DNA from: a virus
Virus record (IMG/VR): IMGVR_UViG_3300002835_000706
Span: 1-31,625 of that record
Length of the DNA stretch: 31,625 nt
Direction: 5' to 3' (one strand)
Positions within the stretch are counted from its first letter, which is position 1; each line of letters opens with the position of its first letter. Below are positions 1 to 31,625 of this stretch, one piece after another. The position numbers and the translations under genes were made by a program. The notes under the pieces are model-generated. The model saw only the letters and a program-made list of their open reading frames with translations, was not told the origin of the DNA and ran no database searches.

Positions 1-849
1 ATTGATGAGGCTCTAGCGGCTCTCCCGAAGGGTCACGGCGGCACCGTGATTAACGTCCCGAACCGTCCCGAACCGTACGAAACTGAGCAAGTGACCCATG
101 AGCGTTTTGGGTTTCTTCTGTCGGTTCTGACGGCGAAAGGTGGGGCGGCTCTTCTGTCGGGTCCACCTTCAACGGGTAAGAGCCATGCGGCGGAGATAGC
201 GGCGGAGGCTCTGGGAATTCGATTCGTAGGAATGCTGGCGTGTAGTCCCGACGTCATGCCCTCGTCCTTAAAGGGATTCATGAACGCGAACGGTGTCTAT
301 GTCGGCACCCCGTTCCGTGACGCTTATGAGAACGGCGGACTATTCGTTATTGACGAAGCGGACAACGCCCCTAGCGCCATCACGGTCGGAATCGTCAACA
401 CGGCGCTTGAATCGTCCTGTCTTACGTTCCCAGATGCAACCGTAAAGAAGCACCCCGAATTCAAGGTGATTGCTACGGCGAACACTTTTGGGACAGGACC
501 CACGGCGGCATTCGCTGGGCGGTTCGCCATTGATGCATCGACACAAACCCGATTCGCCCGAATCTATTGGAACTACTCAGAGCGTGTCGATCACGCCGTC
601 ATTGCATCTTCTGGGGCTCCGTCCGCTATTGTGGATGGCGTAGTCGCCGCGATGGTGACCATTCGGGCCAATATTGAACGGTGCGGGTTTCGTATGTTTT
701 GTACGTCCCGTGAGGGTCGCCTTGCGGCGACGTTGCTAGCAATGGGCGAGACATGGGCCGACGTATTGGACGCGTGTCTTATCCCAGCGGGAACGTCGGA
801 CGATCAGCGACGCCAGATTCTCGATGGCGTTCGCCCCGTGTCGGCCTAA
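1..849 (+). CDS. AAA ATPase, CobS/MoxR type (5' partial)
   Basis: This is an AAA+ ATPase of the CobS/MoxR kind, a family of chaperone-like ATPases that often work with a von Willebrand-type partner to remodel or metallate proteins. Numbered from the in-frame GTG at 46, it has a Walker A motif GPPSTGKS (39-46), a Walker B motif with the acidic sequence LFVIDEAD, and a sensor-1-like stretch VIATANT. The reading frame stays open to base 1, and the GTG at 46 has no Shine-Dalgarno upstream, so I read the gene as starting outside the window. The next gene follows 30 bases later and is probably co-transcribed. No CobT/VWA partner is visible in the window; it could lie to the left. The ATPase class is secure; the substrate is unknown. 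Confidence 0.85.
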   Translation: MDEALAALPKGHGGTVINVPNRPEPYETEQVTHERFGFLLSVLTAKGGAALLSGPPSTGKSHAAEIAAEALGIRFVGMLACSPDVMPSSLKGFMNANGVYVGTPFRDAYENGGLFVIDEADNAPSAITVGIVNTALESSCLTFPDATVKKHPEFKVIATANTFGTGPTAAFAGRFAIDASTQTRFARIYWNYSERVDHAVIASSGAPSAIVDGVVAAMVTIRANIERCGFRMFCTSREGRLAATLLAMGETWADVLDACLIPAGTSDDQRRQILDGVRPVSA

Positions 850-879
850 TCATTCACAACTAACGAAAGGACCAAGACA

Positions 880-1704
880 ATGAAGAACTATAAGAATTCC
901 AGCGGCACCGAGATCATCGAATATTCGTCTTTCGACGATATGCTCAATGACATTAAGGACCCCCACGGTTCGACGGCCACTTACGGCGACGCTAGTTGGT
1001 CGGGGACTAAGGACTACGCCGAGGCTATGTCTTTAGCCTTTAACGGTTGGACCGCTATTCGTCCCGCCGTCGATTCGATCATGGCCCGAATTCGGGACCG
1101 TATCGCTGACCGTACGGCTCCCGTCTTCAATATGTCGCATGACGTTTGCGGCATGGCCGTTGATATGTCCGCCTTTATGGCTGGCCAGCCTGAGTGCATG
1201 ATTATGCCGATCCCAGAACCGTCCCGCAATAGCGGCAAGGTGGTGCGCATCCACTACAACGCCGTCGGGAATTGTCACGTTAAGGCGGAAGCAATGCAGG
1301 AACGTGGGGCGGCGATTCTCGCCCTAGTCGATGCTCTTAATGTTCTGGGCGTTAATGCCGAGATTTGGACAGAGATCAGCGTTAATAAGAACCGCCGCAA
1401 GGGTTCTGTATTGGTGAACGTTAAGAACGCTCACGAATCGGTAGACATTAATCGCTTAATGTTTGCGCTGGGTTCCCCTTCGTACCTTCGCCGTTTAACG
1501 GTGTCGGTATTGGCCAAGCATAAGGTGGTCGGTGTGCAGACGGGCGGCGATTGTACGGGCGTAGCGTTGCACCTTGTCGATGACGTAGCCGCCGACGTGG
1601 TGGTGCGGTCGGAGCATTCTAATGACGACCGTATCGCTAAAGATCCTGACGGTTGGATTTTGGGCGAATTGGCCCGCCTTGGGTTCGACGTGGAGCCCAA
1701 GTAG
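880..1704 (+). CDS. DUF7192-like phage protein
   Basis: A 274-aa soluble protein with start ATG preceded by GAAAGGA. The N-terminal segment around residues 38-58 (W-S-G-T-x-D-Y-A-E-A-M-S-L-A-x-N-G-W) resembles the opening of the DUF7192 family, which in phages often sits beside CobS-like ATPases. The rest is an alpha/beta protein with no catalytic motif I can name. It lies directly after the AAA ATPase gene with the same spacing and Shine-Dalgarno type, so the two probably act together, perhaps as ATPase and partner. The family assignment is from memory of the N-terminal pattern and is moderate; the role is unknown. A strong hairpin follows the gene and probably ends this transcription unit. 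Confidence 0.6.
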   Translation: MKNYKNSSGTEIIEYSSFDDMLNDIKDPHGSTATYGDASWSGTKDYAEAMSLAFNGWTAIRPAVDSIMARIRDRIADRTAPVFNMSHDVCGMAVDMSAFMAGQPECMIMPIPEPSRNSGKVVRIHYNAVGNCHVKAEAMQERGAAILALVDALNVLGVNAEIWTEISVNKNRRKGSVLVNVKNAHESVDINRLMFALGSPSYLRRLTVSVLAKHKVVGVQTGGDCTGVALHLVDDVAADVVVRSEHSNDDRIAKDPDGWILGELARLGFDVEPK

Positions 1705-1717
1705 GAACGGGATCGGG

Positions 1718-1741
1718 AGGGGGAGGCTACGGCCTCTCCCC
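1718..1741 (+). terminator. Hairpin with UACG tetraloop, likely terminator
   Basis: Bases 1719-1727 pair with 1732-1740 (9 bp, one G-U) around the loop TACG closed by C-G, a classic very stable UNCG tetraloop. It follows the stop at 1704 and precedes a promoter at 1782. There is no T-run, so it may act as an intrinsic terminator of the U-less kind or as an mRNA 3'-end stabiliser. Confidence 0.6.
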
Positions 1742-1781
1742 GCCTGTCCCTTAATGTCTAGCCCCGCTTGTCTAGTGGTCG

Positions 1782-1811
1782 TTGACAGCACTAGGGCCGA
1801 GATGGTACGCT
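1782..1811 (+). promoter_or_regulatory. Promoter P1, sigma-A/sigma-70 type
   Basis: TTGACA at 1782-1787 is followed after 18 bases by TACGCT at 1806-1811, which fits the actinobacterial TANNNT -10 pattern. It lies in a gap between a hairpin and the ATG at 1864 and would drive the small-gene operon containing the hammerhead ribozymes. The match in sequence and spacing to the elements at 3909 and 6406 strengthens the call. Confidence 0.7.
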
Positions 1812-1863
1812 CGGCTCTTGTGGTGCAAACGGCACCGAATCCCTACAAACAAAGGACAAAACA

Positions 1864-2049
1864 ATGACCCGCAAAGATTACACCGCCCTTGCTGCAACCT
1901 TTAACCGTATCCATGAACAAATTGTTCTTGGACGTACTGACAACGCTTTCGATGCTTTCGTTGAGTCCGTTAACGCTGTGGCCGACGCTATGCAACGCGA
2001 GAACGGACGCTTCGACCGTCAACGCTTTATGGCCGCCTGCGGCTTTTAA
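1864..2049 (+). CDS. Small conserved phage protein, 61 aa
   Basis: This 61-aa protein starts with MTRKDY and ends with a FDRQRFMAACGF tail. That head-and-tail pattern recurs in small hypothetical proteins of many tailed phages, which is why I accept it as real. It is probably all helical, with no membrane segment and no cysteine pattern apart from C59. The start has a clear AAAGGA Shine-Dalgarno and it is the first gene after promoter P1. It is followed by an 88-base gap that folds into two hairpins. Function is unknown. Confidence 0.8.
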   Translation: MTRKDYTALAATFNRIHEQIVLGRTDNAFDAFVESVNAVADAMQRENGRFDRQRFMAACGF

Positions 2050-2063
2050 TCGGTCAGCAGCGG

Positions 2064-2110
2064 GGACTCCATCGGCTAGGTCGGTGGGGTCCACGATGCC
2101 TATCGGTATC
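2064..2110 (+). other. Two structured hairpins in the 2050-2137 gap
   Basis: Bases 2064-2074 pair with 2082-2092 (11 bp including two G-U pairs) around the loop GCTAGGT. A second hairpin pairs 2095-2100 with 2105-2110 around TATC. The gap separates two small genes in the operon that carries the ribozymes, but I find no CUGANGA core, so it is not a hammerhead. The loop 2074-2081 (GGCTAGGT) is an exact 8-base complement of bases 3125-3132 in the stem I loop of the second ribozyme. Confidence 0.5.
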
Positions 2111-2137
2111 AATCCCAATAACGAAAGGACCAGTAAC

Positions 2138-2383
2138 GTGATTAACGTTAGAGAACTATCAGCAGAGATGATGCGCCAGCAGGCCACGATCGACGGGCTC
2201 CGTGTTGTCCGTCAATGCTTGTGGGACAACGCCCCCAGCAGTATCGAAACGGGGACCGTCTTAAAGGCCATTAACGCTGCCATCCTGAAGGCCGACGGGA
2301 AACTAAGCAAGGCACATCGGGAACTACACGCTGTTGTGGCTGAACCCCGCAAAACCGTTATTAACGAAGAAGGAGAAATCTGA
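2138..2383 (+). CDS. Small helical protein, 81 aa
   Basis: The frame is open from far upstream, inside the previous gene, but the only start with a proper Shine-Dalgarno (AACGAAAGGACC) is the GTG at 2138. The 81-aa product is predicted helical and charged, begins MINVRELSAEMMRQQ, and has no recognisable domain. A coiled-coil or small oligomeric adaptor would fit, but this is only a guess. Its stop TGA overlaps the ATG of the next gene by one base, indicating translational coupling. Function unknown. Confidence 0.7.
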   Translation: MINVRELSAEMMRQQATIDGLRVVRQCLWDNAPSSIETGTVLKAINAAILKADGKLSKAHRELHAVVAEPRKTVINEEGEI

Positions 2384-2703
2384 TGGAAAAGTTGGAAATG
2401 CTCGCTTACCTTATTGTCCGCTTCGGCTTAATGGCTTTGGTCGTTGCTGTCGGTGCTGCCATGCTTTACCCGCTGGTCAACCGTTGGAAGTGGCTTAAAG
2501 ATCCTGAACCGACGTGGGAGGATTACTGCGACGAGACCGACTGCGACGACTGTCTCACCCGTCTGTTTGACTGCGACGGCTGCGGCAACACCTACGACAT
2601 GAAAGGGTCCTGCGAATACCGAACCTATAACGAAGACGGCGATAAGCAGGACTATCTGATCTGTCAGGGCTGCTACCACGAGATCATGGACTCGTGGGCT
2701 TAA
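2383..2703 (+). CDS. Membrane-anchored zinc-ribbon-like protein
   Basis: A 106-aa protein with two parts. Residues 5-33 are a strongly hydrophobic helix, so the N-terminus probably sits in the inner membrane. The rest is acidic and cysteine-rich, with three C-x2-C pairs (within DCDDC, DCDGC and CQGC) plus extra cysteines and a histidine, consistent with a zinc ribbon facing the cytoplasm. I know no named family with this combination. The start overlaps the preceding stop (TGATG). The stop codon is immediately followed by the first hammerhead ribozyme, and the last codons can pair with sequence past its stem II. A host-takeover role at the membrane is possible but unproven. Confidence 0.75.
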   Translation: MEKLEMLAYLIVRFGLMALVVAVGAAMLYPLVNRWKWLKDPEPTWEDYCDETDCDDCLTRLFDCDGCGNTYDMKGSCEYRTYNEDGDKQDYLICQGCYHEIMDSWA

Positions 2704-2761
2704 TGTCGAAACCACCTTCGGGTGGTCCATGCAAGGTGGCTCCTTGTGTGCTGAAGAGACA
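2704..2761 (+). ncRNA. Type II hammerhead ribozyme, copy 1
   Basis: All core positions of a circularly permuted type II hammerhead are present. Stem II is TGTC 2704-2707 with GACA 2758-2761. The GAA of G12-A14 is 2708-2710. Stem III closes A2711-U2726 with CCACC/GGTGG around a TTCG tetraloop. The cleavage nucleotide is C2727. Stem I is 2728-2736 with 2742-2750 (9 bp, two G-U), and CUGAAGA (CUGANGA) is 2751-2757. GGCT 2697-2700 and AGCC 2762-2765 can extend stem II, bulging the stop codon UAA. The predicted scissile bond is 2727/2728. It ends 24 bases before the next ATG. Confidence 0.9.
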
Positions 2762-2785
2762 AGCCATTAACGAAAGGGCAATACC

Positions 2786-3094
2786 ATGAACGAGTCCGCA
2801 CTAATCCACATGATGACCGAAGAAATCCCAACCGATAACGAACGGCTCGCTGCCACAATAACGGCGAACCGTGCGCTGGCACAGTCAGGGCTGTACACGC
2901 TCAGCCATTACAACGGGAACCACGCGTGCTGGGACCTTAATCCTGACGCAGATATGCTGGCGATCTTCCCGCCGCCTGTGCTGGCCATGATTGTCGAATT
3001 CGCTACCCATGTCGTCACGACAAGGTGCGAGGAAAACATCCTCGCCGTTAGCGGCAACAACGAGGAGATGATCTTCCACGCTTCGATGGATTAA
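2786..3094 (+). CDS. Hypothetical protein, 102 aa
   Basis: An acidic protein of 102 residues with start ATG preceded by TTAACGAAAGGGC. It has no membrane segment and only two cysteines (C48, C80). The middle (residues 36-70) contains aromatic residues and an F-P-P-P turn; the C-terminal half is likely helical. I recognise no family. The gene lies between hammerhead copies 1 and 2: its start is 24 bases downstream of the first, and its TAA stop directly abuts stem II of the second. Its mRNA would therefore be cut out on both sides. Function unknown. Confidence 0.75.
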   Translation: MNESALIHMMTEEIPTDNERLAATITANRALAQSGLYTLSHYNGNHACWDLNPDADMLAIFPPPVLAMIVEFATHVVTTRCEENILAVSGNNEEMIFHASMD

Positions 3095-3151
3095 TGTCGA
3101 AACCCCATTAATGGGGTCCGTGCGACCTAGCCCCCGCACGCTGATGAGACA
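3095..3151 (+). ncRNA. Type II hammerhead ribozyme, copy 2
   Basis: Stem II is TGTC 3095-3098 with GACA 3148-3151. GAA is 3099-3101. Stem III runs from the A3102-U3117 closing pair through CCCCA/TGGGG with loop TTAA. The cleavage nucleotide is C3118. Stem I is CGTGCG 3119-3124 with CGCACG 3135-3140 around ACCTAGCCCC. The core CUGAUGA is 3141-3147. The structure follows the stop codon TAA (3092-3094) with no spacer and ends 23 bases before the next ATG. The stem I pairs are swapped relative to copy 3, so pairing is conserved while sequence changes. Confidence 0.93.
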
Positions 3152-3174
3152 GGCTTAATGAAAGGACATTAACA

Positions 3175-3423
3175 ATGGCAACCACAATCGAATTCACCGA
3201 GTCCGATGCCCAGAAAATGCTTTACATCCTCAACCAACAAATTGCTTTCCTCCGCCCCGAAATAACCAAGGTTAAAGGGCGCTTTGTGGAGGCGGAAATT
3301 CTCGGTGGAGAACCTCACCAGTATTTCGTTGACCGTCTGCCCGTATTGATGGACGAGATGGAAGACGCTTTGCACCTTCGGTCAGTAATCCATTCAGCGG
3401 TATATTCAACCGTTAATGATTAG
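3175..3423 (+). CDS. Hypothetical protein, 82 aa, paralogue of next gene
   Basis: An 82-aa helical protein with start ATG after ATGAAAGGACA. It opens with a short beta-like stretch (TTIEFTESDAQKMLYIL) followed by helices rich in charged residues. The opening resembles that of the 90-aa protein at 3501 (VELKLTVDEAKKIAEIL), and both end in a helical stretch around an H/Q-rich segment, so I infer two paralogues from gene-plus-ribozyme duplication. The gene lies between hammerhead copies 2 and 3. Its stop TAG contributes its G to stem II of copy 3. Function unknown; a coiled-coil interaction protein is plausible. Confidence 0.75.
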   Translation: MATTIEFTESDAQKMLYILNQQIAFLRPEITKVKGRFVEAEILGGEPHQYFVDRLPVLMDEMEDALHLRSVIHSAVYSTVND

Positions 3424-3476
3424 TCGAAACCCCCGTTGGGGGTCCGCACGATCTAGCCTCCGTGCGCTGATGAGAC
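3423..3476 (+). ncRNA. Type II hammerhead ribozyme, copy 3
   Basis: Stem II is GTC 3423-3425 with GAC 3474-3476. GAA is 3426-3428. Stem III closes A3429-U3443 with CCCCC/GGGGG and loop GTT. The cleavage nucleotide is C3444. Stem I is CGCACG 3445-3450 with CGTGCG 3461-3466 around ATCTAGCCTC. The core CUGAUGA is 3467-3473. The stop codon of the upstream gene (3421-3423) overlaps stem II by one base. The stem I loop matches copy 2 at eight of ten positions. It ends 24 bases before the next ATG. Confidence 0.92.
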
Positions 3477-3500
3477 AGGCTAAACAGAAAGGCATTAATA

Positions 3501-3773
3501 ATGGAAACCTTTAACGTGGAATTGAAGTTGACTGTGGACGAGGCCAAGAAGATTGCTGAGATACTGGAGTTTAAGGTCGGTGTCGAACAGGGCTTGGTCG
3601 ATTACCACAAGAAGCGTTTGGCTGAGGCTGATGACGGCCACGGTAACCCTAAAGAGTTACACAAGACGCTCATTAACGAGCATCGTGGCAGCCACAAGCA
3701 GATCAGTTACCTTCTCGGTGTCCTTAATATCGCCATTAAGGACGCTCAGGAACGCACCAGCGAACCGTTCTGA
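3501..3773 (+). CDS. Hypothetical protein, 90 aa, paralogue of previous gene
   Basis: A 90-aa charged, helical protein with start ATG after CAGAAAGGCATTAATA. The pattern VELKLTVDEAKKIAEIL at its start and the C-terminal helix (residues 60-85) resemble the 82-aa protein at 3175. It is the last gene of the ribozyme operon and is followed by a 200-base gene-free gap with strong hairpins. No domain is recognised. Its product and that of the neighbouring paralogue may form a complex, but this is inference. Confidence 0.75.
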   Translation: METFNVELKLTVDEAKKIAEILEFKVGVEQGLVDYHKKRLAEADDGHGNPKELHKTLINEHRGSHKQISYLLGVLNIAIKDAQERTSEPF

Positions 3774-3780
3774 AATGGCA

Positions 3781-3880
3781 GCGGTCCCGTCAAGGAAAGG
3801 ACAACCTGACGGGACCGCGCACGCCCCGCTACACCAACCAGCACAAGCGGGGTAGCCATACCGTACAAGGGTAAACCCTT
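3781..3880 (+). terminator. Three hairpins ending the ribozyme operon
   Basis: The 200-base gap 3774-3973 holds no gene. Its first half has three inverted repeats: a perfect 12-bp stem (3781-3792 with 3807-3818), a 7-bp stem (3824-3830 with 3846-3852) and a 5-bp stem (3867-3871 with 3876-3880) followed by a short T-containing stretch. I read these as the operon's terminator region. The loop of the first hairpin contains a Shine-Dalgarno-like GGAAAGGAC with no start codon after it. Confidence 0.55.
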
Positions 3881-3908
3881 AGTGTCTTTGTCCAGCCCCG
3901 ATTCCCCA

Positions 3909-3937
3909 TTGACAGTACCGCCGTACTAGATTACGAT
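3909..3937 (+). promoter_or_regulatory. Promoter P2, sigma-A/sigma-70 type
   Basis: TTGACA at 3909-3914, a 17-base spacer and TACGAT at 3932-3937 form a near-ideal promoter. It lies 37 bases upstream of the ATG at 3974 and after the terminator hairpins of the previous operon, so it should start the transcript carrying the 76-aa protein and the DUF932 gene. Confidence 0.78.
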
Positions 3938-3973
3938 TGATTCCAACACCAACCAAGCCCTAGGAGGGCCACC

Positions 3974-4204
3974 ATGAAGAAAACACCCAACCCCAACCTT
4001 GTCGAAGACGCACTAATGCTCTCGGCAGCACAAGAAGCGATGTGCGACGCTTTGGATCTCATCGAAGACGATGATCTCCGCCTTCAACTTGTCGATGCTT
4101 GTGCGGGTTATTGCGCTGCGTTCATTATCGGTGCCACTCATGCAATCCAGCATGACGCTGACCAGTTCATTAACGAAACGATCAATAACGTTTCAATGAA
4201 CTGA
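3974..4204 (+). CDS. Hypothetical protein, 76 aa
   Basis: A small acidic helical protein with the strongest Shine-Dalgarno of the early region (AGGAGG, 7 bases before ATG) and promoter P2 just upstream, so it is probably abundant early in infection. It contains four alanine-rich helices and three cysteines (C24, C44, C47). There is no clear membrane helix, though residues 41-56 are moderately hydrophobic. I recognise no family. It is separated from the DUF932 gene by a 19-bp imperfect hairpin. Function unknown. Confidence 0.75.
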   Translation: MKKTPNPNLVEDALMLSAAQEAMCDALDLIEDDDLRLQLVDACAGYCAAFIIGATHAIQHDADQFINETINNVSMN

Positions 4205-4212
4205 TCGACGGT

Positions 4213-4268
4213 ATCGGGGAGGGCAGGGCATACCCGCCATGTCCTGCCTCTCCCGATGCTTTCGCATC
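4213..4268 (+). terminator. Long intercistronic hairpin with an alternative partner
   Basis: Bases 4213-4231 pair with 4239-4257 (19 positions, one mismatch, three G-U) around ACCCGCC. A second, overlapping hairpin pairs 4255-4259 with 4264-4268 around TTTC, and the two cannot form fully at once. There is no T-run. It could be a partial terminator, an RNA-processing or stability element, or an attenuator before the DUF932 gene. Confidence 0.5.
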
Positions 4269-4297
4269 AAACACCAACCCACAATAGGAGATTAATA

Positions 4298-5302
4298 ATG
4301 GACCCGAACCAAGGGCTGAACACAACCAGCCAAGGAACATCGTTTGCTTATAACGCAAACAACGGCCACCCGTACCACAAACTTGGAACACCAGTTAACG
4401 GTTACGGCACCATTGACGAAATGCTTAAAGCCTCTAATTCCGATTACGAGGTCGAACTTGGCGGCATCTGCGCTTTCGACCAAAACGGCGAGATGTACGA
4501 CGTGGAAGATCACTTCGCAACCATGTGCAACACCAGCGACGGCATGAAGATCCTCGGCGTTGTCGGCAAGGGCTACGTTATTGAGCAGAACCGTGAGGCT
4601 GCCGAGTTCGCATACGACTGCGTGGGAGCCTCCCGTGGTGACGCTGTTATCGACACGATGGGCGTAATGAAGAACGGTGCAGAGTTCTTCACCTACCTGC
4701 GTCTTGAACCGCTGGTGCTGGACCCTCACGGCGTTAAAGACGAACTGGAAATGGGCTTGGCTGTCCGAACCTCACACAACGGTTCGGTATCGCTGTCCGC
4801 TTATCCGACCGCTATTCGTTTGGTCTGCCGCAATTCGGTCACCATGTCGTTTAACAAAGCGAAGAAGCACGGCCAACTGGTCAAGGTCCGCCACACCAAG
4901 AATAAGACCGACTATAAGGCTGACGCTGTGCGAGCGTTGGGCATGGCAGCGAAGGTCCGTGAAGACTTTATTGCCAACGCTGAGTTAATGATGAAGTCGC
5001 ACGGCACGTTTAACGAGGTGCGTTATGCCGCCAACCAGTTGTGGCCGATCGAAAGCGATCCATCACCACGGGCAGCGACGATCCATGAGAACCGCATCGA
5101 AACGTTGCACCACCTTTGGCTGTCTGAAAAGAATTCAGGCGGCTTTGGAGAAACCCTTTGGTCGGCATGGCAGACCATCGGGGAGTACCTTGACCATCAT
5201 CGTGGGCTCACTCCTGAGAAGCGTGCGTACGCTTCAATGACCCCAGAGTCTTCGATTAACGCCCAGAAGCGTCGGGCTGCGCAAATCCTTCTTGGTGTCT
5301 AG
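4298..5302 (+). CDS. DUF932 phage/plasmid-like protein
   Basis: A 334-aa protein of the DUF932 family (phage/plasmid-like protein), widespread on phages and plasmids; its biochemical role is not established. Family hallmarks are the N-terminal H-P-Y-H-K-L-G-T (residues 25-32), the block GVVGKGYVIEQNREAAEF, and the central L-V-C-R-N-S segment. An upstream in-frame ATG at 4256 lies inside a strong hairpin and lacks a Shine-Dalgarno, so I chose the ATG at 4298 after ATAGGAG. The length is typical. It sits alone between two long hairpins, after promoter P2. Homologues are often near recombination or replication genes, as here. Confidence 0.88.
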   Translation: MDPNQGLNTTSQGTSFAYNANNGHPYHKLGTPVNGYGTIDEMLKASNSDYEVELGGICAFDQNGEMYDVEDHFATMCNTSDGMKILGVVGKGYVIEQNREAAEFAYDCVGASRGDAVIDTMGVMKNGAEFFTYLRLEPLVLDPHGVKDELEMGLAVRTSHNGSVSLSAYPTAIRLVCRNSVTMSFNKAKKHGQLVKVRHTKNKTDYKADAVRALGMAAKVREDFIANAELMMKSHGTFNEVRYAANQLWPIESDPSPRAATIHENRIETLHHLWLSEKNSGGFGETLWSAWQTIGEYLDHHRGLTPEKRAYASMTPESSINAQKRRAAQILLGV

Positions 5303-5380
5303 TTAATCGGGGGATTAACCCGACACCTTGAATAACCACAGGCGGGGCAGGGCATCTCGGTCCCTGTCCCGTTTGTGGTT
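5294..5380 (+). terminator. Two long hairpins after the DUF932 gene
   Basis: The first hairpin starts inside the last codons: 5294-5299 with 5322-5327, and 5302-5308 with 5313-5319 around GGGG. The second pairs 5334-5352 with 5362-5380, a 19-bp stem with three G-U and a nine-base loop. The first resembles a terminator overlapping the stop. The second shares the string GGGCAGGGCAT, except for one base, with the hairpin at 4213-4257, so the two may be one family of element. Confidence 0.55.
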
Positions 5381-5411
5381 AACACCATCAACCACAAGAG
5401 AGGAAACAATA

Positions 5412-5486
5412 ATGAACATTTGGACCGTAGGATTCCTAGTTGCAATGATTCTGTTCATCATTTGGGGCGAAAGAATCAGCAAGTGA
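5412..5486 (+). CDS. 24-aa single-pass membrane peptide
   Basis: A tiny reading frame with a good Shine-Dalgarno (GAGAGGAAAC) encodes 24 residues. Residues 4-18 are hydrophobic and are followed by a charged tail ERISK, giving one transmembrane helix with a positively charged end. The next gene's GTG overlaps its TGA, which supports translation. It resembles the 24-aa membrane peptide at 13815 in size and layout, though not in sequence. It could modulate a membrane protein or depolarise the membrane; neither is shown. Confidence 0.6.
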   Translation: MNIWTVGFLVAMILFIIWGERISK

Positions 5487-5698
5487 CAATCAATGTCGGT
5501 GACGAAGTTACCGTTAAAGGAATACAAGGCACGTTTATCGTGCGCAATATCCGTGACGAGCAGGACGGTCAGGTGATCGGAATGTTTGGTGGCTCCAAGA
5601 ATCCTTTGGGGCATCGGTCGTTCAGGTTCTTTACCGCTGACCGTGTTCGTCGTGTACCCGTTAAAAGAAACCGCAGGAAGGACATTAATGAAGACTGA
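5483..5698 (+). CDS. Small basic beta protein, 71 aa
   Basis: The start is a GTG overlapping the stop of the membrane peptide (GTGA), which suggests translational coupling. The 71-aa product begins TINVGDEVTVKGIQGTFIV, a pattern typical of small beta-barrel folds (SH3- or KOW-like, 'GDxVxVxGxxGxF'), and ends in a very basic tail (VRRVPVKRNRRKD). A nucleic-acid-binding role is plausible from the fold and charge but not proven. The reading frame extends upstream without a better start. Confidence 0.65.
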   Translation: MTINVGDEVTVKGIQGTFIVRNIRDEQDGQVIGMFGGSKNPLGHRSFRFFTADRVRRVPVKRNRRKDINED

Positions 5699-5894
5699 AA
5701 CATTTACCGTTAAATATGCGGTGATGGAGATCCGAGAGATCAAAGTCCCAGCAGCATCGCAGGAAGAAGCAGAGTCGTTAATCCAATGCCAGAAAGGTCT
5801 GTACTCAACAGGTAATCCGTTGCACGGCACAGACCGCTGGCTTAAATCATGGTTCTATGGAGTTCTGGAAAGGAAACGTTATGAAGACGATTGA
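5688..5894 (+). CDS. Hypothetical protein, 68 aa
   Basis: Start ATG at 5688 follows AGGAAGGAC and overlaps the preceding stop by 11 bases. The 68-aa product is a mixed alpha/beta protein; residues 4-35 have the beta-strand plus helix pattern (VKYAVMEIREIKVPA, then ASQEEAESLIQ) seen in many small phage proteins with a 'sensitive to environment' or DpnD/PcfM-like fold. A longer reading frame from 5586 has no ribosome-binding site. Overlaps on both sides make it part of a coupled cluster. Function unknown. Confidence 0.65.
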   Translation: MKTETFTVKYAVMEIREIKVPAASQEEAESLIQCQKGLYSTGNPLHGTDRWLKSWFYGVLERKRYEDD

Positions 5895-6165
5895 TGTTAA
5901 AGATATGTGTACTCATTGCGGTGAGGACACGAAATGGGGAAGCGGAAAATACGTTAACCGAATCCCTAGTGGAAGTACTTGGGAAGTTGAAACCAGCGGT
6001 GGCAAAACTATTCGCATTTATGTTGACGGTTATATGTGTGAAGAATGTCAGCAAATGCCGTGCGATGATTGCGGAACCGAAACTGCTTATTACGAATTCT
6101 TTAACGGGAAAGCCCTGTGCGAAGAATGTTCACCCGAACCTGAAGGAGAAGAAGAAGATGATTAA
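5881..6165 (+). CDS. Zinc-binding protein with four CXXC motifs
   Basis: A 94-aa protein with CTHC, CEEC, CDDC and CEEC pairs arranged as two likely zinc sites, separated by a beta-rich segment (residues 20-44), and a strongly acidic tail. I chose the ATG at 5881, after GGAAAGGAAACG, over an in-frame ATG at 5857 that has no Shine-Dalgarno. It overlaps the genes on both sides. The rubredoxin or zinc-ribbon-like cysteine layout suggests protein or nucleic-acid binding. With the zinc protein at 2383 it is one of two cysteine-rich early proteins. No named family is assigned. Confidence 0.72.
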   Translation: MKTIDVKDMCTHCGEDTKWGSGKYVNRIPSGSTWEVETSGGKTIRIYVDGYMCEECQQMPCDDCGTETAYYEFFNGKALCEECSPEPEGEEEDD

Positions 6166-6409
6166 GAACACGCAAATGGTGAGCCTGCATCGGGAAGACA
6201 TTGCCGAATGGATTAACAGTTTCACCGACGACACCGACCGTGCTATCGCTATCGGTTGGATTATCGAACGGCAGCAAGAAGACATTTCTCGTTTAAGCGC
6301 AATTCGTCACGACCTAGTGCGACGAATGAGAAACGAAGGACGCAGCATTAGGCGAATCGCAGCGGACCTTGGCGTGAGTTCGACACGCATCGAACAGTTG
6401 TCTCGTTGA
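6158..6409 (+). CDS. Small HTH DNA-binding protein, 83 aa
   Basis: The C-terminal 35 residues carry a clear helix-turn-helix pattern (R-N-E-G-R-S-I-R-R-I-A-A-D-L-G-V-S-S-T-R-I-E-Q-L), like sigma region 4 or resolvase-type HTH; the N-terminal half is helical and may dimerise. The ATG at 6158 follows GAAGGAGAAG and overlaps the previous gene by 8 bases. Promoter P3 overlaps the last codon and stop, so a DNA-binding product next to that promoter is a good candidate regulator. The specific target is not visible. Confidence 0.7.
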   Translation: MIKNTQMVSLHREDIAEWINSFTDDTDRAIAIGWIIERQQEDISRLSAIRHDLVRRMRNEGRSIRRIAADLGVSSTRIEQLSR

Positions 6410-6433
6410 CGCTTCCGACTTAGCCGATACAAT
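6406..6433 (+). promoter_or_regulatory. Promoter P3, sigma-A/sigma-70 type
   Basis: TTGACG at 6406-6411, 16 bases, then TACAAT at 6428-6433. It begins inside the stop codon of the small HTH gene and would produce a leader of roughly 105 bases before the ATG at 6546. An ATG at 6432 lies in the -10 element itself and so cannot be the start for this transcript. Confidence 0.75.
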
Positions 6434-6466
6434 GGAGAGCGAAGCGAACCCCACCAACAGGCTGGA

Positions 6467-6525
6467 GGCACCCCAATGGGGGGTGCCGACAGCACAAGAA
6501 CAGGCTTCAGCCACAAGACTTGTGG
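6467..6525 (+). promoter_or_regulatory. Leader with hairpin and pseudo-palindrome
   Basis: Inside the leader from promoter P3, 6467-6474 pairs with 6480-6487 (8 bp GGCACCCC/GGGGTGCC). Further on, CCACAAG 6511-6517 and CTTGTGG 6519-6525 form a 15-base near-perfect dyad. The dyad could be an operator for the adjacent HTH proteins or an RNA hairpin. No known riboswitch was recognised. Confidence 0.4.
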
Positions 6526-6545
6526 ACGAAAACGAAAGGACAGAA

Positions 6546-7250
6546 ATGCAAGAACTAGACGACCTGAGTGACGTGATCTTGGAAGGCAAGACACTCATTA
6601 GCGACAACCCAACGAACTGGATTGTCCCCGACACAATTAGCCAATACGAAAACGTTGTGGACTGGTGGGAAGCGTTGGCCTACGGCAGTAGCCAACTGAA
6701 CTTCATGTCCCCGCAGATTAGGCGGTCGCTTATTTGGCTGGCCGACACCTACGAGCAACTTCAGTCCGAAGCGTTCCAAGGACAATCGACCGTCCCGCAC
6801 CAAGGAAAAATTCGTGCGGTTCTGCGACAAATCTGCCAGTACGGATTAACGACCGAACAGGTTGCCCGTCTTGTGCGGACAACACAGGAGCAGGTTGTGG
6901 CTGAACTTTATTGCAACCGTCCTTTAACGCCCGAAGACATTCGGGTTCGGTTAAACGCTGAACAGGAACTTCGCCGTGGTGCAACGGTTCCTGAGGTTGT
7001 TGCGTCCAGCGGATTAAACCGTGACCAAGTTGAAACGCTGCTGGCGATCTTGGGGATCGAAGCGAAACAGGCTCACCCTCAGTATTCCAGCGAGATCAGG
7101 GAGCGTGCGATAGCATTGCGTCTTGAAGGTAAAGATAACCACGAGATCGCACAGATCATGTTGGAAGAAGGACACGTCGTTAAACCCGCCACAGTCTCGA
7201 AATGGTGGGGTCGTTACATCACTCGCGAGAATAAGAAAGGAAAGAAATAG
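6546..7250 (+). CDS. Multi-HTH DNA-binding protein
   Basis: A 234-aa protein with at least three helix-turn-helix-like segments: G-L-T-T-E-Q-V-A-R-L-V-R-T (residues ~99-111), G-A-T-V-P-E-V-V-A-S-S-G-L-N-R (~147-161), and a C-terminal one with IRERAIALRLEGKDNHEIAQ followed by PATVSKWW, like transposase or resolvase HTHs. The N-terminus is acidic. I start it at the ATG at 6546 with GAAAGGA, not at 6432, which lies in the promoter. Its stop overlaps the GTG of the nuclease gene. It could be a replication initiator, an origin-binding protein or a transcription regulator; no catalytic motif is seen. Confidence 0.75.
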   Translation: MQELDDLSDVILEGKTLISDNPTNWIVPDTISQYENVVDWWEALAYGSSQLNFMSPQIRRSLIWLADTYEQLQSEAFQGQSTVPHQGKIRAVLRQICQYGLTTEQVARLVRTTQEQVVAELYCNRPLTPEDIRVRLNAEQELRRGATVPEVVASSGLNRDQVETLLAILGIEAKQAHPQYSSEIRERAIALRLEGKDNHEIAQIMLEEGHVVKPATVSKWWGRYITRENKKGKK

Positions 7251-8047
7251 TGCCAGGGATTGAAATCTCAGATAACGTTTACACGTTAAGCCAGTCTTGG
7301 ATTAACACGTTTATGAATTGCCCTGAACAGGCCCGACTGGAAATGGAGGGGATTCTGCCACGCAAGGAATCCGATGCGACAGCAATCGGTACAGCCATGC
7401 ACACTTCGATTGAGTCCGTCCTTCGGGACGGCACTTCAATGGAGCAGGCAGAAGCGAACGGCCACACCACGTTGGAAGCATTAATGGAACTACCTGAATT
7501 TAACTTTGTTCAGGTTAAAACTCCCGAAACGATGTTCCGAACGTTTGACCGTGTGTTCCACACTTGGGGGAACGAAATCTTCCCACAACTCCCACAGACA
7601 CAGTTTGTCGAATACCCCTTTAACGTTGTCCTTTGCGAAACCCCAACAGCCACCATCAGGCTTAAAGGTTCCATCGACTTCGTTGATGAACTAAACGAAA
7701 TTTGGGACTGGAAAACAGCGAACCGTGCCTACGATCAATGGCAGGTAGATCGTTATAAAATCCAGCCAACCGCTTATTCGTACGGTCTGTTCATGTCGTC
7801 CGACCTTGAACTCACAGAACCAGTCACGTTTAACTATGCGGTGATGATGAAGTCGAAGCAGGACTGCCAAGTCCTGACCACGCAACGTGACTCAAGCCAT
7901 TGGTCTTGGCTACAGGAACAATGCCGAACTATCGTCACCCTTATTGAAGCGGGGCTACCACGCTGGCCATTAAACGACCAGCACGCCCTGTGCAGCGAAA
8001 CATGGTGTTCCGCATGGAAACTGTGCAAAGGAGCGCACCTTCAATGA
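7250..8047 (+). CDS. PD-(D/E)XK nuclease, Cas4/RecB-like
   Basis: A 265-aa exonuclease-type protein. Family motifs are GTAMHTSIE with H51, GSID with D143, DWK with D153 and K155, and Q172-x3-Y176, the standard RecB-nuclease set. Cysteines at 24, 248, 253 and 259 match the one-plus-three layout that holds a 4Fe-4S cluster in Cas4, AddB and Dna2. It starts with GTG overlapping the upstream TAG, after GAAAGGA. Such phage proteins process DNA ends for recombination or replication, or degrade host DNA. It is co-transcribed with the multi-HTH gene. No CRISPR array is present, so a Cas4 role in spacer acquisition is not implied. Confidence 0.88.
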   Translation: MPGIEISDNVYTLSQSWINTFMNCPEQARLEMEGILPRKESDATAIGTAMHTSIESVLRDGTSMEQAEANGHTTLEALMELPEFNFVQVKTPETMFRTFDRVFHTWGNEIFPQLPQTQFVEYPFNVVLCETPTATIRLKGSIDFVDELNEIWDWKTANRAYDQWQVDRYKIQPTAYSYGLFMSSDLELTEPVTFNYAVMMKSKQDCQVLTTQRDSSHWSWLQEQCRTIVTLIEAGLPRWPLNDQHALCSETWCSAWKLCKGAHLQ

Positions 8048-8072
8048 CACTTAGGGAATGGTCCTATAACCT
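8044..8072 (+). promoter_or_regulatory. Possible weak promoter P4
   Basis: ATGACA at 8044-8049 and TAACCT at 8056+11=8067-8072 are spaced by 17 bases and lie between the nuclease stop and the ATG at 8106. The -35 differs at one base from TTGACA and the -10 fits TANNNT only. A separate promoter for the abundant protein that follows would make sense, but the match is modest. Confidence 0.35.
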
Positions 8073-8105
8073 AGAAATCTCGCCAACCAAGTTAGGAGAA
8101 ACCCA

Positions 8106-8660
8106 ATGACTACGGTCACCGAAACACCCAACATCAGTCCCACGGGAACAGTCTCGTTCTCGCGTAAAGTTTCTGTCCGTCCCTATGAATCTGCCGAAGC
8201 ATCTATCTTCGTGCAGTTCGACATTCCCACCGAAGGTGAGCCTGACGAGCAGCGAGCGCAGTTGCTTGCTAATGCCCGTGCAGCCATGTTCACCGCCAAG
8301 GCCCTTGTGCTGGAAGAACTCGGCTTGGAATTTGCCGTATCCGAAACAGGGATCATCCACGAAATCGTTCAGAAGAACTTTGGTCGTGTCACCGAAGTCG
8401 TTATTGATGAACAACCGTTCCCCGAAGCCCCTCAGCAGGTTGCCATTAATCAGGCACCTGTAACAGCAGGAGAGGTCGGGGCCAACCCGCCATACGCTGC
8501 CGACACGCAGGACAAGCAGGAGCGTATTGAGAACAAGAAGTGGGCTGTGGCTCGCATCGCTACTAATCCTGAGGATTGGTGGGATAACCGCAACTCAAAG
8601 CGAAATCCAAAAGCACCCGATTACAAGCACAAGCAAAACGGCATGGGTGTCTGGCTTTAA
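8106..8660 (+). CDS. Possible ssDNA-binding protein, 184 aa
   Basis: The start ATG follows TTAGGAG. Residues 14-100 look like a beta-plus-helix nucleic-acid-binding domain (VSFSRKVSVRPYESAEASIF then FDIPTEG), followed by a proline-rich linker. The C-terminal block around D-W-W-D-N-R-N-S-K-R-N-P-K-A-P-D-Y-K-H-K, ending in G-V-W-L, resembles a conserved tail I have seen in phage proteins encoded near helicases and annotated as ssDNA-binding. Position between nuclease and helicase genes supports a replication role. It is monocistronic, with a palindrome across its stop codon (8652-8665) and a strong terminator after. Function is inferred, not shown. Confidence 0.6.
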   Translation: MTTVTETPNISPTGTVSFSRKVSVRPYESAEASIFVQFDIPTEGEPDEQRAQLLANARAAMFTAKALVLEELGLEFAVSETGIIHEIVQKNFGRVTEVVIDEQPFPEAPQQVAINQAPVTAGEVGANPPYAADTQDKQERIENKKWAVARIATNPEDWWDNRNSKRNPKAPDYKHKQNGMGVWL

Positions 8661-8718
8661 AGCCAACCATTAAGAACCTTGGACACTTGACCGCTTGGGG
8701 GGAAACCCTCAGGCGGTC
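8652..8718 (+). terminator. Palindrome at stop and GAAA-tetraloop terminator
   Basis: TGGCTTTAAAGCCA (8652-8665) is a perfect palindrome across the stop codon. Further on, 8689-8701 pairs with 8706-8718 (13 bp, two G-U) around the GNRA loop GAAA, followed by TTGTGC. The second is a good candidate intrinsic terminator between the ssDNA-binding-like gene and the helicase operon. Confidence 0.65.
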
Positions 8719-8756
8719 TTGTGCATACAGACCTCAATCACGAAAGGGCAATACCA

Positions 8757-9773
8757 ATGACTATTGACGAACCAACCGTACTCAGCCTTGATGACGTACT
8801 GGCCAACATTGCAGACCGACGCAAGAACGCCATTAAAGAAACCAAGGAAGAAGCGGAACGTAAATACCAGTACGTTCGACCGTTCACCACAGCAGCAGAC
8901 GGGCTTATTGACTACGCCCAAAACCCTGAAGGTCGCTTCATGCTGGGCATGAGAGACATTGACGCAATGACCCGTGGCTTCGGTCGTGGCGAATTAATTT
9001 ATGTGACGGGCAGGGCGCACTCAGGAAAAACGCAAGTAGTTTTAAATGCGATCTCCAATAACCCAACTAAACGTGTCCTACTGTTTACGCCCGACGAAGT
9101 ATCAGAACTGGTGCTATCGAAACTGGTGTCGATGCACTACGGCATCTCCGCCGAAGACGTAGAAGCAGAAATCAAAAAAGGCAACCAAGCCACAATCGAC
9201 ATGGTACGCAAAGCAGCAGCCCACGACTTTAAGAACCTGCTTGTTATTGACGACTCATTAACGCTAGGGCAAATGGCCCGTGCCTACGATGAAGCCGTTG
9301 ACTTCTGGGGCGGACCAGCCGACTTGGTTGTGGTTGACTTCTTGGAACTAATCCCTGGGGAAGACGGAGCCGACGGCGTAGTCGCTAAATCCCAAGCGTT
9401 AAAGCGATGGACAAAGCAAGCCAACGTTCCCGTCCTGTGCCTCCACCAAGCATCACGATCCAGCGGATCACGGGGCCAATCAGCAGGAATGGGTGCCATG
9501 CGTTACGGCGGTGAAACCGAAGCGATCATGGTCCTAGAGGTCTACCGCAAACTAGAAGACGAATCGCTGGACGAGTTTGACCGTAAACGTCACGCCAACA
9601 GCCTGACTGTTAACCTTTGCAAGAACAAGCGACCACCTTCCAAGAAGGGTGAAGTTGACTTGTACATGGACCCTGAGAACGGGCAGATCCGTGCCTTCCG
9701 TGACGAAGACGCTTTCTCTTTCGGGGTTCCCCTCCAGTCCGCAGAACAAGCAATGATGGTGGTAAACCGATGA
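8757..9773 (+). CDS. Replicative DNA helicase, DnaB-type core
   Basis: A 338-aa RecA-fold ATPase of the DnaB/gp4 helicase superfamily, which unwinds the phage fork as a hexamer. Walker A is GRAHSGKT (85-92); Walker B is VVVDFLELI (191-199). A DnaB-like motif with LCLHQASR (227-234) follows, and an M-R-Y-G-G-E segment before a final beta strand fits the DnaB arginine-finger/H4 region. At 338 aa it lacks the N-terminal primase-binding domain of full DnaB. The start at 8757 has CGAAAGGG and was preferred over an ATG at 8721 with none. It heads an operon with the primase and RusA genes. Confidence 0.88.
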   Translation: MTIDEPTVLSLDDVLANIADRRKNAIKETKEEAERKYQYVRPFTTAADGLIDYAQNPEGRFMLGMRDIDAMTRGFGRGELIYVTGRAHSGKTQVVLNAISNNPTKRVLLFTPDEVSELVLSKLVSMHYGISAEDVEAEIKKGNQATIDMVRKAAAHDFKNLLVIDDSLTLGQMARAYDEAVDFWGGPADLVVVDFLELIPGEDGADGVVAKSQALKRWTKQANVPVLCLHQASRSSGSRGQSAGMGAMRYGGETEAIMVLEVYRKLEDESLDEFDRKRHANSLTVNLCKNKRPPSKKGEVDLYMDPENGQIRAFRDEDAFSFGVPLQSAEQAMMVVNR

Positions 9774-9988
9774 TCCCGTACGCAGACGTAATCAACCGTT
9801 ACCTTGACGGACTCGGCGCAACCTTGTGGGGACGTTCGTTTAACATTAACGACGACCGTGAAGAAGCCATCCAGTTCATTACGAAACTGTGGCACGATCT
9901 CGAAATTCTCGAAGTCGAATTAATTGCAGAAATGGATTTGTCCGCATTACAAGAACTGTTAGTGGAGGTCGAAGATGCAACTAGATAA
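9770..9988 (+). CDS. Small acidic helical protein, 72 aa
   Basis: A 72-aa protein overlapping the helicase stop (ATGA) and reaching 14 bases into the primase gene. It is mainly helical and acidic (residues 25-72), with no domain I recognise. The tight overlap between helicase and primase genes suggests a small factor acting with them, such as a loader or clamp between the two, but nothing in the sequence proves it. Codon usage resembles its neighbours. Confidence 0.65.
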   Translation: MIPYADVINRYLDGLGATLWGRSFNINDDREEAIQFITKLWHDLEILEVELIAEMDLSALQELLVEVEDATR

Positions 9989-10934
9989 ACAGCGTGTGTC
10001 AACGTTCGCCCGACTGTTTAAAGGTCGGATGGACGCATACGGCACCGAAGAAGGCGGATGCCTCAGGGTCGCACAATGGGCATGGCCCACCTTTGAAGGC
10101 AAGATCGAAGACCATCTACACGGAGACACCCCTATCGGTGTGTACCCGATGGTTAACGACTCAGAACAAGATTGGGTTGTGTTCTGGGGTTGCGTTGACT
10201 TTGACGAAGGCGACACCATTTCGTTTATCCACGCACAAAACCTCCAGACCGTCTTGGAAGCATTTGACATTTCGTCATGGATCGAACGGTCCCGCTCCAA
10301 GGGCTACCACGTTTGGGTGTTCTCCAGCGAAGCAATAAGCGCATCACGGATGCGCCGTGCGCTACTGGCAGCCTGCCAAATCGCTAAAGCCCCCACTAAA
10401 GAGATTAACCCTAAAGCCGAAGGGTTCTTCTACACCGAACAGGACGGCACCGAACGAGCAGACTGGTCCAAGATCGGCAACTACGTTCGACTGCCATACC
10501 CTAAAGGCTGGGAAGAAACTCATCGCAGGTGCATGGTCGATAGCGACGGATACGCCATCGGCTTATCCACGTTCGTAGACATTGCGTTCCCCACACGCAT
10601 TGACGACCTAGACTTAGAGCCTCTGCTGGAACTGTACGTTCCACCAGCAGCACCTCAATTCGTCCACAACGGGGTGACCAGCAGCGACGACACGTTGCCA
10701 AGCACCAACGAAATGAACTCGGTTGCTTACAACGTTTGGAAGGACGGACCCTTTGAAGGGTGCGACCGTTCAGGTGCGTTATGGAAACTGGCGAAAGAAC
10801 TCAGGAAAAGCGGTTATGCGTTTCCTGAAACGTTAAAGTTTGTGAATGACGCTGATCGCCGTTGGGGTAAGCATCACGTTCGTGGTGACTTGGATCGTCT
10901 TGAAAAGATGGTGGCCAAGGTGTATCAGGCATGA
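9975..10934 (+). CDS. Archaeo-eukaryotic-type DNA primase (AEP/PrimPol)
   Basis: A 319-aa primase of the AEP superfamily. Three catalytic motifs are visible: I, V-D-F-D-E with metal ligands D75 and D77; II, S-R-S-K-G-Y-H (106-112); and III, in the region G-N-Y-V-R-L-P-Y (168-175). The C-terminal part (from about 235) is helical, like the PriCT-type helical domains attached to phage AEPs. The layout resembles the primase domains of TOTE-type and bacteriophage PrimPol proteins. The ATG follows GTGGAGG. Together with the short DnaB-type helicase it replaces the usual DnaG or fused T7 gp4 arrangement. It could also have polymerase activity. Confidence 0.87.
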   Translation: MQLDKQRVSTFARLFKGRMDAYGTEEGGCLRVAQWAWPTFEGKIEDHLHGDTPIGVYPMVNDSEQDWVVFWGCVDFDEGDTISFIHAQNLQTVLEAFDISSWIERSRSKGYHVWVFSSEAISASRMRRALLAACQIAKAPTKEINPKAEGFFYTEQDGTERADWSKIGNYVRLPYPKGWEETHRRCMVDSDGYAIGLSTFVDIAFPTRIDDLDLEPLLELYVPPAAPQFVHNGVTSSDDTLPSTNEMNSVAYNVWKDGPFEGCDRSGALWKLAKELRKSGYAFPETLKFVNDADRRWGKHHVRGDLDRLEKMVAKVYQA

Positions 10935-11281
10935 CGGAGTATTCGTTTATTGCCGAAGGCAAACCTCAGGTTAAGCAGCGACCACGCATGACAAGGCGGG
11001 GTCGGGCCTATACGCCTAAGGCCACGCATGACGCTGAACGTGCAATAGCGGACCAGTACTCTGGTCCGTTATTCACGACTCCAGTCCATGTTGAAGTTTG
11101 TTACGCCAAAGATCATCAGGCCATCTTTATTTCCGAGATGGACTATGAAGTCATTAAATCTTTGCGAGGCGATATTGATAACTATCTCAAATTAACCCTA
11201 GATGGGTTAAACGGTGTTGCTTGGGAAGACGACGGGTTAGTTAAATCCGTTTACATCTACTTTCAGGAGTCCGACCAATGA
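10931..11281 (+). CDS. rusA: RusA-like Holliday junction resolvase
   Basis: A 116-aa protein with the full RusA pattern: the early K-P-Q-x-K-Q-R-P-R segment; G-R-A-Y-T-P-K near residue 24; and the catalytic stretch R-G-D-I-D-N-Y-L-K-x-x-L-D-G-L-N with D81 and D83, plus D100 in the later W-E-D-D (the E. coli enzyme uses three such aspartates). It resolves branched DNA during replication and packaging. It overlaps the primase stop by ATGA and is overlapped in the same way by the next gene, so all are translated together. The length is typical for RusA. Confidence 0.93.
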   Translation: MTEYSFIAEGKPQVKQRPRMTRRGRAYTPKATHDAERAIADQYSGPLFTTPVHVEVCYAKDHQAIFISEMDYEVIKSLRGDIDNYLKLTLDGLNGVAWEDDGLVKSVYIYFQESDQ

Positions 11282-11715
11282 CACAGTTCCATCAGCAAAG
11301 TTTCGCAAGCAGGTTCGGAGCAATGGGTGACGAAGCCGAAGGAGTCTTTGAGGAACTAAATGAAGGCAAGTTCGTCCGTTACGGCTTAAACCGTCCGCCA
11401 TTAAACATGGCAATGTTGACCCCGTTCATCAGATACACACCCGATTATCTGGTGTCACGAGGTCTGGTTGAAGTCCAAGGGGTTGGCAAGGACCGTAAAC
11501 TTAAACTGAAAATTGATAAAGCCCTAGCGTTGGAACAATGGTCAACGCATTTTGATCTGCTGTTCTTTATTTGGGATAGCAAACTGAAACGCTCAGGGTA
11601 CATTCAATGGTCAGACTTGTGGAAGGTTCTTCCGTCAATGCCTATTAAACATTTCCCTGAGGGGAAACCGTATTGGGAAATCGACGTTGACCTTCATATT
11701 TGGGATTCAGAATAA
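11278..11715 (+). CDS. PD-(D/E)XK-type endonuclease, 145 aa
   Basis: A small nuclease-like protein with the motif T-P-D-Y-L-V (54-59), then L-V-E-V-Q-G (63-68) and a following basic helix with KLKLKIDKALALEQW. This P-D...E-x-Q signature is that of the PD-(D/E)XK superfamily, including T7 endonuclease I-like and VSR-like enzymes; similar proteins are annotated as endonucleases in actinophages. It directly follows RusA (ATGA overlap), giving two junction/branch nucleases in a row. The exact substrate is not known. Confidence 0.78.
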   Translation: MTQFHQQSFASRFGAMGDEAEGVFEELNEGKFVRYGLNRPPLNMAMLTPFIRYTPDYLVSRGLVEVQGVGKDRKLKLKIDKALALEQWSTHFDLLFFIWDSKLKRSGYIQWSDLWKVLPSMPIKHFPEGKPYWEIDVDLHIWDSE

Positions 11716-12093
11716 ATGTCGAAGGAAGAAGCGAAGTACAAGAAGTACGAAATCCCACAAGAAACACCCACATGGGAACGATCCATAACACGACCAGACA
11801 CGCCCTATCAGGCGTTAATGGAAGCAGCACCATTCCAACCAACCGATATCTCTGTAGTCGAACTGTTGGAAGTCAGAGAAGTATTAGCAGACGCATTTGA
11901 TAAACTACCAGCGGAGGAAGCATGGGTACTGAATTCCTTAGTAATCGAAAGAATGTCAATCAGGGAACTGGCAAAACAGATTGGCGCACCAAAGACGACG
12001 ATCGCCAGAATCCGAGACAGGGGCCTAGAACGCATGAAGAAATCTTTAAAGGACAACCCGACGATCATCGAAATGTTAGGACACAACCTGTGA
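11716..12093 (+). CDS. Sigma region 4-like protein, 125 aa
   Basis: Residues 57-109 match sigma-70 region 4: LADAFDKLPAEEAWVLNSL, then the helix-turn-helix IRELAKQIGAPKTTIARIR (82-100), then RGLERMKK. Regions 1 to 3 are missing: the first 50 residues are a low-complexity, proline-containing leader. Such proteins in phages act as sigma-like or anti-sigma regulators, or redirect host polymerase to late promoters. This one lies at the end of the replication genes, a sensible place for a late-gene regulator. The ATG immediately follows the previous stop and has a weak Shine-Dalgarno. It might instead be a simple HTH regulator. Confidence 0.8.
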   Translation: MSKEEAKYKKYEIPQETPTWERSITRPDTPYQALMEAAPFQPTDISVVELLEVREVLADAFDKLPAEEAWVLNSLVIERMSIRELAKQIGAPKTTIARIRDRGLERMKKSLKDNPTIIEMLGHNL

Positions 12094-12398
12094 ACGAACG
12101 ACACCCAGACAGCGCAGCCTTTCTTGACACATTGACTGAAATGCTGCAACTACATGACCGCAAACAAAAAGATTACGGAACCTCCGAATCCCCATTCGCT
12201 AACGTTCGTGCCAGCGAAGACCTCGGCGTTGACCCGTGGATCGGTGGACTAATCCGCATGAACGACAAAATGCGTCGCCTACACAAAGCAGCCAACGGCG
12301 GCGAAATGGCAAACGAAAGCGTAGAAGATAGTCTTCTGGACCTCGCAGTTTACGCAGTCATAACCCTGATTCTCTATAAGGAGACACACAATGGATGA
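12090..12398 (+). CDS. DUF1599/MazG-like protein, 102 aa
   Basis: A 102-aa protein with R-K-Q-K-D-Y-G near residue 24, an R-x-x-D-K-x-R-R-L segment (56-64), and an acidic helix with E-D-S-L-L-D-L-A-V-Y. This is the all-alpha MazG/DUF1599 (nucleotide-modification-associated domain 1) pattern, in which acidic residues bind Mg for nucleotide hydrolysis. The start is a GTG overlapping the previous stop (GTGA); the frame extends upstream without a better start. A role in nucleotide pools or in preparing modified nucleotides is inferred; no partner is visible. Confidence 0.68.
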   Translation: MNERHPDSAAFLDTLTEMLQLHDRKQKDYGTSESPFANVRASEDLGVDPWIGGLIRMNDKMRRLHKAANGGEMANESVEDSLLDLAVYAVITLILYKETHNG

Positions 12399-12690
12399 AG
12401 AAGTGCAAGCAGACGGTTACGAAGTTGATGCCAACGAAATGTTGGAATCGTTAAAAAACGCCAACGAAAAACTCATTACAGCAATGGTCGATGCCGAATA
12501 CGGCTTCGACCCAAACCAACTACTTAAACTCCGTGTAGACCTACTGACCGACATTCTGATTGACGCTCAAATCATTAACGAGCAAACGTTGGAACTGCGT
12601 TGGGAAATCATGTTGTCAGAAGTCCTTAACGAAGTCGTTCAGCAAATCTCAAAACAAAACGAAATCTTGAAGCGAGAAGCCAATGAGTGA
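12391..12690 (+). CDS. Helical protein, 99 aa
   Basis: Start ATG after AAGGAG, overlapping the previous gene by 8 bases. The 99-aa product is almost all helix, with the central segment L-L-K-L-R-V-D-L-L-T-D-I-L-I (44-57), a pattern common in small actinophage hypothetical proteins. A coiled-coil dimer is likely. It overlaps the next gene by 8 bases as well. No enzymatic motif. Function unknown. Confidence 0.7.
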   Translation: MDEEVQADGYEVDANEMLESLKNANEKLITAMVDAEYGFDPNQLLKLRVDLLTDILIDAQIINEQTLELRWEIMLSEVLNEVVQQISKQNEILKREANE

Positions 12691-12991
12691 CGAAGACGAC
12701 CTGAAGAACATTCTCGGAGAAGAACTGTTCAACGAACTAGACTCGCTAGACCGACATGGACTTGATATCGGTCCAGTAGACGAAAATAAACTCATGGAAA
12801 TCGCTGCCAAAGAATACTTGGTGGCGATTCCATTTAAAGGAGACTCAGCCCTAGACCTAGTAGCAGCCCTGTTCCACGCAGCCGAAGAAGACTGCAAAGA
12901 CTGTGAAGGGTACATCACCAAATTCTCTGGACAAATCATCGGAGAGATGTGGATCGAAATCCTTAAAGCGGAAGAACTGTTAGATGAATAA
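12683..12991 (+). CDS. Acidic hypothetical protein, 102 aa
   Basis: A strongly acidic 102-aa protein (many D and E residues), helical, with a short C-x2-C (E-D-C-K-D-C-E-G around residue 72) that is unlikely to bind zinc alone. It overlaps its neighbours by 8 bases on both sides, typical of this coupled cluster. I recognise no family. Possibly a DNA-mimic or inhibitor, given the charge, but that is speculation. Confidence 0.65.
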   Translation: MSDEDDLKNILGEELFNELDSLDRHGLDIGPVDENKLMEIAAKEYLVAIPFKGDSALDLVAALFHAAEEDCKDCEGYITKFSGQIIGEMWIEILKAEELLDE

Positions 12992-13157
12992 AACAGACTT
13001 CTGGGAATGGGTTGACTATGGCGTTAAAGCAGGATGGTGTTCAGAAGTACTCTGCGACACCCACGACGGAATACCAATGACAGAAGAAGAAGAAGAAACA
13101 TGGGAAAGAGGATACGACCCGTGCATATTCATTATAAGACTGTGGGATAACCGATGA
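12984..13157 (+). CDS. Small conserved actinophage protein, 57 aa
   Basis: A 57-aa reading frame beginning M-N-K-T-D-F-W-E-W-V-D-Y-G-V, with a C-x4-C pair and a T-H-D-G-x-P-M-T-E-E-E tract, ending in D-P-C-I-F-I-I-R-L. This head-to-tail pattern recurs in short mycobacteriophage and other actinophage proteins, which supports a real gene despite its size. Three cysteines and a histidine could bind a metal. It overlaps the genes on both sides (8 bases and ATGA). Function unknown. Confidence 0.72.
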   Translation: MNKTDFWEWVDYGVKAGWCSEVLCDTHDGIPMTEEEEETWERGYDPCIFIIRLWDNR

Positions 13158-13354
13158 CAGAAGAACGAATCGAACTCGGAGGCGTACACATCGTACGAAT
13201 CCTAGAACCAGACGGAACAATGTCACTAGAAGTAAACACCGACGACGATATCCATCAATGGGAAGTTATCGGTATGCTTACCGTAGCAATGCAATGGGAA
13301 CTTGATGCCTATCCTGTTCCCGACGACGACGAAGAAACGGATGAATGGACATGA
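13154..13354 (+). CDS. Small acidic protein, 66 aa
   Basis: A 66-aa acidic protein with start overlapping the previous stop (ATGA). It has a beta-rich N-terminus (RIELGGVHIVRILEPDG) and an acidic C-terminus (PDDDEETDEW). No domain is recognised. The overlap with the lysin gene at 13351 shows the two are coupled, but nothing in the sequence ties this protein to lysis. Function unknown. Confidence 0.65.
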   Translation: MTEERIELGGVHIVRILEPDGTMSLEVNTDDDIHQWEVIGMLTVAMQWELDAYPVPDDDEETDEWT

Positions 13355-13818
13355 AATACTATGCACCAGTAATTATAATCGCAATCGCATTAATGACACT
13401 AATAGTGTTCGATCAAACACAAACAAACGAAGTGGCCGAAGTGGCCCAAGTGGTAGAAACAACCACAACCAGCACAACAACCACCACCATCGACCTCAGT
13501 TTCCTAAACACCACAACCACCACTACAGCCCCCGTTGTGGCTGAAAAAACAAAAACCCCCCAATCGACGGAAGCATTCTTTGAATGTATCCGTCACAGGG
13601 AATCGCGTGGTAACTATGGTGCAGTTAGTTCCTCAGGAACATTCATGGGTGCCTACCAGTTTTACCAAGGCGGCTGGAACACGTTCGCTGCACGCATCGA
13701 CCGTCACGATCTGGTCGGAGTTCCCCCACACCACGCATCACCAGCAGACCAAGACGCAGTAGCATTAGCGGCATACAACGAGTTGGGCGCTAAACCGTGG
13801 AACGGAGCCTGCAAATGA
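13351..13818 (+). CDS. Rpf-like lytic transglycosylase/muralytic enzyme
   Basis: A 155-aa membrane-anchored peptidoglycan hydrolase of the resuscitation-promoting factor (Rpf, lysozyme-like) family. A hydrophobic N-terminal anchor is followed by a threonine-rich linker of about 30 residues and a C-terminal Rpf domain with C-I-R-H-R-E-S-R-G-N-Y, in which the glutamate after H-R is the expected catalytic acid, then G-A-Y-Q-F, and a C-terminal cysteine that could pair with the first. Rpf is an actinobacterial fold, the best clue to the host. Start: ATG at 13351 overlaps the previous stop (ATGA), as elsewhere in this operon; ATG at 13345 is also possible and adds two residues. Confidence 0.88.
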   Translation: MKYYAPVIIIAIALMTLIVFDQTQTNEVAEVAQVVETTTTSTTTTTIDLSFLNTTTTTTAPVVAEKTKTPQSTEAFFECIRHRESRGNYGAVSSSGTFMGAYQFYQGGWNTFAARIDRHDLVGVPPHHASPADQDAVALAAYNELGAKPWNGACK

Positions 13819-13889
13819 TTCAAATACTGGGACTAGCGATCCTCGTAATCCTTATTGGACTGTGGCTTGGGCTTGGAACAGATGATTGA
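13815..13889 (+). CDS. 24-aa membrane peptide after the Rpf lysin
   Basis: A 24-aa reading frame overlapping the lysin stop (ATGA), consisting almost wholly of one hydrophobic helix (residues 2-20) with an acidic end GTDD. Its position right after the Rpf lysin and before a small helical gene fits a tiny membrane effector, perhaps a holin-like peptide, but the main two-helix holin candidate is on the other strand at 14486. It is short, and its coding status rests on overlap and hydrophobicity only. Confidence 0.5.
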   Translation: MIQILGLAILVILIGLWLGLGTDD

Positions 13890-14103
13890 TATCGCAGAAG
13901 AACTCACAGCACGAGGAGTAGCCCTAATGGAATTGGGGCAAGACCCTGACCTGATGTTTAAAGCCTCAGGAGAAATCCGTCTTCTGCGCATGGAAGCGCA
14001 GAAACTTGCAAACCTATTAATGAGTGCATACACTTGGGTACACGAATCCAAAATCGCTGAGGTAGACTTAGCGTTAAAGCCATACTTAGGGAAGGAACAA
14101 TAA
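13882..14103 (+). CDS. Helical protein, 73 aa
   Basis: A 73-aa helical protein starting at ATG 13882, overlapping the membrane peptide by 8 bases; an upstream TTG at 13855 is a less likely start. It is amphipathic, with alternating acidic and basic residues (residues 25-50: KASGEIRLLRMEAQKLAN), and no membrane segment or cysteine. Its TAA shares bases with the next ATG (TAATG), so it is coupled to its neighbour. Function unknown. Confidence 0.65.
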   Translation: MIDIAEELTARGVALMELGQDPDLMFKASGEIRLLRMEAQKLANLLMSAYTWVHESKIAEVDLALKPYLGKEQ

Positions 14104-14405
14104 TGGGAAGTTACGGTTCACAGTCAGTTGAAGCAATCGGTAACCTGATGGCATTAGAAGCAGAGTTGCAGGCGAAAAAGAAAGAACAGCCTGCACCGTA
14201 TCGTATGCCTGACGAACAGGTTGTCACCGTCATCATGCCTGTCGGTCTTATTCGTAAGATGACAGGCGACTGGAAATCGTTATTGCACGGTGAAACCGTT
14301 GCAGTACGTTCCGCCATGCGCCATGCGCTATGGGACGAATACGATGTTAAATCGGGCCTACAGGAATCTGAAACGGTTGATCCTCGGAAGGATCTACCCG
14401 CCTAG
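14103..14405 (+). CDS. Hypothetical protein, 100 aa; last + strand gene
   Basis: The start ATG follows GGGAAGGAAC and overlaps the preceding stop. The 100-aa product has a charged helical N-terminus and a beta-helix segment V-V-T-V-I-M-P-V-G-L-I-R-K-M near residue 41, with no known domain. Its last 59 bases overlap the opposing 54-aa gene, and a hairpin (14375-14398) lies within that overlap. It ends the rightward half of the window. Function unknown. Confidence 0.65.
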   Translation: MGSYGSQSVEAIGNLMALEAELQAKKKEQPAPYRMPDEQVVTVIMPVGLIRKMTGDWKSLLHGETVAVRSAMRHALWDEYDVKSGLQESETVDPRKDLPA

Positions 14406-14511
14406 CAGGAACCGCATCAGGTTCGACGTATTCGTAATCGTCGTCCGTTTCAGGCTTGGCATGGTTGGGATCGTCAAGATCCCAATCAGGCCGAGGCGGG
14501 GCCAGCGTCAT
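14347..14511 (-). CDS. Small acidic protein, 54 aa (after holin)
   Basis: A 54-aa minus-strand frame whose ATG (14511) lies inside the end of the holin gene, preceded by AGAGGT. The acidic, proline-rich product (DWDLDDPNHA..ETDDDYEYVEPD) has natural-looking composition. It overlaps the end of the plus-strand gene at 14103-14405 by 59 bases, tail to tail. An ATG at 14574 is an alternative start but lies inside the holin with no Shine-Dalgarno. Medium-low confidence; function unknown. Confidence 0.45.
   Translation of the reverse strand: MTLAPPRPDWDLDDPNHAKPETDDDYEYVEPDAVPARRVDPSEDQPFQIPVGPI
14375..14398. terminator. Bidirectional hairpin between converging operons
   Basis: GATCCT (14379-14384) pairs with AGGATC (14389-14394) around CGGA, extended by GGT (14375-14377) with ACC (14396-14398) across one mismatch. 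It sits where the early and late transcripts collide and could terminate both, although it has no T-run and lies inside coding sequence. Confidence 0.4.
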
Positions 14512-14719
14512 CGACAGGAACCTCTGTATAAAGAGCAACACCGATCTGGTCATTAACCTTACGGCTGGCAACAACAGTCACAACCGCAGTAACAACAGCA
14601 GTAATAGCAGCAGACTGCTCGCCCGTGATCTCTGCCCAACCAAACGCATTAACAAGCAAAATCACAGCCTGAACCAGACCGATTACTGCGCCAGCAATTC
14701 CCGTAGTACGACTAGTCAT
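14486..14719 (-). CDS. Holin-like membrane protein, 77 aa
   Basis: A 77-aa protein with two hydrophobic helices (about residues 6-27 and 37-53) joined by a short turn around GWAEITGEQS, and a polar C-terminus (KVNDQIGVALYTEVPVDDAG), the class II holin layout. I chose the ATG at 14719, spaced 8 bases from AGGGA, over the GTG at 14725, which is too close. It lies directly after the amidase endolysin gene, so it probably forms the membrane lesion that releases that enzyme. It is the lysis partner in the leftward late operon. Confidence 0.78.
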   Translation of the reverse strand: MTSRTTGIAGAVIGLVQAVILLVNAFGWAEITGEQSAAITAVVTAVVTVVASRKVNDQIGVALYTEVPVDDAGPASA

Positions 14720-14730
14720 ATTCACATTCC

Positions 14731-15591
14731 CTATTTAAGCCAAAACCAAGTTTGTGGTCCGACAATTCCATCGACAGCCAAACGGTTGCCAAGATTAAAG
14801 AAGTTGCGGATATCAGTTTGCGCCCGACGCACAGCAGCATCAGTAGCAGGACCAAACACACCGTCAACAGTCAAACCAGCATTACTCCTAGCGTTCAGCA
14901 ACACCTGAAGCCACCTCACAGCGTCACCCTTAGAACCACGGCGAAGCACCTGTGAACGTGCATGATTAATTGCATCGTTAATCCAAGTGAGATCAGGCAA
15001 AGGTGCAGGAACAGGCTCAGGAGGCGGTGCAGGCTCATAAACACCAGCATGGCGTTTAATGGCAACCAGCAACATGATACTCAGACCCCACTCTTGTGGG
15101 TGATTAACAAAAGCGTCACTACGATCTTGTGGCTGGGCTTCCCCATGTTGGCAAAGGCCAGCACGCTCAAGGACCTCAGACTCAATCCATTCATTAGACG
15201 CAATCGGGTCAAACCCGTTGCGTCGCCAGAAATCCACGATCTCTTTAGCAGCACGATCAATCATCACGTTGGTAGCCCAGTCATCCACATTCAGTTCAGA
15301 TGACTTGCACGCTAGTGCAATGTTCCAGCAACGGCTGTTATACCCACTCGTCGCCACACCGAATGCCGTGTAACTGTCTGGCATCAGGAAGACGGTGGAA
15401 TTCCAGTCCACGATACAATGGTACGATCCTGCGTTGCTGCGACGGCTAATATAGGCCGCAGTATTTTCAGCAGAATCATCGCCACCCACACCCTCGGTAG
15501 TGTGGAGAACCACACCACCCGTCATAGGGGCATTGCGGGATGGCCAGAACTGACGGCTGGCAGGAGGATTATCAAGAAGGTAGTAGCCCAT
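14731..15591 (-). CDS. Endolysin: amidase_2 plus peptidoglycan-binding domain
   Basis: A 286-aa endolysin. Residues 1-165 are an N-acetylmuramoyl-L-alanine amidase_2 (PGRP-like) fold: H-T-T-E-G with H30 as a zinc ligand, S-Y-H-C with H58, and a late H149 in Q-H-G. A proline-rich linker (186-200) leads to a C-terminal peptidoglycan-binding domain, with L-R-R-G-S-K-G-D-A-V-R-W-L-Q, V-D-G-V-F-G-P and V-D-G-I-V-G-P-Q-T-W. It cuts cell-wall peptides at lysis, released by the holin encoded next. It sits between the DUF2746-like protein and the holin. The third zinc ligand assignment is tentative. Confidence 0.9.
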   Translation of the reverse strand: MGYYLLDNPPASRQFWPSRNAPMTGGVVLHTTEGVGGDDSAENTAAYISRRSNAGSYHCIVDWNSTVFLMPDSYTAFGVATSGYNSRCWNIALACKSSELNVDDWATNVMIDRAAKEIVDFWRRNGFDPIASNEWIESEVLERAGLCQHGEAQPQDRSDAFVNHPQEWGLSIMLLVAIKRHAGVYEPAPPPEPVPAPLPDLTWINDAINHARSQVLRRGSKGDAVRWLQVLLNARSNAGLTVDGVFGPATDAAVRRAQTDIRNFFNLGNRLAVDGIVGPQTWFWLK

Positions 15592-15593
15592 AC

Positions 15594-15872
15594 CTATAAG
15601 GTTGAACTGTCCCGATATTCCGTTACATGGGCTTTTTCATGCTCAGCCTGCCAAATCTGAACATTGTCAAGCCTGTTGTCAAGCCTGTCTACTTTAGAGT
15701 CAATGCTGCCAACCTGATTAGACAGATGATGCAATAGGCTGGAATTATGATTGTGTTGGTCGGTGTTCTCAGACCGCAACTTCCGAACCGAAAGAATCGT
15801 GGCTGAAGCAGCAATTAAAGCCACCATCACAGGAACAATAGCGACCTCAGCGATCCGCAACAACGAATCCAT
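15594..15872 (-). CDS. DUF2746-like membrane/coiled-coil protein, 92 aa
   Basis: Start at ATG 15872, whose A is shared with the stop of the giant gene (TAATG). Residues 6-28 are hydrophobic, then a basic turn, then a C-terminal coiled coil in which VDRLDNRLDNVQ repeats. The pattern fits the DUF2746-type phage protein found near lysis genes in actinophages. It may act as a spanin-like or accessory lysis factor, or as a virion membrane protein, given its position between the giant internal protein and the endolysin. Two DNA copies of TTGTCAAGCCTGT underlie the heptad repeat. Confidence 0.7.
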   Translation of the reverse strand: MDSLLRIAEVAIVPVMVALIAASATILSVRKLRSENTDQHNHNSSLLHHLSNQVGSIDSKVDRLDNRLDNVQIWQAEHEKAHVTEYRDSSTL

Positions 15873-18800
15873 TAGTTGTTTCCATTCCCCAGCGCAGCAG
15901 CAATAGCAGCCCAATCCACCTTTTTATTGCCCGACACATTCGTAAACGGAGAATTAGCAGGCAGTCCACCCTTAGGTTGCAGCAACGTCAAGTAAGGACG
16001 CTTATCCGTTGGCGTTGGCTTAGAGGCCAACGCAATTTGCTTCTCCCAATAGTCATAACCACCGTAGCCAAGTTCCTTAAGGCTCTCAGCCATCTTGTCA
16101 ATCTTCTTTTGCCTAGCCCGAATCTCACCATATTTGTCAGATTCAGTATTAGCCCGAAGCGACAAACCAAACAGGGTGTTTAGCACCGTAACAGGCAAAC
16201 GATCTTGATAACGGGGTTCGTCAGGAAGCAAACGCCTTGCACGACCCATCAATGGGAAGAACTGCTCAAGGGCATACAAATGCTTATCCTGAGCCATGAG
16301 TTTGCCGTTAATGTCACGTTCAGCGAAACCAAGGGCTTCCATAGCAACACCTAAACCAACCTTCTCATAGGTGTCTGGGATCTGCACATACCCAAGGAAC
16401 GGTGCAGATTTACCAAAGTACAACTTGTTATCCATCACCATTTCAACAGGGGTTTTAAGAATAGGGTTGATCTGTCCAAGCAGATCGTTGAGGTTGCCCA
16501 AAACATTAAGGTCTTTAATGGGCATATCTGGCATCAAATAAGTTTGACCACCAGGAAGCGCAAATGGCAAACGAATATTCATTCGATCACTCATCCACGC
16601 AGGCATCAAATCCTCAGGGAGCGACGCAGCCTCAATGGAATCCTTTGTCTGGACGTACCTTGCGTACGCCTTAGGGTTACGGAAAACCATTTCCATCTGG
16701 GTTGGCAGGTTCTTACGGAACCAAGTGTAGAAAGGCGAAATGCGCTTCATAACTACGTTTTCAAATTGGTTCAAATCGTTGTAATTAAAATGCGCTTTAA
16801 ATACAAGATCATAGATGCCTTCAAGCCCACGACCATTCTCAGCAGCGTGCATTGCAGCAGCACCACGCAAAGTACGTTCCATATCACGGTTAACGTTATA
16901 AGTCGCACGGTTAATAGGCGTATCAGCAAGACGAGTCAAAACCCCACGCTTCTGACCAGAACCAGTAACAGCCTTCAAATCAGCAAGAGTGTTCTCAACC
17001 TGACCACCCAATTCCAAAACACCAGAATTGTGGACCATAGAATAAGCATCAGGCAATTCCCTAAGTGCTTCTTCAACAGACTGCCCAGAAGCAATAGCCT
17101 TACGGAACTGACGGTCAGCCCTTAAGAAATTTTCCATACTTCCTGGAGAAACATCAAACAGGTAATTCATAAAAATACCTGAATAACCGTTTCGTGCAAT
17201 AAACCCAGGAGTTGCAACAGCCCAAGACTTAAACACTCGTGTCATGCGATCAAAGTATTTAAGGAAACTAGGCAATTCATTTGGTGTGGTTATCTTAGTA
17301 ACCAACGCCATAGCATCAGCAATATCCATAGGAGACTGAGAAGACCTAGAAATCTCAGCAAAACCCTTACGAACAATATAACGAACAGCCTCATCAGCCT
17401 TTGGACCCTTAAGCCATACCATATATTCGTAATCATCAGACGCTTTACCAAGACGAGTCAACGCCTTTTCCTCAGCAACCATCGCAATCTCAAGCGCACG
17501 CTGACCACGATTCAACTCGTCCAAACGCATACGAGCAACATCATCAAACTCACTAACCTTACGGTTAAGATTGTTCTGATACAACGACTGCTTCTGTTTC
17601 TCAATACGATCAATGCGCTGAGAGAAACCCTTAATGTTGGCATCAATCTCATCCAACTGAGCCAACTTGTCCGTCTGATCCTTAGTTAAACGTTTATTGG
17701 CCTTACCAACCTTAGTGATCTCAGCACGCAAATCATTAATCTTCTGCTGAGTCTTAGCCGACATACGCTTGGCCTTAGTGCCAGTAGCCGCAGTTCCAGG
17801 CTCCCCGCCCATAGCCTTAGCAGCAGCCTGCTTCGTTTGAGAAGCCTTAGTCATAGTCTTCATCGCAGCAGGATTATCAGCATTTGCGGCAGCAGCAGTC
17901 ATAGCAGCAGGATCATTGTCAGTCGCTTTAGCCATATCGGCCATAGCCTTTTTCTGAGCAGGCTCCATGCCCAACTCGCGAGTAACCTGCTTAATTACAT
18001 CGTCAGTACTCTGGCTATCAATCGAACCGACAAGACGGATAACTTGCTCTTCAGTCAGACCGCTTGTGGTCGAAGCGAAACGTGCAACCTGAGCCGAATC
18101 CTCAGACAACTGAACAGCCTGAACCGTACGCAACGAAGCCCGTTCGTAACGATTCTTAAACTCAAGGAACCTTGGATTAAGATTAGGATTCTCTCCAAAG
18201 TTGTTGGCGAATGATGCTGACTCTTTTTCAGCATCATCCAAAGCCTTAGTCATGCGGCCAAACGCAACCTGTTCCTCCATCGCTGCCTCAGCAGCGTTGG
18301 CAGCACGAACATCAAGGTCAGCCACAAGTTTCTCAGTCTTAGCCAAACCTTCAAGTTCATCGTTTACAGCACGCCAATCAGACTTTGGCTCTCCACCCTT
18401 AAGTTCAGTACTGCGCGCACGATTTCTAGCCCGACGCATCTTAACGGTCTTATCGTTAATAGCAGTTTGAAGTTCACCACGCATAGCCTGAGTGTCATCA
18501 ACATATTGCATCGTTGCTGTTTCCCACTCAGGGGTATAACCACCCTTAGGTGGTTCAGCAGTCCACGAACGTCCAGCAGAACCCAACCTAGGGTCAGCAG
18601 ACATACGGGCCGCAGCATCCTGCGCCCGCAAATTATCCATGTATTCGTAAAAGCCCTTATTCTCCGCAGCCTGCATATCACGCAAAGCACCACGCATCTG
18701 CCACTCTGCAACAGCCATCTGTTCAGGAGAAGCCCCAATGTCACCCAAAGTTTTATGAGCGTCCCTTGCAGCCTCATACGCATCCTGACGGGCAATAACC

Positions 18801-21800
18801 TCAGGAACATCAGCAGCAGCCAAACGATTATTCTGCTGCAAATCAACAATCCGAGCCTGACGCTCAGGAGGCAAATCAGCCATAACCGACTGATATGTCA
18901 CACCCTTGGGCTTGTTGTAAATAACAGTTTCAGGTTCAGTACCAGTAAAACCCTTATTTAAGAAAGGTTTATCACGCTTCAACTGCTGAAGCGCAGCCTC
19001 ATTCTTAGCGACCTTTGCTTCCATCCTTGTGATAGCAGCAGTATCGCCAGAAGCCTCTTCAATCTTAGAAGCAACAAACGCAGCCCGATCAGACTCAGCG
19101 TTCTTTAACGCAGCCCTAGCCTTATCCAACTTGTTGCCAGCAGTCTTGGTCTTCTGGGCATTACGACCCGCAGCAGCAATCCTGAATTCTTCGGCAGCAT
19201 CAGCAACAGCCTGACGAGCCTTAATTACCTCAGGACCCTCACCTTGCAAACCTTTACGGGCAGCAGCAGCACCCCGACGAGCAGCCCTAGCCGACTCAAC
19301 TTCACGTTTACCAGCAGCAATTGACGCTTCCAACTCGTTCCTAGAACGGATTGAAGTCCGAATCTCGTCTTCAGAAAAACGACTGAGACCCTGCATATTC
19401 TCAGGGTTAGCCAACAAATCAGCAGGATTGAACTGTTGACTAGGAACCTCAGGAATAGCCTGAGGTTCTGGTATCGGCATTGCTTCAGGAATAGCCTCAG
19501 GCATTGCAGCAGGAACCGCTTCAGGCACAGCAGCAGGTACGGTAGGCTTATAAGCAGCCAAATTCTTTTCAGCCTTAGCCAAAGCCTTTTGAGCAATAGC
19601 CAATTCTTTTTCAGCAGCCTTACCGCCCTGACCCATCTTCACAGCATTGGCAAGGTCATCAACCTCAAATTGCAGATCAGAAACATCACTAGCAAGTTTG
19701 TTCAACTCTGCATCAACCATTGTGGCCGACGGAACGGGAGCGGCAGCAGCCGCCTCAGCAGCATTGTCAGCCGCCGCAGCAGCGGCAGGAACAGCACCAG
19801 TAGCACCAGCAGCAGCCTGAGCAGCAGGAGCAGGTTCCTTCGGCAACAACTTCGCCAACTCCGCCTCAAGATCAGCAGCCTTAACCTGACCAGCAGCCAC
19901 ACGCTCAGTCAAAGACTCAATCTTGCCCAACAAAGCAGCGTGTTCATTCTGCAAACTAGTTAAAGTCGCCTTCAACTGCATCTGCTTAGGACTATTCTTA
20001 GGCACCTTATTTGCAGCAATGCGAATCTCATCCATTGCAGCCACAAGTTGCTCATTCAATTCACGAATAGCAACACGAGACTCAGAACGCACCATAATTC
20101 TAGTCAGATAAGTGTCTTCAGCCTTAGAGATAGCGACCATCAAACGATCAGAAGCACGTTCAATAGCCTTACGAGCCTTAGCGGGGCTCTTCGGGTAATC
20201 CTTAAGGATGGTGTCAAGTTTTGCGTTACCAGTCGGACGTGAACGCAAATATGCAGCAGCAACTTCCTCGCCGTGCATACCCGTGTACATTCCCAATGCA
20301 CGACGTTGATTTGAAATATAATTCAAATCAAAAAGTTCATAACCGTAATCTTCCAAGTTGTAAGCATTAACCTGCTCACGAACACTACGCCTAGCCTTAT
20401 CTGGGGCCAAAGACTTAAACTCAAAATTAGATTCAGCAGCCGTCTTATAACTAGGACGACCATTCTTATCAAAAACACGATATCTAGCAGTAGGTTCAGT
20501 TACATTGCGGTTGTTCGACAGAACCTCAAACTGTGCGTCACGCATAGCAGCATCACGGCCAGCCTTGCCACGACCCACACCAACACCAATAACCTCGCCA
20601 GTTTCCTTATCAACAATCCGAGTTACATACTGCTCAGGATGACGCAAATCACGGCCATTAAACTGACGGCCAACATCGTAACGGCGACGCAAATCAGGAC
20701 CAACAGTACGTCCCTTGCCTGTGTTCTTCCAATTTTTTCCCTGAGCGACACCAGCCTCAACTGCCTCATCAGTTAACTTAGAAGCCTGATGCAACGCAAC
20801 ATCATCGCCATACAAAGGCATCATCTGGTCGGCTTTAATGCCAGCAGCCTCTAACTGACGGCCACCAACAGCCTGCGAAACAGGCTTCCAAGAATCATCA
20901 AACGCCCTAGCGTCATCAACAAGCGTCGGGTCAACAGCAGAAACCCGTCTAGCAGCCTCAGAATTACCACCCAAAGCATTATTCAAATCAACAGGATCAA
21001 TCTCACCCTGAATCAAACGCTGTTCAATATCACCCAAACCCTTAGCCTGAGTAATCTCATAAACTGCTGCGCCACCCTGCTTAATGCGAGAAGCATCCAA
21101 CACATTACGCTTAGCCAAAGCCTCTTCAGGTGTTTTCGCCTCAAGAATCGCACGCTTGATCGGCCCCTCACCACCAGACCAACGAGGATTATCGCTGATC
21201 TCACGCATAACCTTAGAAGTTTTAATGCTGCCAACAGCATCGCTGGCTGTGGACGAAATCTTGCGCATCCAATCAGGACGGCCAAGATAAACCTGACGCA
21301 ACTTAGGTGCTTCTCCACCAAGCGTGGTCGCAACACGACCAGCAATACGGCCAGTACCAGGAACGTTTAAATACAAACCACCACGCAAAGGCTCATCAAT
21401 AAGATTAGCCCCTTGAAGTTGGCCACTAAGATAAGCCATATTAGCCTTATCCAAGCCACCCAAACCACCTTGTCCCTTACGGACAAGGTTTCCAGCAATG
21501 TTAGTAAGACGAGCAGCGTCATCCACATTGCCAGCAGCCCTAGCACTAAGCGCAGCAGTTTCAGCCAACTTAGAAACGCCAGCAGCACCGCCGACTTTGG
21601 TCAAAATACCTGCACCAGCAAGATACGTTAACGGATCAATCGCAATAGAAGTACCAAGACCAATAGCAATTTTAGAAACAGGAGTTAACTTCTGATACCA
21701 ATCTTGCGTAGCAAAAATTTCTGGAGGCGTTACACCGCTACGAATGTCATTAAGGAAATTACGCTTAGGATCGGCTACTCTTGCAATAGAAGAAGTAACT

Positions 21801-22150
21801 GTAGTCAATGGTAAGTTTACAGCCTGAAATAGACGGTCAGTAAAAGATTTACTTTCCTTTTTCATTCCAGGGGCGTTACTGGTGGCAGATAACTTTGTGC
21901 CAACAGAAGCGTTTGAATTGTTAATGTTGGCAATAGATTGCGCAAGTTTTGCTTGCGCATTAGCCAAATAATTAGGGGAACCAGAAGCAGCGGAAGTTCC
22001 AGCAAACGCTCCAGCCAATACCTCAAGTTGCTGTGGCGTAAACTTTTTTTTCAATCCAGTTGCAGTAACTCTACCTACTGAACCAGATCGTTTAGAAGCA
22101 GCACCAATGCGAGCAATGGTGGCGGAATCAACCGTAACTTTTTTAGCCAT
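15872..22150 (-). CDS. Giant internal virion (ejection) protein, 2092 aa
   Basis: At 2092 aa this is the largest gene. It has a short hydrophobic stretch at 158-185, long Ala/Lys/Glu-rich coiled-coil regions (about 640-760 and 1000-1600), an Ala-rich linker near 772-810, and a PEA[VI]P-type proline repeat near 864-905. A compact conserved-looking C-terminal part (about 1600-2050) contains I-S-P-F-Y-T-W-F-R-K-N-L-P near 1800. I associate such a C-terminal block with large polyvalent and internal core proteins of podoviruses, which leave the head first and form the trans-envelope conduit. It follows two shorter internal-virion-like genes. No transglycosylase motif was found. Confidence 0.78.
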   Translation of the reverse strand: MAKKVTVDSATIARIGAASKRSGSVGRVTATGLKKKFTPQQLEVLAGAFAGTSAASGSPNYLANAQAKLAQSIANINNSNASVGTKLSATSNAPGMKKESKSFTDRLFQAVNLPLTTVTSSIARVADPKRNFLNDIRSGVTPPEIFATQDWYQKLTPVSKIAIGLGTSIAIDPLTYLAGAGILTKVGGAAGVSKLAETAALSARAAGNVDDAARLTNIAGNLVRKGQGGLGGLDKANMAYLSGQLQGANLIDEPLRGGLYLNVPGTGRIAGRVATTLGGEAPKLRQVYLGRPDWMRKISSTASDAVGSIKTSKVMREISDNPRWSGGEGPIKRAILEAKTPEEALAKRNVLDASRIKQGGAAVYEITQAKGLGDIEQRLIQGEIDPVDLNNALGGNSEAARRVSAVDPTLVDDARAFDDSWKPVSQAVGGRQLEAAGIKADQMMPLYGDDVALHQASKLTDEAVEAGVAQGKNWKNTGKGRTVGPDLRRRYDVGRQFNGRDLRHPEQYVTRIVDKETGEVIGVGVGRGKAGRDAAMRDAQFEVLSNNRNVTEPTARYRVFDKNGRPSYKTAAESNFEFKSLAPDKARRSVREQVNAYNLEDYGYELFDLNYISNQRRALGMYTGMHGEEVAAAYLRSRPTGNAKLDTILKDYPKSPAKARKAIERASDRLMVAISKAEDTYLTRIMVRSESRVAIRELNEQLVAAMDEIRIAANKVPKNSPKQMQLKATLTSLQNEHAALLGKIESLTERVAAGQVKAADLEAELAKLLPKEPAPAAQAAAGATGAVPAAAAAADNAAEAAAAAPVPSATMVDAELNKLASDVSDLQFEVDDLANAVKMGQGGKAAEKELAIAQKALAKAEKNLAAYKPTVPAAVPEAVPAAMPEAIPEAMPIPEPQAIPEVPSQQFNPADLLANPENMQGLSRFSEDEIRTSIRSRNELEASIAAGKREVESARAARRGAAAARKGLQGEGPEVIKARQAVADAAEEFRIAAAGRNAQKTKTAGNKLDKARAALKNAESDRAAFVASKIEEASGDTAAITRMEAKVAKNEAALQQLKRDKPFLNKGFTGTEPETVIYNKPKGVTYQSVMADLPPERQARIVDLQQNNRLAAADVPEVIARQDAYEAARDAHKTLGDIGASPEQMAVAEWQMRGALRDMQAAENKGFYEYMDNLRAQDAAARMSADPRLGSAGRSWTAEPPKGGYTPEWETATMQYVDDTQAMRGELQTAINDKTVKMRRARNRARSTELKGGEPKSDWRAVNDELEGLAKTEKLVADLDVRAANAAEAAMEEQVAFGRMTKALDDAEKESASFANNFGENPNLNPRFLEFKNRYERASLRTVQAVQLSEDSAQVARFASTTSGLTEEQVIRLVGSIDSQSTDDVIKQVTRELGMEPAQKKAMADMAKATDNDPAAMTAAAANADNPAAMKTMTKASQTKQAAAKAMGGEPGTAATGTKAKRMSAKTQQKINDLRAEITKVGKANKRLTKDQTDKLAQLDEIDANIKGFSQRIDRIEKQKQSLYQNNLNRKVSEFDDVARMRLDELNRGQRALEIAMVAEEKALTRLGKASDDYEYMVWLKGPKADEAVRYIVRKGFAEISRSSQSPMDIADAMALVTKITTPNELPSFLKYFDRMTRVFKSWAVATPGFIARNGYSGIFMNYLFDVSPGSMENFLRADRQFRKAIASGQSVEEALRELPDAYSMVHNSGVLELGGQVENTLADLKAVTGSGQKRGVLTRLADTPINRATYNVNRDMERTLRGAAAMHAAENGRGLEGIYDLVFKAHFNYNDLNQFENVVMKRISPFYTWFRKNLPTQMEMVFRNPKAYARYVQTKDSIEAASLPEDLMPAWMSDRMNIRLPFALPGGQTYLMPDMPIKDLNVLGNLNDLLGQINPILKTPVEMVMDNKLYFGKSAPFLGYVQIPDTYEKVGLGVAMEALGFAERDINGKLMAQDKHLYALEQFFPLMGRARRLLPDEPRYQDRLPVTVLNTLFGLSLRANTESDKYGEIRARQKKIDKMAESLKELGYGGYDYWEKQIALASKPTPTDKRPYLTLLQPKGGLPANSPFTNVSGNKKVDWAAIAAALGNGNN

Positions 22151-22153
22151 TGC

Positions 22154-23167
22154 TTAAAAGCCAAGTTCTTGACGTTGTTCAGGAGTGAAACCGCCCCAAA
22201 TTCCAAGCAACCCCACAGGGTCCTTTTTGGCAGCAGCACCCATCAAAGAAGCAATATCAATTCCTCCACCACCCATGACCTCATCAAAAAGTTGTCTACT
22301 CTTAAGATACTTGGTCATTTGGTCAAGAGGATCTGCGCTACTACCGCCACCTCCACCACCGCCACCGCTGCCACCGCTATATCGGGCAGCCTCGGCTTCC
22401 ATGATCTGCTGTTCACGAGCAGACTGCATAGCATTAAGCATGGCATTGTAATTGTTTTCAAGATTGCCAGCAGCACCCTGACGAACCATTTCCCCACCAG
22501 CCAAAGAACCAGCCTGAGAAGAAGCAGCCAACTGCATCATACGATCCTGAAGATCACGTTGAAATTGGTTTGTGGTTGCCAACGTGTTGACAATATTTTC
22601 TGCTTGTCCCTGAATTGGTTGCGCACTAATGCCTTCAGCGGTCAAAGAACCAGCCAACTGTTGTGCAGTACGCTGAGCCATCGCCTGCTGCTCAGCAGCA
22701 CGGCGAGCAATCTCCTGATTCTGCGCAGCCACACCCTGAAGATACGACTGATTAATACCGCCAACATTCTGCTTATATTGTTCAGCCAAACTATTGATCT
22801 GATTTAGAGAGGAAGCACGGTTTTGACCCAACGTGTTGACACGTCGGTCATAACCTTGATTAATATTGTTTACAAGATTTGCAACATAGGCAGCACTATC
22901 AAACCCGCTACCTCCACCTCCACCGCTTCCACCATCACCAAACAACGCTGCAAAATCTTCAAAAGTTAAAGGTTTTGGACCGTAATCATTAGAAGAACGT
23001 CCAGCAGCCTCATTAGCCAACTGACCAGCATTTTTCATAACATAAGGAGAATTTTGCTGTGTAGCCTGCACAGGTTTTGGTTTTTCTTTAGGACCTTGAA
23101 ACCAGTCAACAAGTTTATCCAAAAAGGGTTTATCTGTAGCGTTACCGCCACCACCAAATATAGACAT
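22154..23167 (-). CDS. Internal virion-like protein with Gly linkers, 337 aa
   Basis: The start overlaps the previous stop (TAATG). Two glycine-rich linkers (about 77-88 and 265-278) flank a long Gln/Ala-rich coiled coil (90-260), and the C-terminus is a small hydrophobic domain ending F-T-P-E-Q-R-Q-E-L-G-F. It lies between two other virion-core-like genes, matching the T7 gp14-gp15-gp16 logic of flexible proteins that are ejected and reassemble. I infer an internal core or ejection protein; no sequence family is identified. Confidence 0.65.
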   Translation of the reverse strand: MSIFGGGGNATDKPFLDKLVDWFQGPKEKPKPVQATQQNSPYVMKNAGQLANEAAGRSSNDYGPKPLTFEDFAALFGDGGSGGGGGSGFDSAAYVANLVNNINQGYDRRVNTLGQNRASSLNQINSLAEQYKQNVGGINQSYLQGVAAQNQEIARRAAEQQAMAQRTAQQLAGSLTAEGISAQPIQGQAENIVNTLATTNQFQRDLQDRMMQLAASSQAGSLAGGEMVRQGAAGNLENNYNAMLNAMQSAREQQIMEAEAARYSGGSGGGGGGGGSSADPLDQMTKYLKSRQLFDEVMGGGGIDIASLMGAAAKKDPVGLLGIWGGFTPEQRQELGF

Positions 23168-23604
23168 TACATTACTTCCCGTAGTTGAGCAGCCAACTGT
23201 GCTTGGCGTGCATTTCGTTCAGCCGCAACCGACTCTAAACCCATTTGACGTTGCATTTCAATATCCCCACCCTGCTCGTTGTATGAACCCATATTGCGCT
23301 CATACTGGCGTTGGAGATCACCCAAAGCGTTTTGGAAATCAAGGTTGGATTGCTGACGTGCGCCTTGATAAATACCAGAACGCAGGACGTTGCGTCTAGC
23401 AAACGTACCAGGGAAACGACGGTAGGATTCAGCCCAATTCTTGTTAGCACGGTCCTGAGCCAAACCGAAATCCTGAGTAGCCTCAGATTTACGGTTTGTT
23501 AACTTATACAGACCGCGTTGAGCAGCCGTGCCAATCTGACGTTGGCGCAGATCATATGCTGCTATTTCAGCAGGATCGAGGTAATTTGTCACATTGCTCA
23601 TCAT
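23167..23604 (-). CDS. Internal virion-like coiled-coil protein, 145 aa
   Basis: A 145-aa, Gln/Arg-rich helical protein with no membrane segment. Two adjacent ATGs (23604 and 23601) follow AAGGG; the second has the better spacing. Its composition (many R, Q, N; NRKSEATQDF and RQQSNLDFQNALGDLQRQY) resembles the middle of the neighbouring 337-aa protein, so it may be a smaller partner in the virion core. It precedes the 337-aa and 2092-aa genes and overlaps the former by one base. Function inferred from position. Confidence 0.65.
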   Translation of the reverse strand: MMSNVTNYLDPAEIAAYDLRQRQIGTAAQRGLYKLTNRKSEATQDFGLAQDRANKNWAESYRRFPGTFARRNVLRSGIYQGARQQSNLDFQNALGDLQRQYERNMGSYNEQGGDIEMQRQMGLESVAAERNARQAQLAAQLREVM

Positions 23605-23624
23605 TAATACCCTTAAATGTCCCG

Positions 23625-26291
23625 TTATGTCTTGATAATGTAGTAAGTGAGGATATAGGGTTGCATCACACTGGTCGATGAATTACCGCCAGCGTTGGCG
23701 TTAACCGTGACTCCCACGGAGGCTGTGCCAACAGGCCCACCTGTATCGCCGTAAACCCTGGTGTAATGGTTCATGGTCAGGGGACCAAACGCGCCGTTAT
23801 AGACGGAAACGGGACCAAGAATGTAACTGGTGATTGCCGCAGGACCACGACCGCTAGGTCGAACACCCCCCGCCTCATAGCCAATAAGGCCAGAATTGCT
23901 GTTTGCAGCACCAACCGCTGCTGCAAGGTTTCCTTCTTGATGTGTGTGTCCTGAAGTGGCAACTGCACCATTAGAGATCGTTGTGCCGTGTGTGTGACCT
24001 ACGAGTTGGGCAGCATTAAAACTTTCTGTACCACCCGTTCCACCTAAAGTGTTTGTTGCGGACAGACGGCCCGCATCGGTTCCACCCATGTTGTCCACCG
24101 CAACTGGAGTTCGTCCTCGCAAATCAGGCAAATAAAAATGGGTGAGCGTTGAAGTCCCGTAAGTGTTGCCGATCAAGGTCCACAGATCAGGAAACGATGA
24201 TTTCAGTTGGGGTGACCCGTCACAAAGCAACCATCCCGCAGGCGCTGTAGCGGCAGCATACGCAACCAAAGCACCCGTAGGAGTACCAACACCCGTATCA
24301 CCCTTGGGGATCGTAAAGTTAAATGTGGCCGCAGACGATGTACCGCTGTTTGAAACTGATGCCGACGTTCCTGCCGCACCCGTTGTCGTAGTCCCCACGG
24401 CGATAGTCGCTGCTGTACCCGCAGGACCTGTAGCGCCTGTAGCACCAATAACGCCTTGTGGGCCTGTTGCCCCAACAGCACCAGTCGCACCGACTGGACC
24501 CGTAGCACCTGTTAAACCAGTAGGACCTGTTGGTCCAACAGAACCCGTGTCTCCTTTTTCACCAACAATTGATGTTGTCCAAGCGGAGAAGGTTCCTCCG
24601 CCCGCTTCCATGTCTATGGTGATCGTTATGGAAGAAGTGGTTCGGGCAGTAATCGCTCCCTCAAAATAACTGAGAGTTCCAGTCCCATAAACCCTGATAC
24701 GACTACCAATCTGGTAGGCGTGATCTGTTGCCCCGCTTGGGAGTGTAATTGAAAGAGTTCTTGCTCCCATTGCGCTTGGGATTGAATAGGTTCCAACAAC
24801 AGTTACGTTATAACCAGCACCGTTTGTACCATTAGTTCCTGATGGCCCTGCTGGACCTGTAGCACCGTCAACGCCATTAGTGCCTGCTACTCCTGGAATT
24901 CCAGGCGCTCCCGCAGCACCAGTAGGGCCAAGTTGCGTATACATAACCTGAGTTGCCGTCAAAATAATTGACGGCACAGCAGGAGAAACAGGGGATGTTC
25001 CAGCAGGAAGCGCCTCAACCTTGAGTTGGGTGCTGGTTCCGCTCCAATAAACCTGAACAGCATCACCAGCAGTTGCAGGAGCGACATAGTTGATAGTTAT
25101 AACTTGACGATTCGGATCAGAAGAACCTTTCCTAGGTTGCAAATCTATTTCTGTGGCAGAATCAGGGTAATCCGTTCCATTCAACTTTAACCAAAAAATT
25201 GCTTTCTCAACAGAGTTCGCCAAATTAGTGATCTGTATGGAAAAGGTCAGACTGTAAACACCAGCATACGCAAAGGTGACTTCATCACCATTTGCAATAC
25301 TGACACCATTTCCACCAGCAGTTGCACCAATCGCAACAACTTGAGCAGTTGACGTTGACGCTAGGGACTGGTCGGTCATGTCGTAGAAAGACCCCCAGTA
25401 GCCAAGAGCGCCACCTGCGCCCGTGTTACCCGTGACTCCCTGAATGCCCTGTGGACCTGTAGGACCGACATTTCCTGTGTTGCCCGTGGCCCCCGTAGCG
25501 CCAACTAGCCCCTGTGGGCCTGTTGGCCCCATTGCTCCTGTAGCCCCTACTGAGCCTGTGGCTCCAACCAAACCTTGAGGTCCAGTCGGACCCATAGCGC
25601 CCGTCGCACCAATACTGCCAGTTGCTCCCACAGCCCCCTGAGGGCCTGTAGGACCGATTGCACCTGTAATACCCTGCAAACCCTGAGGACCAGTCGCTCC
25701 AACGGCTCCTGTGGCCCCTACGGGACCTGTGGGGCCGACTGCTCCAAGATCACCGTTGCGAGTAAAAACCATATAGTTAATAGCATTGTTAAAATGAATT
25801 CCGCCAGAGTTCACCCAAGTAACAGGGATTGTGTAGTAGCCCGTATTTGCTGTAACTGTTCCGTTCACATAATAAGTACGAAACCCTTGGCTGCTTACAA
25901 GTTGAATATAGCCTTTGATGGTAGAAGTTGAGTCATCAAATACGTTGTACCAGTTAGTTTGTGAAAGCCCAAGTAGGTCAAGATTACTGATATAGATTTG
26001 GGTTACAGCCGAAGAAGTCGAACTGTTGAGGCGAAAGTATCCCGATCCAGGATCAGCATTAGTTGTTGTGGTGCTGTATCTGTAACTGACATTTCCTGAT
26101 GGACCAGCAGGGCCTGTGGGACCGTCTGCACCCGTCAAACCTGTTAGCCCTTGCGGGCCTGTTGGTCCTGCGGGTCCTGTTGGACCAGAACTGATAGTTC
26201 CACTCCAGTCGTGAATAGACGTGAAGATTTTCCGCAGCGTTTTAGAGTCTGCGGGTTCTACTGCTGGAATGGGGTTCTGCCATTCAGCCAT
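23625..26291 (-). CDS. Collagen-like tail fibre with tail-collar domain
   Basis: An 888-aa tail-fibre-type protein. A conserved-looking N-terminus (1-34) probably attaches to the tail. Four collagen-like G-X-Y blocks follow (about 36-67, 183-300, 455-492 and 577-627), separated by beta-rich modules: 68-182; 300-455, a jelly-roll or C1q-like sandwich; and 495-570. The C-terminus is a phage tail-collar domain with A-P-x-G-W-L-L-C-D-G (680-689) and [10 protein letters not shown] (720-729), then a Gly/His-rich tip. It is likely the host-recognition fibre or spike; collagen repeats give a rigid trimeric shaft. The DNA repeats inside could recombine, varying shaft length. Confidence 0.88.
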
Positions 26292-26950
26292 TAAAAACCA
26301 ATTGCAATATAACTAACACGGACTGTTTGGCTAACAGCACGATTAACGGTCCAACCAAAACCAAATGGGTTAACAACATCTGAGGTAAAACAACGCACGC
26401 TAAAACCAGAAGCAGTTCTACCAAAAACCGAGATAAACTGTGCAGGAACACCAGCATCACCGCTTGTTACAACGACGGTAGTGCATTCGGTTGGAAATGC
26501 ACCATCAACAAAATTAACTGTTGCTTGGCCCAATCCGTCAGTAGTTACAACAGCATCACGAGCCTTAATGATCTGACCCTGATTAGCCATCCTTGGGCGG
26601 AACGTCAGCGGTGTAACCGCCGAGTCATCCACATACTGTTTCCGAGTAAATTGATTAGCAGTAGTCGGATTTGTGGCAGGACCACTAGGGATACCAGTAA
26701 AGTTCGTTGAGCCGTCAATCTTTACACGCAAATTGTCTGCGTTATCAACATACTGTTTCCTAGCAAACTGATTAGAACTAGTAGGATCAGTTCCAGGACC
26801 AGACGGAATAACCGTAAACGCCTTACTAGCGTCACGGACAATGACCTCACCGTTAATGTAATTAACAAGGTCATTAAAGTTTTGGTTTGCTTCAGCCGCC
26901 AAAATTGGCGCACCAGGAACAAAATTATAAGTTTTAGAAACAACAGTCAT
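26291..26950 (-). CDS. Short tail fibre with duplicated repeat, 219 aa
   Basis: A 219-aa protein with a strong Shine-Dalgarno (TAGGAGG) overlapping the previous stop (ATGA). Residues 46-70 and 84-108 are two copies of a repeat: FT-x-IPSGP-x-T-x-PT-x-x-NQF-x-RKQYVD. The C-terminal 80 residues are beta-rich, ending RVSYIAIGF. Such internal repeats and C-terminal trimerisation domains are typical of tail fibres. It lies between the nozzle-like gene and the collagen fibre, so it may be an adaptor or a short fibre. Each repeat ends in QYVD, a fibre-shaft signature. Confidence 0.72.
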
Positions 26951-28596
26951 CGTACCCTCCTAGGCACAAACTTAAGAATAAGAGCATCAACACCCCAAAA
27001 GACGGGTGCTTGAGGTTGACCTGGGACCGCTGTGGAAAGAACCTTTCCACCAACCTTCAATGACACCGATCTTGCAACACCAAGATTGGCTCCACGATCC
27101 ACATAACCGTAGTTACCTTGTTCTTTCGCCCACAAAGCCGTGTCCCATACAACACCAGCACCATTCCAAACACTAGCAGCAGCAGAAGTTTCATTTCCCG
27201 CTGAACGAAAAATAAAGTTTTTAACAGAAACACTAGAGTCATAATCGCTGTAAGAAACAACAGGGAGATCATAAGGCTGATCGACCTGCATTACTGCTTC
27301 AGTTCGTCGCCAACGCTTTTTAATTGCTGGCTCCCCAAGGTCAACCCATTTTGTACGGTAGTAACCATCAATAGGTGTTGCGCCTGAAGTATCGTTAAGG
27401 TAATCGTAATACTGTCCCTGAACATCAAGACGATATACCCTGTTTGTGTTGTGAAGATACCCTAAATAGTCTTCGTTGCGATGACCACGAGAATACGGGC
27501 CAGCCTGCAACGAATACTTTGTCCAAGAACCACCTTGCTTTAAACGTGGGTCAAGAACAAAAGTGTAAGCCCGTGGAACACTAGGCTGATCGCTCCAAGG
27601 AACGCTAACCCACAAACGGTTTTCAACCCAACCCAAATCAACATTATCTATTGCTGATGATGGGATGGAACCATCTCGCATTGCAGGCCAAATTTGTTCA
27701 AAAATCCATGTTACACTACTGCCGTTATAAACGTTCAAACCTGTTTGATGGTCAAAGAAGAACAGACCAGCAGGAGTGGCAATAGCCCCTTGGTGAGAAA
27801 CAGCACCAACGGTATTGGAAATGTTTACAACAGAAAATGATTCACCAGAATAACCGTATACAGCATAAACAGAGTCACGTTTAAATACAATTAGTTGATC
27901 CCCAAAAGGAATAATTGCTGTGATGTAATCAGAGTCTTTGCCATCATCAATATCAATGTAATCTTCGCTACGCCAATTCTCACCAGAGTTATCAAACGTA
28001 TTAGCCCAAGACCAACGAACACGATTAGGGTAATAAGTACCAGATTCCCAAGTTCCAGCAACCCACATATAACCGCTATGAATAGCCATATGATCTGCAC
28101 GAGGAATATTTCCAGATGTGGGCGTAGTGGTGTCGTTAAAATTTGATGTAAGGATAGTGGCGTTTGCGCCACCATCCCACTTAACAATATCACGATCACC
28201 TCTAGCCCAATAACAAACATTATTAAACGTCACAGCACAAACATCAGAACCAGTCGTAGTACCAAGATCATTAGTAGCAACGCCAGAAACAAGTCTAGTC
28301 AAAGTGGTCCATGTACTACCAGTACCATAACGAATACCAGTACCAACCTGAACCATAGTGTAAACGGTTCCAGTATCGTTATAAGTCCAAATAGCATTTG
28401 GAGCAGCAGACAAAGCAGTATTAGAAAAAGGATAAACACCACGTCGAACCTGAAAGCCACCACGTCGATCAATATCGACGTTCAACAAATCAGGCGACTC
28501 GTTATCAGCCAACCTGAAAGTATCGGCAACCAGATTTAAACCGCCCGTGAAATCACGCAACGTATGAAGTTGAGTACGCTTAGGAGTGGATCGCAT
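26947..28596 (-). CDS. Tail nozzle/tubular protein B-like, 549 aa
   Basis: A beta-rich 549-aa protein with start overlapping the previous stop (TGATG). It begins with F-T-G-G-L-N-L and a P-D-L-L-N-V-D-I segment like those of podovirus tail proteins (T7 gp12-like, P22 gp10-like), followed by repeated W-x-x-N/G beta-propeller-like blades (about 60-360). No enzymatic motif is visible. Its position directly after the head-tail adaptor in the portal-scaffold-capsid-adaptor-nozzle order is the main support for a tail-tube nozzle role; sequence identity to a named family is not established. Confidence 0.72.
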   Translation of the reverse strand: MRSTPKRTQLHTLRDFTGGLNLVADTFRLADNESPDLLNVDIDRRGGFQVRRGVYPFSNTALSAAPNAIWTYNDTGTVYTMVQVGTGIRYGTGSTWTTLTRLVSGVATNDLGTTTGSDVCAVTFNNVCYWARGDRDIVKWDGGANATILTSNFNDTTTPTSGNIPRADHMAIHSGYMWVAGTWESGTYYPNRVRWSWANTFDNSGENWRSEDYIDIDDGKDSDYITAIIPFGDQLIVFKRDSVYAVYGYSGESFSVVNISNTVGAVSHQGAIATPAGLFFFDHQTGLNVYNGSSVTWIFEQIWPAMRDGSIPSSAIDNVDLGWVENRLWVSVPWSDQPSVPRAYTFVLDPRLKQGGSWTKYSLQAGPYSRGHRNEDYLGYLHNTNRVYRLDVQGQYYDYLNDTSGATPIDGYYRTKWVDLGEPAIKKRWRRTEAVMQVDQPYDLPVVSYSDYDSSVSVKNFIFRSAGNETSAAASVWNGAGVVWDTALWAKEQGNYGYVDRGANLGVARSVSLKVGGKVLSTAVPGQPQAPVFWGVDALILKFVPRRVR

Positions 28597-29270
28597 CAGT
28601 CAAACGGGTAATTCAAACGGTCTTGCTGGCGAACCCGTGGGCCACCACCAAGAACAAGAGGATACGGACCAGGAGCATCGCCGTACTGCTTCTTCAACAA
28701 ATCCATCTCAGCGTTAAACGCATTAATAAACTGGCCTGCCATCTCAGGATCTTCCTGTTGCAAATACGCCATACCCAAAATGTATAGACGCACAGCATCA
28801 TGGAAATCATCAGGGAAATCAGGTTCAGCACCCGAACCATTAGCAACCCAATCTTCAACCTTGCGGTAACCACGAAGGTAAAGAACTTCTCCACCAGCAG
28901 GCGTTGGATACAAACTCAGGTTGTCGCCCCAAAAGTTAAAGAACTCAACGGAACCGTTATTCGTCTGATACGGCAAATATGCCGCTTCAGCCTCATCACG
29001 ACCCAGATAACGCAACCGAGCATCATTGCGAACAATAGACGTAATCTCATCCACATCAGGAGAGAACGCAGACAACGGATAGTCTTGCTGGTCGTTAACA
29101 GTAGTTAACGTCCAAGACGTTTCAAAGAACGGCCAACGCTTACGAGTCCGAGCAATCTTAATCGTAGCGTCCCTAGCCCAAACATCCAAAAGATCATCTG
29201 GGACTTCAGATTCGTCCAAATCAAGATGCTGTCGCACATAGCGACGTAACTGATCTAAGTTATAAGCCAT
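28596..29270 (-). CDS. Head-tail adaptor (T7 gp11-like), 224 aa
   Basis: A 224-aa protein with an N-terminal helical domain (MAYNLDQLRRYVRQHLDLDE, about 1-60), a central beta segment with W-P-F-F-E-T-S-W-T-L, and a C-terminal helix-rich part (about 150-200), the layout of podovirus adaptor proteins that ring the portal. It follows the capsid gene and precedes the nozzle-like gene, exactly as expected. The start overlaps the upstream stop (TAATG). Family assignment is by size, position and helical outline rather than a signature motif. Confidence 0.75.
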   Translation of the reverse strand: MAYNLDQLRRYVRQHLDLDESEVPDDLLDVWARDATIKIARTRKRWPFFETSWTLTTVNDQQDYPLSAFSPDVDEITSIVRNDARLRYLGRDEAEAAYLPYQTNNGSVEFFNFWGDNLSLYPTPAGGEVLYLRGYRKVEDWVANGSGAEPDFPDDFHDAVRLYILGMAYLQQEDPEMAGQFINAFNAEMDLLKKQYGDAPGPYPLVLGGGPRVRQQDRLNYPFD

Positions 29271-29524
29271 TAGATTTCACCACGAGAACGAAGATGACCG
29301 ACACACCAATCAGTACCCCGTGCAGGACGAGCCTTGCAAGGTTCACCAACCTTAGTCATGCCAGAACACCCAATATGGGTATCAACAATAGTTTCAGTCG
29401 GCAAAGCAGCACCAGAACCAATAGCAGGAACAGCAGAACTCTGATGTTGAATCCTAGAAGAATCCGTAACACCACCCGACGCTGGAACAGCATTCGCTCC
29501 GTAACTAATTGCAATCTGCCTCAA
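29270..29524 (-). CDS. Small zinc-motif protein beside the capsid gene
   Basis: An 84-aa protein whose C-terminal half carries C-S-G-M-T-K-V-G-E-P-C, then G-T-D-W-C-V-G-H, a C-x9-C-x10-C-x2-H zinc-binding motif common in short actinophage proteins. The N-terminal half is polar and disordered-looking. It starts with TTG (29524) after AAGGGG, an uncommon start that is the only one in this frame with a good Shine-Dalgarno. Its gene lies between the capsid terminator and the adaptor. A head-associated or regulatory role is possible. Confidence 0.65.
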   Translation of the reverse strand: MRQIAISYGANAVPASGGVTDSSRIQHQSSAVPAIGSGAALPTETIVDTHIGCSGMTKVGEPCKARPARGTDWCVGHLRSRGEI

Positions 29525-29547
29525 AGAAACCCCTTAAAATAGGAACA

Positions 29548-29571
29548 GGGCGGGGGCCGAAACCCCCGCCC
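29548..29571 (-). terminator. Terminator after the capsid gene
   Basis: A perfect 9-bp G/C stem (29548-29556 with 29563-29571) with a six-base loop, read on the minus strand just past the capsid stop and followed by TGTTCCTATTTT. A second 7-bp stem (29585-29591 with 29596-29602) overlaps the capsid stop, where TGA and TAA are adjacent. Partial termination here would make capsid mRNA more abundant than downstream tail mRNA, as in many phages. Confidence 0.72.
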
Positions 29572-29599
29572 CATTACAAATGCTTGATAAAGATTTTTA

Positions 29600-30556
29600 T
29601 CAGGCAGTCTTGGCGGTGAGAACACCCTGACGAGCGCGGTTGCTGATCGTCAGTTCGCCGTAGCACAGGATCTGTGCGTAACGTGCATCTTGGTTGTTCG
29701 GACGAACAAACGGAGTTGGCTTGAACCAGTTATCCGAGTGACCGACAAGACGGATGTACTTGGTGTTAAGGAAGTACATATCGCCAGCCGTGACATAGTT
29801 GTCATAAACAATAGGCGCACCCTTGAACAGAAGGTTCTGGAAACCACCATCAGCGGTCTTAGCGTCCATGAAACGCTCTTGTGGCTGAAGAAGGTCTTCA
29901 TACTTCTCAAACAAAGCACGGGTCGTGAGAATCACGTTCGGCTGATCGTTACCAGCAGAAACCGTGTTGTAAGCCGTACGCATCTGGGCGAGCGTAAGCG
30001 CACCAGCAGACGTGTTCTTGTGACCAGGAGCCCACCAAGTATCAGTAGCCTGATTGATGCCACCAATGTTGGTTGACGTGCTGTCTTTCACAAGGGCTTC
30101 AAGGCCAAGCCAATCCTTGCCAGAGTTACCAGTAGCGTTAGAGGTAAGACCCGACGAAATAAACATCTGGTCAAACTTTTCGGTAATGGTTTCTTCCGCT
30201 TGGAAGGTCTTTGCCTCAAGAAGATCAATGATCTGCTCTTCTGAGTTGTTCTGTGCTTCTTCGATACCAGAAATGGTGATCGACGCAGCATACTGCTTCC
30301 AGTTGAACTCAGCAGAGGTGATGCCAGTCTGCGGAGTAATGTTAATGAGGTCATACGCTGAGTATGACGCAGCAGTACCGTTCTGTCCGTAAAGAAGCGG
30401 GAGGACGATCTTAGAACCACCAGAGATGGTACGGACCTGACCAGCCTGCTTCAGAAAGTAAACAAACGGACGTGCCGAAAACACGTTATCAACCAACTTA
30501 GGCATGTGGTTCGCCAAAGTGGTTGAAAGGATTGTATCGTAATTAGGGTTAGGCAT
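29600..30556 (-). CDS. Major capsid protein, HK97-like fold
   Basis: A 318-aa major capsid protein. An N-arm-like start (MPNPNYDTILSTTLANHMPKL), a long helical segment around 100-130 (E-E-A-Q-N-N-S-E-E-Q-I-I-D-L-L) that fits the HK97 spine helix, and a beta-rich C-terminus ending Y-G-E-L-T-I-S-N-R-A-R-Q-G-V support the call. It follows the scaffold gene, has a good Shine-Dalgarno (AAGGATAAG), and is followed by a terminator. Size and gene order match podoviruses. No protease gene is seen nearby, so maturation probably relies on the scaffold alone. Confidence 0.85.
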   Translation of the reverse strand: MPNPNYDTILSTTLANHMPKLVDNVFSARPFVYFLKQAGQVRTISGGSKIVLPLLYGQNGTAASYSAYDLINITPQTGITSAEFNWKQYAASITISGIEEAQNNSEEQIIDLLEAKTFQAEETITEKFDQMFISSGLTSNATGNSGKDWLGLEALVKDSTSTNIGGINQATDTWWAPGHKNTSAGALTLAQMRTAYNTVSAGNDQPNVILTTRALFEKYEDLLQPQERFMDAKTADGGFQNLLFKGAPIVYDNYVTAGDMYFLNTKYIRLVGHSDNWFKPTPFVRPNNQDARYAQILCYGELTISNRARQGVLTAKTA

Positions 30557-30581
30557 TTCTTATCCTTGGAATTGGAGGTGC

Positions 30582-31376
30582 TTATGCACCCAATGACTTC
30601 TTGGCTGCCAGATACGCTTCCCGCAAAGAACCAAACCCCTCGTTGCCAGCAGGACCAACAGATCCATTACGACCAGCACCATTATGCACAGTCTTAGAAG
30701 CCTGCCGTTTGGCATTAACTCGCTTCTGTTCTTCTGCCTTCTTCGCTTCAACCTCTGCAAGACGAGCCTGCAAAGAACTAAAGTTCATGTCGGCATAAGC
30801 AGAACGAAGATTAGGGAAACCACCCTTAATTGCGTGAGCAAACAAAGTTGATTCATCAAAATCCCCATACTGACTACGCATAGAGTTCAGTTCCGCTTCG
30901 ATAGCGGCCTGGGTTGCGGCTTGTTCCTGCGCTGCAATCTTCTGCTCAAGAATAACAATGCGCTGTTCATCAGGGTCAAGATCCATAAAAGAATCTGTTT
31001 CCTGAACATCCATTCCTACCCCAAAAGCCTCTCCAAGAGCCTTAAGTGTGTTGGCAGGATCAGAACGCAATGCTTCCGTTATGGCTTCAGCATCAGCGAG
31101 GCGTTGCCGCATATCGGCTAGTTCTTGAGTCTTCTTTGTGTAATCAGACTGTCGAAGATAACCGTTTCGTGCTTCATCTAGGGTGATCTGAGAACCTTCG
31201 ACTTCAAAAAGATAGTCTTCAGGTGAATCGGATTCCGAAACAAAGTCACTAGATTCGTGTGAATCTCCGCTGATCGGGTTGTTCTCTCCGTCAGAATAAT
31301 CTGCCGAATCGAATCCTTCAGTTGAGTCGAACGAATCTTCAGCCACCGAAGCATCGGTGGTATCAATATCACTCAT
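30582..31376 (-). CDS. Scaffolding protein, 264 aa
   Basis: A 264-aa, strongly acidic protein: an Asp/Ser-rich N-terminal 55 residues, a long coiled coil (about 75-230), and a basic, Gly-containing C-terminal tail (KRQASKTVHNGAGRNG) that would bind capsid. This profile, and its position between the partial portal-like gene and the capsid gene, identify it as the procapsid scaffold. The start ATG has AAGGAAAAA upstream. A small hairpin (30577-30590) overlaps its stop. Confidence 0.82.
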   Translation of the reverse strand: MSDIDTTDASVAEDSFDSTEGFDSADYSDGENNPISGDSHESSDFVSESDSPEDYLFEVEGSQITLDEARNGYLRQSDYTKKTQELADMRQRLADAEAITEALRSDPANTLKALGEAFGVGMDVQETDSFMDLDPDEQRIVILEQKIAAQEQAATQAAIEAELNSMRSQYGDFDESTLFAHAIKGGFPNLRSAYADMNFSSLQARLAEVEAKKAEEQKRVNAKRQASKTVHNGAGRNGSVGPAGNEGFGSLREAYLAAKKSLGA

Positions 31377-31390
31377 TTTTTCCTTGGAGT

Positions 31391-31407
31391 CCCATGACGA
31401 TCATGGG
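31391..31407 (-). promoter_or_regulatory. Hairpin upstream of scaffold gene
   Basis: CCCATGA (31391-31397) and TCATGGG (31401-31407) form a 7-bp dyad with a three-base loop, 14 bases upstream of the scaffold start and just before its Shine-Dalgarno on the minus strand. It might regulate scaffold translation or end an upstream transcript. No confident promoter was seen in the 31377-31442 gap; a TTGCAA/TTTAAT-like pair is too weak to claim. Confidence 0.4.
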
Positions 31408-31442
31408 TTATTCCCTATTAGAGATATTAAAAGTGTCCCGAA

Positions 31443-31625
31443 TTAAAGTTGCAAGCCCATTTGGTTTTGCAACTGAGCAAGCAATTCAGGAGGCAAACCG
31501 CCCTGACCTGTTTGCGACATACTCGTTTGTGGGGCAGGTTGCATACCCGCTTGTTCCATGCCACCAGCGTTTTGAGCAGCCAACAAATCCATAGGATTCA
31601 TTTGCTCACCATTCATACCAGGTTC
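31443..31625 (-). CDS. Probable portal protein, C-terminal end (partial)
   Basis: The minus strand is open from the right edge to a TAA at 31445-31443, giving 60 residues with no start inside the window. The peptide is Met/Gln/Gly-rich (for example G-M-N-G-E-Q-M-N-P-M-D-L-L-A and L-P-P-E-L-L-A-Q-L-Q-N-Q-M-G), a typical disordered portal C-terminus. Its place directly upstream of scaffold and capsid genes supports portal. It is identified by position and composition only. Confidence 0.65.
   Translation of the reverse strand, partial: EPGMNGEQMNPMDLLAAQNAGGMEQAGMQPAPQTSMSQTGQGGLPPELLAQLQNQMGLQL

Follow-up and report, generated by a model that had tools for sequence, protein, structure and literature searches.

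The DNA analyzed here (the window) is the whole 31,625-base stretch of the IMG/VR virus record IMGVR_UViG_3300002835_000706, which derives from an uncultured bacterial virus, a podovirus-like metagenomic phage. Four genes, A to D, lie in a row on its + strand, and each of the three gaps between them holds one type II hammerhead ribozyme (Table 1). No matches to the genes A to D were obtained in PHROGs or Pfam, and genes B and D had none in the phage collection either. The products of genes C and D share 24% identity over 45 aa (E 0.012), a similarity equaled by 7–24 of 1000 shuffles. Judging by this similarity, C and D may be distant paralogues, which would hint that a gene was duplicated together with its ribozyme. 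From the + strand replication module, we infer that the operon is an early one.

Table 1. Genes and predicted ribozyme elements of the hammerhead-punctuated row in the window.
Feature	Position	Strand	Details
Gene A	2383..2703	+	106 aa; no family match; stop TAA at 2701-2703, one base ahead of hammerhead 1
Hammerhead 1 (type II)	2705..2766	+	Stem II 2705-2707/2758-2760; GAA 2708-2710; stem III 2711-2726; stem I 2728-2736/2742-2750; CUGAAGA 2751-2757; predicted cut after C2727; pseudoknot 2737-2741/2762-2766; found by RF02276, pattern, fold and pseudoknot
Gene B	2786..3094	+	102 aa; DNA 98.4% identical in G001, where it follows gene C
Hammerhead 2 (type II)	3096..3155	+	Stem II 3096-3098/3148-3150; stem III 3102-3117; stem I 3119-3124/3135-3140; CUGAUGA 3141-3147; predicted cut after C3118; pseudoknot 3129-3132/3152-3155
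Gene C	3175..3423	+	82 aa; weak similarity to D; stop TAG at 3421-3423, G3423 shared with stem II of hammerhead 3
Hammerhead 3 (type II)	3423..3482	+	Stem II 3423-3425/3474-3476; stem III 3429-3443; stem I 3445-3450/3461-3466; CUGAUGA 3467-3473; predicted cut after C3444; pseudoknot 3454-3459/3477-3482
Gene D	3501..3773	+	90 aa; ends the ribozyme-punctuated row

The promoter and terminator scans of the window performed no better than shuffles. It should be noted that an inverted repeat, CGGTCCCGTCA...TGACGGGACCG, lies 3' of gene D (3776–3830), and that a near-consensus sigma-70 promoter, TTGACA-17-TACGAT (3909–3937), precedes a 76-aa ORF at 3974; neither is above the shuffle background. The two elements possibly mark where the ribozyme operon ends and where the next transcription unit starts.

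The initial annotation had placed a type II hammerhead in each of the gaps 2704–2761, 3095–3151, and 3423–3476, and every coordinate was found to be right. The strict core pattern GTCGAAAC-N-GTC-N-CTGANGAGAC matched the window three times (2705–2760, 3096–3150, and 3423–3476) and was absent from 100 dinucleotide shuffles. The comparison with the Rfam Hammerhead_II model (RF02276), also suggested in that annotation, matched all three copies over their full length, but only hammerhead 3 passed the curated gathering cutoff of 37 bits (38.9 bits at 3422–3484, E 1.1e-4 over the window). Hammerheads 1 and 2 scored below the threshold in a 3.5-kb search, with 31.0 bits at 2704–2768 (E 0.0014) and 30.4 bits at 3095–3158 (E 0.002), respectively. 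All three copies carry the core GAA, UH, and CUGANGA as well as the A-U pair closing stem III; the CUGAAGA of hammerhead 1 deviates at a position that is N in the consensus. The fold and the alignment gave the type II order, with stem II (GUC/GAC) open and stems I and III closed by loops. The predicted cut sites follow from the sequence as the annotation had put them, and its stem I exchange, CGTGCG/CGCACG in copy 2 versus CGCACG/CGTGCG in copy 3, indeed keeps the pairing by two double compensatory changes. No other hammerheads were found within the window: a 13.8-bit match at 8192 and the loose-pattern matches at 16611, 17433, and 29840 look like chance.

Minimum-energy folding reproduced stems I to III of every hammerhead, with modest z-scores (-1.9, -1.4, and -1.3 for hammerheads 1, 2, and 3) and with competing folds in hammerhead 2, where the frequency of the minimum-energy structure is 0.07. 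A fourth helix, which the initial annotation lacked, was found in each copy as a pseudoknot between loop I and the 3' tail: UGGCU/AGCCA (5–7 bp) in hammerhead 1, AGCC/GGCU (4 bp, the weakest) in hammerhead 2, and UAGCCU/AGGCUA (6 bp) in hammerhead 3. In hammerhead 1, the same tail bases are claimed by an extension of stem II and by the pseudoknot. The loops pair with their own tails over 5.2 bp, compared with 4.0 bp for mismatched tails. Among 37 diverged relatives of equal length, the whole structure was paired in 93.8% of cells versus 68.7% when shuffled and 32–37% when slid, although the figures for stems I to III are biased, since these stems served to pick the relatives. Meanwhile, the pseudoknot, which was not a selection criterion, was paired in 80% of cells and showed changes on both sides at all six pairs.

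Inactive relics, or structured spacers that merely resemble hammerheads, might also score below the threshold in two copies and give modest folding z-scores. We nevertheless regard this explanation as very improbable. The core is invariant in each of the six copies from the window and its nearest relative G001 (IMG/VR contig IMGVR_UViG_3300042898_000689, 38,184 bases), the only close relative found, while the stems vary in a compensatory manner, and the shuffles produced no match at all.

Rows of this kind have been described before. Clustered type II hammerheads flank single prophage genes, a triple set of Agrobacterium tumefaciens is active in vitro and in E. coli, the loop I/tail pseudoknot is typical of the type, and processing into single-gene mRNAs was already proposed (Perreault et al. 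2011, PMC3088659). The window shares with those clusters the architecture, the core, the pseudoknot, and the presence of several copies on one strand around single small phage genes. It differs from them in belonging to a podovirus-like metagenomic phage, in its four genes without assigned function, in the GUC/GAC stem II, and in a gene order altered at the ribozymes relative to the nearest relative; the text of Perreault et al. mentions neither stop codons nor recombination. A later review (de la Pena et al. 2017, PMC6155905) likewise describes prokaryotic hammerheads that lie close together, flank small non-conserved ORFs, and are linked to phages, and it lists their role in phages as an open question. 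These systems share with the window the close spacing, the small ORFs without assigned function, and the phage tie; stop-codon register and changes of gene order do not figure in the passages on them. Given these two publications, the tandem hammerheads that head the description of the locus are known in kind.

To see how widespread such rows are, we surveyed public DNA. The first set, an IMG/VR pattern scan covering at least 120 loci, gave at least 197 structure-checked copies in at least 114 loci (G001 and the window included). At least 42 of the loci had two or more copies, and the longest row among the matches listed had eight. A second scan, aimed at a GGC/GCC stem II, found 187 copies spread over 106 loci, with up to seven per locus, and a scan of cultured and binned genomes gave 53 copies in 35 loci. 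The same finder returned none in the reversed-sequence controls of the three scans. Altogether, at least about 420 distinct copies are present in public phage and bacterial DNA, and Rfam confirms 7 to 9 matches per row in three phage records. These counts and confirmed rows indicate that rows of type II hammerheads are common in phage operons. The genome of the methanotrophic gill symbiont of Bathymodiolus japonicus (L325, L286, L297, L300, and L309) holds at least 14 type II matches, six of them inside 2.8 kb. Among 33 records sharing the capsid gene, many of them fragments, a search run without a control found no hammerheads at E 0.01, which weakly suggests that the array is not part of the capsid lineage.

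These results show that the hammerhead row is real, that it was correctly described by the initial annotation, and that it is known in kind. The identity of the elements as type II hammerheads, one per gap, is supported by the sequence, Rfam, covariation, and precedent, and the same lines of evidence favor the proposed outcome, in which the mRNA would be cut into single-gene pieces. The statement that three copies in series make the locus unusual does not hold, as clustered and triple sets were published in 2011 (PMC3088659) and rows of five to eight were found here. What is new and worth following up is an exchange of genes B and C with changeovers at the ribozymes, together with a stop-codon register and a distance of ~57 nt from cut to start across ~410 copies. 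Neither the exchange at the ribozymes nor the register was found in the open literature searched, a scope that leaves out most subscription papers.

In the window, the stop codons upstream of the three hammerheads (2701–2703, 3092–3094, and 3421–3423) lie within 1 nt of stem II, ending one base ahead of it in copies 1 and 2 and sharing its G in copy 3. For 413 non-redundant copies, the gene upstream could be identified and the register analyzed. The stop fell at -6 to +1 of stem II in 54% of them (55% when averaged over 164 sequence clusters) and further in than +1 in only 4%. The stops peaked at the offset that lets the G of TAG double as the first G of stem II; of the 67 stops found there, 65 were TAG. 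In the first set, 146 of 194 stops lay in an interval where random nearby positions give 7.6%. In the relatives, ~57 nt separate the predicted cut from the next start; the six copies in the window and G001 all have 56–58 nt.

This register raises a possible refinement of the self-cleavage explanation, namely that translation gates the cutting: with the stop flush with stem II, a terminating ribosome would sit over the ribozyme's 5' half and hold back cutting until its departure. Speculatively, a ribosome covering ~12–15 nt past the stop would occupy the GAAA strand and so delay cutting. The position of the stops in the window, the flush half of the 413 relatives with their TAG peak and the mere 4% further in, and the excess over random positions in the first set all favor such gating. 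Plain gene packing yields a similar appearance; however, the flush fraction hardly depends on the distance to the next start (55% for a near start, 51% for a far one), an argument against packing alone. About half of the copies are not flush, and the literature searched yielded neither support nor an experiment, so we hold this refinement to be rather doubtful.

Like the window, G001 contains genes A, B, C, and D with three type II hammerheads, one per gap. Its gene order is A-C-B-D instead of A-B-C-D, and its middle ribozyme has a different stem III. The ribozyme 5' half after gene A is identical at 26 of 27 positions in the two phages regardless of the gene downstream, while the 3' halves before genes B and D are 100% identical regardless of the gene upstream. 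The halves show where the joints lie: the 5' half next to A stayed with A, the 3' halves went along with B and C, and D has kept the entire third ribozyme. Between the two phages, each of the three ribozyme junctions is rearranged, and five neighboring non-ribozyme junctions are kept. Mosaic joints seen within genes C and D show that recombination is not limited to the ribozymes. An assembly chimera appears improbable as the cause of the swap: the junctions within each contig have at most 18 identical bases in common, and no more than 24 are common to both contigs at the A junction, lengths that are short compared with the usual assembly word sizes.

Other differences between the two contigs were noted as well. 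The window lacks ~6.5 kb that in G001 (24024–30522) lie between the counterparts of the window end and the window start; G001 looks complete, since ~124 bp are repeated at both of its ends. The large breaks are the ribozyme row, the missing end, and the collagen-like tail fiber gene (23626–26254 of the window), which is rearranged relative to G001.

The swap could also mean that the ribozymes serve mainly as recombination linkers, their conserved core repeats being short homologies for the exchange of single-gene cassettes, with RNA cutting secondary or decayed. The exchanged gene order, the rearranged ribozyme junctions beside kept plain ones, and the gene-dependent 3' halves fit this explanation, as does locus L155, which holds one extra unit of gene plus hammerhead compared with L067. 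In the first set, breaks were seen at 87% of hammerhead junctions and at 60% of the plain junctions on the same strand within 1.5 kb. A second, independent set showed no such excess (56% of hammerhead versus 63% of plain junctions; bootstrap interval -0.14 to 0.15), and because of this a general recombination hot spot at hammerhead junctions is not asserted. DNA recombination, moreover, would need no compensatory pairing in the cores or the pseudoknot, and the joints within genes C and D also tell against this explanation. Overall, we consider it unlikely that recombination is the main role. Separately, a hammerhead lies between two conserved genes in L059 (2854–2928) and is missing at the same junction in L069 (5891–5897), so that, at the level of the sequence, the ribozyme alone has been cleanly gained or lost.

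Self-cleavage therefore remains the explanation that we prefer, and we consider it highly likely that the gaps encode type II hammerheads which would cut co-transcriptionally to give monocistronic mRNAs with 5'-OH ends. As the + strand operon is transcribed, each hammerhead would fold into stems I to III and the pseudoknot, and each RNA would then cut its own strand after C2727, C3118, and C3444. The RNA of the upstream gene would then end in a stem III hairpin followed by a 2',3'-cyclic phosphate, and that of the downstream gene would begin with a 5'-OH ahead of the stem I hairpin. Type II is the only type in which the two stems adjacent to the cut are both closed hairpins, and both new ends would therefore be capped by structure. 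In this way, the shared message would be split into mRNAs of roughly one gene each (A, B, C, and D), the downstream ones with a leader of 56–58 nt. A 5'-OH resists decay that requires a 5' monophosphate, and such mRNA ends should evade this route of decay.

The same linker of stop, ribozyme, Shine-Dalgarno sequence, and start is found at every junction, so that genes could switch their order and yet stay expressed. The exchange of B and C in G001, where all three ribozymes persist despite the rearrangement, suggests just such a freedom of order with expression kept. A less likely reading goes further: type II hammerheads in phage operons may be a standard linker of the stop-cut-start kind. They would adjoin the stop codon directly, letting the terminating ribosome set the time of cutting, would lie ~57 nt ahead of the following start, and would be exchangeable, which would allow single genes to be reordered or inserted between ribozymes with independent expression kept. 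The two related phages have four genes and three ribozymes in common and differ by an exchange of two genes at the ribozymes, which makes them a clean natural experiment. Together, the swap and the register turn the vague idea of mRNA trimming into two that can be tested at the bench, namely cutting timed by termination and gene interchangeability made by ribozymes.
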